Assembly (NCBI GenBank): GCA_028532915.1
Contig: JAQQAI010000004.1
Coordinates: forward strand, 1 to 52,391
Origin: Sphaerochaetaceae bacterium
GTDB lineage: Bacteria > Spirochaetota > Spirochaetia > Sphaerochaetales > Sphaerochaetaceae
DNA length: 52,391 bases
Direction of reading: 5' to 3'
Part shown: positions 1 to 52,391 of the stretch, in pieces
Layout of the letters: every line of letters begins with the position of its first letter
Numbering within the stretch: the stretch's first letter is position 1
Position numbers and translations under genes: made by a program
Notes under the pieces: generated by a model
What the model was told of the DNA's origin: nothing
Seen by the model: the letters and a program-made list of their open reading frames with translations, nothing else
Database searches by the model: none

Positions 1-487
1 AGAGGATCTGCTCGAAGGTCTTCTCATCCAGTGCAGGCGTACGGCTGAGAATCCAGAGAGAACCTTTATTGGCTGTTGTGACAGCAGCCCACTGGTAGTT
101 CTCCTCGTCGAGTTCGATTATCAGGTATGCGGCAGGAAAAACCTTGAAGAAGACAACCCGCAGCCAACTGCCCCGTTCATCCATCGCAGTACCTACAGCT
201 CTCACCTGCTGCGAATAGGTTCCACCGTACTCATCTTCCCAGCATCTGTTGAGCACATTGATTTTGCCGTCTTCTCTCAAGCTGTACTCTGCGGTTGAGT
301 CACCGCACTCTCCCCGCTGGAAGGAGTGAGGATACCGTCCCACCTGATACCACAGGCCGCTGTAACGTGTGAGGTCTACCTTGTCTACCAGCAGATCGGA
401 CATCTCAGGCGAAATAGAGGTGGTGCAACCGGTCCATAGTACCAAAACAAGAATGATCATGAAGCTCAAGAGTGCGATTCTCATCAT
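1..487 (-). CDS. blc: Blc-type outer-membrane lipocalin lipoprotein (3' end outside window)
   Basis: Reading the minus strand from ATG 487 gives an N-terminal hydrophobic stretch (MMRIALLSFMIILVLVLW) ending in TGC, a lipoprotein-type cleavage site. The lipocalin signature follows at about residues 41-58 (YSGLWYQVGRYPHSFQRG), and further on come NVLNRCW and the barrel segment WLRVVFFKVFPAAYLI. This matches bacterial lipocalin Blc, an outer-membrane lipoprotein that binds fatty acids or lysophospholipids and helps envelope maintenance. The start at 487 is supported by AGGAG six bases upstream; a second ATG follows immediately. The reading frame is open at base 1, so roughly the last 10-20 residues are missing. 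A membrane-lipid operon lies divergently next to it, which fits a lipid role but does not prove co-regulation. Confidence 0.85.
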   Translation of the reverse strand, partial: MMRIALLSFMIILVLVLWTGCTTSISPEMSDLLVDKVDLTRYSGLWYQVGRYPHSFQRGECGDSTAEYSLREDGKINVLNRCWEDEYGGTYSQQVRAVGTAMDERGSWLRVVFFKVFPAAYLIIELDEENYQWAAVTTANKGSLWILSRTPALDEKTFEQIL

Positions 488-690
488 ACAGAACTCCTAG
501 CGCACATATCTGTGCTGCCGGCGACACGGCAATGGTTTCAGGGAAAAGAAAATACTTTTCCCATATATCCAGTCTATCATGGTAGAATGTGGATGCATAG
601 TATGAATATCCTTTACTATTACAGGTGGGATTCATTCTCAGTGATCTTTGATTATCATGAAGCATTTTTCTTCGAGTATCTTCTTTCTTG

Positions 691-719
691 TTGTCGTATT
701 GTACTATTCGTGGTATTTT
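691..719 (+). promoter_or_regulatory. Candidate promoter for the DUF1295-plsY-fak operon
   Basis: TTGTCG at 691-696 and TATTTT at 714-719 are separated by 17 bases and lie 35 bases before the ATG at 754. The rest of the 266-base space from 488 to 753 holds nothing else I can name. The match to a sigma70 promoter is moderate. Confidence 0.35.
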
Positions 720-753
720 TTAAATTCATTACAAAAAAAATAGGGAGGTTATA

Positions 754-1515
754 ATGAATATCTATCTAGAGAGCCTGCTTATCATCGCAGCGATCAATCT
801 GCTATTCTTCATCATAGCATTCACACTGAAGACTGACATCGTCACAGACCTCTCCTATACGTTGAGCTTCATCCTGCTAAGCATCTACCTGCTCATAGTG
901 CATGCTCATCTGAACACGATCTCGCTGATAATATTCTTCGGTGTCGTTCTGTGGGCTTTGAGGCTCGGCGGCTATCTTCTCACACGTATCCTGCAGATCA
1001 AAGTGGATCATCGCTTCGATGATAAGCGTGACTCCTTTCTCAAATTCGGGGCCTTCTGGCTTTTGCAGACCTTCACCGTTTCGATCGTAATGCTTCCTGA
1101 GATCTTTCTACTCTCTCACAAATCCGAAACCATCTACCCGCTGGCTCTCACTGCAGGGCTAATCCTTTGGGTTGCAGGCTTCATCATAGAGGCGGCTGCC
1201 GATGCACAGAAGACAGCATTCAAGAAGGTCCATCCAAAACGGTTGATCACTACAGGATTATGGAAGTATTCCCGTCACCCGAATTACTTCGGAGAGATGC
1301 TGGTGTGGTGGGGACTCGCTCTTGTCATCCTCCCATATCTGAAAGGCCTTTCATATCTCGTACTTCTCGGACCGGTATTCATAACACTTCTGCTGTTGTT
1401 CGTGAGCGGCATACCACTGCTCGAGAAGTCTTGGAAGGAGCGCTACGGCAATGAGTCGTATTATCAGGAGTATATTCGAAAGACACCACTGCTGATCCCC
1501 CGAAGGATCAAATAG
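754..1515 (+). CDS. DUF1295 / steroid 5-alpha-reductase-fold membrane protein
   Basis: A 253-residue integral membrane protein with about six or seven hydrophobic segments. The C-terminal half carries TTGLWKYSRHPNYFGEM (about 165-181), the hallmark of the DUF1295 family, which is related to steroid 5-alpha-reductases and isoprenylcysteine methyltransferases. The SRHPNYFGE stretch probably binds a NADPH- or SAM-type cofactor at the membrane face. The substrate is unknown; members of this fold act on isoprenoid or fatty chains. GGGAGG sits just upstream of the ATG. The stop codon directly abuts the plsY start, so the two are translated from one message, which points to a lipid substrate. Family assignment is firm, reaction is not. 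Confidence 0.8.
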   Translation: MNIYLESLLIIAAINLLFFIIAFTLKTDIVTDLSYTLSFILLSIYLLIVHAHLNTISLIIFFGVVLWALRLGGYLLTRILQIKVDHRFDDKRDSFLKFGAFWLLQTFTVSIVMLPEIFLLSHKSETIYPLALTAGLILWVAGFIIEAAADAQKTAFKKVHPKRLITTGLWKYSRHPNYFGEMLVWWGLALVILPYLKGLSYLVLLGPVFITLLLLFVSGIPLLEKSWKERYGNESYYQEYIRKTPLLIPRRIK

Positions 1516-2181
1516 ATGGGCATAGAGATTATGGTAATTCCGGCCAGTTGTATCGGCGCCTATCTCATCGGCGGGATACCGACGGCCTTCCTCCTTGCTA
1601 AGCGCAGAGGGGTATCGATTCTCTCTTTTGGAAGCGGCAGCAGCGGTGCAACGAACACGGCACGATCCTTAGGAGTTAAGAATGGATTGATCGTCGCTGT
1701 TATCGATATTCTAAAAGGTGCCCTGCCGGTCCTGATTGCCCGGTCGGTCATCGGACTCACCGTTCCAGGATACCTCCTCACCGGCCTCTCTGCCGTGTTC
1801 GGGCACATTTATTCCCCATACCTAAAAAAGTTCAAAGGGGGCAAGGGGGTGGCTACAGGTGCCGGAACAATAGCGGTGATCTATCCCCCGGCTATCCCTT
1901 TTGCTCTGACGGTCTTTGCTCTGGTTCTGGCCGTCAGCAGATATTCATCTGCAGCTTCGCTGACCTCCCTGTTCCTTGTCATCCCCTACTACATACTTCT
2001 GAGCATGGTCACAAAAAAGGCATTCGATCCGTATATCGTCGCATTTCTCAGTGTTCTGTTCCTTCTCATAGCCTTCTCGCACAGAAAGAATCTCTATCGG
2101 CTCATTCACGGGACCGAGTTAACATTCACTTCGTCAAAACAGAAATCCAGGGAGGAAATTGATGCTCATAACCGGAACTAA
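1516..2181 (+). CDS. plsY: Acyl-phosphate:glycerol-3-phosphate acyltransferase PlsY
   Basis: PlsY moves an acyl group from acyl-phosphate to sn-glycerol-3-phosphate at the inner membrane, the first step of phospholipid synthesis. The family motifs are in order: GSGSSGATNTARSLG (about 41-55; usual form GSGNxGATN, here with Ser for Asn), then GHIYSPYLKKFKGGKGVATG (about 96-115), with several hydrophobic helices between. At 221 residues it is slightly longer than typical (about 200), mainly through the N-terminus and a polar tail. The start follows the previous stop with no gap, and AAGGA lies nine bases upstream. Its last 20 bases overlap the next gene, a predicted producer of acyl-phosphate, PlsY's own substrate. 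Confidence 0.93.
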   Translation: MGIEIMVIPASCIGAYLIGGIPTAFLLAKRRGVSILSFGSGSSGATNTARSLGVKNGLIVAVIDILKGALPVLIARSVIGLTVPGYLLTGLSAVFGHIYSPYLKKFKGGKGVATGAGTIAVIYPPAIPFALTVFALVLAVSRYSSAASLTSLFLVIPYYILLSMVTKKAFDPYIVAFLSVLFLLIAFSHRKNLYRLIHGTELTFTSSKQKSREEIDAHNRN

Positions 2182-3955
2182 GCTGTTCGATTCTGTATCC
2201 TGCGGATACTATCATCTGCTGAGCAATCAGCAGGAGATCAACGATATCAACGTATTTCCTGTCGCCGACGGGGATACGGGAACCAACATGCTCCACACTT
2301 TCAAGGCAGCCCTCACAAAAACGAACCGTTCGAAGTCAATCGCACGGACTACCGACAAGATGGCACAGTCAGCTCTCATCGGTGCACGGGGTAATTCCGG
2401 AATGATCATCGCACAGTTCTTCCGAGGCTTCTATGAAGTTGCAAAAGACTTCGAAGCTTTGAGTGTTCAGAATTTCGTTGCTTCGGTGAACAGTGCTGTA
2501 ACCTTTGCCTATGATGCAGTAGAGACACCCGTCGAAGGAACTATCCTGACTGTGATGCACTCCTGGTCCAGAGCGATAAATGAGGCATGGCATGCTAAGA
2601 CCCCCATTCCCCTGCTGCTCAGGCGCGCTCTTCGATCTGCAAAAACAGCTGAGACTCTGACTACCGAGCAACTGCAGGCTCTCAAGAAGGCCGGGGTGGT
2701 AGATGCCGGGGCCAGGGCTTTCGTCTATTTTTTGGAAGGAATCGATCAATATCTCAGTCACGGCAAGGACGTTCGAATGGAGGAAAATCAGTCCTTTGAA
2801 ATTGAACATCAGCTCTCAGACGCACATGAGCAGTTACTTGAACGGCCGACCTTTCGTTACTGTACCGAAGCTCTGCTTTGCTCATGCACAATTGCTCCCG
2901 AGAAGGCGAAAGAAGCGCTCCACGATCTGGGTGATTCTTTAGTGATCGGGTCTCACAAAGAGATGATGCGGGTCCACATCCATACCGGGTCACCGAACAT
3001 GGTCTTCAGAAAACTAGAAGAATTCTCCCGTATTGAAGAAACCAAAGTCGATGATATGCTCGCACAGTATGCAGCGATTCATGAGCGTCTGTCTGATATT
3101 GCCATCGTTACCGACTCATCTGCCGATATCCCGCAGTATCTTAAAGATACTCTGCAGATCTACCAGATACCACAGGTCATCCAGTGGAATGACCGTTCAT
3201 TCATCGACCGCATCTCAGTCGATAACACCTACCTGCTTGAGACAATGCTCACTTCAGAAGACCTTCCAACCTCTTCGATGCCATCTTCAGGAAGCATAGG
3301 ACGACACCTTGAGTTCCTCTCCGAACACTACAGGGAAATTATCATAATCTCGGTCTCTGCTGCACTGAGCGGAACCTTCCGCACATACGAGCTCGCCGCC
3401 CGGGAGTTGAGAAAGCGCGATTACCCGATACAAATCATCGATTGTAAGCGTAACGCAGGAGCTCAGGGACTGATCACCATCAAAGCGGCACAAGCTGCCG
3501 CTGATGGGGAATCTGCTCCTGCGATCAAAGACAGGATCGCCTCTCTGATCAAAAGGTCGACCATCCTCGTCTCTGTCCAGTCTCTTGAATCGATGGTACG
3601 CGGAGGAAGGGTCCCTGAGAAGATCGGAAGGCTCATCGTCAGATCTGGAATCAAACCGATAGTAGGACTCTCTCCAGAAGGCTCTGGAGCTATCAAGGGA
3701 ATCAAACTTACCCAGAACGGTAGTGCGTCTGCCTTGATTCGACGATTTGTCAGAGACTGGAAGCATGGCGGTATCACCGAATTCAGTATCTCGCACGTCA
3801 AAGCCCCTGAACTTGCACACACAATCGCATTGATCATACAACAGAAGACAGGTCTACAGCCCAAGTTCATTCAGGAAACCTCTCCGGTAGTCTCGCTGCA
3901 TGCGGGCAAAGGGGCCGTATCGATAGCCTGGATCAGGGAACCGGAACGCGCATAA
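2162..3955 (+). CDS. Fused fatty-acid kinase FakA (DhaL + middle domain) and FakB (DegV)
   Basis: Residues 1 to about 200 form a DhaL/DAK2 kinase domain with the Mg-ATP motif NVFPVADGDTGTNM (31-43; Asp36, Asp38). About 225-305 match the FakA middle domain (LGDSLVIGSHKEMMRVHIHT). About 310-597 form a complete DegV/FakB domain: IAIVTDSSADI, TSSMPSSG, SVSAALSGTF and ESMVRGGRVPEKIG. In Firmicutes FakB carries a fatty acid to FakA, which phosphorylates it to acyl-phosphate; here both partners are one chain. ATG 2162 is preferred over the in-frame TTG at 2159 because GGAGG at 2151-2155 is correctly spaced from it. Overlap with plsY suggests translational coupling, placing the acyl-phosphate maker next to its consumer. 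The domain calls are firm; fatty-acid specificity is inferred from homology and context. Confidence 0.88.
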   Translation: MLITGTKLFDSVSCGYYHLLSNQQEINDINVFPVADGDTGTNMLHTFKAALTKTNRSKSIARTTDKMAQSALIGARGNSGMIIAQFFRGFYEVAKDFEALSVQNFVASVNSAVTFAYDAVETPVEGTILTVMHSWSRAINEAWHAKTPIPLLLRRALRSAKTAETLTTEQLQALKKAGVVDAGARAFVYFLEGIDQYLSHGKDVRMEENQSFEIEHQLSDAHEQLLERPTFRYCTEALLCSCTIAPEKAKEALHDLGDSLVIGSHKEMMRVHIHTGSPNMVFRKLEEFSRIEETKVDDMLAQYAAIHERLSDIAIVTDSSADIPQYLKDTLQIYQIPQVIQWNDRSFIDRISVDNTYLLETMLTSEDLPTSSMPSSGSIGRHLEFLSEHYREIIIISVSAALSGTFRTYELAARELRKRDYPIQIIDCKRNAGAQGLITIKAAQAAADGESAPAIKDRIASLIKRSTILVSVQSLESMVRGGRVPEKIGRLIVRSGIKPIVGLSPEGSGAIKGIKLTQNGSASALIRRFVRDWKHGGITEFSISHVKAPELAHTIALIIQQKTGLQPKFIQETSPVVSLHAGKGAVSIAWIREPERA

Positions 3956-4044
3956 CCATTTCAAAGAAATCCTGAATGCGGAATCAAGGAATAATCAGAG
4001 AGAAGATCATACCACGTAGATACAGCCACCAATCATTATTGTCG

Positions 4045-5322
4045 TTACAGTAAAGAAGAGTAACCTAATAAGATTTTCCACAGCGGGATAACGTTTATAG
4101 TGCAATCATCTTTTTCAATCACTCTTTCTTCATCAAATGAGATCACATATAACTTTTTACATTTCCTGAACGCTGAGAATTGTATGAGAGCTTTTATTTC
4201 TCTCTCTTGTGTCTCATCATTGCTCATGGAGTAACAGACTTGCACTGCCATATCTGAATCAGGCAGATAGAAATCTATTTCATAAGAAGTATTGTTGAAA
4301 AAGAACACAGACTCTTTCTCGAAACGTTGAACCAGGTAAAGGGCTGCAAGATTTTCTAATAAGGCGGAATCCTGATGTAGAAGGAACAAGTTTAATAACC
4401 CTGTATCATAAAAATAGTATTTCGGATTCGTAATCTTCTCACTGAATTTTGAATCGATGTTCTTTATATCGAACACCAGAAAGGAATCTTTCATCATTTC
4501 TACATATTGAATTATTGTGTTCTTTCCTACTTTCACCTTTGAACTTTTTATCAGATTTGTCAATCTCGAGAAAGAGATCGGGTTTCTCACAGATTCTGCC
4601 AGTTTGTTCGGAATGTACCTTAAAGCATTGGTATTACTGATATCATTTCGTAAGGCTATATCACCCAGGTATATTTTTTGGAAGATATTGTTGAGATAAT
4701 TTCTTTTCGATGTGATCGCGGCAATTTCAGGTAATCCACCGAAATGGAGAAATTCATTGAATTCGTACACAAGATTGGCTTTCTTTTCTGTCGAGTATAC
4801 ATCTGCTTTCTTATGAGTAATATGTTTTGCGCGCAGGAATTCTTTGAAGCTAAAGGGAAACACCTCATGAATCAGGAATCTCCCCCCTAGAGTTGTAGCG
4901 ATCTCTCTGCTCAACATCTTCGCATTACTACCGGTTATATACAAAAGATATTTCGAGTCTGCCAATCGTCGAGCAAACTTCTCCCATCCTTCAATGATCT
5001 GGATTTCGTCCAAAAAGAGGATCGGTTTCGTATTGAATAGTTGGTAATGAGCTTCAAGGAGACTGTTAAAATCCTCGACTTTGAAATTTATCAGTCTTTC
5101 ATCTTCAAAATTGATCAATAGAATCGAATCCCATGAGGCCCCTTTTTGGACCAGTTCACGAATTCTCTGATACAATAGATATGATTTTCCGCTTCGTCGT
5201 AATCCCACAAAAACGTAGGGCATATTCTCCTCAAGGACAATGGTCCTTTCAATACAATCGAGGGATGTTACAAGTTCTCTATTTTCAATTATGATTTGTT
5301 TGAGCAATTCTTTATCAATCAT
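4045..5322 (-). CDS. AAA+ ATPase with C-terminal DUF4143 domain (copy 1)
   Basis: Residues 1 to about 210 form a P-loop ATPase: Walker A GLRRSGKS (40-47), Walker B ILFLDEIQ (about 97-104) and the sensor-like YITGSNAKM. The second half (about 220-380) is the DUF4143 region with YFYDTGLLNLFL and a nuclease-fold-like SYEIDFYLPDSDMAVQVCYS. Proteins like this are abundant in anaerobes and spirochaetes, and their cellular job is not established. I chose ATG 5322 because GGAG lies five bases upstream; an in-frame TTG at 5385 would place the palindromes and the -10 box inside the gene. It has its own promoter and two operator-like dyads. A second, clearly divergent paralogue lies next to it on the same strand. 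Confidence 0.8.
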   Translation of the reverse strand: MIDKELLKQIIIENRELVTSLDCIERTIVLEENMPYVFVGLRRSGKSYLLYQRIRELVQKGASWDSILLINFEDERLINFKVEDFNSLLEAHYQLFNTKPILFLDEIQIIEGWEKFARRLADSKYLLYITGSNAKMLSREIATTLGGRFLIHEVFPFSFKEFLRAKHITHKKADVYSTEKKANLVYEFNEFLHFGGLPEIAAITSKRNYLNNIFQKIYLGDIALRNDISNTNALRYIPNKLAESVRNPISFSRLTNLIKSSKVKVGKNTIIQYVEMMKDSFLVFDIKNIDSKFSEKITNPKYYFYDTGLLNLFLLHQDSALLENLAALYLVQRFEKESVFFFNNTSYEIDFYLPDSDMAVQVCYSMSNDETQEREIKALIQFSAFRKCKKLYVISFDEERVIEKDDCTINVIPLWKILLGYSSLL

Positions 5323-5682
5323 GGTATCTCCGCCCTTTTGTTCTGTATACAAAACAATAGTAACATTATAACGTTCTACATTCAAGACAATATATAACTT
5401 TTATTGTCCTGTATACAAAACAATAACGACTTATCACATCTTTGCCATAACTGAATAAGTTAGCCTTGCAGTTTTTAAAAAGTCAGATTTTTAACCTATC
5501 GCTTCATACATATACGCTTTTACATAGTATTCATTGAAAACTATGTGTTCACTTGGTTTCAACGGGATAAAGGATCTTTCCCTGACCAGATCAGGAGGAA
5601 TACACATCACCCCTTGCAGTTATTCACACCTTTCTCTCGACCGCTGGACGATTATAACAGCGGCGCTAATAGGAGTACACAC
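5323..5682. promoter_or_regulatory. ATPase-1 promoter with two GTATAC dyads, then 250 bases without a gene
   Basis: On the minus strand TATAAT lies at 5365-5370. Two 22-base dyads of the form WTTGTyCTGTATACAAAACA flank it, at 5337-5358 (downstream side) and 5403-5424 (upstream side), centres 66 bases apart. The inner TGTATACA is a perfect palindrome and the outer ATTGT/ACAAT arms pair. This is the arrangement expected for a repressor that covers both edges of a promoter. Between them GACAATA (5386-5392) is inverted at 5401-5407 as TATTGTC. From 5425 to 5682 I see no gene; a 7-bp hairpin (ACATAGT/ACTATGT, 5522-5546) lacks a T-run, so I do not call it a terminator. Confidence 0.55.
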
Positions 5683-7011
5683 TCATAAGAACATTGTCAG
5701 ATAGACAGGTAAATAGATGGTATCTCCTTGAATTTTCAGATCTTTCGTATATATTACGATTCTCTCCCTGATCCTTCCAGAATATTTCTTTGAAAACATA
5801 TCTAAGGACTTGTGAGTCTTATATCCTGAAGCTTTTACTTCAATAGGAGATATTTCATCTTCTTTTGCAATTAGGAAATCCACTTCATAGGTTTTCTTTT
5901 GTTTTTTATCATAATATGTGTGATAGTAAAGTTTCTTCCCATTAGAAGTCAGAATCTGTGCAACTGCATTTTCATATATAATACCTAAACTGACAGGCAA
6001 TTTGTCATTTAATAGTTTTGTATAAATAATGTTATCTGTAAAATCTTTATCCTTGAAGATCAGTGTGACAAGCAGACCTGTATCTGCTAAATAGAGCCTG
6101 AATTTATCTTTATTGAACATATTGGACAGGCCTATATTTGGATCACTGACATTGTAAGATGTCATTACGGTCTTTGAAGAATTAAGTTCTGATATTTCTT
6201 CTGATACGGAATCTTTTCTGTCATTAGGCAGGATACTTGAGATCTGAAAACTTGAGGAATGTTTATTCAATTCGGAGGGAACAGCATCATACAACGCTGA
6301 AATCTTTCCTTTCGAATCCATCTTATAAAAATCATCTTCATACAAATTGATTATATCCCTTTTAATCTGATCCACTGTTTCCAGATTATTACTCTCTATA
6401 TATGCTTTGATTGCTTGAGGCATTCCCCCAACTAGCATATATAGCCTAAATTTTCGCATCATATTTCTGTTTTGCTCATCGCCTATAGATATTCTTTCAT
6501 CAAACATTCTTTGTAAGAGTTTCGGTGTTTGTGTATCTCCTGTGGCCCATAAAAATTCTTCAAAATCCATAGGGTACATTTGAAGTTTTCGTTCTTCACT
6601 GGGGATCAAAATATCTTTTACGTTTTTTCGAATAGAGATCAGAGAGCCGGTTTCAATAAAATCATATCTTCCATCTGCCACCAGAAGTTTTATAGACTGT
6701 CTTGCAAGAGGATTGAATTGAACCTCGTCAAATACTATCAGAGACTCTCTTGCGACTAAATTTACACCATATTGAAGTTGTAATTGTAAAAAAAAGTAAT
6801 TCAAATCAGACAAATCTTTAAACAGATTCTGAATTGCAGATGAGGCAAATGCAAAATCGATCATTATGTAGCTCGTGTACTCTCTTTCAGCAAATTTTTT
6901 GACAATCGTTGATTTTCCGACCCGTCTTGCCCCTTCAATCAAAAGAGCCGTTCTCCCTTTCGATTCCTTTTTCCATTTTAGCAATTTAGAATAGATCTTC
7001 CTTTCAAACAT
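5683..7011 (-). CDS. AAA+ ATPase with C-terminal DUF4143 domain (copy 2)
   Basis: Walker A is GARRVGKS (27-34) and Walker B LIVFDEVQF follows about 70 residues later, with DFIETGSLISI as the sensor region. The C-terminal DUF4143 part contains FRLYLADTGLLVTLI and a nuclease-like EVDFLIAKEDEISPIEVKASGYKTHKS: Glu/Asp, then E-x-K in a PD-(D/E)xK-style spacing. Function is unknown; family members are often called putative archaeal-type ATPases. Residues around the P-loop and the length differ enough from the neighbour at 4045 to rule out a recent duplication. An in-frame ATG at 7068 would extend it, but that extension is encoded by one copy of an upstream direct repeat, so ATG 7011 after TTGGGGG is preferred. 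Confidence 0.78.
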   Translation of the reverse strand: MFERKIYSKLLKWKKESKGRTALLIEGARRVGKSTIVKKFAEREYTSYIMIDFAFASSAIQNLFKDLSDLNYFFLQLQLQYGVNLVARESLIVFDEVQFNPLARQSIKLLVADGRYDFIETGSLISIRKNVKDILIPSEERKLQMYPMDFEEFLWATGDTQTPKLLQRMFDERISIGDEQNRNMMRKFRLYMLVGGMPQAIKAYIESNNLETVDQIKRDIINLYEDDFYKMDSKGKISALYDAVPSELNKHSSSFQISSILPNDRKDSVSEEISELNSSKTVMTSYNVSDPNIGLSNMFNKDKFRLYLADTGLLVTLIFKDKDFTDNIIYTKLLNDKLPVSLGIIYENAVAQILTSNGKKLYYHTYYDKKQKKTYEVDFLIAKEDEISPIEVKASGYKTHKSLDMFSKKYSGRIRERIVIYTKDLKIQGDTIYLPVYLTMFL

Positions 7012-7040
7012 AAGGAACCCCCAATCTTTCCCAAGTTTCA

Positions 7041-7089
7041 ACAAATACGCACTTTTCAAATATCCCATTTACCACAAATACGCACTTTT
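7041..7089 (-). repeat. Direct repeat upstream of ATPase copy 2
   Basis: ACAAATACGCACTTTT occurs at 7041-7056 and again, identical, at 7074-7089, 33 bases apart (about three helical turns). Both lie 30-78 bases upstream of the preferred ATG at 7011. The spacing suggests two protein-binding sites on one face of the DNA. I cannot identify the protein, nor a convincing -35/-10 pair. Confidence 0.55.
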
Positions 7090-7171
7090 TTAAACTGTTT
7101 TTTTCGGGTAAGAATCTATCCCTTTGTGTCTGCTTTTATAATAGCATCTCTATCATTGATTACATGAAAGT

Positions 7172-7209
7172 GATAAAGCCTGACGTTCTCCTTCACGTCA
7201 GGCTTTATC
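7172..7209 (-). terminator. Hairpin terminator after msrBA
   Basis: A perfect 14-bp stem (GATAAAGCCTGACG, 7172-7185, pairing with 7196-7209) with a 10-base loop lies 51 bases past the msrBA stop. On the minus strand a T-rich stretch (CACTTTCATG) follows. It lies between the redox operon and the ATPase-2 upstream region and insulates them. Confidence 0.75.
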
Positions 7210-7260
7210 TGTGTCTTTCTACATTTACGTGTGCAATAATATTTATTGAACTCTCGGAGA

Positions 7261-8517
7261 TCACTTCATTTCATTGATTTTAGTCAGTTGATTCACTTTC
7301 TCAAAGGTTCCGCTATTATTCACTGCAAGCAGCTCCGGGTAGGTTTCGTTCAAGTCTTCCAACTTGGGAATATCCCACTGGGTGATATATGGATGCTCTG
7401 TGTTATTGATCAAGAAGTCCTGATGATAATCTTCTGCTGGATAAAAGGCCTTGAGTTCAATGACTCTAGTGACGATCTCATCATCAAATATTTGAGCTTC
7501 GGTCAGGTCTTCTATATATTGCTCTGCTTCTCTTTCCTGCTGTTCATCAGTGAAGAAGATCGCTGATCTATATTGACGACCTCTGTCCGGTCCCTGGTAA
7601 TTAAGCTGAGTCGGATCATGTGCGACCGTGAAGAAGACTTCAAGCAGCGTTTCATAATCAATAAGGCTTGGATCATAGAGTATCCTCACGGCTTCCGCAT
7701 GATTCGTCTTCCCTGATGAAACCTGATAGTACGTGGCCGACTCTTCTGTCCCCCCGCTGTACCCTGATTCGACATGAACCACTCCATGAAGCTGCTCGAA
7801 TACTGCTTCTACACCCCAGAAACATCCGCCTGCAAAGACTGCTGTTTCAATCTCTTCGTTGTCATACAGTTCTTTCCAATCGGGAAGCTCTTCTCTGATG
7901 ACAAGACGTGAACTCTCTTCACCGAACAGATAGAGAAATTTCCCGTACCCTTCTTTTACCAGATCATCTTTGGGGATGAACTTGAGAGATGCCGAATTGA
8001 TGCAGTAGCGAAGTCCTGTCGGATCGGGTCCGTCCGAGAACACGTGACCGAGATGGGAATCACCGAAATAGCTCCTTACCTCGGTTCTTTTCATACCATA
8101 TGAAGTATCAATAATCTCTACGATATTCCCGGAGGATAACGGCCTTGTGAAAGACGGCCATCCCGTACCTGATGTGAATTTGTCGGTGGAACTGAATAGT
8201 GGTTCACCGGATACGATATCTACATAGAGACCCTCTTCTTTATTATCCCAGAACTCATTATTGAAGGCAGGTTCGGTGCCTTCATGCTGTGTTACATCAT
8301 ACTGCATCTGGGTCAGTCGTTCATGCAGTTGTTCATCTGACAGTTTCTCCCATGTTCCCTCTTCATAGCCGACAGGGAGGAAGGGGTCAGTCTCCTCAAT
8401 GGAAAATGATGTTGTCTTCTCATATGATTCCTGATTTCCCCGTGATATCAGAATTAGTGGTATAAAGATCAGGAATACTAATACGATAAGCACATATTTT
8501 ATTTGATTATCTTTCAT
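7261..8517 (-). CDS. Membrane-anchored bifunctional methionine sulfoxide reductase, MsrB-MsrA order
   Basis: Residues 8-25 form a single membrane anchor, so the enzyme faces the periplasm. MsrB spans about 55-185 with SGTGWPSF and the catalytic Cys172 in [11 protein letters not shown]. MsrA spans about 222-385 with Cys232 in AGGCFWG and the substrate region [16 protein letters not shown]. Together they reduce both diastereomers of Met-sulfoxide. The zinc CxxC pairs of many MsrBs are absent, as in other secreted forms. The protein has only two cysteines, one per active site, so the usual resolving cysteines are missing and each sulfenate must be reduced directly by a partner thiol. That partner is probably encoded just upstream (DipZ and thioredoxin). 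GGAG precedes the ATG by eight bases. Confidence 0.92.
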
Positions 8518-8601
8518 AATATTGACTCCGATAGTCTTTTTGACTTTTGACAGAAAATCTGTCTACAGGCTATTGAACGGATCCATATTGCATGAATCTG
8601 T

Positions 8602-10311
8602 TCAACCGAAGGTGAATGTGAACAGTCTCAGGTGACCTGAAATCTTAAGTTTCAGGAATTTTTCATCCGAATCATCGAAACTTGCCAGATGGTACAATCT
8701 GCTGCTGCCAGGTGTGAGCACACCGTCGGTCACATCAGGGGTGTCCTGCGGTTTGTTCCCATCTATTTCAACTGTGACGACACTCTTATCATCTCTGGGT
8801 TCGATGACGATAAAAAGGTCTTTTCCCTCGAAGCGGAGCTCCAATTCCCCATCTCCGTCGATTTCGATAAAATCATTTCTGATGATCCACCTGCCGTCTA
8901 ACGTCCACTCTCCTTCTTCGAGATCTTCTTCTTTCTCGAAAGAGGTGAGAACATCTATCTCATCAATTTTCCCGGAAATAAAATTCTTTGACCTTGAGTA
9001 TCCCAGATAGATTTCAGCAGTACGTTGTCCCATAGTATCGCTGGATGTTTTCGTATCATTTTCAGTTTCCAGTTCAGCCCCGTTCTCCTTCAGAAGGGTC
9101 CGTATCACCTGCTCTCCCTCTTCATATCCACCTTCACCGAAATGGAAGTACCTGATCTCTCCGTTGCCGTCAATGAAGAATTGAGCCGGCCAATACCGGT
9201 TGTCGTAGGCATTCCATTGAGAGAAATCGTTATCGAGGACAACCGGCCAGGTTATATTCAATTCTTCGATCGCCTTTGAGACATTGCCGACATTTCTTTC
9301 GAAAGGGAATTCCGGTGAATGAACCGCGATGATCTCAAACCCATACTTCTCATATGTGTCGTACAATTCTCTGAGGTGAGGAATCGTTCTCACACAGTTG
9401 ATACAGCTGTAGGTCCAGAAATCCAACAGGACAACCTTACCTTCCAGATCCTCCATCGAAAAAGGTTGTCCGGTGTTCAGCCAGGGCCCTTCAGCTATGA
9501 GTTTTGGCGCTTTCCCGTAATTCGAAACCCGGGCCGATTGAGGAGCATTTGTCCAGTCGAACCCATCACTCATTCCATTGCGGTCATTCAGGGCTTTCTG
9601 TACCAGCTCCCCCTGTTCGAAGCGGGTCAAACCTGTTCCGTAATTCGGAAATACATCCAGAATGAATGTTTGGAAACTACGGTCGGCACCGAAGCCGATC
9701 ATCAGCCCTGCAGCAATCATGACAGATCCGAAGAAACGTTGAATATCTTTGGTTCTCTCTGTGATCTTCGGGAAACGATTCAAAAGCTTCCGGCCGCCGG
9801 CCATGATCGCGAACATAGGGAGTGCAGTACCTAATGAGTAGGCTGCAACAATGATCACCGCCCCTCCATCCAACTGCTGACTTACGGCCAAAGTGATTAT
9901 GGAGGCCATGATCGGACCTACACAGGGTGTCCAGACCAGGCCGAGACTGAAGCCGGTCATTACTCCTCCGAAGAATCCCTCACGTTTTGCAGAACTTTTC
10001 GTACGTGCAACTTTTGATAGAAGGACCTCTAAGGCAAGCTGCAGTCTAGGGATCATCAAAATAATTCCGAAAGTTATGATGATCACTACCGCAACGATTC
10101 GCAGGGCTTCAGCAGATATTGAAAGTGTTTGAACCAGGGCGGAAAGAGTCAATGTGAACAGGCTGAAACTGAAGATGAATCCTGTGACGATACCTGCAGG
10201 TTTACGCTTCCCCCCTACCGTCCCCGAAAGGACGATAGGGAGTACAGGAAGAATGCAGGGTGATAGTATCGTCACTATACCTGATAAGAAAGCGAAAAAA
10301 GCAAGTACCAT
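8602..10311 (-). CDS. dipZ: DipZ-type thiol electron transporter: CcdA domain + thioredoxin domain + C-terminal beta domain
   Basis: Residues 1 to about 215 are a CcdA/DsbD-type membrane domain with the paired cysteines Cys19 (LSPCILP) and Cys130 (TPCVGP) that carry electrons across the inner membrane. About 265-400 form a TlpA/thioredoxin-like domain with Cys303-Ile-Asn-Cys306 in DFWTYSCINCVRTIPHL. About 425-569 are an acidic beta-rich domain like the carbohydrate-binding-like C-terminus of mycobacterial DipZ. The predicted role is to bring cytoplasmic reducing power to periplasmic acceptors, here most likely MsrB-MsrA encoded next. Its ATG overlaps the stop of the thioredoxin gene by one base (TAATG), so translation is coupled. 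Confidence 0.9.
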   Translation of the reverse strand: MVLAFFAFLSGIVTILSPCILPVLPIVLSGTVGGKRKPAGIVTGFIFSFSLFTLTLSALVQTLSISAEALRIVAVVIIITFGIILMIPRLQLALEVLLSKVARTKSSAKREGFFGGVMTGFSLGLVWTPCVGPIMASIITLAVSQQLDGGAVIIVAAYSLGTALPMFAIMAGGRKLLNRFPKITERTKDIQRFFGSVMIAAGLMIGFGADRSFQTFILDVFPNYGTGLTRFEQGELVQKALNDRNGMSDGFDWTNAPQSARVSNYGKAPKLIAEGPWLNTGQPFSMEDLEGKVVLLDFWTYSCINCVRTIPHLRELYDTYEKYGFEIIAVHSPEFPFERNVGNVSKAIEELNITWPVVLDNDFSQWNAYDNRYWPAQFFIDGNGEIRYFHFGEGGYEEGEQVIRTLLKENGAELETENDTKTSSDTMGQRTAEIYLGYSRSKNFISGKIDEIDVLTSFEKEEDLEEGEWTLDGRWIIRNDFIEIDGDGELELRFEGKDLFIVIEPRDDKSVVTVEIDGNKPQDTPDVTDGVLTPGSSRLYHLASFDDSDEKFLKLKISGHLRLFTFTFG

Positions 10312-10769
10312 TATGAGCCGTCCTTTACATTTGAAAGCAGGCTGTCAGTGGCCCCGCCATTCCATTTGACTATGGCTTCCCCGTTTTCATCTATCTGTAC
10401 AAAGGTATGCTGATAGGAAACTCCATACTTTTTCTGAAGATCATCTGAATTGTCATAATCGACCAATATGATGTTGATATGCTTAAGTTCATCCTGCCGT
10501 TCGTTGAATTCTTCGCGTGCACTTCTGCAGGTTGGACACCAGGAAGCATAGAAGAAAAGTACTGTAGGCGCCTCCGAAGCGATCATTTTCGCCTGTTCCA
10601 GGTTCTGATAATCTATGAAAGGCTCTGCAGTTGTATTCATGGTCTGCCCGTCCTGTACCATCATCATCATGGCATTCTCAGGCTCCGGGGCCGATTCCTT
10701 CTTTCCTCCTGAAAAAAGAGGGGAACTGATTGCTAATACTATAATTATTGATATGGTTAACGTTTTCAT
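10311..10769 (-). CDS. Exported thioredoxin-family protein
   Basis: A 152-residue protein with an N-terminal signal peptide (1-20, ending SPLFS before GGKKES), a short Met-rich linker (MMMMVQDGQTM) and a thioredoxin domain with the redox pair Cys78-Pro-Thr-Cys81 (FFYASWCPTCRSAREEF). There is no lipobox cysteine, so it is probably a soluble or signal-anchored periplasmic protein. The likely role is to take electrons from the DipZ membrane domain and pass them to MsrB-MsrA. AGGAGGT ahead of the ATG is the strongest ribosome site in the operon. The unusual methionine cluster between signal and domain could act as an oxidant-sensitive patch or a metal site; this is speculation. Confidence 0.85.
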   Translation of the reverse strand: MKTLTISIIIVLAISSPLFSGGKKESAPEPENAMMMMVQDGQTMNTTAEPFIDYQNLEQAKMIASEAPTVLFFYASWCPTCRSAREEFNERQDELKHINIILVDYDNSDDLQKKYGVSYQHTFVQIDENGEAIVKWNGGATDSLLSNVKDGS

Positions 10770-10837
10770 CCCGTTACCTCCTGAGCCAAAGGTAAGGGGA
10801 AATTATCACAAGAGTGTAACAGAAGGTAAAAGAAAGA

Positions 10838-12298
10838 TTAACTTATCAAAGGAAGGGTGATGGTGAATATTGCACCACCTTCGAAGGAGTTTCCCGCTTC
10901 TATAGTGCCGCCGTGAAGTTCGACTACCTCTTTTGCGATAGCAAGACCAAGTCCCGTACTCCGGGTTTTTCTGTTCCTGCTTTTGTCCGCGCGATAGAAT
11001 CGCTCAAATACGTGAGGCAGATTATCTGACGGGATTCCCTGTCCGCTGTCTGAGACCGATATGGAATAGATGTTGTCATCAAAAGACAGATCAACGCTTA
11101 CCGTCCCTCCTTCAGGAGTATGTTCGATTGCATTTCCTATGATATTTGTAACTGCGCGTTCAAACAGACCTATGTCTCCCTTATACGGAGGAAGGTTCGG
11201 ATCCGGTTCATAATTGATGGTTATCGAGGACGAGTCTGACTGTCCCCGCATCTTCAACACAACATCCTGCAGCAGTTCCGCCGGAGAGAACTCTAATTCT
11301 TCTAGGACTATCTGACCTGATTCGAACCGTGCCAGATCAAGCAATTCTTCCACCAGCCGCTGGAATCCCGCGACATTACGCAGGGCGATCTCCACATATT
11401 CCCGTTTCTCGCTTTCCGGAATGTTGTTTTCTTCAAGCAGGAGGGTCTCGAGATGACCTCTGATGGAAGTCAGAGGACTTCTCAGATCATGTGAAATATT
11501 TGCTATGAGGCGGCTTCTCTGATGATCGGCTTCAGTCAGTTTCTGAATACCTTCTTCTATAGATTTCGCCATCTCATTGAAAGTAGCTCCCAATTGAGCG
11601 AGCTCATCATTTCCTTTGATCTCTACCCTGTGATCATACCTTCCTTCTTTAAAGATCTGCACATCTCCGGTGAGTTTTCTTAACCGGTTGGTAAGGATGA
11701 AAAATAAAAAGAATCCTGCAATGAGAGTGAATAGAAGAGCTATCAGAAATGTCGATAATCCTGATCGCAGATAATAGTTTGATTTGACCATTGCGAGAGA
11801 AGTATCGAACCCCTGTCCTCTCAGGATCACATAAACCCAGCCGGGTTCTCCGTTGATCTGCATAGGGGCGGCGGAAAAAGGTTTTTTCTCATTCTCTGTT
11901 CTCGGATCATCTCCCAAAATGGAATCATAACCCCCGCTTTGCTGGAAAATCACAAGCGGTTCAGGGTCGATACGATCTCTTGTGATCGTCTTCCCTTCAC
12001 CTGCGAAATAACTGAGTATGAGACCATCAAAGTCAAGCAGATAGATCTCAACATTGGGATTGAGAACCATCATGTAATGTATGGCATCCTTAATCTCCTC
12101 CCCTGCCGGGTCTTGTGATAGTATGGCTGACAACTCTTCGGAGATGCTGGTGGCATACTCTCTGTTCAATAACTGATCGACTTCATCAAAAAGGTGGGTG
12201 GAAGCGTCGAATGCAATGAACAAAGTTACCCCGCCGAGGATGAAAACAAGAAGAAGAAAGAGTATTGATAACCTTGCATAGAACGAACGGAATATCAT
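10838..12298 (-). CDS. Membrane sensor histidine kinase
   Basis: The architecture is transmembrane helix (about 9-30), a periplasmic sensor region (about 31-178), a second helix (180-203), HAMP (about 203-255), HisKA with the phospho-accepting His270 in NISHDLRSPLTS, and an HATPase_c domain with N (NIIGNAIEHT), G1 (DSGQGIP) and G2 (STGLGLAIAKEV) boxes. It is a standard OmpR-class partner kinase. It overlaps the response regulator by four bases (ATGA). The thioredoxin gene begins only 68 bases past its stop with no terminator visible, so the pair probably shares a transcript with the redox genes. By analogy with HprSR/YedVW controlling MsrPQ, it may sense periplasmic oxidants; the sensor region has no cysteine, so a direct thiol switch is unlikely. 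Confidence 0.9.
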   Translation of the reverse strand: MIFRSFYARLSILFLLLVFILGGVTLFIAFDASTHLFDEVDQLLNREYATSISEELSAILSQDPAGEEIKDAIHYMMVLNPNVEIYLLDFDGLILSYFAGEGKTITRDRIDPEPLVIFQQSGGYDSILGDDPRTENEKKPFSAAPMQINGEPGWVYVILRGQGFDTSLAMVKSNYYLRSGLSTFLIALLFTLIAGFFLFFILTNRLRKLTGDVQIFKEGRYDHRVEIKGNDELAQLGATFNEMAKSIEEGIQKLTEADHQRSRLIANISHDLRSPLTSIRGHLETLLLEENNIPESEKREYVEIALRNVAGFQRLVEELLDLARFESGQIVLEELEFSPAELLQDVVLKMRGQSDSSSITINYEPDPNLPPYKGDIGLFERAVTNIIGNAIEHTPEGGTVSVDLSFDDNIYSISVSDSGQGIPSDNLPHVFERFYRADKSRNRKTRSTGLGLAIAKEVVELHGGTIEAGNSFEGGAIFTITLPLIS

Positions 12299-13023
12299 AA
12301 GAGGTCCGCCTCTTGTGTAAATTTATATCCCAGCCCCCACACCGTCAGCAGATATTTCGGTTTGGAAGGGTCTGTTTCAAGTTTGTTCCTCAGTCTGTTT
12401 ATATGAGTATTTACAGTATGTTCATATCCTTCGAAATTGTACCCCCAGACTGCACGTAAAAGATCTGACCGGCTGAAGACCCTCCCGGGATTTCTGGCAA
12501 AGAGATCAAGTAGTTCAAATTCCTTCATGGTCAGATTAAGTACTTTATCTCCGACATTGACCTGATGCTTTGCATAATCTACGACAAGGTCTCCGAAGTG
12601 GAGCATCTCTTCTGTTTCTGCATCACTCTCGCCGACGGGTTTTCCCGCCCGGCGGATAAGGGCCCCGACTCTGGCCATCAACTCTCTCATGCTGAAAGGT
12701 TTCTTCATATAATCATCAGCACCGAGTTCCAGACTTAAAACCAGATCGATCTCATCGATCTTCGCTGTCAGCATAAGAATTGGCGTGTTGATGTTTTCTT
12801 CCCTCAGTCTTCTGCAGATACTTATACCATCGAGTCCCGGAAGCATGATATCGAGAATAATGAGATCGAACTTTCCTGATTTTGATCGTTCCAGACCAAA
12901 GATCCCGTCATGAACCTGTTCAGTTTTGATGCCGTTACTCTCCAGATTTACCGCAACGACATTGGCGATCTCGATATCGTCTTCAATAATAAGGACCTGC
13001 TTCACCGCCTTCTGGTCTGTCAT
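12295..13023 (-). CDS. OmpR/PhoB-family response regulator
   Basis: An N-terminal receiver has acidic EDD (14-16), the phosphorylation site Asp58 in IILDIMLPG, and the conserved Thr/Lys (LTA, KKPF). A C-terminal winged helix (about 140-240) has FARNPGRVFSRSDLLRAVWG and THINRLRNKLE. It is the first gene of the redox operon and the cognate partner of the overlapping kinase. ATG 13023 is chosen because AGAGG lies at the right distance; an in-frame GTG at 13029 falls inside that ribosome site. Confidence 0.92.
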   Translation of the reverse strand: MTDQKAVKQVLIIEDDIEIANVVAVNLESNGIKTEQVHDGIFGLERSKSGKFDLIILDIMLPGLDGISICRRLREENINTPILMLTAKIDEIDLVLSLELGADDYMKKPFSMRELMARVGALIRRAGKPVGESDAETEEMLHFGDLVVDYAKHQVNVGDKVLNLTMKEFELLDLFARNPGRVFSRSDLLRAVWGYNFEGYEHTVNTHINRLRNKLETDPSKPKYLLTVWGLGYKFTQEADLL

Positions 13024-13042
13024 CAGCACCTCTCTTACTCAA

Positions 13043-13072
13043 AAGATAGTGTAATCTCTTAATATCGGTCAA
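13043..13072 (-). promoter_or_regulatory. Candidate promoter of the redox operon
   Basis: On the minus strand TTGACC (13067-13072) and TATCTT (13043-13048) are 18 bases apart, and about 20 bases separate the -10 from the response-regulator ATG. Between this and the GNAT gene (13150-13189) TGTAA occurs three times in direct orientation at irregular spacing; I do not assign these a role. Confidence 0.45.
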
Positions 13073-13261
13073 CTAAAAAACGAATTAGGGACCTTCTATT
13101 GTCTTCAACCAAAGGAAATGGCAGGTCCGGGAAGGATATGTAAATGATTTGTAACAGGTATATCTGTAAGATCTCTTCACTCATTGTAATGTATCTGGAA
13201 ACAGAGTCTTTCGGAGAAAGGGTATATTGAACGAATCACAGATAGCCGGTAATGTCTTCTC

Positions 13262-13771
13262 ATGACGATAAGAATATGTACAGCAGAAGATGCTGCTTTG
13301 ATCGCTGAATTGGGAAGAAGGACGTATGACGATACATTCAGACAACTGAATGATCCCAAGATAATGGATGCATACCTTAAGAAGACCTTCAATATCGCGG
13401 TTATGAGAGAAGAATTGAGTGATCCCGACTCTGTGACCGCACTTCTTTCAGAGCATGACCTGCATGCAGGATATCTGAAGATGAACTTCCCTCCTGCCCA
13501 AAGTGATTTCAACAGGGAAGGTTCGATGGAACTGCAGAGAATCTATGTTCTGCGGGAGTTTAAAAGACGGGGATACGGGAGAGCTCTCATTGAATATGCG
13601 AAAGAGATGGCAGAAAAGAGAAATTGCACCTCAATCTGGCTCAGCGTATGGGAAGAAAACCCTGAAGCAGTAAGTTTCTATGAGAAGATGGGATTTTATA
13701 AGAGCGGGAGAAGAATCTTTATGATGGCAGGTGAGGAGCAATCTGATTTTGTCCTCACCTACGACCTCTAA
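13262..13771 (+). CDS. GNAT-family N-acetyltransferase
   Basis: A 169-residue acetyl-CoA-dependent acetyltransferase. Motif A (acetyl-CoA pyrophosphate loop) is EFKRRGYGRALIEYAKEMAEKR, motif B is WLSVWEENPEAVSFYEKMGF, and the N-terminus IRICTAEDAALIAELGRRTYDDTF resembles the PaiA-like polyamine/amine acetyltransferases. The acceptor cannot be told from sequence. The ribosome site before the ATG is weak. It is transcribed away from the redox operon and is probably a single-gene unit ending 31 bases from the converging zupT gene. Confidence 0.82.
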   Translation: MTIRICTAEDAALIAELGRRTYDDTFRQLNDPKIMDAYLKKTFNIAVMREELSDPDSVTALLSEHDLHAGYLKMNFPPAQSDFNREGSMELQRIYVLREFKRRGYGRALIEYAKEMAEKRNCTSIWLSVWEENPEAVSFYEKMGFYKSGRRIFMMAGEEQSDFVLTYDL

Positions 13772-13802
13772 CAGCAGATGTAAAGCTATCTGTAATCTGT
13801 TC

Positions 13803-14600
13803 TTATGCAAACATGAGAAGGCTTAAGGCCATCACTACCATTCCGCCGATAAGACCACCTATAGCTATGTGGTGTTCACCATACTCTTCTGCTGTCGGCA
13901 GCAGCTCATCGAGTGAAATGTACACCATGATACCAGCAACTCCGGCAAAGATGATGCCGAAGGTAGATTCATTGAAGATCGATCGGAGGATGAAGTATCC
14001 CAGCAGAGCACCGACCGGTTCAGCCAGACCTGATGCGAAAGAGAGCCAGAAAGCTTTCTTTCTGCTTTTAGTCGCATAATAGATCGGAGCTGACACTGCG
14101 ACACCTTCGGGAATGTTGTGAATTGCGATTGCCACTGCGATACTGATACCTAAAGTGGGGTCGGTCAGAGCCCCCATGAAAGTCGCAAGTCCTTCAGGGA
14201 AGTTGTGAATCGCAATTGCCAGCGCGGAAAACAGGCCCATTCTGAGAAGTCGTTTCTCCGACGCCTCACTGGGGGCCACCTCGATGTTCTGAATCTCATG
14301 AGGGTTCTCATAAGACGGGATGAGCTTATCGATGATCGCAATCAGTGCGAGACCGCCGAAAAAGGCAATGGTAGTCACCCAGTACCCTTTTTTATCACCG
14401 AAGGCAACGGACAGAGAATCGCGGGCTTTGACGAAGATCTCTATGAACGAAACATAGATCATGACACCCGCAGAAAAACCGAGCGCACCTGCAAGGAATT
14501 TCGGATTGAATTTTTTGGAGACGAATGCTATCGCACTTCCCACACCGGTAGCCAGACCGGCAAATACAGTGAGCCCCAAAGCGAATAGAATTGAATTCAT
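13803..14600 (-). CDS. zupT: ZupT-like ZIP-family divalent metal transporter
   Basis: An inner-membrane importer for zinc and other divalent metals, with eight predicted helices and 265 residues (normal for ZupT). The two metal-site helices are [18 protein letters not shown] and [17 protein letters not shown], carrying the H-N-x-P-E-G signature. The loop between helices 3 and 4 is short and not His-rich, as expected for the ZupT subgroup. GAGGAG stands ahead of the ATG. It is a stand-alone gene; no Zur-like site is obvious. Confidence 0.93.
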
Positions 14601-14678
14601 GTGATACTCCTCTACGTTCTCGGTAATATAGTTCTATAGTAATCGTATAACATGAACAATTTCAATGATTCATAAAAA

Positions 14679-14716
14679 AAATTTCATATGGGATGGTCTT
14701 GACGACCATCCCGTAT
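14679..14716 (-). terminator. Rho-independent terminator of the TTT/aldolase operon
   Basis: GGGATGGTC (14690-14698) pairs with GACCATCCC (14704-14712) across a 5-base loop, and the stem extends four more pairs outward (one G-T). On the minus strand it is followed by GAAATTTTTTTTATG, a run of eight T. It lies 100 bases beyond the last gene of the operon. Confidence 0.88.
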
Positions 14717-14815
14717 CGAAATTGAAACGATAGAGTGTCATATTCATAAAACCATGAAGACAAACATAGAAGGAGTGTACTGGTCAGACACTCTTTCCAG
14801 AAACCGGATGGAAAT

Positions 14816-15775
14816 CTAGCTGTTCACCACATTCACGGCATGCCCTTCAAGAAATGATCTCAGATTATCTGTCGCTATATCCATCAGCCTTTGTCTCGAT
14901 TCTTTAGGAGCCCATGCGATGTGAGGAGTGATGATACAGTTGTCGAGACCTAAAAGAACATTATCAGAACGGATAGGTTCTGTGGAGACGACATCAAGAC
15001 CTGCAGCCAGAACTTTCTTAGACAGAAGAGCCTCTTTAAGATCTCCTTCGTTTATCAGAGGACCTCTGGAGGTGTTGATGATGATCACACCATCTTTCAT
15101 CCGGTCTATGTTTTCTCTGTTGATCATTCCTTCGGTCTCTTTCGTCAACGGGGCATGAAGGGAGATGATATCGGATTCTGAAAGGACAGTATTAAGATCT
15201 TCATAGGAGCACATTTCATGTTCCAACTCCTTATTCTGATATGCATCATAAGCCAGTACGTTCATACCGAAAGCATTCGCCAGTTTTCCTACGGCCTGCC
15301 CGATCCTTCCAAACCCGACTATTCCCATCGTTTTGCCCGCAAGCTCGATAAGAGGATAGTCCCAATAGCAGAAATCGGGACACTGTGTCCATTTACCTTC
15401 CTGTACAGTCCGGCTGTGATGGCCGACATGGTGACATACCTCCAAAAGCAGGGCAAATGCGAACTGAGCGACCGCTGCTGTCCCGTAGGTGGGAATATTA
15501 GTGACGACGACCCCATGAGCCTTTGCCGCGGCAACGTCAACGACATTGAATCCTGTGGCCAGAACTCCGACGTATCGGATCGAAGGACACGCTTCGAATG
15601 TCTGTTCTGTTATGGGGACCTTATTGGTGATGACGACCTCGGCATCACCAATCCTTTCGAGTATCTGGGACGCAGCAGTCCGGTCATACACCGAAAGATT
15701 GCCGAGTTTCTCAAAACCTTCCCAGCTGAGGTCCCCGGGATTCTCAGTATATCCGTCCAAAACGACTATATTCAT
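14816..15775 (-). CDS. D-2-hydroxyacid dehydrogenase (hydroxypyruvate/glyoxylate reductase type)
   Basis: A 319-residue NAD(P)-dependent enzyme. The NAD-binding motif is GIVGFGRIGQAVGK (about 150-163); the catalytic residues are Arg in NTSRGPLINEGDL, Glu in STEPI and His in ITPHIAWAPKESR. WAPKESR and the overall length point to the glycerate dehydrogenase (HprA) subgroup, which reduces hydroxypyruvate to D-glycerate or glyoxylate to glycolate. It is the last gene of the operon, 14 bases after the aldo/keto reductase, with AGGAG ahead of its ATG. In this setting it most likely reduces a 2-oxo-acid fragment released by one of the aldolases. The specific substrate is inferred. Confidence 0.85.
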   Translation of the reverse strand: MNIVVLDGYTENPGDLSWEGFEKLGNLSVYDRTAASQILERIGDAEVVITNKVPITEQTFEACPSIRYVGVLATGFNVVDVAAAKAHGVVVTNIPTYGTAAVAQFAFALLLEVCHHVGHHSRTVQEGKWTQCPDFCYWDYPLIELAGKTMGIVGFGRIGQAVGKLANAFGMNVLAYDAYQNKELEHEMCSYEDLNTVLSESDIISLHAPLTKETEGMINRENIDRMKDGVIIINTSRGPLINEGDLKEALLSKKVLAAGLDVVSTEPIRSDNVLLGLDNCIITPHIAWAPKESRQRLMDIATDNLRSFLEGHAVNVVNS

Positions 15776-15789
15776 ACAATTCTCCTCTT

Positions 15790-16791
15790 CTAATGTCCTA
15801 TGATTGAAGGATTTAGTTTCTCTTCGGTCCTGTCTGTCGCAGAAGCAGGTTCCACCGAAAGCGCACTGATCTCTTTTCTCCAGTCCTCATCCATGTCGAT
15901 GTCGACAGCTTCCAGAGATGATTCGAGTTGTTCCATGTTTCTCGCTCCGATCAGAGGGGCGGTGACAGCCGGATGGGATTTCACCCAGGCGATCGCCAGA
16001 GCAACCGGTGAAAGTCCCTTCTCTTTTGCGTATGAAGTGAAAGCCTCCGCCGTTTCGAAGTTACTCTTATCGCTGTAGCGTCCTTTGTAGCGTTCACTTT
16101 TGTTTATTCTTCCCTCTGCGTCTCTGTTCTTTCCGGAGTATTTTCCTGTCAGAAGACCGGCAGCCAGCGGTGAGTAGGAAATCACTCCCAGATTCTGATC
16201 CTGTGCAAGAGGAAGGATTTCCACCTCCGCCTGCCTTTTGACCAGATTATACATCGGTTCGATGCATGAGAATCTTGCCAGGCTCTCTCTTTCGGAGATT
16301 CCCAGAGCCAGCGCTATCTGCCACGCTGCGGCATTACTGATAGCAGGATAGAGAATCTTTCCCTGTCTCTGAAGATCATCGAAAGCTCTGAGAGTCTCTT
16401 CCATCGGAGTATTCTTGTCGAGCTTATGAATGAAATAGATATCTATTCGGTCGGTGTTGAGCCTTTTAAGGCTCTTTTCAACCTCGATCATGATGTATCG
16501 GCGAGATAGGCCCCCATCATTATGAGTACCCCATCGGGGAGTACCTACTTTGGTCGTTATGATAAGTTCATCACGACAATCCTGTATCAGTTTGCCTAAT
16601 ATCTTTTCTGAATCTCCATCACGATCATTTCCGTAGATATTCGCACAATCGAACAGATTTATGCCTGCATCACGACATCGGTAAAACAATTTTCTGCTCA
16701 TCGCTTCATCTGCTTCACTGCCGAATGTCATGGTTCCGAAACCAAGTTCCGAAACCTGTACTCCGGTATTTCCAAGAAAGCGGTATTTCAT
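15790..16791 (-). CDS. Aldo/keto reductase
   Basis: A TIM-barrel NADPH-dependent reductase. LGFGTMTFG starts the barrel; the catalytic tetrad residues are Asp and Tyr in FDCANIYGND, Lys in IITTKVGTPRWG and His in IYFIHKLD. The cofactor-binding end is APLIGARNMEQLESSL. It probably reduces an aldehyde produced by the upstream aldolases to an alcohol. ATG 16791 is preferred over an in-frame TTG at 16806 because GAGG sits seven bases before it. Gaps to both neighbours are 14-21 bases. Confidence 0.88.
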   Translation of the reverse strand: MKYRFLGNTGVQVSELGFGTMTFGSEADEAMSRKLFYRCRDAGINLFDCANIYGNDRDGDSEKILGKLIQDCRDELIITTKVGTPRWGTHNDGGLSRRYIMIEVEKSLKRLNTDRIDIYFIHKLDKNTPMEETLRAFDDLQRQGKILYPAISNAAAWQIALALGISERESLARFSCIEPMYNLVKRQAEVEILPLAQDQNLGVISYSPLAAGLLTGKYSGKNRDAEGRINKSERYKGRYSDKSNFETAEAFTSYAKEKGLSPVALAIAWVKSHPAVTAPLIGARNMEQLESSLEAVDIDMDEDWRKEISALSVEPASATDRTEEKLNPSIIGH

Positions 16792-16812
16792 CGTATATCC
16801 TCTCAACTTCTT

Positions 16813-17604
16813 TTATAGTGATGATATCATATCGCGGAGAGCTTCACCATCGTGTGACCATGATGCCATCAGCTTCCACATTTGATCTCCCATGCAGAAA
16901 TCCTTTACTCCAAGATCGATATAGTATTGAGCATCTTCAGGTTTTTGAACTTCACAGCGGGGCCGAACGCCGTGAGCAATCGCTGTTTTTATCATATGGC
17001 GTTCCGCCTCTTTGGTCTCGGCCACATGGTCTTTAGCATCCCATGTTCTGCTCAATGAATAGTCGGATGCCCCAAACTGTACCATATCTACACCTTCAAC
17101 GGAACAGATCTCTGCAATGTTGTCTACTGCAGATTTTTTCTCGATCATCAAAGAGATGACAATATCTCTCTGACGCTGAGCATGAGCCATCTGGGTGATC
17201 TTTGGCTGGAAACCGATATAGCGTCGGTTCGCGTATCCGAAAGTCCCGCCATCTTCCTCAGTCTCCGGTGTGATCATCTTCAGTGATTCTTGAACTTCTT
17301 CCGCATTTCTGCAGTCAGTGAACATGACGGACTGAAAGCCGCTCTGGATTGCCTTCTGTGCAAAATACCCTCTGCTCTGAAAATCCAGCTTGATCATCGA
17401 TCCCATACCATGCAATTCACAGGCCATACATAAATTATCCAGATCGTACAATGTGAATGGTGCATATTCTGCAACGAACTCGACATAATCATACAATCCT
17501 GTAGCTCCTACCGCTTCTGTGAAGAAAGGAAGAGTCGACCACATCCGTGTAGCGATAGTCGGTCTTCCAGAAGCTAGAAGCGCCCTCATCTTATTTTCTT
17601 TCAT
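16813..17604 (-). CDS. HpcH/HpaI-family class II aldolase
   Basis: A 263-residue member of the HpcH/HpaI (PEP/pyruvate-fold) family: metal-dependent aldolases that split 4-hydroxy-2-oxo acids into pyruvate and an aldehyde. Visible features are the N-terminal region RPTIATRMWST, the metal-ligand segment SLMIEKKSAVDNIAEI with a conserved Glu, and VDMVQFGASDYSLS with the second acidic ligand. The usual GPxDLA/S motif near the second ligand is changed to GASDYSLS, and the substrate-side loops differ from HpaI and RhmA, so a different acid is likely. GGAGGG precedes the ATG. It is the second aldolase of this operon. Confidence 0.82.
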   Translation of the reverse strand: MKENKMRALLASGRPTIATRMWSTLPFFTEAVGATGLYDYVEFVAEYAPFTLYDLDNLCMACELHGMGSMIKLDFQSRGYFAQKAIQSGFQSVMFTDCRNAEEVQESLKMITPETEEDGGTFGYANRRYIGFQPKITQMAHAQRQRDIVISLMIEKKSAVDNIAEICSVEGVDMVQFGASDYSLSRTWDAKDHVAETKEAERHMIKTAIAHGVRPRCEVQKPEDAQYYIDLGVKDFCMGDQMWKLMASWSHDGEALRDMISSL

Positions 17605-17620
17605 GATATTACCCTCCTTT

Positions 17621-18613
17621 TTATTTCAATTTCGCAGCAGTCTGCCTGATCAGAGTTTCTGACGGGCTTTTTTGGTCGATCTTTGAAACTTCAACAATCA
17701 ATCTGTACAGATCAACGTTCATTTCTGCTGCTATGAAAGCGAACAGGGATGCAAAACTCGAATGGCAGCCGGCAAGACCATAAACGAGATCTATAGGCTG
17801 AATCGACGGACGGTAATTATAGGCTGACATCAGAGGAATCAGTTCTCCGTCCAAATAGTGAAGCAAGGAATACATATCAAGATCTTTCAGCTTGCCAAAC
17901 CTCTGGAATACAGCTACTGCAACCTCAGTGGAAAGATTACCTGCACTACGTGCCATTCCAAGTAATCCACAGTCAAGAACTTCTGCCCCTGCAGCTTCTG
18001 CAGCCAGCGCATTCGCCATGGAAAGACTCAGATTATTATGTCCATGAAATCCTACAGGAATACTCACAGCCTTCACCATCGTCGAAACATATTCGGCTAC
18101 CTGCTCAGGATACATCGTTCCTGCTGAATCCATAATGGTAATTTCATCCAAACCTGCAGCCTCCAGTAATTGCGCTTCTTTAGCAAGTTCTTCTGCAGAG
18201 AGTATATAGCCTTTCATCATTGAATACCTGCAGGTAAGACCTGCAGATTTTACTCTTTTAACGGCATCAACAGCAAATGTACCGTCTCCGGCATTCGCTC
18301 CGATCCTCAAAAAGTGTAGACCGGCATCTTTTGCCGTCGCAATATTTTTCTCGCTGGAATTCTTATAGCCCATGAACATCCCGATCTCAGCCTGAGAAAG
18401 AAACGGCTGTACAAGTTTCAGGTACTCAGCATCATTGAGAGGACTTATAGAATTATTTGCTTCGTATGCTCCCAGTCCGAGACAGTTCCCCATTTCAATC
18501 AATGTGATATTTGCATCAATCAGACCTTTGATCATTGAAATGGTCAGCTCAGCATCGAACCCTTTTCCAATCACATTCGCCCCATCTCGTAATGTGCAAT
18601 CTAATAATCTCAT
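17621..18613 (-). CDS. DRE-TIM aldolase similar to 4-hydroxy-2-oxovalerate aldolase
   Basis: The N-terminal MRLLDCTLRDGANVIGKGF has the R-D metal/base motif of the HMG-lyase/isopropylmalate-synthase superfamily. ITIMDSAGTMYPEQVAEYV and VGFHGHNNLSLSMANALAA supply the Asp and H-x-H metal ligands. The closest named type is DmpG/MhpE, which releases pyruvate and an aldehyde from 4-hydroxy-2-oxo acids. DmpG normally pairs with an acylating aldehyde dehydrogenase (DmpF), which is absent here; an aldo/keto reductase stands in the operon instead. The start overlaps the previous stop by four bases (ATGA) with AAGGAGAG ahead. Superfamily firm, substrate unknown. Confidence 0.82.
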   Translation of the reverse strand: MRLLDCTLRDGANVIGKGFDAELTISMIKGLIDANITLIEMGNCLGLGAYEANNSISPLNDAEYLKLVQPFLSQAEIGMFMGYKNSSEKNIATAKDAGLHFLRIGANAGDGTFAVDAVKRVKSAGLTCRYSMMKGYILSAEELAKEAQLLEAAGLDEITIMDSAGTMYPEQVAEYVSTMVKAVSIPVGFHGHNNLSLSMANALAAEAAGAEVLDCGLLGMARSAGNLSTEVAVAVFQRFGKLKDLDMYSLLHYLDGELIPLMSAYNYRPSIQPIDLVYGLAGCHSSFASLFAFIAAEMNVDLYRLIVEVSKIDQKSPSETLIRQTAAKLK

Positions 18614-19671
18614 TTCATCTCTCCTTCCAAAATAAATTGCGTTCCATACTGTTCACATAAGGATTTTAATTCGTTGAATACAACATCTGCTAATTCGATG
18701 CCGTTCTTCTTCCTTTCCATCCTTCTTCTCTGTTCGATTTCTCCTGGAATGAAGATCTCACTCACACCCGGATTCTTTGGTAGAGCTTTAAGCTCCTGTA
18801 CCATCTGCATCATTCTGTCCTTGAACGTCCCGATGTCAATGAATTTACTTATATCGATACAGCAGAAAACATGACCCACGTTCTGAGGATTCTCAAAATC
18901 ATGCCACATATTATTGAGATGGGGTCCATATTCAGCATCTGAAAGAATTCCACAAAGGACATCCATGAACAAAGAGAGTCCATATCCTTTTGGGCCTCCA
19001 ATCGGTAGAACGGTTCCTTTCATACCTTCTTTTGGATCTGTGGTAGGTTTTCCGTCAGCAGTCTGAGCCCACCCTTCAGGTATAGTCTTGCCCAGTTTCG
19101 CCGCAAGAATCACTTTGCCCATAGCTACGACACTCGGTGCCATATCGAGAAGCATCGGCTCTCCATGAGTCGGCACTGCTATCGCCAGCGGGTTAGTTCC
19201 CACATACGCTTTTGAACTCCCCCAAGGTGCAATATTCGGCGGAGCATTGGTTCCGCTGAAAGAAACCATTCCAGCATCCGCGCCCATTTTCACATAATAT
19301 GATGCCATACCGTAGTGATTAGAGTGATTAACCGCTACAAAGCAGCATCCTGTTTCTTTCGCTTTTTCTATACAGCGTTTCATGGCATTCGTTCCGGTGA
19401 TCATTCCCATCGAGTTACAGCCGTCCCAGGCGATACTTGAAGGATGCTCTTCCCGAATAATCTCTCTTGCTTTCTTCTCGACAACACCGGAACTAATCCG
19501 TTTCATGTAGATTGCCATCCTGCTCACACCATGAGATTCAACTCCGCATAAATCAGCATCCACCAAATTGTCAGCGATGGTCAATGCTTCCTGTTCATTA
19601 ACATCCAGACTCATCAGAAGCTGTTGCGCCTGTGATCGTAAAGTCTCCCAATTCACGTTATGTGTTTTCAT
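18610..19671 (-). CDS. Ldh/AllD-family NAD(P)-dependent 2-hydroxyacid dehydrogenase
   Basis: A 353-residue member of the malate/L-lactate/ureidoglycolate/sulfolactate dehydrogenase family, which is unrelated to classical LDH. Signatures are ADLCGVESHGVSRMAIYM (catalytic His in SHG), NHSNHYGMASYYV, YVGTNPLAIAVPT, LDMAPSVVAMGKVILA and PIGGPKGYGLSLFMDVLCG. It should oxidise a 2-hydroxy acid to the 2-oxo acid or the reverse. As the first enzyme gene after the transporter it probably acts first on the imported acid. It overlaps the next gene by four bases. Confidence 0.87.
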   Translation of the reverse strand: MKTHNVNWETLRSQAQQLLMSLDVNEQEALTIADNLVDADLCGVESHGVSRMAIYMKRISSGVVEKKAREIIREEHPSSIAWDGCNSMGMITGTNAMKRCIEKAKETGCCFVAVNHSNHYGMASYYVKMGADAGMVSFSGTNAPPNIAPWGSSKAYVGTNPLAIAVPTHGEPMLLDMAPSVVAMGKVILAAKLGKTIPEGWAQTADGKPTTDPKEGMKGTVLPIGGPKGYGLSLFMDVLCGILSDAEYGPHLNNMWHDFENPQNVGHVFCCIDISKFIDIGTFKDRMMQMVQELKALPKNPGVSEIFIPGEIEQRRRMERKKNGIELADVVFNELKSLCEQYGTQFILEGEMK

Positions 19672-19763
19672 ATAAACCCTCTTTCCTCCAAATATAATTT
19701 TTGGCGGTATTCTTTTGTGATATATTCGATTTGTGTAAATACTATTTGACAGTATCCTAATAT

Positions 19764-21311
19764 TTACTTGTCATGCTCTTTATTCATTTCTTCATACTCT
19801 TCGAGGGCATCCTCTGAGATAATCGGTTTCTTTTTGAACAGTGGAGATATCAGCGTAAAAACTGTGATCGCCAATACGATAGGAGCAATCGGAGTCTTGC
19901 TGCTGCATTCAAAGAAATATCCAAGATAATCACCATTCGCAAGGCTTAACCATCGTCTGAGATTTTCCTCCATCATCGTTCCAAGGATAAGAGCCAGTAC
20001 TATAGGTGCTCTAGGAATCTCAAGTTTAGTGAATATGAACCCGATGACTGCAAAGACGACCATAACTTTGACATCAAACATACTGTTCTGCACACCGAAA
20101 GTTCCGACAACACACAGAACCATTATTCCTGTATTTAGAAAATGTCTCGGGAAGTTAAGCAATTTAGCAAAATAAGGAGCTCCGAATAGACCCAGAACTA
20201 GAATTAAAATGTTTATCAGAAACATTCCAATGAAAATGGCTGAGACAAGATCGAAGTTCGTATTGAACAGGTTTGGTCCGGGTTGAAGCCCATGAATGAT
20301 AAATGCTCCCATTAGAATACCGGTGACTGCATCACCCGGAATTCCAAGTGACAACAAAGTTGTCATCGCTCCGCCGGTGCATGCATTGTTTGCCGCCTCT
20401 GCTGCTACGATCCCTTCGACTGCACCAGTCCCCATCTTTTCCGGTTCTTTGGAGATCTTCTTCTGTTGGGCATATGAGATTATAGATCCGATTGTACCTC
20501 CGGCTCCGGGAATAGCTCCTACTATCACACCGATGACACTTGAACGGATAAGATTCCCAACTACACTTTTAAAATAACGGAAACAGGCAAAGGTATCCTT
20601 GACTTTTTGAATTTCCTGACGGTTCTGCTTCTGTTTCCGATTCTCTATGGTAAGCATGATCTCCGTCATACCGAACAGACCGATCATTGCTGCTGTAAAA
20701 TTGATACCCGAATTGAGGTAGATTGAACCGAAACTGAAACGAAGGATCGATGTGTTCGGATCAAAACCGATTGTGGCAACAAGAAGTCCGAAGACTCCTG
20801 CAACCAACCCTTTCAGAGTTGAACCTTTCGAGATAAATGCCATGATACTGATTCCAAAAATAGCAATGGACAGTTTCTCCAATGAAGTGAACTGCAGAGC
20901 AAATCTGGCAATAACTGGAGACAGCATTGATAGAACAATTACACTGAAAAAACCTCCGATTGCTGACGACATCGTAGCCAGGCCAATGGCAAGTCCTGCT
21001 TTTCCTTTCTTCGCCATAGGATACGCATCTAGTGTCGTCATAACTGCTGAAGGGGTCCCCGGGATATTGACTAAAGTAGCAGAAATACTTCCTGCATAGT
21101 TAGCTCCGCTGTATACACCCAGAAGCATCAGTATCGCAACAACAGGATCCATTCCATATGTAAGAGGGACTAGAATTGATACTGCCATCATGGCACTCAA
21201 ACCTGGAAGGGCTCCGATCACGATTCCCGTTAAGGTTCCACCGAGTAGACCAATTATTGTAGAAAAGCCGAACAGCGGGAGGCCTGCTGTATATAATGAA
21301 AAATCAAACAT
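19764..21311 (-). CDS. tctA: TctA-family large permease of a tripartite tricarboxylate transporter
   Basis: A 515-residue inner-membrane protein with about 10-12 helices. The two inverted TctA repeats are seen as GIVIGALPGLSAMMAVSILVP near the N-terminus and VIVGAIPGAGGTIGSIISY in the middle, plus GIPGDAVTGILMGAFIIHGL and GTMMEENLRRWLSL near the end. It is the ion-coupled channel component for an organic acid delivered by TctC. It sits 13 bases after tctB and 92 bases before the first enzyme gene. Confidence 0.93.
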   Translation of the reverse strand: MFDFSLYTAGLPLFGFSTIIGLLGGTLTGIVIGALPGLSAMMAVSILVPLTYGMDPVVAILMLLGVYSGANYAGSISATLVNIPGTPSAVMTTLDAYPMAKKGKAGLAIGLATMSSAIGGFFSVIVLSMLSPVIARFALQFTSLEKLSIAIFGISIMAFISKGSTLKGLVAGVFGLLVATIGFDPNTSILRFSFGSIYLNSGINFTAAMIGLFGMTEIMLTIENRKQKQNRQEIQKVKDTFACFRYFKSVVGNLIRSSVIGVIVGAIPGAGGTIGSIISYAQQKKISKEPEKMGTGAVEGIVAAEAANNACTGGAMTTLLSLGIPGDAVTGILMGAFIIHGLQPGPNLFNTNFDLVSAIFIGMFLINILILVLGLFGAPYFAKLLNFPRHFLNTGIMVLCVVGTFGVQNSMFDVKVMVVFAVIGFIFTKLEIPRAPIVLALILGTMMEENLRRWLSLANGDYLGYFFECSSKTPIAPIVLAITVFTLISPLFKKKPIISEDALEEYEEMNKEHDK

Positions 21312-21324
21312 ATAATTATACCTT

Positions 21325-21771
21325 TTACAAGAATGGGAGAATACCCTTCGGAAGGGGTACCTTAAGTATGAAGGAGAACACGATATATACGATCAGAGAC
21401 ATCGGAATTGATGCTATGACAGCCTGTTTTCTGGTCCCTCCGAGAAACCATGTCATACAGATTATGAATGCGATAGTCGTCAATACAAATCCCACAGGCT
21501 TAAGCAATAATATATATATCAACAAAGCAGCAAGAAATAGACTCAGATTCCTCATCAGTTCCGTATCAACATGAAACGAGACTTTTGCACGTTTCCTCAG
21601 TGAATCTATGAACAGGATCAGAGAAAGGAACGCGAGAACAATTGCCAGAATCCGCGGATAATACGCAGGATTATTCGCCAATCCAGATCCGACTCTTTCA
21701 AAAGATTTAGAGGCAAAATACACATATAGTGATAAACTGAGCCCCGAAATTCCTACAATATAGTTTTTCAT
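21325..21771 (-). CDS. tctB: TctB-family small permease subunit
   Basis: 148 residues with four hydrophobic segments. The order (after the binding protein, before TctA) and size match TctB, the small membrane subunit of TTT transporters, whose sequence is poorly conserved. AAGGA precedes the ATG. Identification rests partly on its position. Confidence 0.85.
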   Translation of the reverse strand: MKNYIVGISGLSLSLYVYFASKSFERVGSGLANNPAYYPRILAIVLAFLSLILFIDSLRKRAKVSFHVDTELMRNLSLFLAALLIYILLLKPVGFVLTTIAFIICMTWFLGGTRKQAVIASIPMSLIVYIVFSFILKVPLPKGILPFL

Positions 21772-21842
21772 GAATGATCCTTATCTTGCATTCTTCCCTG
21801 CTGTGATGACACCTCAGGGAAGAAAGTCAATAAAAACTTATC

Positions 21843-22805
21843 TTAGAGATTTTTCATGAGATCTTCATACACGCCGATCTCTTTGTTGACGAATTCAGTA
21901 AACTCTTTGTGATCCCGATATCTAACCGGAAGTCCGTTATTCGTTGCATATTCAACAAACTCTGGAGACTCAACAGTTGCTCCAAAGAATTCATCCATCT
22001 GATTCAGAATATCTTCACTTACTCCGGCTTTGGTAAACACTCCGCGCCAAACCGGGAAAACTAGATCAACACCTGTTTCAACCATTGTAGGAACATCGAA
22101 CACCTCAAGGCGATTCGATCCGAGTGAAGCGAGAGGTCTGACAAGACCTGATTCTACCATCGAACGTCCGCCAGCTGCATTCTCGATACAGAGATCAATC
22201 TCACCTGCTGCAAGTGCGGTAAGCATTGGAGATCCGCCTGCTGTATAAGCGACATATTGAAAATCAGCGCTGATGGCATTATCCAACTGCATTGCTGCGA
22301 GGTGCCAGAGTTTCCCGTTTCCGTTATGTCCGACTTTCAGTGTCTCTGTCTTTACAGTTTCCATAAGATCTTCGATCGTCTGATAAGGTGAATCATTCTT
22401 TACATATATTACACCAGTATCTTCAACGACCTGTGCCACAGGCTGAAATTGAGTAAGATCGATTGACGGCATTCCACCATAAGGCATCAGGATCAAGGTT
22501 TGTGAATTAAAATAGAATGTCAGCCCATCAGGTTTTGCATTCATGACATTCTGGGCAGCAATTGCACCACCGGATTCACCTTGGTTGAGTGGAACCACGT
22601 TCACTCCTGTTTCTCTCTGAAGCCCCGGAATAAGTGCACGGGTAGTAAGATCATTTCCACCACCTGCAGAGTTTGGAATGATGAAAGAGATATCCCCGCT
22701 TGGATACGTTTCACTATCAGCTGTTTCTTTTTCATCTGCGCCCTGAGCAAACATCAAACTCACCGACATCAGAAGAACTACACTAATCAATACAATCTTC
22801 TTCAT
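21843..22805 (-). CDS. tctC: TctC-family periplasmic substrate-binding protein
   Basis: Signal peptide MKKIVLISVVLLMSVSLMFAQG, then a Bug/TctC fold: GDISFIIPNSAGGGNDLTTRAL (ligand-binding first loop), KPDGLTFYFNSQT, VKNDSPYQTIEDL, and VAYTAGGSPMLTALAAGEIDLCI (second binding loop). It delivers a carboxylate to TctAB. The exact ligand cannot be told; Bug proteins bind many acids through two water-bridged carboxylate contacts. ATG 22805 is chosen: GAGG lies six bases upstream and the signal peptide begins there, whereas an extension to 22889 has no signal and crosses the -10 box. It is the first gene of the operon. Confidence 0.93.
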   Translation of the reverse strand: MKKIVLISVVLLMSVSLMFAQGADEKETADSETYPSGDISFIIPNSAGGGNDLTTRALIPGLQRETGVNVVPLNQGESGGAIAAQNVMNAKPDGLTFYFNSQTLILMPYGGMPSIDLTQFQPVAQVVEDTGVIYVKNDSPYQTIEDLMETVKTETLKVGHNGNGKLWHLAAMQLDNAISADFQYVAYTAGGSPMLTALAAGEIDLCIENAAGGRSMVESGLVRPLASLGSNRLEVFDVPTMVETGVDLVFPVWRGVFTKAGVSEDILNQMDEFFGATVESPEFVEYATNNGLPVRYRDHKEFTEFVNKEIGVYEDLMKNL

Positions 22806-22873
22806 AGATAACCTCTCTTTCAGACATTTCGGAATTATCTCATCCGAAAAATCTAAACAATTTATTTTTACCC

Positions 22874-22926
22874 AGAGTAACACCAGCACAAGCAGATGTC
22901 AATAAATATTTTACATCCTGCAGGAT
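22874..22926 (-). promoter_or_regulatory. tctC operon promoter with ATCCTGCAGGAT site
   Basis: On the minus strand TTGACA (22897-22902) and TACTCT (22874-22879) are 17 bases apart. A perfect 12-bp palindrome ATCCTGCAGGAT lies just upstream at 22915-22926, about 54 bases before the likely start of transcription. That place suits activation, or DNA looping with the identical site at 23153-23164. Confidence 0.7.
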
Positions 22927-23247
22927 TCATTAACAGTTATGAAAAGCTATTCCATAGAAAAACCAATAGAGATATTTTATTTACTGTATTATTGTTTTAC
23001 ATTAAAAAAATATGGTTATATCTATCTATATGCAAATATTTAAATATTCAGTTTCGTTAATCAATATATTTCGCCACTATTATCTATGTATACCTAATTA
23101 TGAGAAGACGCAAAAAACTCGCAGAGAAACTGTAATATTATTACACTACTGCATCCTGCAGGATACAATAATATAGTATATATATTGCATTCTAAATTCC
23201 TATCTGGTAATATGATCGTATCTTATCGTCAATCAAGGATTATTAAA
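22927..23247. promoter_or_regulatory. Divergent regulatory region; GntR promoter with operator in its spacer
   Basis: For the rightward gene TTACAC (23141-23146) and TACAAT (23164-23169) are 17 bases apart. The second copy of ATCCTGCAGGAT (23153-23164) fills the spacer, the classic place for a repressor, so autorepression is likely. Centre-to-centre distance to the first copy is 238 bases. The DNA between is very A+T-rich and I see no gene in it. Confidence 0.68.
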
Positions 23248-23928
23248 ATGATGGACCTTCCTTCAAATGTAAGTGCCGGGAATAAAAGTATCAGCAACCA
23301 GGTCTGTGATACAATCAGAAAACTTATTATCAATAAATCGATACCCAGTGGAGAACGACTGGTAGAAACTAAAATTGCAAAGGATCTCGAAGTAAGTATC
23401 ACTCCAGTGAGACAGGCTTTTATTCAGCTCGCAAATGAGGGATTACTCACAGTATTTCCCTTCAAGGGAACTTATGTAACACAGATTACCAAAGAATACG
23501 TCAATAACGTCATTAAAACACGGATGATCCTTGAACCGGGAGCCGTCAATCTCTGTTTCGATGATCTTACCGATGAAGATTCCACACAATTGAAACTGCA
23601 TACTCACAGATCAGACACTTTCTGTACACAAGGTCTTATCTATGAAGCAACCGAGGAGGATTTGTTTTTCCATGATTTTTTCTTCAAAAAAAGTAACAAT
23701 GAACTGATTCAGAGAATGTGGGAAATATTGAGAACACGAATCCAATATATTCAATCATATACGAAACCTCAAACGCTTCCATTCGATTATCTTACTAAAC
23801 GGCATGCGGGAATGATAGAAGCGATTGACAATAAAGATAGAAAAGCGTTCATTACTCATCTAATCCATCACATTGAAACATCTTTTGATCTGAATTACTT
23901 CAATCAGATAGACAATTCAATTCAATAA
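23248..23928 (+). CDS. GntR-family (FCD) regulator of the TTT/aldolase operon
   Basis: An N-terminal GntR winged helix (about 10-75: RKLIINKSIPSGERLVETKIAKDLEVSITPVRQAF) and a C-terminal FCD effector domain with metal-type histidines in DLFFHDFFF, KRHAGMIEAI and HLIHHIETS. FCD regulators usually bind the transported acid or a pathway intermediate. It faces the TTT operon, and identical palindromes sit at both promoters. ATG 23248 is preferred: AAGGA is eight bases upstream. Earlier in-frame starts (TTG 23185, ATG 23212) leave only a short leader after the promoter, and residues before 23248 do not resemble the family. Confidence 0.85.
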   Translation: MMDLPSNVSAGNKSISNQVCDTIRKLIINKSIPSGERLVETKIAKDLEVSITPVRQAFIQLANEGLLTVFPFKGTYVTQITKEYVNNVIKTRMILEPGAVNLCFDDLTDEDSTQLKLHTHRSDTFCTQGLIYEATEEDLFFHDFFFKKSNNELIQRMWEILRTRIQYIQSYTKPQTLPFDYLTKRHAGMIEAIDNKDRKAFITHLIHHIETSFDLNYFNQIDNSIQ

Positions 23929-24011
23929 GCCTCAATCATTGACCAAAGATCACTGTGTTTTTCCCGTACTCCTGTTGCCGGCTCTTTATTCTACGCAGAG
24001 CAGACCACCTT

Positions 24012-25607
24012 TCACCTTTCCTTTTTAATCCTGTCTGCCACCATCTTTGCTGTCATGATACAGGTAGGAAGACCTGCCGGACTGACCGTCCACTGTCCCG
24101 CCTTGTAGATATCGTCAAACGGAGTCAGGACAGCTTTCTTCATATTCAACATACCCGCATCGATCGGGAGGGGGTTCTCGAATGTCCATCCTACGATTGA
24201 TCCTTCACTGCTGCCTGCAATCCGTTCTATTGTGAGCGGACTTGAAGATCTTGTGAACAGGATCTTATCCTTGATTCCCGGATAGATGGTCGAGTCGAAG
24301 ATAGTGATCAGGGATTGTTCTATGTAGGATGAGAATTCTCCGTACCAGCCGTCTTTTTCGACTTTGAGAACCAGATCATAATCCATCAGAAAACTTATGA
24401 TAACACCGCTTTTCCCTTGCGGAGCGGTATCGGGATCGTTGAGCACCGGGATAGAGACTTCGAAAGTATTCAATGCACAGAAAGTGTCAAGCCAGGCTAA
24501 TACCTCAAGCCTGTTATCCTCATTCCATCCGCTTTTGATCTTTTCAAGGTCTTCACGATGTGTTGAGCCCAGTCCGGTCTTCGAAGGCGTATAGAAGAAA
24601 TGACCGTGAGAGACCTTCTGAAAGAAGGCCGGTTCTTCATCGACCGCCAAAAACAGGGTGAAGACCGATTCAGCACCTCTGGCGGAAAGAACCCTGGTTC
24701 TTTTCTCTCTGGCCTTCTGCAGAGAAAGACCGTTCAAAGTACCCTCGTCAACAGCAGTATACAACCGTTTGAGATCCGCGCACCAGACGAGTTTGTCATA
24801 GGAGAATTCCCTTCCGGTCGAATCGGTGATCTTCTTCGTTTCTGTATCGACCTGGATGATCTCGGAATTGAGGACGACCGAACCTCCCCATCTTTCGATA
24901 CTCTGCTGAAGCTGCTCGGGGAGTTTCCCTACTCCTCCCTTGGGATAATAGTAATCGGTGTATAGCGAAAAATAGCTCATAGCAAAGAAAGCCGGAGTAT
25001 TCTTGAAGAAATGCTGAGAGATGATATCAAAAAGGGATTGATCCTCAATGATTTCATGAAGAAAATCTTCTACGGGAACCTGCATTTTCATGATAGCTCT
25101 TCCTGTTTTCAGAAATCCGAACACCCATGGAATAAATGAGGTAAGGTAATACAGCCTGTTCTTTTTGTGGTCCTTGTAGAAAGGACTGCCATCGCCGAAG
25201 AGGACCTTCATATAGACATTGAAATCCTTGATGACTTTGATCACCTTCCCGACATCATCGATACTTTGAGGATACATATGCTCCAACAGCTGCTCATAAT
25301 CGTCTATGCTCTTTTCAGTCACCGCATGCATCACCTCATCTTCGACTCCCACTGAGACTCTGCTGGGCAGCAGAGGAAGATCGATCTCGAGTTCTTTGAG
25401 CATCGGGAGGATCATTCCGGCATTCTCTATTGCACGGATTCCACCATCAAAGACAAAGCCGTCTATCGTAAACGAGTTTACCAGCCCGCCGCACGTATCA
25501 TTCTTCTCGAGCAGGACAACATCCTTTCCATCTTTCGCCAGCAGACATGCTGTCACGAGACCCGACATGCCGCCCCCTACGATCACTATTTTGCTGGTTG
25601 TCGACAC
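24012..25607 (-). CDS. FAD-dependent oxidoreductase of the phytoene desaturase/CrtI-like family
   Basis: An N-terminal Rossmann dinucleotide motif KIVIVGGGMSGLVTACLLAKDG and E-KN..CGGLVNSF are typical for CrtI/amine-oxidase-like flavoproteins; the C-terminus has the second FAD contact YKAGQWTVSPAGLPTCIMTAKMVADRI. At 531 residues it fits CrtI- and carotenoid-isomerase-like enzymes. No other carotenoid gene is in the window, so the substrate is open. The start is GTG 25607 with GGAGGA eight bases ahead. A possible promoter (TTGAAA 25651-25656, AATACT 25628-25633, minus strand) lies next to the MarR-type sites shared with the MATE pump. Confidence 0.78.
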   Translation of the reverse strand: MSTTSKIVIVGGGMSGLVTACLLAKDGKDVVLLEKNDTCGGLVNSFTIDGFVFDGGIRAIENAGMILPMLKELEIDLPLLPSRVSVGVEDEVMHAVTEKSIDDYEQLLEHMYPQSIDDVGKVIKVIKDFNVYMKVLFGDGSPFYKDHKKNRLYYLTSFIPWVFGFLKTGRAIMKMQVPVEDFLHEIIEDQSLFDIISQHFFKNTPAFFAMSYFSLYTDYYYPKGGVGKLPEQLQQSIERWGGSVVLNSEIIQVDTETKKITDSTGREFSYDKLVWCADLKRLYTAVDEGTLNGLSLQKAREKRTRVLSARGAESVFTLFLAVDEEPAFFQKVSHGHFFYTPSKTGLGSTHREDLEKIKSGWNEDNRLEVLAWLDTFCALNTFEVSIPVLNDPDTAPQGKSGVIISFLMDYDLVLKVEKDGWYGEFSSYIEQSLITIFDSTIYPGIKDKILFTRSSSPLTIERIAGSSEGSIVGWTFENPLPIDAGMLNMKKAVLTPFDDIYKAGQWTVSPAGLPTCIMTAKMVADRIKKER

Positions 25608-25677
25608 TGATGATTCCTCCTGTAACCAGTATTGCAGGGGTTTTGTCCGGTTTCAACATTTTTTCTCTTTTTTGATA

Positions 25678-25739
25678 GTTAGATTTCTAACCTATTGACT
25701 ATAATACTGTGCGCTGTTATCTTTAGTTCGAAATCTAAC
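25678..25739. promoter_or_regulatory. MATE-marR promoter with two GTTAGAT operators
   Basis: Promoter TTGACT (25695-25700) and TATCTT (25718-25723) with a 17-base spacer. Site 1, GTTAGATTTCTAAC (25678-25691), abuts the -35; site 2, GTTCGAAATCTAAC (25726-25739), covers the start of transcription. Each is an inverted repeat, and the shared half GTTAGAT is the signature described for the MarR-family repressor MepR of the MepA MATE pump. Confidence 0.72.
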
Positions 25740-25754
25740 TAATAAGGAACTTAC

Positions 25755-27137
25755 ATGGATAAACAACTGGAACTGCAGACAAAACCGATCGGCTCTCTGA
25801 TACTCCAATATTCCATACCGGCGGTCATAGCAATGATCGTCAATGCGATCTACAATATTGTAGACCGGATCTTCATTGGAAAATTCGCAGGAGAAAGTGC
25901 GCTGGCCAGTCTCACCATCGATTTCCCTCTGATGCTCATACTTTTCTCTTTTGCGACTTTGATCGGAGCAGGAGGAGCAGCTCTCTTTTCGATAAAACTT
26001 GGAGAAAAGGATATTAGAGCGGCAAACCTGTATTTTGCGAACACTGTAAGTTCGGGGATATTAGTCTCTACGGTTATGATTCTGACAGTCTTCTTTAATC
26101 TGGAACCGATTCTCTATCTTCTTGGGGCAACGGAGACTCTGATCGTGCAAAGTTCCGCCTACATGAGAATCATCCTGACAGGATTCATCTTCCAAAGTAT
26201 TTCGCTGGTATTGAACAATATGGTGAGAAACGAGGGTAATCCTCTGCTGTCGATGATCGCGATGCTCTCTTCCGCCGTTATCAACATCGCTTTGGATTTC
26301 GTTTTCATCGGCCTGATGGATATGGGAGTAGAAGGAGCCGCACTGGCTACGATCATCGGACAATTTTCCGGTTTCTGTCTTCTGGCAAGCTTCTATTTAA
26401 GAAAAAAATCGGTCATCTCAGTAACCTGGAAAGATTTTTTGATTCAGCCGAAGATCTTCGGAAAAATCGTCCTAATCGGATTTCCGACGTTTATCGGGAC
26501 CATCGGAACCAGCCTCTCGATGACATTTCTCAACCGGGGACTGAGCATATACGGAGGTGTGGCTGCGATAACTGCTATGGGAGCGATCAACAGTCTGTAC
26601 ACTTTCTTCATCATGCCCATGATGGGGATACAGCAGGGGGTCCAGCCGATTATGGGATATAATTACGGAGCCGAAGAATTCGGTAGAGTATCAAAAACAT
26701 TGAGATACTCCATCTTCGGTACTATACTGTTCTCTTCGGTCGTCTTTCTTCTGCTGTACATCTTTCCCAACACGGCAGTCTCTCTGTTTCTCAGTGAGGG
26801 GTCGGCTACCGTCGACGTTGCAGTGGAAGGTTTGCGCTACTATATTCTGATGCTGCCTCTTCTGGGAGTTAATCTGCTTTCGATTGCCTATTTCCAATCT
26901 ACTGCCAAAGGAAGGATAGCGATCATTCTCGGGCTGTTGAGACAATTTATCTTCCTTATTCCTCTTGTTCTGATCCTCCCGCTTCATTTCGACCTCACAG
27001 GTGTCTGGATAGCCACCCCGATAGCAGATGCCCTTGCGATCGCAGTCTCTCTTGCGGTACTTGCAGTCAGTGCCCGCAGGAATCTGAAGAGGACAGAGGT
27101 TTCAGCTGAGATAAGTCCTGCTGTACATGAAGCATGA
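25755..27137 (+). CDS. MATE-family multidrug efflux pump (MepA-like)
   Basis: A 460-residue, 12-helix inner-membrane antiporter. Typical MATE features are IGSLILQYSIPAVIAMIVNAIYNIVDRIFIGKFAG at the start, GAGGAALFSIKLG, the equivalent in the second half (MGAINSLYTFFIMPMMGIQQGVQPIMGYNYGA) and a short charged tail. The QGVQPIMGYNYGA motif is characteristic of the MepA-like subgroup. It is transcribed with the MarR gene that follows 60 bases later and from a promoter with two GTTAGAT operators. Substrates are likely cationic toxic compounds; the CrtI-like neighbour hints at a lipophilic one, but this is weak. Confidence 0.92.
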   Translation: MDKQLELQTKPIGSLILQYSIPAVIAMIVNAIYNIVDRIFIGKFAGESALASLTIDFPLMLILFSFATLIGAGGAALFSIKLGEKDIRAANLYFANTVSSGILVSTVMILTVFFNLEPILYLLGATETLIVQSSAYMRIILTGFIFQSISLVLNNMVRNEGNPLLSMIAMLSSAVINIALDFVFIGLMDMGVEGAALATIIGQFSGFCLLASFYLRKKSVISVTWKDFLIQPKIFGKIVLIGFPTFIGTIGTSLSMTFLNRGLSIYGGVAAITAMGAINSLYTFFIMPMMGIQQGVQPIMGYNYGAEEFGRVSKTLRYSIFGTILFSSVVFLLLYIFPNTAVSLFLSEGSATVDVAVEGLRYYILMLPLLGVNLLSIAYFQSTAKGRIAIILGLLRQFIFLIPLVLILPLHFDLTGVWIATPIADALAIAVSLAVLAVSARRNLKRTEVSAEISPAVHEA

Positions 27138-27197
27138 TAGGAAATGTGAAAAATGATGGCATTCTGTGGTATGCTGAGAGAAGAAAGGAAGGTGGTA

Positions 27198-27671
27198 ATG
27201 TATCCAAAAGAGTATTTCAGGACACTGTTCGATCTAAATAGAGATCTCTCGCAATTGTTTTTCAATGATTTTTTTGATTCCTTTCAATTTGAGGATTCAT
27301 TGAATCATACCCATATAAAGGCCCTCATGTTCATAAAATTCAACGAACCGTGTTCGATGTCGACAATAAGCGCTAAGGTCGCTCTTGAGAAAGGATCGTT
27401 CACAACAGTCTCTCACCATCTTATCCAGTCAGGATATATCGAAAAACAAAGAGATCAGGAAGATAAGCGGATCTCGCTTCTTCGACTGACCGAAAAAGGA
27501 AATAAGTTCGCTGAGGAATTCGCAGATCAACATTTGGAGTATGTGAAGCGGGTTATAGGAGTTCTTGACGAACCTCTTCAGACAAGATATCTCGACCTGG
27601 TCGAGCAGCTCATCGGATTGAACAACCAGATCAAATCGAAGCTGAGCACATCGAAAACTTCTAAATGCTAA
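27198..27671 (+). CDS. MarR-family transcriptional repressor (MepR-like)
   Basis: A winged-helix protein with CSMSTISAKVALEKGSFTTVSHHLIQSGYIEKQRDQEDKRISLLRLTEKGNKF, which contains the recognition helix and the D-x-R wing (DKR). It should repress the pump operon in which it is encoded through the two GTTAGAT sites upstream. ATG 27198 follows GGAAGGTGG; an in-frame ATG at 27153 would add 15 residues with no family likeness. Confidence 0.87.
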   Translation: MYPKEYFRTLFDLNRDLSQLFFNDFFDSFQFEDSLNHTHIKALMFIKFNEPCSMSTISAKVALEKGSFTTVSHHLIQSGYIEKQRDQEDKRISLLRLTEKGNKFAEEFADQHLEYVKRVIGVLDEPLQTRYLDLVEQLIGLNNQIKSKLSTSKTSKC

Positions 27672-27779
27672 AAAGGCACCCTTCCGGTACATGAAATGTA
27701 TTGACCTCTGTCCGATCGGGTAAAGGTGAGAGAAAATCTCCTACTTGACCAAAGTCCGCTTCACCTTCACACTGACATC

Positions 27780-28391
27780 ATGAAAGTATTAGGTATCATT
27801 GGAAGCAAGAGAAAAAAAGGTAATACGACGATACTGGTCAATCAGGCTCTCAAGCCGTTCATCGAGAACGGAGATACATGCGAAGTGATTCATCTGGGAT
27901 CTCTCACTTTTGAAGGGTGTTACGGATGTGAAGGATGTGCAAAGACGAACAAATGCGTCCTGAAAGATGATATGCAGCCGCTATATACCAAATTACGGGA
28001 AGCTGACGCTGTGATTTTGGGCTCTCCCACCTATTTTTACAACATGTCATCCGATATGAAAAAGTTCATAGACCGATGCTACTGTTTCTGTACCTTCTCG
28101 GATGATGACAGGTCTCAGTGGATAAGTGAATTCGAGAACGGAAAACCAAAGTATGCGGGAATCATCGCAGTATGCGAACAGAACTCTGTCGATGATATGG
28201 GGTATACTGCGATCGCAATGAAAGATGCCTGGCGCTCTCTGGGGTTTAGGAATGTGTTCGTTCAGGGAGCTCTTAAAGCCTTCAGACCGGGTGAGATAAA
28301 CTCACAGCCGGATCAGGTGGAAGCAGCCTATAAAAACGGGGTAAGACTGAGAGAGACTGTAAAACTTGCCCGAAAGGCCGTCAAAGACTGA
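27780..28391 (+). CDS. Flavodoxin-fold NAD(P)H oxidoreductase with Fe-S-type Cys motif
   Basis: MKVLGIIGSKRKKGNTTILV is the FMN phosphate loop, and LGSPTYFYNMSSDMKKFIDRC is the second flavin loop. Between them GCYGCEGCAKTNKCVLKDDM has cysteines spaced C-x2-C-x2-C-x5-C, the compact motif of archaeal-type iron-sulfur flavoproteins that hold a 4Fe-4S cluster. Such proteins carry electrons for oxidative-stress or quinone/nitro reduction. The start is placed at 27780 because the flavin loop begins there, although no clear ribosome site precedes it; an upstream GTG at 27726 would add 18 residues unlike the family. It may be cotranscribed with marR, 108 bases away. Confidence 0.83.
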   Translation: MKVLGIIGSKRKKGNTTILVNQALKPFIENGDTCEVIHLGSLTFEGCYGCEGCAKTNKCVLKDDMQPLYTKLREADAVILGSPTYFYNMSSDMKKFIDRCYCFCTFSDDDRSQWISEFENGKPKYAGIIAVCEQNSVDDMGYTAIAMKDAWRSLGFRNVFVQGALKAFRPGEINSQPDQVEAAYKNGVRLRETVKLARKAVKD

Positions 28392-28404
28392 AATTGGTTC
28401 CTTT

Positions 28405-31116
28405 TTAAGTAAGATCCTGATCAGCAAGGAAACTGATGAATTTCTTCGCGAGGTCAGGGTCGAACTGAATGCCGGAAAAGGCTTTTATCTCCTGAGATGC
28501 CTTTCTGTATCTTTCCTTCTCTGTGCCTTCCATCCTGGACAGGATTCTGTCAAACGATTCGATGATTGAGAGGATGCGGGCTATGAACGGAATCTGCTCT
28601 CCTTTCAGACCTCTCGGATACCCCGTTCCATCCCATCGCTCATGATGGCTGTATACGAGATCGGCAAGATCGAGGGTGTCATCGAACAGTTCCAGAATTC
28701 TGAATCCTATCACAGGATGCTGCGTCATCAGAAGGAATTCCTCTTCCGTCAGAGGATCTTTATCAAGAAGCTCTTTTCCCAGAGTAATCTTTCCGATGTC
28801 ATGAAAATAAGCGGATCTGGTAAGAATGCTGAGATCAGTCTCCGAGAGCTTCAGATACCGGCCGAAATTCAGACTGGTGTCTCTCACGAACACGGAATGC
28901 TGCTTTTCTCTCAGACTCATCGAATGCAGTGAATTCTGGACGTTCAGAATGATAGCCTGATCCACCTGCTTGCGTCTTTTGGCCTTATCTATATACATGT
29001 CATTCTCAGCACGGGCGAACAATTCCTGAATCTTCTCGTCAGAATCTCTCCTTGTAGCATATCCGAGTGATATGCTGCACTTGACCGCTTCAACTTTGGC
29101 TGTCGAGAACCCTTTTCTGATCGTCTCGATAATCTGTTCAGCCTGTTTCTCGTCTGTCTTAGGCAGCAGAAGAAGGAACTCGTCTCCGCCGATGCGGGCG
29201 ATCCGGTCTTCCGGTCTGCTCGAATCTTTGAGAATCTGAGCCGCCTTTCTTATCAGTTTATCTCCTGCCGGATGACCGAAGATATCGTTTGTCAGTTTAA
29301 GTCCGTTGAGGTCTCCGAATATGATCGAAAGAGGATAGTTCTCCTCGATATCTATGGAAGGAAGAGATTCTTCCATGCACCCTCTATTGTGGAGTCCCGT
29401 CAGATAATCATGACATCTCAGATACTCTATCTGGGATTCCTGATCCTTCTTTGAGGTGATGTCATTGAAGGTGATTACGCCTCCGACCAGAACCCCGTCT
29501 CTCACCTGAGGATAGGAATGATACGATACGGCAAAAGACGTCCCGTCTGTTTTCCAGAACACCTCATCTTCGCTATTATAGCCTTCTCCGGTTCTCACCG
29601 ACTGATATATTCTGCACTCCTTTTGAGGAAATGGAGTTCCGTCTGCATAACTGTGGTGAAACAGCTCATGCACATCTTTGCCGAGAAGCTCTGCCTGACT
29701 GGCAAAACCGAGCATTTTCAGAGCACTGACATTGCAGAATGTGCACCTCCCATCCAGATCGATACCGTAGATCCCTTCTGCAGTAGAATCCAGCAGCAGC
29801 TGCAGCCGGTTTCTGCTCTCATCAAGATCCTTGTTTGCCTGATTGAGCCGGTGAGTCCTGTCTTCCACACTCGTTTCCAGATTCTGAATAAGATACTGAA
29901 GGTTGTCGGCAATGCTGTTGACTGTCTTTGAAATATAGCCTATCTCATCGCCCCGTTTTACCTCTACCCTACGGGAGAGATCACCTGAGGCTATCGAATC
30001 GGCTACCTGTACAAGATTATCTATGGGAAGGAACAGTTTCCTCGCCACGAGGTAGATAATAACGACCGAGATGACCAGCATCAAAACCATCAGGACTATT
30101 GTCAGGTTGATGCTTTCGAACATTTCAGACATCAGAAATCTTTCAGGGATGACGGAGAAAACCAGCCAATTAAGCCCTTCGATATCTATCTCATGCACGT
30201 TCACATACACACGCCTTCCGTCATGGGTTACCATAAAATCTTCACTATCTGAATGGGAGAGATACTGCGAGTAGATCGCATTGATCTCATCATCCTTCAG
30301 ATCGTTTATGTAGTTTCGTTTGAGGGATCCGTTCTGGAGAACCAGAAAGTTATCATAATCCATTGAATTAGCGACAAGATAACCGGTCTGCTTCTCGATG
30401 ATAAGGGAGTACCCGTCATATGGATTCACAGCATCTTTCAGATATGAACCGATATCGGAGAGGAGCATGTGTGTACCCAGAACACCTTTGAGAGATCCGG
30501 TATCATCATAGATCGGACGGGCGGCAGAGACTGCGAGGTCATCCATGACAAAATGTCTGTATAGCGGTGAAAAAGATGCTCCTTCGGCCGAGACAGCGGC
30601 TTTGTACCATGCCCGGGTTCTGGGATCGAATTTGCCGAACCTGCCGGAGAGAGCTCCCGCCGAATAATCGTCATTCACCGAATAGTACCACGACTCTCCT
30701 TTGGTAGATTCGTTGTTCCTCATGATCTCGATCACCCCGTCAGGATTCCTTCTCGCTCCGTAGTATTCGCCATCCTCGGTACCGTAACTGAAGCTGTAGA
30801 TCTGTTCATCCAAAGTTGTAAGGGTTCCGACGAAGAACCGCTCACGCATGATCTCGTTCTCGATGTTGAGAATTCCGCCGGATATCAGCTTCTCGTTCGA
30901 CTGATTGACCTGTAAAGGAATTTCCATGAAAGTTTCGATGTTCTGGTAGATCTTCTGATTTATGCTCGAAGTGATCTTTCGCATAGACAGTTCTGCCGAG
31001 GAATGCCATCTGGAAAACAGGACTGTGGTGATACTCAGAATCGACAACAGCATGATAATCAGGAACACTATGGTCATCACACTCCTGATCGAAAACACCT
31101 TCCTATTCTCATCCAT
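28405..31116 (-). CDS. Membrane c-di-GMP enzyme: Cache-HAMP-PAS-GGDEF-HD-GYP
   Basis: A signal-anchor helix (about 10-35), a periplasmic Cache-type sensor (about 40-325), a second helix (about 335-358), HAMP (about 360-412), a coiled linker, PAS (about 425-540), GGDEF (about 555-715) with an intact RIGGDEF (GGDEF at 643-647), and HD-GYP (about 730-890) with YFHDIGKI (His772-Asp773), HHERWDGTGYP (GYP 832-834) and all metal-site motifs. Both the cyclase and the phosphodiesterase look catalytically competent, so output should depend on the Cache/PAS signal. ATG 31116 has AGGTGGG upstream and lies one base past the stop of the preceding gene; a longer ATG at 31194 would run back into that gene. 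Confidence 0.9.
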   Translation of the reverse strand: MDENRKVFSIRSVMTIVFLIIMLLSILSITTVLFSRWHSSAELSMRKITSSINQKIYQNIETFMEIPLQVNQSNEKLISGGILNIENEIMRERFFVGTLTTLDEQIYSFSYGTEDGEYYGARRNPDGVIEIMRNNESTKGESWYYSVNDDYSAGALSGRFGKFDPRTRAWYKAAVSAEGASFSPLYRHFVMDDLAVSAARPIYDDTGSLKGVLGTHMLLSDIGSYLKDAVNPYDGYSLIIEKQTGYLVANSMDYDNFLVLQNGSLKRNYINDLKDDEINAIYSQYLSHSDSEDFMVTHDGRRVYVNVHEIDIEGLNWLVFSVIPERFLMSEMFESINLTIVLMVLMLVISVVIIYLVARKLFLPIDNLVQVADSIASGDLSRRVEVKRGDEIGYISKTVNSIADNLQYLIQNLETSVEDRTHRLNQANKDLDESRNRLQLLLDSTAEGIYGIDLDGRCTFCNVSALKMLGFASQAELLGKDVHELFHHSYADGTPFPQKECRIYQSVRTGEGYNSEDEVFWKTDGTSFAVSYHSYPQVRDGVLVGGVITFNDITSKKDQESQIEYLRCHDYLTGLHNRGCMEESLPSIDIEENYPLSIIFGDLNGLKLTNDIFGHPAGDKLIRKAAQILKDSSRPEDRIARIGGDEFLLLLPKTDEKQAEQIIETIRKGFSTAKVEAVKCSISLGYATRRDSDEKIQELFARAENDMYIDKAKRRKQVDQAIILNVQNSLHSMSLREKQHSVFVRDTSLNFGRYLKLSETDLSILTRSAYFHDIGKITLGKELLDKDPLTEEEFLLMTQHPVIGFRILELFDDTLDLADLVYSHHERWDGTGYPRGLKGEQIPFIARILSIIESFDRILSRMEGTEKERYRKASQEIKAFSGIQFDPDLAKKFISFLADQDLT

Positions 31117-31117
31117 A

Positions 31118-33625
31118 CTATTTCCCACCTTTCTTTTCATGATACGCTCCGGGGGCATATTCCCTGACGAATTGAAGCGCTTCGGTCTCTCCAAGAGGTC
31201 TGCTGATCAGATATCCTTGAATGCAGTCACAACCGTGACGTTCAAGATAGGCTCTCTGCCTGTCGTGTTCTACCCCTTCGGCAACGATACTGTGACCGAG
31301 TTTATGTCCCATCGAGATGATATCCGATGTGATAGTCTGTTCATCTTCAAGTAAAAGGAGCTTGTCGATGAAAAGCTTATCAATCTTCAGAAAATTTACA
31401 TTCAGTTCCCTTTCTCTTGCAAGAGAGGAATAACCGGTTCCGAAATCATCGAGTGCGATACGTATTCCCGTCTCCCTCAGCCTGTTAAGTATACTATTAA
31501 TTCTCTCAAAATCCAACGCAAATACAGATTCTGTTATCTCGATTATCACGGCTTCGTGATCAATTTTCATCGAATCTATCAGAGAAAGAAGATAATCTAT
31601 GAAGTCTTTATGAAGCAGCTGAATGACCGAGATGTTTATTGAAATGGAAATGGAACCGAGTCCTTCTTCTTTCAATGAAGAGAGAAACTCAAGAGACTTT
31701 TTTATGATCTTTTTCCCGAGAGGGATGATCAGTTTCGTTTTCTCGGCAATCGGGATAAATTCTACCGGGGAGACAAGTCCGACATGTTCACTTTCGAAGC
31801 GTGCAAGAGCCTCGAATGAGACGATTCTGTCTGAACTCAACTCTACTATCGGCTGGAAGAGAAGATAGAGTCTTTCGGGACGACTGCCTGAAGCGACCTC
31901 CATCATGCCCTCGGTGATCTTTTCTTCACGATCGATGACAGCCTCCATCCGCTCATCGAAAAAGAGATAGGGAACGTGTGCCTTGTGCCCATCTTTCAAA
32001 GCTCTTTCGCTCGCTCCCATACTGTACCGCAGAAGATGCTCGACATCAGAGTTCGTATAAGACTGCAGCTCGACCACTCCCAAACCCCAGTTCACTCTCT
32101 CTTTCGCCAGAAGAGATTCCAATGTATCAGAAAGCCTGATACACATCTGTCTGAGAGAATTCTGTGTACCGTAGTTTCTGATATAGAATATAAAACGGTA
32201 TTCATAGGCATGAAATATCTGGCAGTCTTCATGGCATATTTTCTTGAGCTCTGAGGTGGTACTTTTGATGAGGTTATGGGAATACTGGAATCCGAAGATC
32301 ATGCTCAGCGAATGCATCGGACTCAGATCGAGTGAAATAAGAGCCGCCTGATTTTCCTTCTGACGGACTTCAAGCAGCTTCTTCAGATAATTGAGATTAT
32401 ACAGTCCGGTCCAGGCATCATGATTGTTCCGGTACAGCAGTTCCTGTTCAAACTTCTTTCTGTCGGAAATATCGAGAACTATTCCTTCAAGTGCGATGAC
32501 CCTGCCGTCTCTGTCACGTATGGCCTGCCCCATTTCCCACACCCATTTCACAATTCCGTCTGCCGTGCGAATCTGATATTCTGCCCTGAACGGTTTATTC
32601 TCGGCAATGACCTCTTCCCATCTATCCCAGATTCCTTTGCGGTAACGGGGCAGTATCAGCTCACTGAAAGCTACGGTATGGTTGTTCAGAAGATCGGAAG
32701 GTTTATAGCCTGTCAGCTCGTAACATCCCTCCGAGATGAACTTCATCGTCCAGTACTGGTCATAGTCACACCGGTACGCTACTCCGGGGAAATTAGAAAG
32801 GAGCATAGCTTTGCTCCGCTCACTCTCTTTGAGCGCGTGTTCTATTTCTTTTCTCTGAGTGATATCCTGAATGATACAGACATGGTTCTGCGACGAAGAT
32901 TCTATACCCTCCACTTTGGTCACTATCATATGGACCCAGACAAGAGAACCGTCCGGACGTACATATCGTTTATCCATGGAGTAACTGGAGATATCACCGG
33001 CTCCCAGTCTTCTCGACTTTTCAGTCTCCCTGAGCATATCTTCCGGATAGGTGATCTTCATCCATCCCATTCTTCTCAGTTCGTTCTCGCTCCAGCCGGT
33101 GATCTTCTCATACATTGGATTCACATTCAGAATATTAGAATCTTCATCTTCCGCCGGTTCCTTCCATGACCCTATAGCAATGCCCACCGGAGCCTGCAGA
33201 AAAAAGATCTCGATCAGCTGCTGATTCTCTTTCTTATTCTTGACCAGAGCCCTGATATTCACAAGTTCAAGATGCATATCTAGTCTTGCCTTGACTATCT
33301 CTTTGCTGAGAGGACGTACCAGGCAGTCTGCAGATCCCAGACGGACAGCTTCAGTCTCATCCTCATCATGATCTTTACGGGTAAGAAACAGTATCTGAAG
33401 GTCTTTACCCGAAGGTCCTGATTTGATCTTCTCGAAGATCGAAGGGGCATTAGGACCGCAAAGTTCAAAATCGACGATCACTACTTTTATGTTCTTATCG
33501 GTGCCGATCAGTTCAATAGCCCTGTCCGGGTCACTCACAGATTGTATGAACACAGAGTCACAGGCCTCTCTGATCATCTCAATATCCGGCTGAGAAGAGC
33601 TGACTGTCAAAATACTGTAGGCCAT
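31118..33625 (-). CDS. c-di-GMP phosphodiesterase: receiver-PAS-PAS-degenerate GGDEF-EAL
   Basis: Residues 1-120 form a CheY-like receiver with a candidate phospho-Asp in VVIVDFELCGPN. Two PAS/PAC domains follow (about 135-265 and 270-395). A GGDEF domain (about 405-570) has lost its active site: the GGDEF position reads AYEYRF. The EAL domain (about 585-825) is intact: SFEALARFE (605-611), INIS, ITES, IALDDFGTGYSS (Asp726-Asp727), AEGVE and QGY. It should hydrolyse c-di-GMP, with the dead GGDEF acting as a GTP sensor or scaffold. It has no membrane segment, so it is cytoplasmic. GGAG precedes the ATG. It is cotranscribed with the downstream membrane enzyme, one base apart. Confidence 0.9.
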   Translation of the reverse strand: MAYSILTVSSSQPDIEMIREACDSVFIQSVSDPDRAIELIGTDKNIKVVIVDFELCGPNAPSIFEKIKSGPSGKDLQILFLTRKDHDEDETEAVRLGSADCLVRPLSKEIVKARLDMHLELVNIRALVKNKKENQQLIEIFFLQAPVGIAIGSWKEPAEDEDSNILNVNPMYEKITGWSENELRRMGWMKITYPEDMLRETEKSRRLGAGDISSYSMDKRYVRPDGSLVWVHMIVTKVEGIESSSQNHVCIIQDITQRKEIEHALKESERSKAMLLSNFPGVAYRCDYDQYWTMKFISEGCYELTGYKPSDLLNNHTVAFSELILPRYRKGIWDRWEEVIAENKPFRAEYQIRTADGIVKWVWEMGQAIRDRDGRVIALEGIVLDISDRKKFEQELLYRNNHDAWTGLYNLNYLKKLLEVRQKENQAALISLDLSPMHSLSMIFGFQYSHNLIKSTTSELKKICHEDCQIFHAYEYRFIFYIRNYGTQNSLRQMCIRLSDTLESLLAKERVNWGLGVVELQSYTNSDVEHLLRYSMGASERALKDGHKAHVPYLFFDERMEAVIDREEKITEGMMEVASGSRPERLYLLFQPIVELSSDRIVSFEALARFESEHVGLVSPVEFIPIAEKTKLIIPLGKKIIKKSLEFLSSLKEEGLGSISISINISVIQLLHKDFIDYLLSLIDSMKIDHEAVIIEITESVFALDFERINSILNRLRETGIRIALDDFGTGYSSLARERELNVNFLKIDKLFIDKLLLLEDEQTITSDIISMGHKLGHSIVAEGVEHDRQRAYLERHGCDCIQGYLISRPLGETEALQFVREYAPGAYHEKKGGK

Positions 33626-33763
33626 CGTATCTCCATGTTCTATATCCCTTTTCAGAGAAAATCACTGATCGACAGATGAAACTGATTCTGCACAGAACCT
33701 TACACCCCCACCATTTTGATGATATGATCAGGGAAGAATTATATCAGTCAATGAATAATTATA

Positions 33764-33822
33764 AAAGTGTTGAGCTCTTTTGTCGAGAAAAGGACACTTT
33801 AAAAGATTCATTATATGAATCT
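33764..33822 (+). other. Two successive hairpins in the DUF2200 leader
   Basis: AAAGTGT (33764-33770) pairs with ACACTTT (33794-33800), with CTTTT/AAAAG pairing inside it. Directly after comes AGATTCA-TTATA-TGAATCT (33804-33822), a perfect 7-bp stem. They lie 45-100 bases before the DUF2200 start. No T-run follows, so they are not plain terminators; they could be operators or RNA structure. Confidence 0.4.
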
Positions 33823-33866
33823 GGTATATCACTTCAAAGATCATCCGGTAAAAAGGAGATAATTCA

Positions 33867-34217
33867 ATGAAAGAGCACAAGATATTCTCGATGAGTTTCT
33901 CGAGTGTCTACCCGCACTATATCGCGAAGGCGGAAAAGAAAGGAAGAAACAGGTCGGAAGTCGACAGAATCATATGCTGGCTCACCGGATACGATGAGAA
34001 AGGTCTGACAAAGCAGCTCGAGAGCAACTGTTCGTTCCGGACTTTCTTTGCTGAAGCACCCCTCATGAATCCTAAAAGAGTATTCATCACGGGAACCATC
34101 TGCAACGTCAAAATCGAACAGATCACCGATCCGCTGATGAAGGAAATCAGGTATCTCGACAAACTGATAGATGAGCTGGCAAAAGGTAAACCCCTCGACA
34201 GAATATTAAGAAAATGA
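33867..34217 (+). CDS. DUF2200 family protein
   Basis: A 116-residue protein of the well-conserved but uncharacterised DUF2200 family. Recognised by [52 protein letters not shown] and [27 protein letters not shown]. It is cytoplasmic, with no signal or membrane segment. The function is unknown. AAAAAGGAGA lies ahead of the ATG. It stands alone, divergent from the c-di-GMP operon and convergent with the next gene, and its leader has two hairpins. Confidence 0.85.
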
Positions 34218-34241
34218 CATCTTCTCCCTGCAGAAAATATA

Positions 34242-35138
34242 CTATATCATGTTCCCTATTTCGGGGATATAGGAGAACGTAAGAGCCATCACATCATTTT
34301 GGACACCTTCATCGCAGGTGTATCTTCCTGATGAGACAGGATTATTGTTTTCATCGATATACAGACCGCTTTTTCCTCTCATCCGGGATGAGACGGCAGC
34401 ATATGTATAGGTTCCGGCCATTGCCGATGCCGTGATAGACTTCTTCGATTTCAGTGCGTACATCTTCTTCATCAGGCTGCTGACATCAGGATACCGGGAT
34501 ATGTCGATCTTGACGTTTGTGACCCGGATGCAGTTGCATGTGACCGGAGAGTTTTCTAATCTCCGCCTCAGGTGATAGGTATAGATGATCTGGGCCTTTT
34601 TCGACTGATAATAAGCATTTGATACAGAAAATCTTCTCCTGCGGAATTCGGGGTCATACAGATCAACCTTCATAAATGGTTTCATGATGAGCCCTTTTGA
34701 TGCGACAGTGATGATCCTTCCTTCCTCCGACCGCTTCAAGCTGTTCAAAAGCAGCTCGGTGAGCAGTACCGGCCCGATATGATTGGTAGCCCAGATACTT
34801 TCGATGCCCTCTTCGGTATAGACCGGCTTCTTCCTCGATATATCGAAGTCGGCAGCATTGTGAATGAGCACATCGATGACACCATGCTCACGAGTCACAG
34901 AGTCGGCGAATTTCCTGACGGAGCTCATAAGACTCATATCGACGATCATAAGCTCCACAGATCTTTGCGGGCTCTCATCAAGGATCCTTTTCAGAGCAGC
35001 CTCTCCCCGTTCTCTTGAACGGCAGGCCAAAACCACATGAAACCCCTCATCTGCGATCTGCACGGCAGCCTCGAAACCGATACCGGAATTCGCTCCGGTG
35101 ATGATACAGACTTTTTTATCCATATCGATATTGTACAT
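34242..35138 (-). CDS. Short-chain dehydrogenase/reductase
   Basis: A classical SDR: cofactor motif TGANSGIG at the N-terminus, a structural HNAA (in LIHNAADF), catalytic Ser in ITVASKG and Tyr-x3-Lys in YYQSKKA. It resembles the retinol dehydrogenase/protochlorophyllide-reductase-like SDRs with an extended C-terminus. The R in CRSRERGEA after beta-2 favours NADPH. The substrate is unknown. It is transcribed divergently from a TetR gene whose operator lies in the shared 115-base gap, so it is a likely target of that regulator. The start could be ATG 35138 or ATG 35123; neither has a good ribosome site. Confidence 0.82.
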   Translation of the reverse strand: MYNIDMDKKVCIITGANSGIGFEAAVQIADEGFHVVLACRSRERGEAALKRILDESPQRSVELMIVDMSLMSSVRKFADSVTREHGVIDVLIHNAADFDISRKKPVYTEEGIESIWATNHIGPVLLTELLLNSLKRSEEGRIITVASKGLIMKPFMKVDLYDPEFRRRRFSVSNAYYQSKKAQIIYTYHLRRRLENSPVTCNCIRVTNVKIDISRYPDVSSLMKKMYALKSKKSITASAMAGTYTYAAVSSRMRGKSGLYIDENNNPVSSGRYTCDEGVQNDVMALTFSYIPEIGNMI

Positions 35139-35218
35139 GGAAACAAGGACCTATTCCAAGAAGAGATTTCTAATAATTCCCCTTGACGATACCATGTATT
35201 ATAACAATATTGTAATCA

Positions 35219-35237
35219 ATTAGGACGGTCGTCCGAA
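35219..35237. promoter_or_regulatory. TetR-type operator
   Basis: GGACGGTCGTCC (35223-35234) is a palindrome with GGACG/CGTCC arms and TT/AA further out. It lies between the SDR and tetR starts, 20-31 bases before the tetR ATG and downstream of a TTGACG box (35183-35188). Position and form suit a TetR autoregulatory site. Confidence 0.6.
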
Positions 35238-35253
35238 TTAAGGTGGTAAACAG

Positions 35254-35796
35254 ATGAACCAAAAAGAACAGATACTCCAGTCCGCATACAGCTGCATCAC
35301 AGAGAAAGGCTATGCGAACAGCTCTATGAGAGATATCGCACGGAAGGCAGATGTTACCCTCAGTCAGATACATTACTACTTCGGAAGCAAAAAAGAATTA
35401 TTCAGTGAGGTGCTTCACCATCTGACAGAAAACTACCTTGATCATATGAGAAACATCCTTCAGGACGACACGAAAAAGGATGAGGATCTTTTCACATCTA
35501 TTTCAACGATAGTGACCGAAGCTTCTGAAGATTCTTCACTGATCTTCGATTTTGCAAGTCTTTCATTAAAGGAGGAGAGCTTCGGCTTTCAGTTTCAGAA
35601 GCTCTTCAAGGAGATGGAACAGCTGCTTACCGAGCAGTTGAGAAAAAGATCTTTCAAAATCGATGCGAAGGCAGTCTCGAAAATAGCGATCGGAACAATA
35701 CTGGGAGCATCTTTTCAGTCTGCTATCGCGCCTGACCAGAAGCAGCCCGTTCTTGAGGCGGTAAGACAGCTCAGTGAAGTTCTGACGACAACATAA
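35254..35796 (+). CDS. TetR/AcrR-family transcriptional regulator
   Basis: An N-terminal TetR helix-turn-helix (KEQILQSAYSCITEKGYANSSMRDIARKADVTLSQIHYYFGSKKELFSEVL) and a variable all-helical ligand domain ending in a TetR_C-like segment. AGGTGG precedes the ATG. It probably represses itself and the divergent SDR through the GGACGGTCGTCC site, and perhaps also the CmpB-HD gene that follows 20 bases after its stop. Confidence 0.88.
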   Translation: MNQKEQILQSAYSCITEKGYANSSMRDIARKADVTLSQIHYYFGSKKELFSEVLHHLTENYLDHMRNILQDDTKKDEDLFTSISTIVTEASEDSSLIFDFASLSLKEESFGFQFQKLFKEMEQLLTEQLRKRSFKIDAKAVSKIAIGTILGASFQSAIAPDQKQPVLEAVRQLSEVLTTT

Positions 35797-35816
35797 GAAT
35801 AAGGATTTGAACGACT

Positions 35817-37016
35817 ATGAAGACCGAAGACCTGCTATTCTACTATGCGGCATACTTTCTGCTGCTATCATTTACCGGATGGATAATCGAAACTGTCTAC
35901 AGATCGGGGGGAAACAGAGAGTTCACCAATGCGGGATTGCTGAGAGGGCCGTATGTACCAATCTACGGAACAGCAGCCACCATGATACTTGCGGTGGATA
36001 GGGCATTCTCCTCTTTTCCCTTCGTGTGGGAAGTACTGTCTCTGGCGCTGTTCGCCACTGTCCTGGAATACTTTACATCATATATTCTCGAAAAGATGTT
36101 TTCACTCAAACTCTGGGACTATTCAACGCGGAAATTCAACCTTCACGGACGCATCAGTCTCAGATACAGTCTGTACTGGGTCATCCTGGTCATCGCCGAT
36201 CTGCAGGTTCTTCAACCGCTCATCTTCGAAACCATCGTCGAATATGATTCTCTTGCGCTGCGGGCGGGAACCTGTGTGATGTTCATCATATTTATCATCG
36301 ATGTATGCGTTTCGTTCAACCTGCTGATCAAGGTGAGAAATCTGTATCAGACTCTTGAGACAAGGAAAGAGGAGATCTCTTCGAGGATCTCTAAGAGATC
36401 TCCTCTCATCTGGCGTGATTTCAGGCGTCTGCTCCAGTCGTTTCCGAAACTTGTCGACAAGGTTTCCACAGGGACTTTCGATGCGGTAGCTTTGGTCGAC
36501 GAAGGGAGAGAAAACTCAATGACGATCATGAAAGAGTCTGAAAGAAGGGACTTTTCGGTATTGACCGGTGAAATCCTCGAAAATCCTGTATACTGTGAAT
36601 TGAAAAACTATCACCACCATGAACACTCCATCTACGATCATTCAATTCTCGTTGCCCAGTATTCTTATAAGATTGGTCTCAAACTGCAGAAAGTGATATC
36701 GTTGGATATGAACTCGCTTGTCAGAGGAGCGCTCCTTCACGATTTTTTCCTCTACGACTGGAGAAAACAACGACCCGAGAACGGAAGGCTCCATGCATTC
36801 GAACATCCGAAAGAAGCCTATCAGAACGCAACTGTGACCTTCGGACCTCTTACTCCTGTTGAAAAGGATATCATTCTCAAACATATGTGGCCGCTCAACA
36901 TCATCCTGCCCAAGTATATTGAGACTTGTATCGTCACTGTTGTCGATAAGATCGTCTCATCCAAAGAGTTTATTGCGGAAGCGGTGAAGGACCAGAAAAA
37001 AAAAGAGGAATTATGA
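35817..37016 (+). CDS. Fusion of a CmpB-type membrane domain with an HD phosphohydrolase domain
   Basis: Residues 1 to about 175 match the CmpB / putative ABC-transporter type IV domain: FTGWIIETVYRSGG, REFTNAGLLRGPYVPIYGTAA and LEYFTSYILEKMF, with five or six helices. A charged linker (about 176-205) follows. Residues about 250-390 are an HD domain: HHHEHSIYDHSILVAQYSYKIG and RGALLHDFFLYDWR (His308-Asp309), ending with a helical tail. Both parts are normally found as separate proteins; this single chain places an HD hydrolase at the membrane. Its substrate could be a nucleotide or a phosphorylated lipid, but the sequence does not say. The linker is encoded by a 14-bp perfect inverted repeat (36368-36406). 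It is probably cotranscribed with tetR. Confidence 0.78.
   Translation: MKTEDLLFYYAAYFLLLSFTGWIIETVYRSGGNREFTNAGLLRGPYVPIYGTAATMILAVDRAFSSFPFVWEVLSLALFATVLEYFTSYILEKMFSLKLWDYSTRKFNLHGRISLRYSLYWVILVIADLQVLQPLIFETIVEYDSLALRAGTCVMFIIFIIDVCVSFNLLIKVRNLYQTLETRKEEISSRISKRSPLIWRDFRRLLQSFPKLVDKVSTGTFDAVALVDEGRENSMTIMKESERRDFSVLTGEILENPVYCELKNYHHHEHSIYDHSILVAQYSYKIGLKLQKVISLDMNSLVRGALLHDFFLYDWRKQRPENGRLHAFEHPKEAYQNATVTFGPLTPVEKDIILKHMWPLNIILPKYIETCIVTVVDKIVSSKEFIAEAVKDQKKKEEL
36368..36406 (+). repeat. Perfect 14-bp inverted repeat at the domain junction of the CmpB-HD gene
   Basis: AGAGGAGATCTCTT (36368-36381) is exactly complementary to 36393-36406, with an 11-base loop. It falls within codons 184-197, the linker between the membrane and HD domains. 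Confidence 0.7.
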
Positions 37017-37072
37017 ACAAAATAAAGGTCCCCTCAGATAGATTTTCGGCATCAATTTTCTTACTATAAGGA

Positions 37073-38197
37073 ATGTTTTCTCTCAACGACCTCTTCATAG
37101 CAATGGGATTCGCATGGATTCTCTCAAGTTCGGTACAGCTTTTGGTGAATAAGAAGAACAAGGAATCAGAAGCTGTATCGGAAGCGATATTCCTGATCAG
37201 TATCTTCGGATGGACACTGGTCGATAATTTCATAAAGACAGCAGATATGAGCAATTTTCTGCTGACTTTCATCCTGTCTGTCAGCAGAAACAGCTATTTC
37301 CTTATAGGTCCGGCTCTTCTGTTCTATGTATCATCTCTTCTTTCGGGAAGAATAAAGAACTTCCAGAAGATTGTTCATCTTCTGCCGTTTTTTATTGCGA
37401 CGGCCTATTCGCTGGTCAGTTCGGCAGGACTGGAACCTGTCATTGCGACGGGTCCGAAAAATGTTGAGAGCATCATCTTCCTCCGTCCCGGGTTCAAAAG
37501 GGAATCACTGGCACTTATTTCCCAATGGGGATACAGCCTGTACACATTTTTACTCATCAGGCGTCATGCAGGAACCGTCGTCGATTTCTATTCGAGAAAA
37601 ACAATACAGAATACCCTTTTCTGGCTTTTCTATCTAATTGTTTTCTACATAGCATTCTTCACCACGGATTTCTTCGTTCTCCTGTTTCCCGGAGGCTCGG
37701 AGTCTCAGCGTCTGACCGTCTCGATGGCTCTGCGGATCATCCCTTCGTTATCATTCATCTTTCTTTTTTCGTCCTTCGCCCAGAATCAGCCGATAATCAG
37801 GGATGAGAAGGTCCTAGATGATGTCAAATATAGAAACTCGGCGATATCTGATACCGATTCGAAAAGAATCTTTGCCCAAATAGAGACTATTCTCAATAAG
37901 AAGAAACTCTACCTCGATACCGACATCAATCTCGACGATCTCGCACGCGAGGCGGGAGAGACACGGCACAGAGTCTCAGAGGTGATAAACAGAGAATCCG
38001 GCCAGAAATTCTATTCATATATCAACGGATTCAGACTGGCAGAGTTCATCTCGGCAGTGAAAGAGAACAGGTTCCCCGACTATACTGTCATCGCCATTGC
38101 CCTTGAATGCGGATTTAAATCCCAATCCGCATTCTATAATCTTTTCAAAGCGAAAACCGGCATGACTCCCAGGGAATTCATCAAAAAGGAGACCTGA
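37073..38197 (+). CDS. Membrane-bound AraC-family regulator with 7-helix N-terminus
   Basis: Residues 1 to about 240 contain seven hydrophobic helices. The AraC DNA-binding domain occupies about 275-374: LDDLAREAGETRHRVSEVINRESGQKFYSYINGFRLAEFI (first HTH) and YTVIAIALECGFKSQSAFYNLFKAKTGMTPREFIKK (second HTH with the signature). Such 7TM-AraC proteins are thought to sense an envelope or extracellular signal and bind DNA while staying in the membrane. No obvious partner operon is marked; the neighbours are the CmpB-HD gene and the lectin-like gene. The ATG is preceded by AAGG. Its stop codon is inside the terminator hairpin shared with the converging gene. Confidence 0.88.
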   Translation: MFSLNDLFIAMGFAWILSSSVQLLVNKKNKESEAVSEAIFLISIFGWTLVDNFIKTADMSNFLLTFILSVSRNSYFLIGPALLFYVSSLLSGRIKNFQKIVHLLPFFIATAYSLVSSAGLEPVIATGPKNVESIIFLRPGFKRESLALISQWGYSLYTFLLIRRHAGTVVDFYSRKTIQNTLFWLFYLIVFYIAFFTTDFFVLLFPGGSESQRLTVSMALRIIPSLSFIFLFSSFAQNQPIIRDEKVLDDVKYRNSAISDTDSKRIFAQIETILNKKKLYLDTDINLDDLAREAGETRHRVSEVINRESGQKFYSYINGFRLAEFISAVKENRFPDYTVIAIALECGFKSQSAFYNLFKAKTGMTPREFIKKET

Positions 38198-38213
38198 TAT
38201 CAGGCCTCCTTTT
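38184..38213. terminator. Bidirectional terminator between the AraC and lectin genes
   Basis: AAAAGGAG-A-CCTGATATCAGG (left side, 38184 on) is palindromic with the right side down to CTCCTTTT (38206-38213): 14 of 15 pairs match. It gives a G+C-rich stem with A-tract and T-tract ends, so it should work in both directions. It overlaps the AraC stop codon. Confidence 0.85.
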
Positions 38214-38217
38214 CGAG

Positions 38218-39171
38218 TTATTCGGGCATATTCTCGTATTCGATGATAAATCCGTACGATTGTCCGGGAGATCTTGTCAGTCCGTATGTACCGACACTTT
38301 CCATGTAGTCGCCCCATGTGGAAACGGGGGTATTCATCTCACCGAATCCCATGATCGGCTGACCGTCTCCTGAATCATTGGGCTGTGTGTTATCACGGGG
38401 ATCCTTATCTGTCACGCCGTCATCAAGATTCTGTGCCCAGTTCGTATAGTCCCACGTTTCACCGCTCAGCCACTGCCATCCGCCATCAGGTTCCACCGAT
38501 CCATCCGGCTGGTATCCACCGAGAAAAGGTCCGATACTGATACCGTAATGTGCTCCGTTCTCATCAAAATGCCAGAAGAACTTCTCATCTTTGACGAGCG
38601 AGAAAATGAATTCGTTCTCTCCTTCCGTGGTGGGACATGCGAGATACCCTCCGGAGACTTCGGCGAGATAGGCCGCCTGATACCAGTTGAGATTTCCGCT
38701 CTCCACGTAGATGACTTCGTAATAATGAGTGATCCCGTCAGTGCCGGTGTACTCTTCGAGTTCTTTTCTTTCATATACAACATCTGAAGGAAGCTCATCC
38801 CATGAGAACACTTCAAAGGTTATATCGAAAGGAATACCATTGAGAACTATTGTATGTTCACTCACTTCCACCGAAACCTCTTGTTGTTCGACCTGCTTCA
38901 TCAGACTTTCAAGAAGCTCGGCTGAAACGCCGAGAGAGCCGGCTGCTTCTGTAAAATCGACAGATCCCTGCCCCGGTCCTCCGAGAGCTTCTTTCAACCG
39001 GTCGACTGTAATATCGAGCTGTTCGGCCACCATCTCTATGGTCAACGGCTGGTCCATCTCATCCGTGCTTACTATCTGTTCCTCTTCCTCTTTCACGCCT
39101 CCTGCAAATAAAGACAACGAACCAAAGGCCAATAGAAGAATCATCAAACTTAACAATACTTTTCGTTTCAT
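38218..39171 (-). CDS. Exported C-type-lectin-like domain protein
   Basis: Signal peptide MKRKVLLSLMILLLAFGSLSLFAGG, then an acidic linker (VKEEEEQ), a helical region (about 45-105) with two short related segments (MVAEQLDITVDRLKEAL and AAGSLGVSAELLESLM), and a C-type-lectin-like fold (about 140-310): HYYEVIYVESGNLNWYQAAYLAEVSGGYLAC, GGWQWLSGETWDYTNWAQ, GFIIEYE. Similar domains bind glycans or other surface ligands. With a signal but no lipobox Cys, it is probably periplasmic or secreted. Only one cysteine is visible in the lectin part, so the usual disulfides are absent. ATG 39171 is chosen because GGAG is six bases upstream. Confidence 0.75.
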   Translation of the reverse strand: MKRKVLLSLMILLLAFGSLSLFAGGVKEEEEQIVSTDEMDQPLTIEMVAEQLDITVDRLKEALGGPGQGSVDFTEAAGSLGVSAELLESLMKQVEQQEVSVEVSEHTIVLNGIPFDITFEVFSWDELPSDVVYERKELEEYTGTDGITHYYEVIYVESGNLNWYQAAYLAEVSGGYLACPTTEGENEFIFSLVKDEKFFWHFDENGAHYGISIGPFLGGYQPDGSVEPDGGWQWLSGETWDYTNWAQNLDDGVTDKDPRDNTQPNDSGDGQPIMGFGEMNTPVSTWGDYMESVGTYGLTRSPGQSYGFIIEYENMPE

Positions 39172-39236
39172 ATCGTACTCCATGCTTTTGAATTTACTGA
39201 AGTTTACTCATTTGTCCTTATCAAAACCTCCTTTTC

Positions 39237-39280
39237 GACCGAGAAGAATAAATATACCAGAGAAGCATTTCTTCTCGGTC
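39237..39280 (-). repeat. 12-bp inverted repeat in the leader of the lectin-like gene
   Basis: GACCGAGAAGAA (39237-39248) pairs perfectly with 39269-39280 across a 20-base loop. On the minus strand it lies 66 bases before the lectin gene and is followed by AAAAGGAGG, not by a T-run. It is therefore more likely a leader structure or operator than a terminator. Confidence 0.5.
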
Positions 39281-39392
39281 CAAACATAAAAAACCAACGG
39301 CAGGGAAAATTCTCATAGTCTTGTATTGAGATTCCATTGCATTCTCAACCGGAGGAAATTGTCATCCCCCATTATTCTCTGAAAAAGATACG

Positions 39393-39421
39393 AAAAAAGC
39401 CATGAAGAAAATCTCCATGGC
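39393..39421 (-). terminator. Rho-independent terminator of the ttd-TRAP operon
   Basis: On the minus strand GCCATG-GAGA-TTT-TCTT-CATGGC forms a 10-bp stem (one G-T pair) and is followed by TTTTTTCG. It lies 28 bases past the dctM stop. Confidence 0.8.
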
Positions 39422-39448
39422 AATATAGTCAGTATATTTAGCGGTCAT

Positions 39449-40750
39449 TTAAAAGCCGAAGGAAGCCAGAGCCTTTTCCGGAATCAGGAACATACTTATA
39501 GGTTCGACGTATGTAATAAGCAGAAGGGCAATGATCAGAACGATAACATATGGTGTTACGGCCTTTACAAGATTCTCGAATTTTATATTTGCTATATTAC
39601 ATGCTACATAAAGGTTCGAACCTACCGGCGGAGTTATCATGCCGATACCCATGTTCACAATGAATATAATACCAACCAGATATGGATTTACACCTACCTG
39701 CATGAGAATCGGAAGCAGAATTGGTGTAAGTAATGCGATCGCTGCAGATGACTGCATGAAAAATCCTGCGATAATGACAATGATATTGAAGAAGAAGAGG
39801 ATAATATACTTATTCGTTGTCAGAGAAAGTAACGTATTAGCAATGTGCTGGGGAATCTGCTCTCTTGTCAGCACATAACTGAATGTCTTTACGGTTGCCA
39901 TGATGATCATGATAACTGCGGCTGATATTGCCGAATGGGTAATGATTGCGGGAACGTCCTTCCATTTGAGATCACGATAGATAAACAATCCTACGATCAG
40001 CCCGTATACAGCAGCCACGGCTCCGGCTTCGGTAGGTGTAAAAATTCCCGAATAGATACCTCCCAGAATAATGAACGGCATTATCAGTGCCCATAGACTA
40101 TCTCTGAGAGTCCTGAACAGGACTTTTCCTGAAATATCAACTTTGACTTTAGGGATTTTATGCTTTTTAGAATATACATATGCTACCAGCATCATAGAGA
40201 TTCCCATCAGCAGTCCCGGTCCCAACCCCGCAAGAAACAACGTACTGACAGATGTTCCGGCAAGAACACTATAAGTGACCATCGGAATACTGGGCGGAAT
40301 AACCTGCCCGACGGTTCCTGCAGCGGCCACGGTTGCCGCAGTGAAAGATTTTGCATAACCGTTCTTCTCCATTTCAGGAACCATGATACCGCCGATCGCC
40401 GCAGTTGTTGCCGGACAGGACCCGGAAATTGCCGCAAAGATCATCGAAGATCCGACTGATACTAATGCAAGTCCGCCCGTGATCCTTGAAAAAAACAGAT
40501 TCACAAAATCTACCAGTTTTTTAGACAACCCTCCTGCAGTCATCAGATCACCTGCAAGGATAAAGAAGGGAATCGCCATCAACGGAAAAGAATTTATCCC
40601 CCCGAACATGGTCTGTGCAACAATCACCAAAGGAACATTCATTCCGAAGACCATGGCAAGAATTGCCGCAAAACCAAGACTCACTCCGATAGGGACACTC
40701 AACACAATAAGCCCGAAAAAGCTTATGAATAATATTGCTGTTGTACTCAT
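39449..40750 (-). CDS. dctM: TRAP transporter large permease (DctM)
   Basis: 433 residues, 12-13 helices, with the DctM signatures SVPIGVSLGFAAILAM, MAIPFFILAGDLMTAGGLSKKLVDF, GSCPATTAAIGGIMVPEMEKNGY and VNMGIGMITPPVGSNLYVACNIA. It is the sodium-driven permease that works with DctQ and DctP to import C4- or related dicarboxylates. It is the last gene of the operon. Confidence 0.95.
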   Translation of the reverse strand: MSTTAILFISFFGLIVLSVPIGVSLGFAAILAMVFGMNVPLVIVAQTMFGGINSFPLMAIPFFILAGDLMTAGGLSKKLVDFVNLFFSRITGGLALVSVGSSMIFAAISGSCPATTAAIGGIMVPEMEKNGYAKSFTAATVAAAGTVGQVIPPSIPMVTYSVLAGTSVSTLFLAGLGPGLLMGISMMLVAYVYSKKHKIPKVKVDISGKVLFRTLRDSLWALIMPFIILGGIYSGIFTPTEAGAVAAVYGLIVGLFIYRDLKWKDVPAIITHSAISAAVIMIIMATVKTFSYVLTREQIPQHIANTLLSLTTNKYIILFFFNIIVIIAGFFMQSSAAIALLTPILLPILMQVGVNPYLVGIIFIVNMGIGMITPPVGSNLYVACNIANIKFENLVKAVTPYVIVLIIALLLITYVEPISMFLIPEKALASFGF

Positions 40751-40805
40751 ACTTTACAAAGACCTCCTCTGTACACCATTTTTTTTTGTTTCTCTCTCAT
40801 TGACA

Positions 40806-41300
40806 TTAGCTCTCTTTACCCGTTTTAGTGTTCATAAGACACCTGACTGCAAGAAGAGAATACCAAACGGCCATCAGCAGTGAACCAATTATCATAACCA
40901 GATAAACGTATGCCATCGGCAGTCCTAACGCAGGGGATGTCTGAGTATGTAACTTCGGCATGAACATTGTGGTTGAAACGACTATTATGAAAAAGAAGAT
41001 TGCAGATATCGCATGAGCGATGAACTCGAAGATCATCTCACCAACTTTCGGCAGCTTATTCCTTATCCCGACTACTCCGATATGCTTTCCTCTTCGGGCT
41101 CCGACATATCCTGCAAGGAAAGTCATCCAGATGAACATGAACACCGAGATCTCTTCAGTCCATGCCAATGGAGAATTCAGAACATACCGGAAAATAACCT
41201 GCAGGAAGATTGCACAGGTCATTCCGCCTAAAGAAAGAACTATCAACCAGGAAATCACCTTATCAATCTTCTTGAAGACTGATTCAATTTTTTCAAACAT
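40806..41300 (-). CDS. dctQ: TRAP transporter small permease (DctQ)
   Basis: 164 residues with four helices. VIFRYVLNSPLAWTEEISVFMFIWMTFLAGYVGARRGKHIGV is the DctQ hallmark (LNxxLxWxEE and the R-x-K-H-I segment). It is the structural partner of DctM, 55 bases upstream of it in the transcript. Confidence 0.92.
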   Translation of the reverse strand: MFEKIESVFKKIDKVISWLIVLSLGGMTCAIFLQVIFRYVLNSPLAWTEEISVFMFIWMTFLAGYVGARRGKHIGVVGIRNKLPKVGEMIFEFIAHAISAIFFFIIVVSTTMFMPKLHTQTSPALGLPMAYVYLVMIIGSLLMAVWYSLLAVRCLMNTKTGKES

Positions 41301-41377
41301 TTTTTTCTCCTATGTAAAATGATGAAAAGGTATGCAATATACCTTTCCATCAATAATACACCTTATTCTAATCGAGA

Positions 41378-42361
41378 TTATCTATTGCTGTTGATAATAT
41401 TCAGCAATGAAGCAAACTGTGGGAAGGCGTCATACACGGGCTTGCTCGCAGCCTGGAACTCACTCAGATCCTCCACGACATTCAGAGTGATGCCTTCAGT
41501 ACTTTCCAAGGTATCCATGATCTTTTTGTCCAAAGCCAGAGAAACTTCTCTCTGATAAGCCTCGGCATCTTCTGCCGCTCTCATCAGCATCTCCTGCTGT
41601 TCTGCAGAGAAACTGTTGAACTTATCGAGGCTCATAATAAGAGGTTCGAACGTATAGATGTGTTTCGTGACTGAATAATAGGGGCAAACCTCGGTAAACT
41701 TGTTCTTGATATTGTTGGAGTCTGAATTCTCGGCAGCATCTACGGTTCCCAGCTGAAGGGCAGAGAACACTTCAGAAACAGCCATCGGAGTAGGAATAGC
41801 TCCCATCGTCTCGAAAGTCACAAGAAATACTTTACTTTCCGGAGTTCTGATTTTGAGACCTGCCAGGTCTGAAGGTTTCGCTACAGAACCTCTTGTGCTT
41901 GTAATACTTCTGTAACCGTTATCCCACCATCCGAGAATTTTGAAACCTTTGCCTTCTGCGATGTCTTCAAGTTTTGCTCCTAATTCACCATCAATGATCC
42001 TGAAGGCTTCAGCCTTACTCGAGAATAAGAACGGCAAGTCAAGAACACCTACATCTGAAACAAAGTTGGAAAAAGCCATGGTAGATTCGAGTGCGATATC
42101 CAGAGTACCAGCCTGAACATATTCGATGGCCTTAGATCCGGATGCAATCTGTGAAGCAGGGAACACATCGATCGTTATCATGCCATCACTGTATTCATCA
42201 GCCAGTTCGGCTAATTTCAACGCTCCGGCATGATAAGGATGATCGGTGGCCCCAACGTGATTTAATGCAAGATTTACCTTTCCGCTTTCCCCTTCTCCCT
42301 GGGCAAAAGCTGCTGTAAATACCAAACAAACTAGTAATACGATAGCTAAGATTTTTTTCAT
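41378..42361 (-). CDS. dctP: TRAP transporter substrate-binding protein (DctP)
   Basis: Signal peptide MKKILAIVLLVCLVFTAAFAQG, then a DctP fold: LNHVGATDHPYHAGALKLAELADEYSDGMITIDVFPASQIASGSKAIEYVQAGTLDIAL, the carboxylate-binding Arg in AGLKIRTPESKVFLVTFETMGAIPTPM (GLKIRTP), and LQLGTVDAAENSDSNNI. The Arg in the IRTP motif clamps the carboxylate of the ligand. With ttdAB alongside, the ligand is likely tartrate, malate or a similar hydroxy-diacid. Confidence 0.93.
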   Translation of the reverse strand: MKKILAIVLLVCLVFTAAFAQGEGESGKVNLALNHVGATDHPYHAGALKLAELADEYSDGMITIDVFPASQIASGSKAIEYVQAGTLDIALESTMAFSNFVSDVGVLDLPFLFSSKAEAFRIIDGELGAKLEDIAEGKGFKILGWWDNGYRSITSTRGSVAKPSDLAGLKIRTPESKVFLVTFETMGAIPTPMAVSEVFSALQLGTVDAAENSDSNNIKNKFTEVCPYYSVTKHIYTFEPLIMSLDKFNSFSAEQQEMLMRAAEDAEAYQREVSLALDKKIMDTLESTEGITLNVVEDLSEFQAASKPVYDAFPQFASLLNIINSNR

Positions 42362-42389
42362 ATCTCTCCTCCTTGATTCTGAATTTCTG

Positions 42390-42998
42390 CTACTTGATGA
42401 ATTTCAATTTTTTTGAGATTTCTTCAAACTGTTTATCTTTCTTTTCATTGAATATGATCTTGTTTGACTCGAACAGATTGCCACCATGGGTATCTATCGA
42501 GACAATGAGCGGACCGAATTCTTTCACTCTGCATACCCATAAAGTCTCAGGCATTCCAAGATCCATCCATTCCGCATTTTCGATCTCTTCAACTTCTGTC
42601 GCAGCAAGAACCGCGCAACCTGCGGGAAAAACACAGTGAATGGCTTTGTAGTTCATACACCCTTCAACAGTATCGGCTCCCATTCCGCCTTTTCCCACTA
42701 TGAGCTTAACACCTGTCTGTTTTATGAATTCTTTTTCAAACTTTTCCATTCTCATGCTTGTGGTAGGTCCTATAGAGACCATTTCATAATGATCTTCATC
42801 TTTCTTTCTCACAATAGGCCCAGCATGGAAAATTGCCCCTCCGGCAAGATCTACGGGAATTTCTCTTCCGTATTCGATCAGACGTCTATGAGCGACATCT
42901 CTGCAGGTAACAATATGACCATCAAGATAAATAACATCTCCGGCGTGGATATCCTTAAGTGTCTCATCAGATATTGGTGTTGATATCACTTTTTTCAT
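42390..42998 (-). CDS. ttdB: L(+)-tartrate dehydratase / class I fumarase beta subunit
   Basis: 202 residues, the same size as E. coli TtdB (201). [43 protein letters not shown] and VGKGGMG are the family motifs, the last forming part of the substrate site. It pairs with the alpha subunit, which it overlaps by four bases (ATGA). Separate alpha and beta subunits of this size suit TtdAB but also occur in two-subunit fumarases. Confidence 0.88.
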
Positions 42999-43894
42999 AA
43001 TACTACCTCCTTATGGGATGTTATTTCATAAGATAAATCGGGATGGAAAATAATGTTACCCCTGCGGTGTGACCAGCATCCCGTATTCACTGCGATTCCT
43101 ATGGTAGAAGGATGTCTTGCCGCGTTTTCGATATGGACACCCATCACCGAATTTGCTCCGGAAAAACCTTGAGGCCCCAGACCAATTGCATTGATACTCT
43201 TTTCGAGTTCTTCTTCCATCATTGCAGCCTTGGGATTCGGGTTGTGGCTGCCGAGAGGTCTCATCAGAGCCTTCTTTGAGAGCACTGCGGCTGTTTCTAC
43301 CGATGTTGCAATCCCTACTCCTACGAGTAACGGTGGACATGCATTCAAACCGTATGAAGTCATCTGGTCAAGAATGAATTTAGTCGCTCCTTCGTATCCT
43401 TCGCCCGGCATCAGAACCATAGCTTTCCCGGGCAGAGTACATCCGCCGCCAGCCATGTAGATGTCGAGATTTATCTCGTCACTATTCGGGATGATCTCAT
43501 AGTTGATTGACGGTGTTCGATACCCGACATTGGTCCCCGTGTTGTATTCATCAAAAGTCTGAACCGAATTGTGTCTCAAAGGTGCTTCTTTCGTAGCCTT
43601 CAACACAGCATTGGTGAAGATCTCCTCAAGATGATCTATGAGAGGGAACTTCGTCCCCACTTTCGCAAAGAATTGGATCACCCCGGTGTCCTGACATGAA
43701 GGTCGATCCAAGTCTCTGGCCAATTCCTGATTTTTGAACATCGTGTCGTAGGTAAGTTTCGCCATAGGGCTTTCTTCCTGTTCTGCGAGTTCTTTCAATT
43801 TCTTTTGAATATCATCGGGAAGAATTTTACCAAAATACTTGATGAATTTTGCAATGGTATCAGTCATTTCCGATTTCTGCTTCTCAATATCCAT
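42995..43894 (-). CDS. ttdA: L(+)-tartrate dehydratase / class I fumarase alpha subunit
   Basis: 299 residues (E. coli TtdA has 303). Three cysteines in conserved settings, Cys67 (RPSCQDTG), Cys186 ([10 protein letters not shown]) and Cys273 ([10 protein letters not shown]), are the likely ligands of the 4Fe-4S cluster that activates the hydroxyl group for elimination. [19 protein letters not shown] and [21 protein letters not shown] are close to TtdA. Reaction: tartrate to oxaloacetate, or malate/fumarate interconversion. It is the first gene of the operon with GGAGGAGAGG ahead of the ATG. The cluster makes it oxygen-sensitive, in keeping with an anaerobic lifestyle. Confidence 0.88.
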
Positions 43895-43920
43895 CCTCTC
43901 CTCCTTTTATTTATCAATTA

Positions 43921-43966
43921 TATTTTATTATGGATCCATAATAAAATAGGAAAATCGTCCTGTCAA
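43921..43966 (-). promoter_or_regulatory. ttdA promoter overlaid by a 28-bp perfect palindrome
   Basis: On the minus strand TTGACA (43961-43966) and TATTAT (43938-43943) are 17 bases apart, a near-ideal sigma70 promoter. A perfect 28-bp palindrome with core TTATGGATCCATAA occupies 43921-43948, covering the -10 and the transcription start. A bound dimer would block transcription. The rest of the 43895-44127 gap shows no gene. Confidence 0.8.
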
Positions 43967-44127
43967 TCTTTTTTTTCTTTCGTCATGACAGCACAACGAA
44001 GAGGGGGAAATATTACTGAGAATTGGAAATTATCGGATACAACCAAATAAGCAGGAAACCCGTCAGAGGAAAAAATTTCATGAGAAGTGATTAAATTATA
44101 AAAGGATCGCTATAAATAAAGGTTCAG

Positions 44128-44784
44128 CTAATTTTTTTTCACTTCCAGATTTGTCAACATATCCTGCATACTTCTTTCGATATGTTCATGCATAGCTTTT
44201 CTTGCGGACTCTATATCACCCTTTTCGATAAGAGAAAGAATCTTTTTATGCTCAGACAGTGATTTTACAGCATATTCTTCAACAGATTCCATATATCTCA
44301 TTGACAGACCGTTCCACATCACTGAAAGGGTATCTTTCAATCTGTGATTCTTTGATGCTGTCCACAAAGCTATATGAAAAGCCTGATTCAAATTACCGTA
44401 TTCATTGAAATCGCCGAGTTCGATGACTTTATCAGACTTTTCGATAATCTCCCGGATTTCTGTCAGGTCGGGCTGGGAATCAGTCACAATCGCTACTGCC
44501 TCACTCTCAAGAGCAGCTCTTATTTGAAAGTGATCCTTGACGCTGCGGGGAGTAATTCCTTTGACGACAGCGCCTTTGTTCGGATACAACTTTAGAAGAC
44601 CTTCGCTTTCAAGCATCTGAAAAGCTTCTCTCACAGGAGTTATCGACACCCCTACCTGTTCTGCAATGGATTCCAGTGTGATCTGAGCTCCGGCAGCTAT
44701 ATCCTGCGAGATGATTGACTTCCTCAATACAGAAGCGACTCTTTCCCGGGCTGGTAATAATCTGATTGGTTCAAGCTGTATCAT
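44128..44784 (-). CDS. GntR-family (FCD) transcriptional regulator
   Basis: 218 residues. The GntR winged helix is at the N-terminus (RKSIISQDIAAGAQITLESIAEQVGVSITPVREAFQMLESEGLLKL). The C-terminal FCD domain has the metal-site histidines in NQAFHIALW, SEHKKIL and AMHEHIERS. Immediately upstream of the ttd-TRAP operon and on the same strand, it is the best candidate for binding the 28-bp palindrome there and sensing a dicarboxylate. It follows another GntR gene by 14 bases and is probably cotranscribed with it. Confidence 0.87.
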   Translation of the reverse strand: MIQLEPIRLLPARERVASVLRKSIISQDIAAGAQITLESIAEQVGVSITPVREAFQMLESEGLLKLYPNKGAVVKGITPRSVKDHFQIRAALESEAVAIVTDSQPDLTEIREIIEKSDKVIELGDFNEYGNLNQAFHIALWTASKNHRLKDTLSVMWNGLSMRYMESVEEYAVKSLSEHKKILSLIEKGDIESARKAMHEHIERSMQDMLTNLEVKKN

Positions 44785-44798
44785 AGTTCAATTTGTTC

Positions 44799-45383
44799 TC
44801 ATGTAATTGCAAAACACTTATAGTACTCGTCAACACTGGACTTTATTTCATAAGTATTTTTTTTCTTGATTGAGGATGCAAGCTGTTTTAAAACTTCAAA
44901 CCTCTCTCCTGAATTAGCATAAATCTGATAAAACACCTTAAGTGATGGTAACATCAGATTATGGTACATTTGAAAATAAAAACGATCGTTTGTCAACATA
45001 AACAAAGTTGTATGAAATTCAATCTCCCGTTCACCGGTCAACTCGCTTGACAGTATATCTTCCAGAGTACTGACCGCCTGCTCCGTTCTATCCTTTGAGA
45101 TAATTTCCATTGCAACAAGATTCTCAAAATTGGAATACAGGTTCAGACGGGCCTGGAGGTTTCCGTTCTCGACTCCGACTATTCTCATTCTCCTGTTATT
45201 CAGACGTTCAATAAAACCTTCAAACTCAAGTGCATAGAGAGCCTCACGAATCGGCATCCTGGAAACCCCCAATTGCGATGCTATCATCTCCTGAGTCAGT
45301 TCAGTTCTATCAGGAATATCTCCGCTCAATATACCTTTTCTGATTCTATTTTCAACTAACTCTCTTGCAGTTAGAATTTTCAA
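44799..45383 (-). CDS. GntR-family regulator with short, divergent effector domain
   Basis: 194 residues. The DNA-binding half is typical (RIRKGILSGDIPDRTELTQEMIASQLGVSRMPIREALYALEFEGFIERL). The C-terminal half is about 20 residues shorter than usual, and of the FCD histidines only the one in IEFHTTLFML is clear, so the metal/ligand site may be lost or rebuilt. It is first in a two-gene operon with the full-length GntR that follows. It may bind a different ligand, or act as a partner that tunes the other regulator. Confidence 0.8.
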   Translation of the reverse strand: MKILTARELVENRIRKGILSGDIPDRTELTQEMIASQLGVSRMPIREALYALEFEGFIERLNNRRMRIVGVENGNLQARLNLYSNFENLVAMEIISKDRTEQAVSTLEDILSSELTGEREIEFHTTLFMLTNDRFYFQMYHNLMLPSLKVFYQIYANSGERFEVLKQLASSIKKKNTYEIKSSVDEYYKCFAIT

Positions 45384-45637
45384 TATTCATCACTCCTTAC
45401 ATGCTGGACCATACTATCTAGGTTGAAAGGTAACATCTTTGCACACCAAAGGCAAGGATCGTGCTAATAATCACGATTCTCACCAGTCTGGACCAGAGAA
45501 TATTCTCCGATAATCTGATGAAAATCATCTGGATCTCATCCTTGCGGTACTTGCTCGCTTACAAGAATTTCCTCTCAATTTTCTTTGCAGGTTATTATCC
45601 GATATAATTAAATCGAAACATTTGATATACTGAGTCC
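45384..45637. promoter_or_regulatory. Divergent region between gntR and rpiR genes
   Basis: CTGGACCA occurs twice in direct orientation (45404-45411 and 45488-45495). GAGAATATTCTC (45496-45507) is a perfect palindrome touching the second copy. ATCGTG/CACGAT forms a small hairpin near 45459-45474. TATAAT at 45603-45608 is a likely -10 for rpiR, 30 bases before its ATG; its -35 is weak. Confidence 0.4.
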
Positions 45638-46510
45638 ATGGAGAAAAACAAGACTATCAAAGAATGCATGGAAAAAGCCTATCCAAAGATGGGGCCTGCG
45701 GAAAAACGGGTCGCCCGGACTATTTTGACAAATTATCCCGTCTCCGGGTTGGGAACTATCTCCTCGATCTCTACTGCTGCGAATGTGAGCGACCCGACTG
45801 TTCTTCGCCTTATCAACAAACTGGGATTCGAAAAATATGCCGACTACCAGAAAGCACTCAAATCCGAACTGGACCAGAGAATAAGAGGACCGCTGAACTC
45901 CTTTCCCGAAAATGGAAAGAATTCTTCCGATGCAAAGACATATCTGGACGAATTTCACAGCGATATGGTGAAGATGATTGAACAGACTTTTTCAAGAATC
46001 CCGCCGGCGGAATTCGAGAAAGTACTCAATCTTCTCATGGATTCAAAACGGAATGTTTATCTTCTGGGCGGAGAATTTTCCGACTCCGTTGCACGATATC
46101 TCTACTATCTTTTAAGAAAGATGAGATCGAAAGTCGAAATGATCCAGGGACAGGTTCCCTCCCGTATTGATCATCTTCTTGATTTCAAAAAGAAGGATGT
46201 TCTCGTCGTATTCGATGTGAGACGCTACCAGCCCGATATCGTGGAATTTGCAACCCAGGCTGCAAGAAGAGGAACAGAGGTTATCCTCTTCACCGATGAA
46301 TGGAACTCTCCTGCCTCCAGGATCGCAACCTGTGTGCTCGTCAGCAGTGTGAACTCCATCAGCAGATGGGACAGTCTTGTCGGGATGATGGCTATCGTCG
46401 AGGCTCTGATGTCCTCCTATGCTGACAGGCAGTGGGGAAAGATCAAACTTCGGCTGCAGAAACTCGAACAGATCAGAGAGGATGTGAAAACGAGTCAGTA
46501 TCCCGATTGA
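45638..46510 (+). CDS. MurR/RpiR-family regulator (HTH + SIS domain)
   Basis: 290 residues. The N-terminal RpiR helix-turn-helix (about 10-85) includes SISTAANVSDPTVLRLINKLGFEKYADYQKALKSEL. A SIS domain (about 115-250), NVYLLGGEFSDSVARYLYYLLRKM ... DVLVVFDVRRYQPDIVEFATQAARRGTEVILFTD, usually binds a sugar phosphate. Here no sugar gene is near; the flanking genes handle amino compounds, so the effector may differ. Its 3' end overlaps the converging amidohydrolase gene by 16 bases. A dyad of the type bound by this family lies between that gene and the permease. Confidence 0.87.
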   Translation: MEKNKTIKECMEKAYPKMGPAEKRVARTILTNYPVSGLGTISSISTAANVSDPTVLRLINKLGFEKYADYQKALKSELDQRIRGPLNSFPENGKNSSDAKTYLDEFHSDMVKMIEQTFSRIPPAEFEKVLNLLMDSKRNVYLLGGEFSDSVARYLYYLLRKMRSKVEMIQGQVPSRIDHLLDFKKKDVLVVFDVRRYQPDIVEFATQAARRGTEVILFTDEWNSPASRIATCVLVSSVNSISRWDSLVGMMAIVEALMSSYADRQWGKIKLRLQKLEQIREDVKTSQYPD

Positions 46511-47262
46511 CCGATATACCGCCAGAGAATATCAGTCAGTATCTGTGCAATATACATCTGTCTTGACGGAATATCGATCCTGTCCTGTCTGATCTCGATC
46601 AGCATTGAGTCAAGTCCGTTCTTCTCACCATGTTCGGTAATCCCGTAATCCCCTTCGGGGGTGATCGGATACGGTTCATTCACCCCTATATTCAAATCTT
46701 CATACTCTTTCAGCGAATGGAGAACGAATTCGCTGAATCGCGATTGGTTGTGGAAAGTGACACCTATGTCCCATGGACGGATTTTTCCGTTCATTGTAGG
46801 AGTGAAACTGTGAACTGCCAGATAGGCAGTATCAGAATATTGTATCAGCTGATCTTTAAGAAGCTTACCTATCTGATTGTGATAGGGTTCGAAGATCTCG
46901 GCAATTCTCTGCTCTCTATCTGCAACAGCAATATCACTGTTGCCCGGGATGATTACTCCATCAACACTCTTCGGTATAGAATCGTCAACTGTGAGAGGCC
47001 GGTTGCAGTCAATGACCAGCCGCGAATAGGTTGTATAGCACAAAGTCGCCTTCAATTTCGTGGAAATATAACGGCTCACTTGTAAGGCTCCGATATCCCA
47101 TCCCCTGTGAGATCTCAATATATTTTCAGTCAATCCCAGGTTGTTCAGACTTTCAGGGATAGTGTTCGAAGCGTGGTCACACGTTAAAAAAATCGGTGAA
47201 ACTTCTGAATACCTCAATGATTCGAACGAACATTTCTCATTTTCACCTAATAGTAAACTCAT
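46495..47262 (-). CDS. N-formylglutamate amidohydrolase family protein
   Basis: 255 residues of the FGase family (zinc-dependent amidohydrolases, carboxypeptidase-like). Motifs: FLTCDHASNTIPESL, HRGWDIGALQVSRYIS, YTTYSRLVIDCNRPL, YLAVHSFTPTMNG and LIEIRQDRI; these supply the His, Glu and Arg residues of the metal and substrate sites. The known reaction is N-formyl-L-glutamate to glutamate and formate (last step of one histidine pathway), but no hut gene is near and many relatives act on other N-acyl amino acids. It diverges from the permease-ligase operon across a shared regulatory region. AGGAG lies nine bases before the ATG. Confidence 0.83.
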   Translation of the reverse strand: MSLLLGENEKCSFESLRYSEVSPIFLTCDHASNTIPESLNNLGLTENILRSHRGWDIGALQVSRYISTKLKATLCYTTYSRLVIDCNRPLTVDDSIPKSVDGVIIPGNSDIAVADREQRIAEIFEPYHNQIGKLLKDQLIQYSDTAYLAVHSFTPTMNGKIRPWDIGVTFHNQSRFSEFVLHSLKEYEDLNIGVNEPYPITPEGDYGITEHGEKNGLDSMLIEIRQDRIDIPSRQMYIAQILTDILWRYIGQSGY

Positions 47263-47287
47263 TTGAATGTACTCCTAAATTTTTATG

Positions 47288-47366
47288 TGTAATTATTATT
47301 ACATAATTTTCTTTTTTAGTCAAAATGTAATATTTATTTGACAAAACTTTTTTTTATAGCTATCAT
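47288..47366. promoter_or_regulatory. Divergent promoters with TGTAAT-N4-ATTACA dyad
   Basis: Rightward: TTGACA (47338-47343) and TATCAT (47361-47366), spacer 17. Leftward: TTGACT (minus strand, 47318-47323) with a TAATAAT-type -10 inside the dyad. The dyad TGTAATTATTATTACA (47288-47303) resembles the TGTAAT...ATTACA operators of RpiR-family regulators such as HexR. It would block the leftward promoter and lies upstream of the rightward one. Confidence 0.68.
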
Positions 47367-47402
47367 TTATAAAATTTTTATTTGCACAGACAGGAGGAAA
47401 AC

Positions 47403-48743
47403 ATGGCAGAGAACAAACTGGTTAGAAAGATGACGTTCTGGCACATTTGGGCAATCGGAGTAGGGTCTGTCGTAGGCGACGGGATATTCGTTCTCATAGC
47501 TCAGGGCGCTCAGGCGGGTGGACCGGGCTCGGTTCTGGCATATGCGGTCGGCGGAATACTGATGATGATCATCATGGTCGCGATATCGTCACTGGCCGTC
47601 GGAATGCCCTCGGCAGGATCACTTCACACATGGAGTGCACGTATACTCGGTCCGAGCTACGGAACGGTTTCCGGTCTATCTTATACTGCGATGAATGTTA
47701 TCTTTCTGGGATCTGTGGCTATAGCGAACGGAGCGGTAAGCAACTACTTCTTCCAGTGGACAGAGAATTCGGCACTCTCAGCTGCGATCTGGGCTGTAAT
47801 TCTGGTCACAATCGTCGCTCTGGTGGCATTGAAAGGCGGAGAGTTCACAGGACGGGCACAGTTCATCCTTGTTGCCGTACTTACTTTTATCATGGTGATC
47901 TTCGCCATATTCGGAGCTGCAAGCGGCAAGATCGATACTGCCAATTATAAACCGTTCATGCCGTTCGGTCTGATGGGATTCTGGGCAGCCCTCGGAATGG
48001 GTATCTATGCATATATGGGTCCGCTGTCTCTCCTTACGGCAGGAAGTGAAGTGAAGCACATCACAGACCTTCCGAAAGCAATGATCTGGTCATTCGTAAC
48101 ATTTTTGATCATGTATTCAGCCGCCATGCTGGTGATGCTCGGTCTTGTCCCGTTTACAGAGTATGCATCGCTGGAATCACCTTTCACTGTAGCGGCAAAA
48201 TTCGCATTCGGAGGAGCTGCAGGAATAGTGATGAATCTTGCTGCATGGATCGCAGCCTTCACATGTCTTGTCGGAGAGACTTTCGCAGCATCCAGACTGC
48301 TGTTCGGTATGGCTGAAGAAGGAGTTGTTCCAAAGACCTTCTCGAAGCTCAATAAGAACAACGTTCCCAGCAACGGAATCATCTTTTCCTGGGCAATCGC
48401 GATCGTCCTCATCCTCATCGGAAACATCAGCGTACTCGAATCATTCTACCTCAAGCTGGCGATGGTCGCATGTGAACTGGGAGCCACTAGCTGGATAATC
48501 TCACTCGTCGCGAGCTATCAGTATCCGAGAAAGTTTCCTGAGGAATGGAAGGCTCTCCCATGGCATATGCCGGTGAGAAAGGTGACTCTTCCTGTAGCAT
48601 TCGCAGGTTGGGCAGTCATCATGTTCGCTTTATATCAGAGCGACCCGGGATCGATGATCTATTTCCTGGTATCATTGGTTGTCCTGATCATTGTCTATAA
48701 TGCCTATTCGAAAAAACACTTGAAACTCAATATTCCTGATTGA
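47403..48743 (+). CDS. APC-family amino acid/amine permease
   Basis: 446 residues and 12 helices. The first helix FWHIWAIGVGSVVGDGIFVLIAQGAQ carries the glycine-rich unwound segment (GSVVGDGIF) of the APC fold; the consensus second motif region YTAMNVIFLG and helix 6 GIYAYMGPLSLLTAGSEVK (G-x-x-A-Y substrate region) are also seen. It imports an amino acid or amine, probably the substrate of the ligase that follows. ATG 47403 follows AGGAGG directly; the in-frame start at 47382 would lie before that ribosome site. Confidence 0.88.
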   Translation: MAENKLVRKMTFWHIWAIGVGSVVGDGIFVLIAQGAQAGGPGSVLAYAVGGILMMIIMVAISSLAVGMPSAGSLHTWSARILGPSYGTVSGLSYTAMNVIFLGSVAIANGAVSNYFFQWTENSALSAAIWAVILVTIVALVALKGGEFTGRAQFILVAVLTFIMVIFAIFGAASGKIDTANYKPFMPFGLMGFWAALGMGIYAYMGPLSLLTAGSEVKHITDLPKAMIWSFVTFLIMYSAAMLVMLGLVPFTEYASLESPFTVAAKFAFGGAAGIVMNLAAWIAAFTCLVGETFAASRLLFGMAEEGVVPKTFSKLNKNNVPSNGIIFSWAIAIVLILIGNISVLESFYLKLAMVACELGATSWIISLVASYQYPRKFPEEWKALPWHMPVRKVTLPVAFAGWAVIMFALYQSDPGSMIYFLVSLVVLIIVYNAYSKKHLKLNIPD

Positions 48744-48771
48744 TCAAGATTCTACCGAAGGAGCTGAAAAA

Positions 48772-50115
48772 ATGAATAAACAAGAAATTGAACAATCAGT
48801 GAAAGACAATAATATTGAACTCACACGTTTTCTATACACTGACAACGACGGAATAACCAGAGGATACTCCACAACAACAGATCATCTTCTCGGTGATCTG
48901 GAAAGCGGGCACACCTATTCGATAGCGATGCCGTTCTTCACTGCAGCGGATGACAGCCTTCCGGGCAGCAGATTCGGACCTGTCGGAGAGATTCTGGCGA
49001 TGCCGGACCTCTCGACATTCACTCCCATCCCATATGCTGAACATTCTGCAGCGGTGATCTGCGATTTTCTTGATCTGGAAACAGGGAAGCCGAGTCTATT
49101 GTGTCCCCGTTCGATATTGAAAAAGACACTGAGTGATGAATCTGAATACGAAGTCGTTGCGGCTTTCGAAAATGAGTTCTATTTTGTACTCAAAGATGAA
49201 AAAGGGAATATCGCTGTAGCGGAAGACAGTCTCTGTTTCGATACGAGCGGTATGAATTCGATGAACCCGGTCATTCTCGATATCATCAGAGCATTGAATA
49301 AACAGAACATATCGGTTGAAAAACATTATCCTGAATATGGGCCTGGACAGCATGAGATCGTGATGAAATACTCGGAAGCTCTCAGAGCGGCCGACAATCA
49401 GATCCTATTCAAAGAAACGGTGAAGGCAGTTGCCCGATCTCACGGATTATATGCATCGTTCATGCCGAAGCCGTTTCAGGACAAATCGGGAAGCGGAGCA
49501 CACATTCATATCAGCCTGTGGAAGGATGGAAAGAATGTCTTCTACGATAAGAACGATCCATCAGGGTACAGCTCCACCGCCCGTCATTTTATAGGAGGGA
49601 TATTGAAGCACATCAACTCTGTTCTGGCTTTCACTTCTCCTATAGTGACATCGTACAAGCGGCTGCTGCCTCATAACTGGGCAAGTGCATATGCGGCATA
49701 CGGATGTGCGAATAAGGAAGCTGCACTGAGAATCATCAAGGGATTATGGGGAAAAGAGGACAAAGGTCTGAATATCGAGTTCAAACCCGCAGACGGATCT
49801 GCGAACCCCTACCTTGCTTTGAATGCACTTCTTGCCGCAGGCTTCGAAGGTATCCGAAACTCGATCGATCCGGGAGAGGAGCTGACGGAAGATCCATCTC
49901 AGCTCTCTGCTGAGGATCTGCAGCAGCGTAATATCAAAGCCCTTCCCTGTTCGTTGGGAGAAGTGATAGAAGCATTGAGACAGGATAAACTGTTTGCAAA
50001 GGTTCTCGACCCGATATTTCTGGATGAATATCTTCGTCTTAAACAGTATAATTGGGAATGCTATCTGCATCAGGTGACCCGATGGGAAGTTGATAAATAT
50101 GCAACAGTATTCTAA
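48772..50115 (+). CDS. Glutamine-synthetase-family ligase (GlnA-like, probably gamma-glutamylation of an amine)
   Basis: 447 residues with the GS core: the beta-grasp N-terminus, AAFENEFYFVL (metal Glu), EYGPGQHEIVMKYSEALRAADNQILFKETVKAVARSHGLYASFMPKPF, GSGAHIHISLW (ATP/metal His), and KPADGSANPYLALNALLAAGFEGI. The segment normally RxEFRxPD reads LNIEFKPADG, and the NRxxxxR ammonia-site region reads NWASAYAAYGCANKEAAL, so it differs from housekeeping GlnA. This subgroup includes PuuA-like gamma-glutamyl-amine ligases and the C-terminal half of FluG. It lies 28 bases after the permease with GAAGGAG in the gap. It is very unlikely to be the main ammonia-assimilating enzyme. Confidence 0.82.
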   Translation: MNKQEIEQSVKDNNIELTRFLYTDNDGITRGYSTTTDHLLGDLESGHTYSIAMPFFTAADDSLPGSRFGPVGEILAMPDLSTFTPIPYAEHSAAVICDFLDLETGKPSLLCPRSILKKTLSDESEYEVVAAFENEFYFVLKDEKGNIAVAEDSLCFDTSGMNSMNPVILDIIRALNKQNISVEKHYPEYGPGQHEIVMKYSEALRAADNQILFKETVKAVARSHGLYASFMPKPFQDKSGSGAHIHISLWKDGKNVFYDKNDPSGYSSTARHFIGGILKHINSVLAFTSPIVTSYKRLLPHNWASAYAAYGCANKEAALRIIKGLWGKEDKGLNIEFKPADGSANPYLALNALLAAGFEGIRNSIDPGEELTEDPSQLSAEDLQQRNIKALPCSLGEVIEALRQDKLFAKVLDPIFLDEYLRLKQYNWECYLHQVTRWEVDKYATVF

Positions 50116-50138
50116 ATAAGTCCTAAGAGGAGTTGATT

Positions 50139-51209
50139 ATGAATGATCTGAAAGATGTCCCTGTTCTCGATAACCACAGCCATTTTTTCAAAACCCGTCC
50201 GTATGATGCTCCTCTGTGGTCATCCCTCACCCTTTCATTGAATGATATGCCCGAGCAGCAGGTGAAGAACACCCTCCTCTATCATGATATGATAGCAAAC
50301 CTCTCCTCTCTGTTCGATATGCCGGCACAAGAGGAAATCGTTCTCGCAGAACGCAGAAGGAGAATGGATTCTGATTACCCCGGGTACATCAGGGAACTGT
50401 TTACCGATGTGAACCTCCGCTGGATGCTCATAGATATAGGTCTGGCAAAATCTTCGGTCGATTTTACCGAATTCGAGAGTATCTGCCCGGCATCGGTTTC
50501 GTATGTCTATCGTTCAGAGACTCTCATAGATGACTTGTGGAAGCGGCAGATTCCCATTGATGCTGCGATAGATCTGCTGCATAAGACAATAGCCGATGTA
50601 TACAGTTCTCTCCATTTTGTAGCGATCAAGTCGATCATCGGCTACAGAACGGGATTGAGGATCGAACCTCACAAAAAAGTGACCGGAGAGAAATCATATC
50701 GGGATATCCTGTTTAAAGAGACTGCCGGGATATGCAGGGAACTCAATGTACCCTTCCATGTTCATGCAGCCTTCGGAGAGTCGAATCTGGATCTGCGGGA
50801 GAACAACCCTCTTCACCTGAAAGACTTTCTCGACAGCAGCGATGCAGAAGGTCTGAAGCTCGTTCTCATTCACGGAGGATATCCGTATACCTTCGAAGCC
50901 GGGTATCTGGCGGCTATGTATCCCGGTATTTATGTCGACATCTCCGAGTTCATCCCCTTCGCCTCGATGGGAATGCGCCGCGGCGTAGAAGACATTCTGA
51001 GTATGTGTCCTACCAATAAGATTCTCTACGGCTCTGATGGGTTCGATGTTCCCGAAACCCACTGGCTGGGAGGGCGGTCGGCAAAAGAGACTCTCTCGGT
51101 GATCATCATGTCACTCGTAGAGAGGGGTAAAATAACCTCGAAGTACGGACAGCTCATGTATCATGACATCCTCTACCGTAACTCTTTGACCCTTCATAAT
51201 ATCCGCTGA
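50139..51209 (+). CDS. Amidohydrolase-superfamily hydrolase (FluG N-terminus-like)
   Basis: A TIM-barrel metal hydrolase. LDNHSHFF supplies the first H-x-H pair, VHAAFG and LIHGGYPYTFEAGYLA later histidines, and ILYGSDGFDVPE the catalytic Asp. The KSIIGYRTG lysine region fits the AH2/FluG-like group. In fungal and plant FluG/nodulin-like proteins such a domain is fused in front of a GS domain; here the two are adjacent genes (GS first). The expected role is to hydrolyse an amide or release the glutamyl product. ATG 50139 is preferred over the TTG at 50133, with GAGGAG six bases ahead. Confidence 0.82.
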   Translation: MNDLKDVPVLDNHSHFFKTRPYDAPLWSSLTLSLNDMPEQQVKNTLLYHDMIANLSSLFDMPAQEEIVLAERRRRMDSDYPGYIRELFTDVNLRWMLIDIGLAKSSVDFTEFESICPASVSYVYRSETLIDDLWKRQIPIDAAIDLLHKTIADVYSSLHFVAIKSIIGYRTGLRIEPHKKVTGEKSYRDILFKETAGICRELNVPFHVHAAFGESNLDLRENNPLHLKDFLDSSDAEGLKLVLIHGGYPYTFEAGYLAAMYPGIYVDISEFIPFASMGMRRGVEDILSMCPTNKILYGSDGFDVPETHWLGGRSAKETLSVIIMSLVERGKITSKYGQLMYHDILYRNSLTLHNIR

Positions 51210-51218
51210 CCTTTTCAA

Positions 51219-51247
51219 TTGCATTATCACTTCTTTGGGCATATCAT
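51219..51247 (+). promoter_or_regulatory. Candidate promoter of the SPFH gene
   Basis: TTGCAT (51219-51224) and TATCAT (51242-51247) with a 17-base spacer, 36 bases before the SPFH start. It suggests the SPFH pair is separate from the upstream operon. Confidence 0.5.
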
Positions 51248-51283
51248 ATTTATATATAAAACATTTCTTGAATGGAGAATGAT

Positions 51284-52108
51284 ATGCAGATTATATTCAC
51301 AGTCCCGCAGAGTCACGTGGTCGTCATCACCCGGTTCGGCAAATATGCAAAGACAAAGAAACAGGGGCTGCGTTCCAGAATCCCGCTGTTTGAAAAGATC
51401 CATAGGGTAAAAGACTGGGGGAACACGGCAAACAAGGAAGGGATATTCATTGAACTCACAGAACAGAATATGAACACGAAACCCAAACAGTGTCATTCAA
51501 AAGACAATGTCCCGGTTACCATAGATGCATCTATCTACTGGAGAATCATCGATGTGAAAAAAGCCCTGTTCGAAGTCGATAATCTTCCGACCGCAATCGT
51601 CGATACCTGTCTCAACGCACTTCGCTCTGAAATCGGAAAACTGACTCTTGATCAGATTCTCAGTTCCAGGCAGGAACTGTCGGAAAAAGTCGCATCGTCG
51701 CTTATCGAGACCTCCGGTAAATGGGGGGTGCAGATAAGCCGGGTGGAGATCCAGGAACTTGAGACATCGGACGAGACCGCGGAGGCCATGAGACTCGAAA
51801 TGGCTGCAGAACGGAAAAAACGGGCGGAAATACTGCAGGCGGAGGGATTCGCAGCCGCAAAGATAAAGACGGCTGAGGCTGAAGCTTATGCGATCAAGAT
51901 CAGAGCCGACGCAGAAGCAGAATATTTGAAAAAACTGAGCGGGACATTGAGTCGGGACCTTGTCGGAAACATCCTCATGATGGAGAAGGTCCTTGAAAGT
52001 TATAAGACGATCTCGGCAAATCCTGCAAACAAAGTATTCCTTCCGAGCAATATCAGAACACTCATCTCGGACCAGATCCTCGGCAGTACGACTTCTTCTG
52101 AAGTCTGA
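51284..52108 (+). CDS. SPFH/prohibitin-family protein (stomatin/HflC-like)
   Basis: An SPFH domain covers about 1-180: SHVVVITRFGKYAKTKKQGLRSRIPLFEKI, NVPVTIDASIYWRIIDVKKALFEVDNLPTAI, NALRSEIGKLTLDQILSSRQELSEKV and WGVQISRVEIQELETSDETAEAMRLEM. An Ala/Glu-rich coiled coil (about 170-215, AEGFAAAKIKTAEAEAYAIKIRADAEAEY) follows. SPFH proteins form large membrane-bound ring assemblies that organise membrane domains or guard proteases. No clear membrane helix is seen, so attachment may rely on the next gene's product. ATG 51284 has GGAG six bases upstream, better than ATG 51272. Confidence 0.87.
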   Translation: MQIIFTVPQSHVVVITRFGKYAKTKKQGLRSRIPLFEKIHRVKDWGNTANKEGIFIELTEQNMNTKPKQCHSKDNVPVTIDASIYWRIIDVKKALFEVDNLPTAIVDTCLNALRSEIGKLTLDQILSSRQELSEKVASSLIETSGKWGVQISRVEIQELETSDETAEAMRLEMAAERKKRAEILQAEGFAAAKIKTAEAEAYAIKIRADAEAEYLKKLSGTLSRDLVGNILMMEKVLESYKTISANPANKVFLPSNIRTLISDQILGSTTSSEV

Positions 52109-52141
52109 TGCCGGATAAACTTTACAAGAGGAGAGAACACT

Positions 52142-52391
52142 ATGACTATCACCGGTTATCTGATCACTGCGGGAATCCTTCTTATGCTCATCGATATTTT
52201 CTTTCGTACCGATGTGCCGACTTACATCGCATATCTGCTGTTCTCATATGCTCTTTTCAGAGTTATCAAGTTGAATCTTCTTGTCAGTCTGATAGTGACC
52301 ATCCTGTTCTTCTTCCTGCTTCTCTTATTCCATAATTTCATCTGGAATGCGACTATTCAGCGGCTGACTGACAGATTCTTCGCGAAAGACA
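52142..52391 (+). CDS. Small integral membrane protein after SPFH gene (NfeD-like position; 3' end outside window)
   Basis: Open frame from ATG 52142 (GAGGAGAG upstream) to the window end, 83 residues so far: MTITGYLITAGILLMLIDIFF, then a short loop, and two more hydrophobic helices around YIAYLLFSYALF and LLVSLIVTILFFFLLLLFH. SPFH genes are usually followed by an NfeD-type membrane protein that forms a complex with them; position and topology fit, but no NfeD motif can be checked in this fragment. Confidence 0.6.
   Translation, partial: MTITGYLITAGILLMLIDIFFRTDVPTYIAYLLFSYALFRVIKLNLLVSLIVTILFFFLLLLFHNFIWNATIQRLTDRFFAKD

Follow-up and report, generated by a model that had tools for sequence, protein, structure and literature searches.

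The window analysed here is a whole contig (C4) of 52,391 bases, from a 2.64-Mb genome that is 97% complete. Three genes follow each other on the forward strand near its start. The first (754-1515) encodes an integral-membrane protein of the DUF1295 family (PF06966, 196 bits), similar to the Steroid_dh, PEMT and ICMT proteins. It has weak matches to steroid-reductase, PEMT and ICMT profiles, and no solved structure matched it closely in our search for structural relatives. Its stop codon lies immediately 5' of the start of plsY (1516-2181), which encodes the glycerol-3-phosphate acyltransferase that uses acyl-phosphate (PF02660, 140 bits; TIGR00023 above the equivalog cut-off; closest solved relative 5xj5, E = 6e-28). 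The Gly-3-P pocket residues of this PlsY are retained and the position of Asn37 in aaPlsY is occupied by a Ser. The last 20 nt of plsY (2162-2181) overlap the third gene (2162-3955), which encodes a putative single-chain fatty-acid kinase of 597 amino acids. Its ATG start lies 6 nt downstream of a GGAGG motif (2151-2155), the likely ribosome-binding site, and an alternative in-frame TTG start is possible upstream at 2159. A lipocalin gene (Lipocalin_2, 111 bits; positions 2-487, reverse strand) diverges from the operon and is truncated by the start of the contig. It is intact (3120-3683, reverse strand) in L002, a closely related Spirochaetia MAG where the order of the three genes is kept and the kinase protein is 87% identical. 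The overlap with plsY, the lipocalin and the lipid-type membrane enzyme had all been indicated in a preliminary description made from the sequence alone, and all are found. Straight after the operon, two adjacent ATPase genes on the opposite strand (4045-7068), the first with AAA_14/DUF4143 domains and the second recognised from its translation only, look unrelated to it. Further on (7261-10769, reverse strand), the translations suggest three consecutive genes, for a methionine-sulfoxide-reductase-like fusion, a CcdA/thioredoxin-like fusion and a thioredoxin-like lipoprotein.

The kinase protein joins in one chain the modules FakA_N (Dak2, residues 33-194, 118 bits), FakA_L/M (FakA-like_M, residues 231-304, 64 bits) and FakB (DegV, residues 313-592, 177 bits). 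The last is a complete domain, covering positions 2-279 of the 280 of the profile. The architecture proposed initially, i.e. DhaL, the FakA middle domain and a full DegV/FakB domain in a single protein, is therefore correct. The carrier had been called an acyl-carrier protein; FakB binds fatty acids and is not an ACP, so the fusion stands while the wording does not. The description also overlooked that FakA-like_C (PF13684, hereafter FakA_C) is lost and that FakB takes its place: Pfam searches found this domain neither in the protein nor in its genome. In the fused set, about 1-6 residues separate the DegV domain from the kinase half. The relatives of the protein in the PDB are 7w7h (FakA, E = 2.5e-41) and FakB structures. 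Its matches to the NCBIfam equivalog FakA NF038248 (162/975 bits) and to the YloV subfamily TIGR03599 (286/396 bits) are below the cut-offs and cover the N-terminal half only. An AlphaFold model of the fused protein built from a two-row alignment had a pLDDT of 34 and was not used.

The FakB side of the protein keeps Ser371, Ser403, Arg483 and His580, where the Ser/Thr and His positions (Ser371, Ser403 and His580 here) are those that we take to be the relevant ones in FakB structures. In the kinase half, the residues mapped from Staphylococcus aureus Fak (PMC9136124) are also kept, both those for Mg/ATP (Asn30, Asp36, Asp38, Thr39, Asn78 and Asp181) and the catalytic triad (Cys234, His272 and His274). 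These key residues are also kept in almost all of the 30 fused proteins that we compared. Judged by its residues, the protein is what one expects of a Fak: Mg/ATP site, Cys-His-His motif and FakB ligand residues are all in place. It resembles S. aureus FakA/FakB in its Dak2 domain, its Cys-His-His middle domain and a DegV domain with conserved Arg, Ser/Thr and His. It differs in being one chain, with one fixed carrier, without FakA_C, and in belonging to a clade where the docking Arg (see below) is not conserved. FakA_C and a separate FakB are traits of two-component systems. Hence, the absence of FakA_C lowers the case for a canonical FakA, not the case for a protein that works like Fak.

We surveyed 296 Spirochaetota genomes, in which counts refer to related genomes and not to independent events. 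DegV is present in 34 of them. It is a separate protein in eight, always accompanied by FakA_C, and fused in 25, which lack FakA_C apart from three weak PF13684 hits located on the DegV domain itself. The remaining genome has just a fragment, at the end of a contig. Genomes that lack both PlsY and PlsX never encode DegV, which is found in 18 of the 28 genomes with PlsY and no PlsX versus 11 of the 90 with both. All 25 genomes with a fusion encode PlsY, versus 4/8 of those with the separate form, and the pattern is the opposite for PlsX (8/25 versus 7/8). The PlsX counts leave out PF02504 matches of about 390 amino acids, which we rejected as presumably GrdD. Some genomes have several copies of the fused gene: G099 (L053 and L054; two of its copies adjoin each other) and G119 (L055, L056 and L082) have three DegV matches each.

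The two forms also separate within the family of the window genome (139 genomes). Nine members have a full-length fusion and none of them has PlsX, including three genomes assembled in a single contig. Of the 15 members with the separate form, 12 encode PlsX, in most cases no more than a few kb away from fakA or fakB; the three others are 72-88% complete. We tested two of the separate-form genomes for PlsY (G227 and G240), and both lack it, as well as FabF. In these small genomes fakA, plsX and fakB lie together (L077 and L078), and their hosts may live on imported fatty acids converted to acyl-ACP. There are thus two alternative modules in one family: fakA, plsX and fakB, without plsY where tested, and DUF1295, plsY and a fused fak, without plsX. 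Both use the same kinase and carrier modules and acyl-phosphate chemistry. The former has separate genes, FakA_C, and PlsX instead of PlsY, so its acyl-phosphate would probably be destined for acyl-ACP, whereas that of the fused module would go to glycerol-3-phosphate.

The window genome has FabF. We found in it no PlsX, no second DegV, and no second fakA or fakB. The separate genes that, according to the preliminary description, could have been doing this job elsewhere in the genome were thus looked for and not found. The genome also has four matches to acyltransferases of the PF01553 type, and its family includes members without PlsX, PlsY and DegV. Hence, there is probably another route to phosphatidic acid in this genome, and the DUF1295-plsY-fak operon may be accessory.

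We tabulated the neighbours of DAK2-DegV chains, as had been suggested. The order DUF1295-plsY-fusion, with genes mostly overlapping, is found in eight genomes at about 50% identity. Since it is also kept in L002, at 87% identity, it does not result from chance. Other arrangements include the fusion followed by plsY (G169, G063 and G271), plsY divergent from the fusion (G203 and G253, the latter also with DUF1295) and the order fakB-fakA-plsY (G218). This recurrence of the adjacency in differing gene orders points to a functional link between Fak and PlsY. Thermomicrobium roseum has fakB next to plsY, with fakA divergent. A second copy of the fusion in G169 adjoins DUF1295. In Firmicutes, DUF2177 precedes the fusion and DUF1295 follows it, with an overlap between the fusion and DUF1295 genes, and plsY is not next door (Listeria monocytogenes, L. 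innocua, Enterococcus raffinosus and Acetoanaerobium noterae). DUF1295 is thus a more widely conserved partner of the fusion than plsY, which had been overlooked. These data also qualify a contrast drawn at first with characterised Firmicutes, where FakA and FakB were said to be separate: the same fusion occurs in Listeria, Enterococcus and Acetoanaerobium and is not unique to the window genome. The preliminary description suspected that the fusion might already exist in domain databases; a 2010 study lists lmo0590 as a 'hypothetical DAK2/DegV domain-containing protein' (PMC3091722), and we infer from the species, the domain content and the neighbouring genes that this is the Listeria fusion found here. 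The lmo0590-type protein shares with the window protein its domain order, its clade and its DUF1295 neighbour. It differs in having DUF2177 upstream, no adjacent plsY, a canonical FakA in the same strain and about 32% identity to the window protein.

A phylogeny of the kinase half unites the fused proteins of the two phyla in one clade (support 99/100), apart from the FakA that have FakA_C, including Listeria's own. The f33/f49 fusions are placed elsewhere, where long branches meet (p-AU = 0.062 against one clade). They are probably separate and may represent a second origin. Comparisons with hhalign match most fused FakB domains to separate FakB at 100% probability and to FakA_C at 4%. An intermediate position of fused FakB, between FakB and FakA_C, is therefore unsupported for the spirochaetal set. 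Firmicute fusions match PF13684 with up to 61 bits, and some separate FakBs do so more weakly, which may reflect only the known fold kinship of FakA_C and FakB. A search of viral contigs found nothing.

The residue of S. aureus FakB that docks on FakA_C is an Arg (Arg202 of MW1315, Arg205 of FakB1), which also binds membranes (PMC9136124). It is present in 21 of 22 separate FakBs, whereas none of the 32 proteins of the main fused clade has Arg or Lys at this position; the window protein has a Lys one residue away. One could think that the Arg was lost as a result of the loss of FakA_C. We rejected this explanation: all 10 f33/f49 fusions keep the Arg, the residue has a role at membranes, the count comes largely from one clade and the window protein has that neighbouring Lys. 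Its absence is a trait of the clade and not a proof.

The f33/f49 fusions (L061, L063, L086, L087 and L088; genomes G087, G127, G102 and others) form a second fused clade and lie in aryl-polyene-like clusters. These encode ketoacyl synthases, ACPs, an ApeI-like dehydratase, an aromatic amino acid lyase, MMPL and an LpxL-like acyltransferase, with PlsY in the region, and the gene of a 4HBT thioesterase overlaps the kinase gene. An acyl-phosphate step in the assembly of a pigment lipid would be new.

We consider it likely, on the residues, the operon and the gene content of the genome, that the window protein is a one-chain fatty-acid kinase that supplies acyl-phosphate to PlsY. The DegV/FakB half would take up the fatty acid, the Dak2 half and the FakA middle domain would phosphorylate it, probably as a dimer like in S. 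aureus, and the acyl-phosphate would pass to PlsY. With FakB tied to the kinase, FakA_C would be unneeded, which would account for its absence. S. aureus FakA deprived of FakA_C is still active, with an approximately tenfold higher KM for FakB (0.99 versus 0.09 µM; PMC9136124), which suggests that a tethered FakB could do without this domain. Since the genome has no PlsX, the fused kinase would be the only source of acyl-phosphate found for PlsY. The preliminary description had proposed such a supply of PlsY without a PlsX step, and the intact catalytic residues, the conserved linkage to plsY and the lack of PlsX make it probable. The direct channelling suggested there goes beyond what we propose. 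In Firmicute mutants that receive fatty acids or a thioesterase, Fak is known to supply PlsY without PlsX (PMC13245860), and the window genome would be a natural case of this. Some observations count against the full reading. The Listeria strain also encodes a canonical FakA, which makes its fusion an additional system that may act on a different substrate. The Ser at the position of Asn37 is found in 6% of PlsY homologues, and the N37S variant of aaPlsY retains 18% of its activity (PMC5700162). Finally, five near-complete genomes have PlsY and neither PlsX nor DegV (G006, G049, G017, G095 and G260), hence PlsY may serve other purposes or use other donors. Among their loci (L091 in G260, L092 in G017), that of G006 (L090, C1:1625346-1625912) and that of G049 have PlsY inside an open frame of 427 amino acids, which is possibly a fusion or merely a long frame.

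The fatty acids used by the kinase could come from outside the cell or be released from acyl-ACP by a thioesterase. Whether the cell reuses its own, freed in this way or by lipid turnover, is a question within the supply of PlsY and not a competitor to it, and we regard such reuse as somewhat less probable than its contrary. It is consistent with the presence in the genome of FabF and of a match to the acyl-ACP thioesterase family PF01643. Furthermore, a thioesterase and Fak replace PlsX in Streptococcus pneumoniae, according to work cited in PMC13245860. However, members of the family that lack Fak or PlsY also have PF01643 matches, which are thus not tied to the system.

A serious alternative, since the link with DUF1295 is broader than that with plsY, is that fused kinases act with the DUF1295 enzyme on an unusual carboxylic acid (modified, branched or another specialised acyl chain), uptake of fatty acids for phospholipids not being their main job. 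DUF1295 adjoins the fusion in Spirochaetota and in Firmicutes with overlapping genes, a carrier fixed to one kinase suits a single substrate, and the Listeria strain has a canonical FakA besides the fusion. The ketoacyl synthases, ACPs, ApeI-like dehydratase and 4HBT of the f33/f49 clusters make an aryl-polyene-like acid a plausible substrate. Yet, these clusters belong to a separate branch with other sequence traits, and the window fusion is the sole Fak of its genome, beside plsY and without PlsX, which makes this alternative unlikely for it. It is very improbable that the protein is a regulator or the relic of a kinase: DegV-family proteins long had no assigned function and we came across no activity measurement on a fused protein, but all catalytic and ligand residues are kept over great divergence, in a conserved operon.

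If the window protein supplies PlsY, it bears on how acyl-phosphate, which is unstable, passes from the kinase to PlsY, an open question in the field (PMC5700162). The PlsY-DegV fusions of Bellilinea and Thermanaerothrix also tie FakB to the PlsY step, with FakB fused to PlsY and not to the kinase. They led to the proposal of channelling from FakB to PlsY, which according to the same authors PlsY does not need (PMC5700162). In the full-text literature that we searched, mostly outside subscription journals, no work on a FakA-FakB fusion came up, biochemical or other; the preliminary description likewise knew of no biochemical one. As far as we found, a Fak without its docking domain in two phyla had apparently not been described as such. 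More tentatively, fused Faks could form a distinct class of kinases across phyla, with the carrier in place of the docking domain, where fused forms go with PlsY and separate ones with PlsX, DUF1295 is a regular partner and the tethered FakB exchanges lipid at the membrane; we find this broad view possible but doubtful as a whole. One-chain kinases that lack FakA_C offer a natural test of the purpose of this domain, and the recurring DUF1295 neighbour provides a handle on a membrane family. For these bacteria, the association of PlsY with a fused kinase in the absence of PlsX would mean that PlsX is not obligatory in the acyl-phosphate pathway.

Follow-up and report, generated by a model that had tools for sequence, protein, structure and literature searches.

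A TetR-paired CmpB-HD fusion protein as a candidate membrane unit for phospholipid and ether-lipid turnover in anaerobic bacteria

CmpB-HD is a fusion of a CmpB membrane domain and an HD domain that is encoded by a Sphaerochaetaceae bacterium, and it is best read as a TetR-controlled membrane unit whose presumed reaction belongs to phospholipid or ether-lipid turnover. The pairing of the membrane domain with HD is real and widespread among anaerobic bacteria, and a share of the CmpB/HD units adjoins PlsA/PlsR/Ger genes and other lipid genes in three lineages. We have middling confidence that CmpB-HD serves the phospholipid metabolism of anaerobes as a metal-dependent hydrolase unit anchored in the membrane, its likeliest task being to turn over or remodel ether phospholipids (plasmalogens and alkyl ethers). 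The features of the window, which is the whole stretch of 52,391 nucleotides that was analysed, are collected in Table 1.

Table 1. Positions of the CmpB-HD gene, its domains and its neighbours in the window
Feature	Position	Strand	Basis
CmpB-HD fusion gene, 399 aa	35817..37016	+	single ATG-to-stop frame; full-length relatives exist
CmpB (PF06541) membrane domain, residues 13-167, five predicted helices	35853..36317	+	Pfam
Linker, low confidence, residues ~189-232	36381..36512	+	AlphaFold2 pLDDT
HD fold, residues 232-393 (Pfam HD 273-378)	36510..36995	+	Pfam and fold comparison
Predicted metal-ligand set H275, H308, D309, H326/H330, H356, D377	36639..36947	+	conservation; ligand role and metal count inferred
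TetR regulator, 180 aa, ends 20 bp upstream of CmpB-HD	35254..35796	+	PF00440, E 1.9e-13
Near-perfect 22-bp palindrome, candidate TetR operator	35218..35239	+	10-base arms, 9/10 paired, 2-base spacer
Sigma-70-like promoter match directly upstream of palindrome	35183..35211	+	weak
AraC-type regulator, starts 56 bp downstream of CmpB-HD	37073..38197	+	PF12833
SDR oxidoreductase, divergent	34242..35138	-	PF00106
DUF2200 protein beside SDR gene	33867-34217		Pfam E 4e-50

The fusion frame features no internal stop codon, and the opposite-strand frame is riddled with stops. The N-terminal domain matches PF06541 with an E-value of 2.5e-41 (141.8 bits, cut-off 25.9) and covers model positions 2-151 of 151, i.e., the whole model, which places it in the CmpB family, and the C-terminal domain matches PF01966 with an E-value of 2.3e-5 (25.1 bits, cut-off 22). 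Both Pfam domains are above their curated cut-offs, and the fusion of CmpB and HD in one frame, recognised in a preliminary description of this DNA, is borne out. A Pfam scan of CmpB-HD up to an E-value of 1 returned no models besides these two. The BcrAD_BadFG activase and DUF2229 domains are absent from the protein according to Pfam, so it does not belong to the PlsA/PlsR/Ger family; judged by domain content, PlsA is a neighbour of CmpB-HD relatives and not their homologue.

Full-length relatives were found on contigs titled Spirochaetes, Syntrophaceae/Smithella, Fibrobacteres, Myxococcota, and others in a scan of species genomes (best 80 loci). Our annotation of the loci revealed that CmpB and HD are fused, encoded by adjacent same-strand genes, or located apart. 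There are 93 distinct CmpB/HD units, of which 69 are fused and 24 are split into neighbouring gene pairs. The preliminary description had allowed for a fusion confined to this one sequence or created by a joining error and had asked about separate CmpB and HD genes elsewhere; the fusion occurs in many lineages, the separate genes exist as the 24 pairs, and the many fused and adjacent occurrences rule out a chance or artefactual fusion. The tree of the 93 units features 7 changes between the fused and split labels, at least 4 of which are forced by well-supported (starred) branches, and the window's unit sits on a long branch (1.7) with no well-supported position. Fusion and fission thus happened repeatedly while the partnership persisted, which strongly suggests that the two halves function jointly. 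No relative was returned by one scan of viral contigs, and a viral origin was set aside.

The whole protein was used as the query against three genome samples: the class of the window (n=248), the phylum of genome G269, whose contig is titled Syntrophaceae (n=297, the Desulfobacterota sample), and the class of genome G273, whose contig is titled Clostridia (n=196, the Clostridia sample). The two halves were counted manually from match coordinates and were scored as together when they lie in one frame or are neighbours. In the window's class 90 genomes match and 25 have the halves together, two of them by weak HD matches in one frame. All 17 matching Desulfobacterota genomes have them together, 15 as a single frame and 2 as adjacent genes. 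Among the 96 matching Clostridia genomes the number is at least 18, with 16 adjacent pairs and 2 single frames, one of which contains a stop. The remaining matching genomes hold CmpB-only or HD-only matches, or both located apart.

Among 79 sequences the invariant or near-invariant residues of the CmpB domain are G21, W22, E25, N38, G40, G44, P45, P48, Y50, E84, E92, W100, D101, Y102, N108, G111, and D162. The AlphaFold2 model has a mean pLDDT of 85.3 for the whole protein and 94.7 for CmpB alone, and the pLDDT falls below 50 at linker residues 189-201 and 217-232. Loops 1 and 3 of the 79 sequences carry on average 3.0 and 3.4 Lys plus Arg residues and the stretch beyond the last helix 2.3, against averages of 0.3 for loop 2 and 0.4 for loop 4. 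The five helices and this charge distribution suggest that the N-terminus is outside and that the HD domain is in the cytoplasm, in agreement with the earlier placement of the HD site at the inner face of the membrane. Given that topology, most of the invariant CmpB residues would lie at or near the inner face, as judged by their place in the sequence.

Comparison of the CmpB model with solved structures gave a best Foldseek E-value of 7.5 and a best VIA Z of 4.0 (35 chains), and no known fold was found, which does not prove that the CmpB fold is new. A sequence search of the solved structures with the whole protein or with a whole-protein profile returned nothing useful, and no established function of the PF06541 family was found among the papers listed by the literature searches. 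The family name, 'putative ABC-transporter type IV', would fit a role in which CmpB moves or flips a phospholipid or a lipid precursor, with HD alongside it as a hydrolase for regulation or proofreading. The domain is polytopic with conserved acidic residues in or near the helices, and genes of the transport-type MMPL family and for LolA-like proteins precede some units, e.g., the CmpB-HD pair in locus L154, all of which is consistent with transport; however, solved transporter folds show no clear match to CmpB, and among the 103 neighbour families of the 93 units the ABC ATPase family (PF00005) does not reach the commonest 25. Such a role is considered unlikely, although a non-ABC flippase, or an ATPase encoded elsewhere, would be compatible with these results.

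In 66 HD domains with less than 65% mutual identity, conservation is 98-100% at each of H268, H275, H308, D309, H326, H330, H356, and D377 and 95-100% at W315, N337, E349, P359, and E369. The H...HD...D motif of the HD superfamily is present in the HD fold (H275, H308, D309, D377). The residue order H...HD...H...H...D is typical of two-metal HD enzymes, and the extra histidines between the HD pair and the last Asp (H326, H330, H356) are each found in 98% of the 66 sequences. The residue set is as expected for a two-metal hydrolase, and its members are predicted to be the metal ligands. A second HD protein of the same subfamily is encoded in the same genome, on the - strand and with no adjacent CmpB (G000:C3:2843-3319, locus L183).

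Fold comparison with the whole model matched the HD part only, and the matches include SAMHD1, YhaM, PgpH chains, and others with VIA Z of 10.6-12.8; Foldseek with the whole model found nothing at an E-value of 0.001 or better. The closest sequence relatives with solved HD structures are Bd1817 and chains of YqeK type, one of which is named bis(5'-nucleosyl)-tetraphosphatase, with a profile overlap of about 37-58 of 149 positions, the YqeK-type chains reaching only 37-48 of 149. These relatives, together with the presence of the PgpH HD domain among the structural neighbours (Foldseek probability 1.00, E-value 0.27-0.37; VIA Z 10.6-11.1), would suit a protein in which CmpB is a membrane sensor and HD hydrolyses a nucleotide second messenger as in PgpH, the lipid genes being regulated targets or co-regulated bystanders. 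The Foldseek E-values are weak, however, SAMHD1 outscores PgpH in VIA, no Pfam model for anything but CmpB and HD appeared, and lipid-type genes are the commonest operonic partners beside TetR, so this explanation appears possible but doubtful.

The lipid reading of CmpB-HD draws on the company of PlsA. PlsA, or PlsA with PlsR, produces plasmalogens and the homologue Ger produces alkyl ethers (PMC9702350, PMC13274423, PMC11150832), and which of the two activities a homologue has is not distinguishable from sequence (PMC13274423). It was only in 2021 that the PlsA-PlsR route of plasmalogen synthesis was recognised in anaerobes (cited in PMC9702350). A TetR gene is reported to be located directly upstream of pls in E. 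faecalis (PMC9702350), and plsA-plsR alone suffice for plasmalogens in E. coli (PMC12838417). The latter result makes a role of CmpB-HD in turnover or control likelier than a synthetic role.

In the Desulfobacterota sample PlsA is directly beside the unit in 7 of the 17 carriers (G276, G340, G356, G403, G446, G486, G570), 2 of which feature the order TetR-CmpB-HD-PlsA. The spirochaete clusters are PlsA(-8)CmpB(-4)HD in G268 and PlsA(4)HD(-4)CmpB-HD(-11)CmpB in G271, and G268 has the only PlsA-adjacent unit of the 25 in the class sample, among the matches listed. Clostridial plsA-plsR clusters with CmpB occur in 5 of 96 matching genomes. Four are plsA-plsR-CmpB clusters with no HD (G597, with TetR in front, G753, G599, and G632), and the fifth is TetR-HD-CmpB-plsA-plsR in G574, where the plsA frame is interrupted; plsA lies there in two frames between CmpB and plsR (L192:4778-7741). 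G599, G632, and G753 are likely near relatives, as are G446 and G570. In the 93-unit tree the PlsA-linked units form two separate groups, and the Clostridial ones are outside that tree. Because the linked units clump on the phylogeny, the counts overstate the number of independent events. An estimate of chance PlsA adjacency, which assumed 2 copies per 2,500 genes and independence, was set aside because the tree does not grant that independence. A PlsA-type match at an E-value of 1e-30 or better is found in 84 of 90 CmpB/HD genomes of the class and in 100 of 158 others (Fisher 5.8e-8), and this co-occurrence was given no weight because it is confounded by phylogeny and by weak activase hits.

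Several further arrangements were observed in these loci. Tandem arrays of CmpB, CmpB-HD, and HD genes stand behind a PlsA-type gene in L103 and L185/L108 (contigs titled Spirochaetaceae and Treponema). A short, divergent CmpB-like gene of 131-140 aa stands in front of plsA-plsR-CmpB in L189, L190, and L191. Genes for ABC1-type kinases recur with CmpB/HD or PlsA (L194, L196, L172; Clostridia and Desulfobacterota samples), and in L172 the kinase gene comes after PlsA.

The neighbours of the 93 units were tallied as same-strand genes chained by gaps of at most 120 bp, up to three on each side, which gave 104 proteins, and 140 genes at least four places away in the same loci were used as a control set. 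The gene calls in these loci are the longest frames and are crude, so that some neighbours are missed or spurious. The commonest Pfam families among the 104 are TetR (11), the PlsA/Ger type defined by DUF2229 with BcrAD_BadFG (8), patatin (6), AMP-binding (5), and MMPL (5), whereas the 140 distant genes include 3 TetR and at most 1 of each of the others. Tested one by one in that order, the Fisher values are 0.0057, 0.0053, 0.025, 0.052, and 0.052, and the four lipid-type families pooled give 24 against an assumed 4 (p 8.5e-7), kinship between loci being ignored in all of these tests. The MMPL count is overstated, as one of the five (L176) is an AcrB-type pump and another at the same place (L177) probably is as well, so the MMPL evidence is weaker than its count. 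The tally revealed nothing pointing to nucleotides. Of the earlier suggestion of a nucleotide or phospholipid-turnover system, the phospholipid half is therefore supported by gene context, and the nucleotide half finds nothing in the tally, yet the solved HD relatives include nucleotide hydrolases.

Counted per unit (n=93), PlsA accompanies 8 units, TetR 10, and any of the five families 26; 77 units lack both PlsA and TetR, and 33 stand without any chained same-strand neighbour. The 67 units with none of the five recurrent families close by, the restriction of PlsA linkage to some clades, and three related units that adjoin ParA/ParB genes would agree with a pairing that is real but functionally diverse, i.e., a generic membrane-anchored phosphohydrolase with varied lipid and non-lipid tasks and a clade-limited PlsA link. 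The window-type TetR connects the window unit with units of Clostridia, among them one clustered with plsA-plsR, and we regard such diversity of function as very unlikely. CmpB-only genes in related or same-family genomes often stand before a PF01168 (alanine racemase-type) gene (8 loci); they keep other company, and the lipid reading may thus not extend to all CmpB proteins.

Individual loci add to this picture of the neighbourhood. In L060:4968-7829 one frame encodes a 954-aa protein of CmpB, HD, and an AMP-binding acyl-CoA ligase, the HD part being recognised by profile and by eye, and in its relatives L032 and L056 the ligase is a separate gene with a 4-base overlap. The CmpB-HD of L182:172-2577 (-), whose HD part was assigned by an HD profile and a genome match, runs into a B12-binding radical SAM protein with DUF4070 and stands behind two TetR genes. 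Sphaerochaeta-type loci have genes for an Mbeg1-like hydrolase and a SPASM radical SAM protein nearby. The Desulfosporosinus pairs are set among cobalamin, VTT-domain, and other genes, with no PlsA. In 11 Desulfosporosinus loci (e.g., L087, L090, and L111) a CmpB-HD pair or an HD gene is followed, one or two genes downstream, by a gene for a VTT-domain membrane protein.

In the window the TetR and CmpB-HD genes share a strand and are close together, and no terminator-like site was found in the gap between them. The pairing with TetR that was proposed at the outset is borne out, and the spacing and strand suggest an operon. The AraC-type and SDR genes are placed as originally described, and neither family is among the 25 commonest of the 103 neighbour families of the 93 units, counting same-strand neighbours only; both genes are probably outside the conserved unit. 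The candidate operator was spotted by eye and was not returned by an automated repeat search. Its core, GGACGNNCGTCC, which was picked after the fact, occurs once in the window against 0.01 expected, and sigma-70-like matches in the region number 6 against 6.3 in shuffles. In the genome the core occurs at 3 places, the same number as the backward control, so only autoregulation of TetR is suggested. One of the two other sites is in a 37-bp gap between same-strand solute-binding and ABC ATPase genes, which could be a TetR target, and the other is inside a long helicase-like frame. The genome's own plsA-plsR genes are on another contig with no palindrome core nearby, and TetR control of these genes was rejected as a candidate, since neither of the other sites is near them.

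Among the TetRs of the examined loci, the window TetR aligns over nearly its full length only with those beside Clostridial CmpB/HD genes, including the one of the G574 cluster, and the others match it over about 110 residues or fewer, mainly in the DNA-binding part. A window-type TetR (E-value 1e-12 or better) is found in 9 of the 196 Clostridia genomes, and in 8 of these 9 it is within 5 kb of CmpB/HD, at distances of 98 bp to 4.8 kb; in the ninth genome, G691, there is no CmpB/HD unit within 16 kb. In G652, G686, and G749 a phasin-like gene (Pfam below cut-off) and an ABC1 kinase gene lie between TetR and CmpB/HD, with DegV in two of these loci and a SPASM radical SAM gene in one, and in G704 a patatin gene follows CmpB. 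These annotations are from Pfam for G686, G704, and the G652 kinase and from sequence likeness for the others. In its own class the window-type TetR is found only in its own genome (1 of 248), so this lineage may have acquired the TetR pairing that the window shows.

For a unit of ether-phospholipid turnover the following mechanism can be envisaged. The conserved acidic and aromatic residues of CmpB would hold a phospholipid or lysophospholipid, and the HD site would hydrolyse its phosphoester head group or a phosphate that remodelling releases. TetR would keep the unit repressed until it binds a lipid or acyl signal. The consulted passages on plasmalogens mention no dedicated turnover or control protein apart from a TetR-type regulator, and the terms 'CmpB' and 'HD domain' are absent from the main texts of PMC13274423 and PMC11150832. 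A literature search limited to titles and the beginnings of abstracts, with most subscription journals outside its scope, found among the papers listed no link between plasmalogens and HD domains, between plasmalogens and CmpB, or between CmpB and HD, and none between the plsR gene neighbourhood and CmpB-HD. A membrane-tethered HD hydrolase is of a known kind; new here are its membrane partner and its lipid context. CmpB-HD shares clusters with PlsA in three lineages, which gives the CmpB family a concrete candidate role that can be tested.

The CmpB family presumably includes the vertebrate proteins TMEM229A and TMEM229B. To our knowledge, TMEM229 proteins have no HD domain. Variants at human TMEM229B are associated with the ratios of choline plasmalogens (PMC12393746), and TMEM229B variants also with how much of one choline plasmalogen is present (PMC7522985). 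CmpB and TMEM229 might, as a tentative extension, form an ancient ether-lipid-handling membrane family that in anaerobes works with a dedicated two-metal HD hydrolase, which would be the missing turnover enzyme of plasmalogens or ether phospholipids under its own TetR. If this is true, bacterial gene clusters give the function of a human orphan protein that is linked to plasmalogens by GWAS. There is a precedent in the human plasmalogen desaturase, which was uncovered by way of a bacterial gene (PMC9131029).

CmpB-HD resembles several known systems and differs from each. With PlsA-PlsR/Ger it has gene clusters in common in Clostridia, Desulfobacterota, and spirochaetes that also contain CmpB and HD; however, CmpB-HD is no PlsA homologue and is dispensable for synthesis in E. 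coli. With YqeK-type chains (2ogi, 2o08, 8jja) and the PgpH HD domain (4s1b) it has the HD fold in common, and the H...HD residues are common in the aligned part, but the CmpB-HD subfamily features its own signature of HDFFLYDW, HG..HP, and KHMWPL, unlike YqeK-type and PgpH HD domains. Compared with PgpH, a 7TM-HD c-di-AMP phosphodiesterase, the membrane part here is CmpB and not the membrane partner of PgpH. Relative to the PF06541 family, the window protein has the same N-terminal domain but continues into an HD domain. For TMEM229A/B, whose homology to CmpB we assume, the plasmalogen association of the TMEM229B variants is outside support for the ether-lipid reading.
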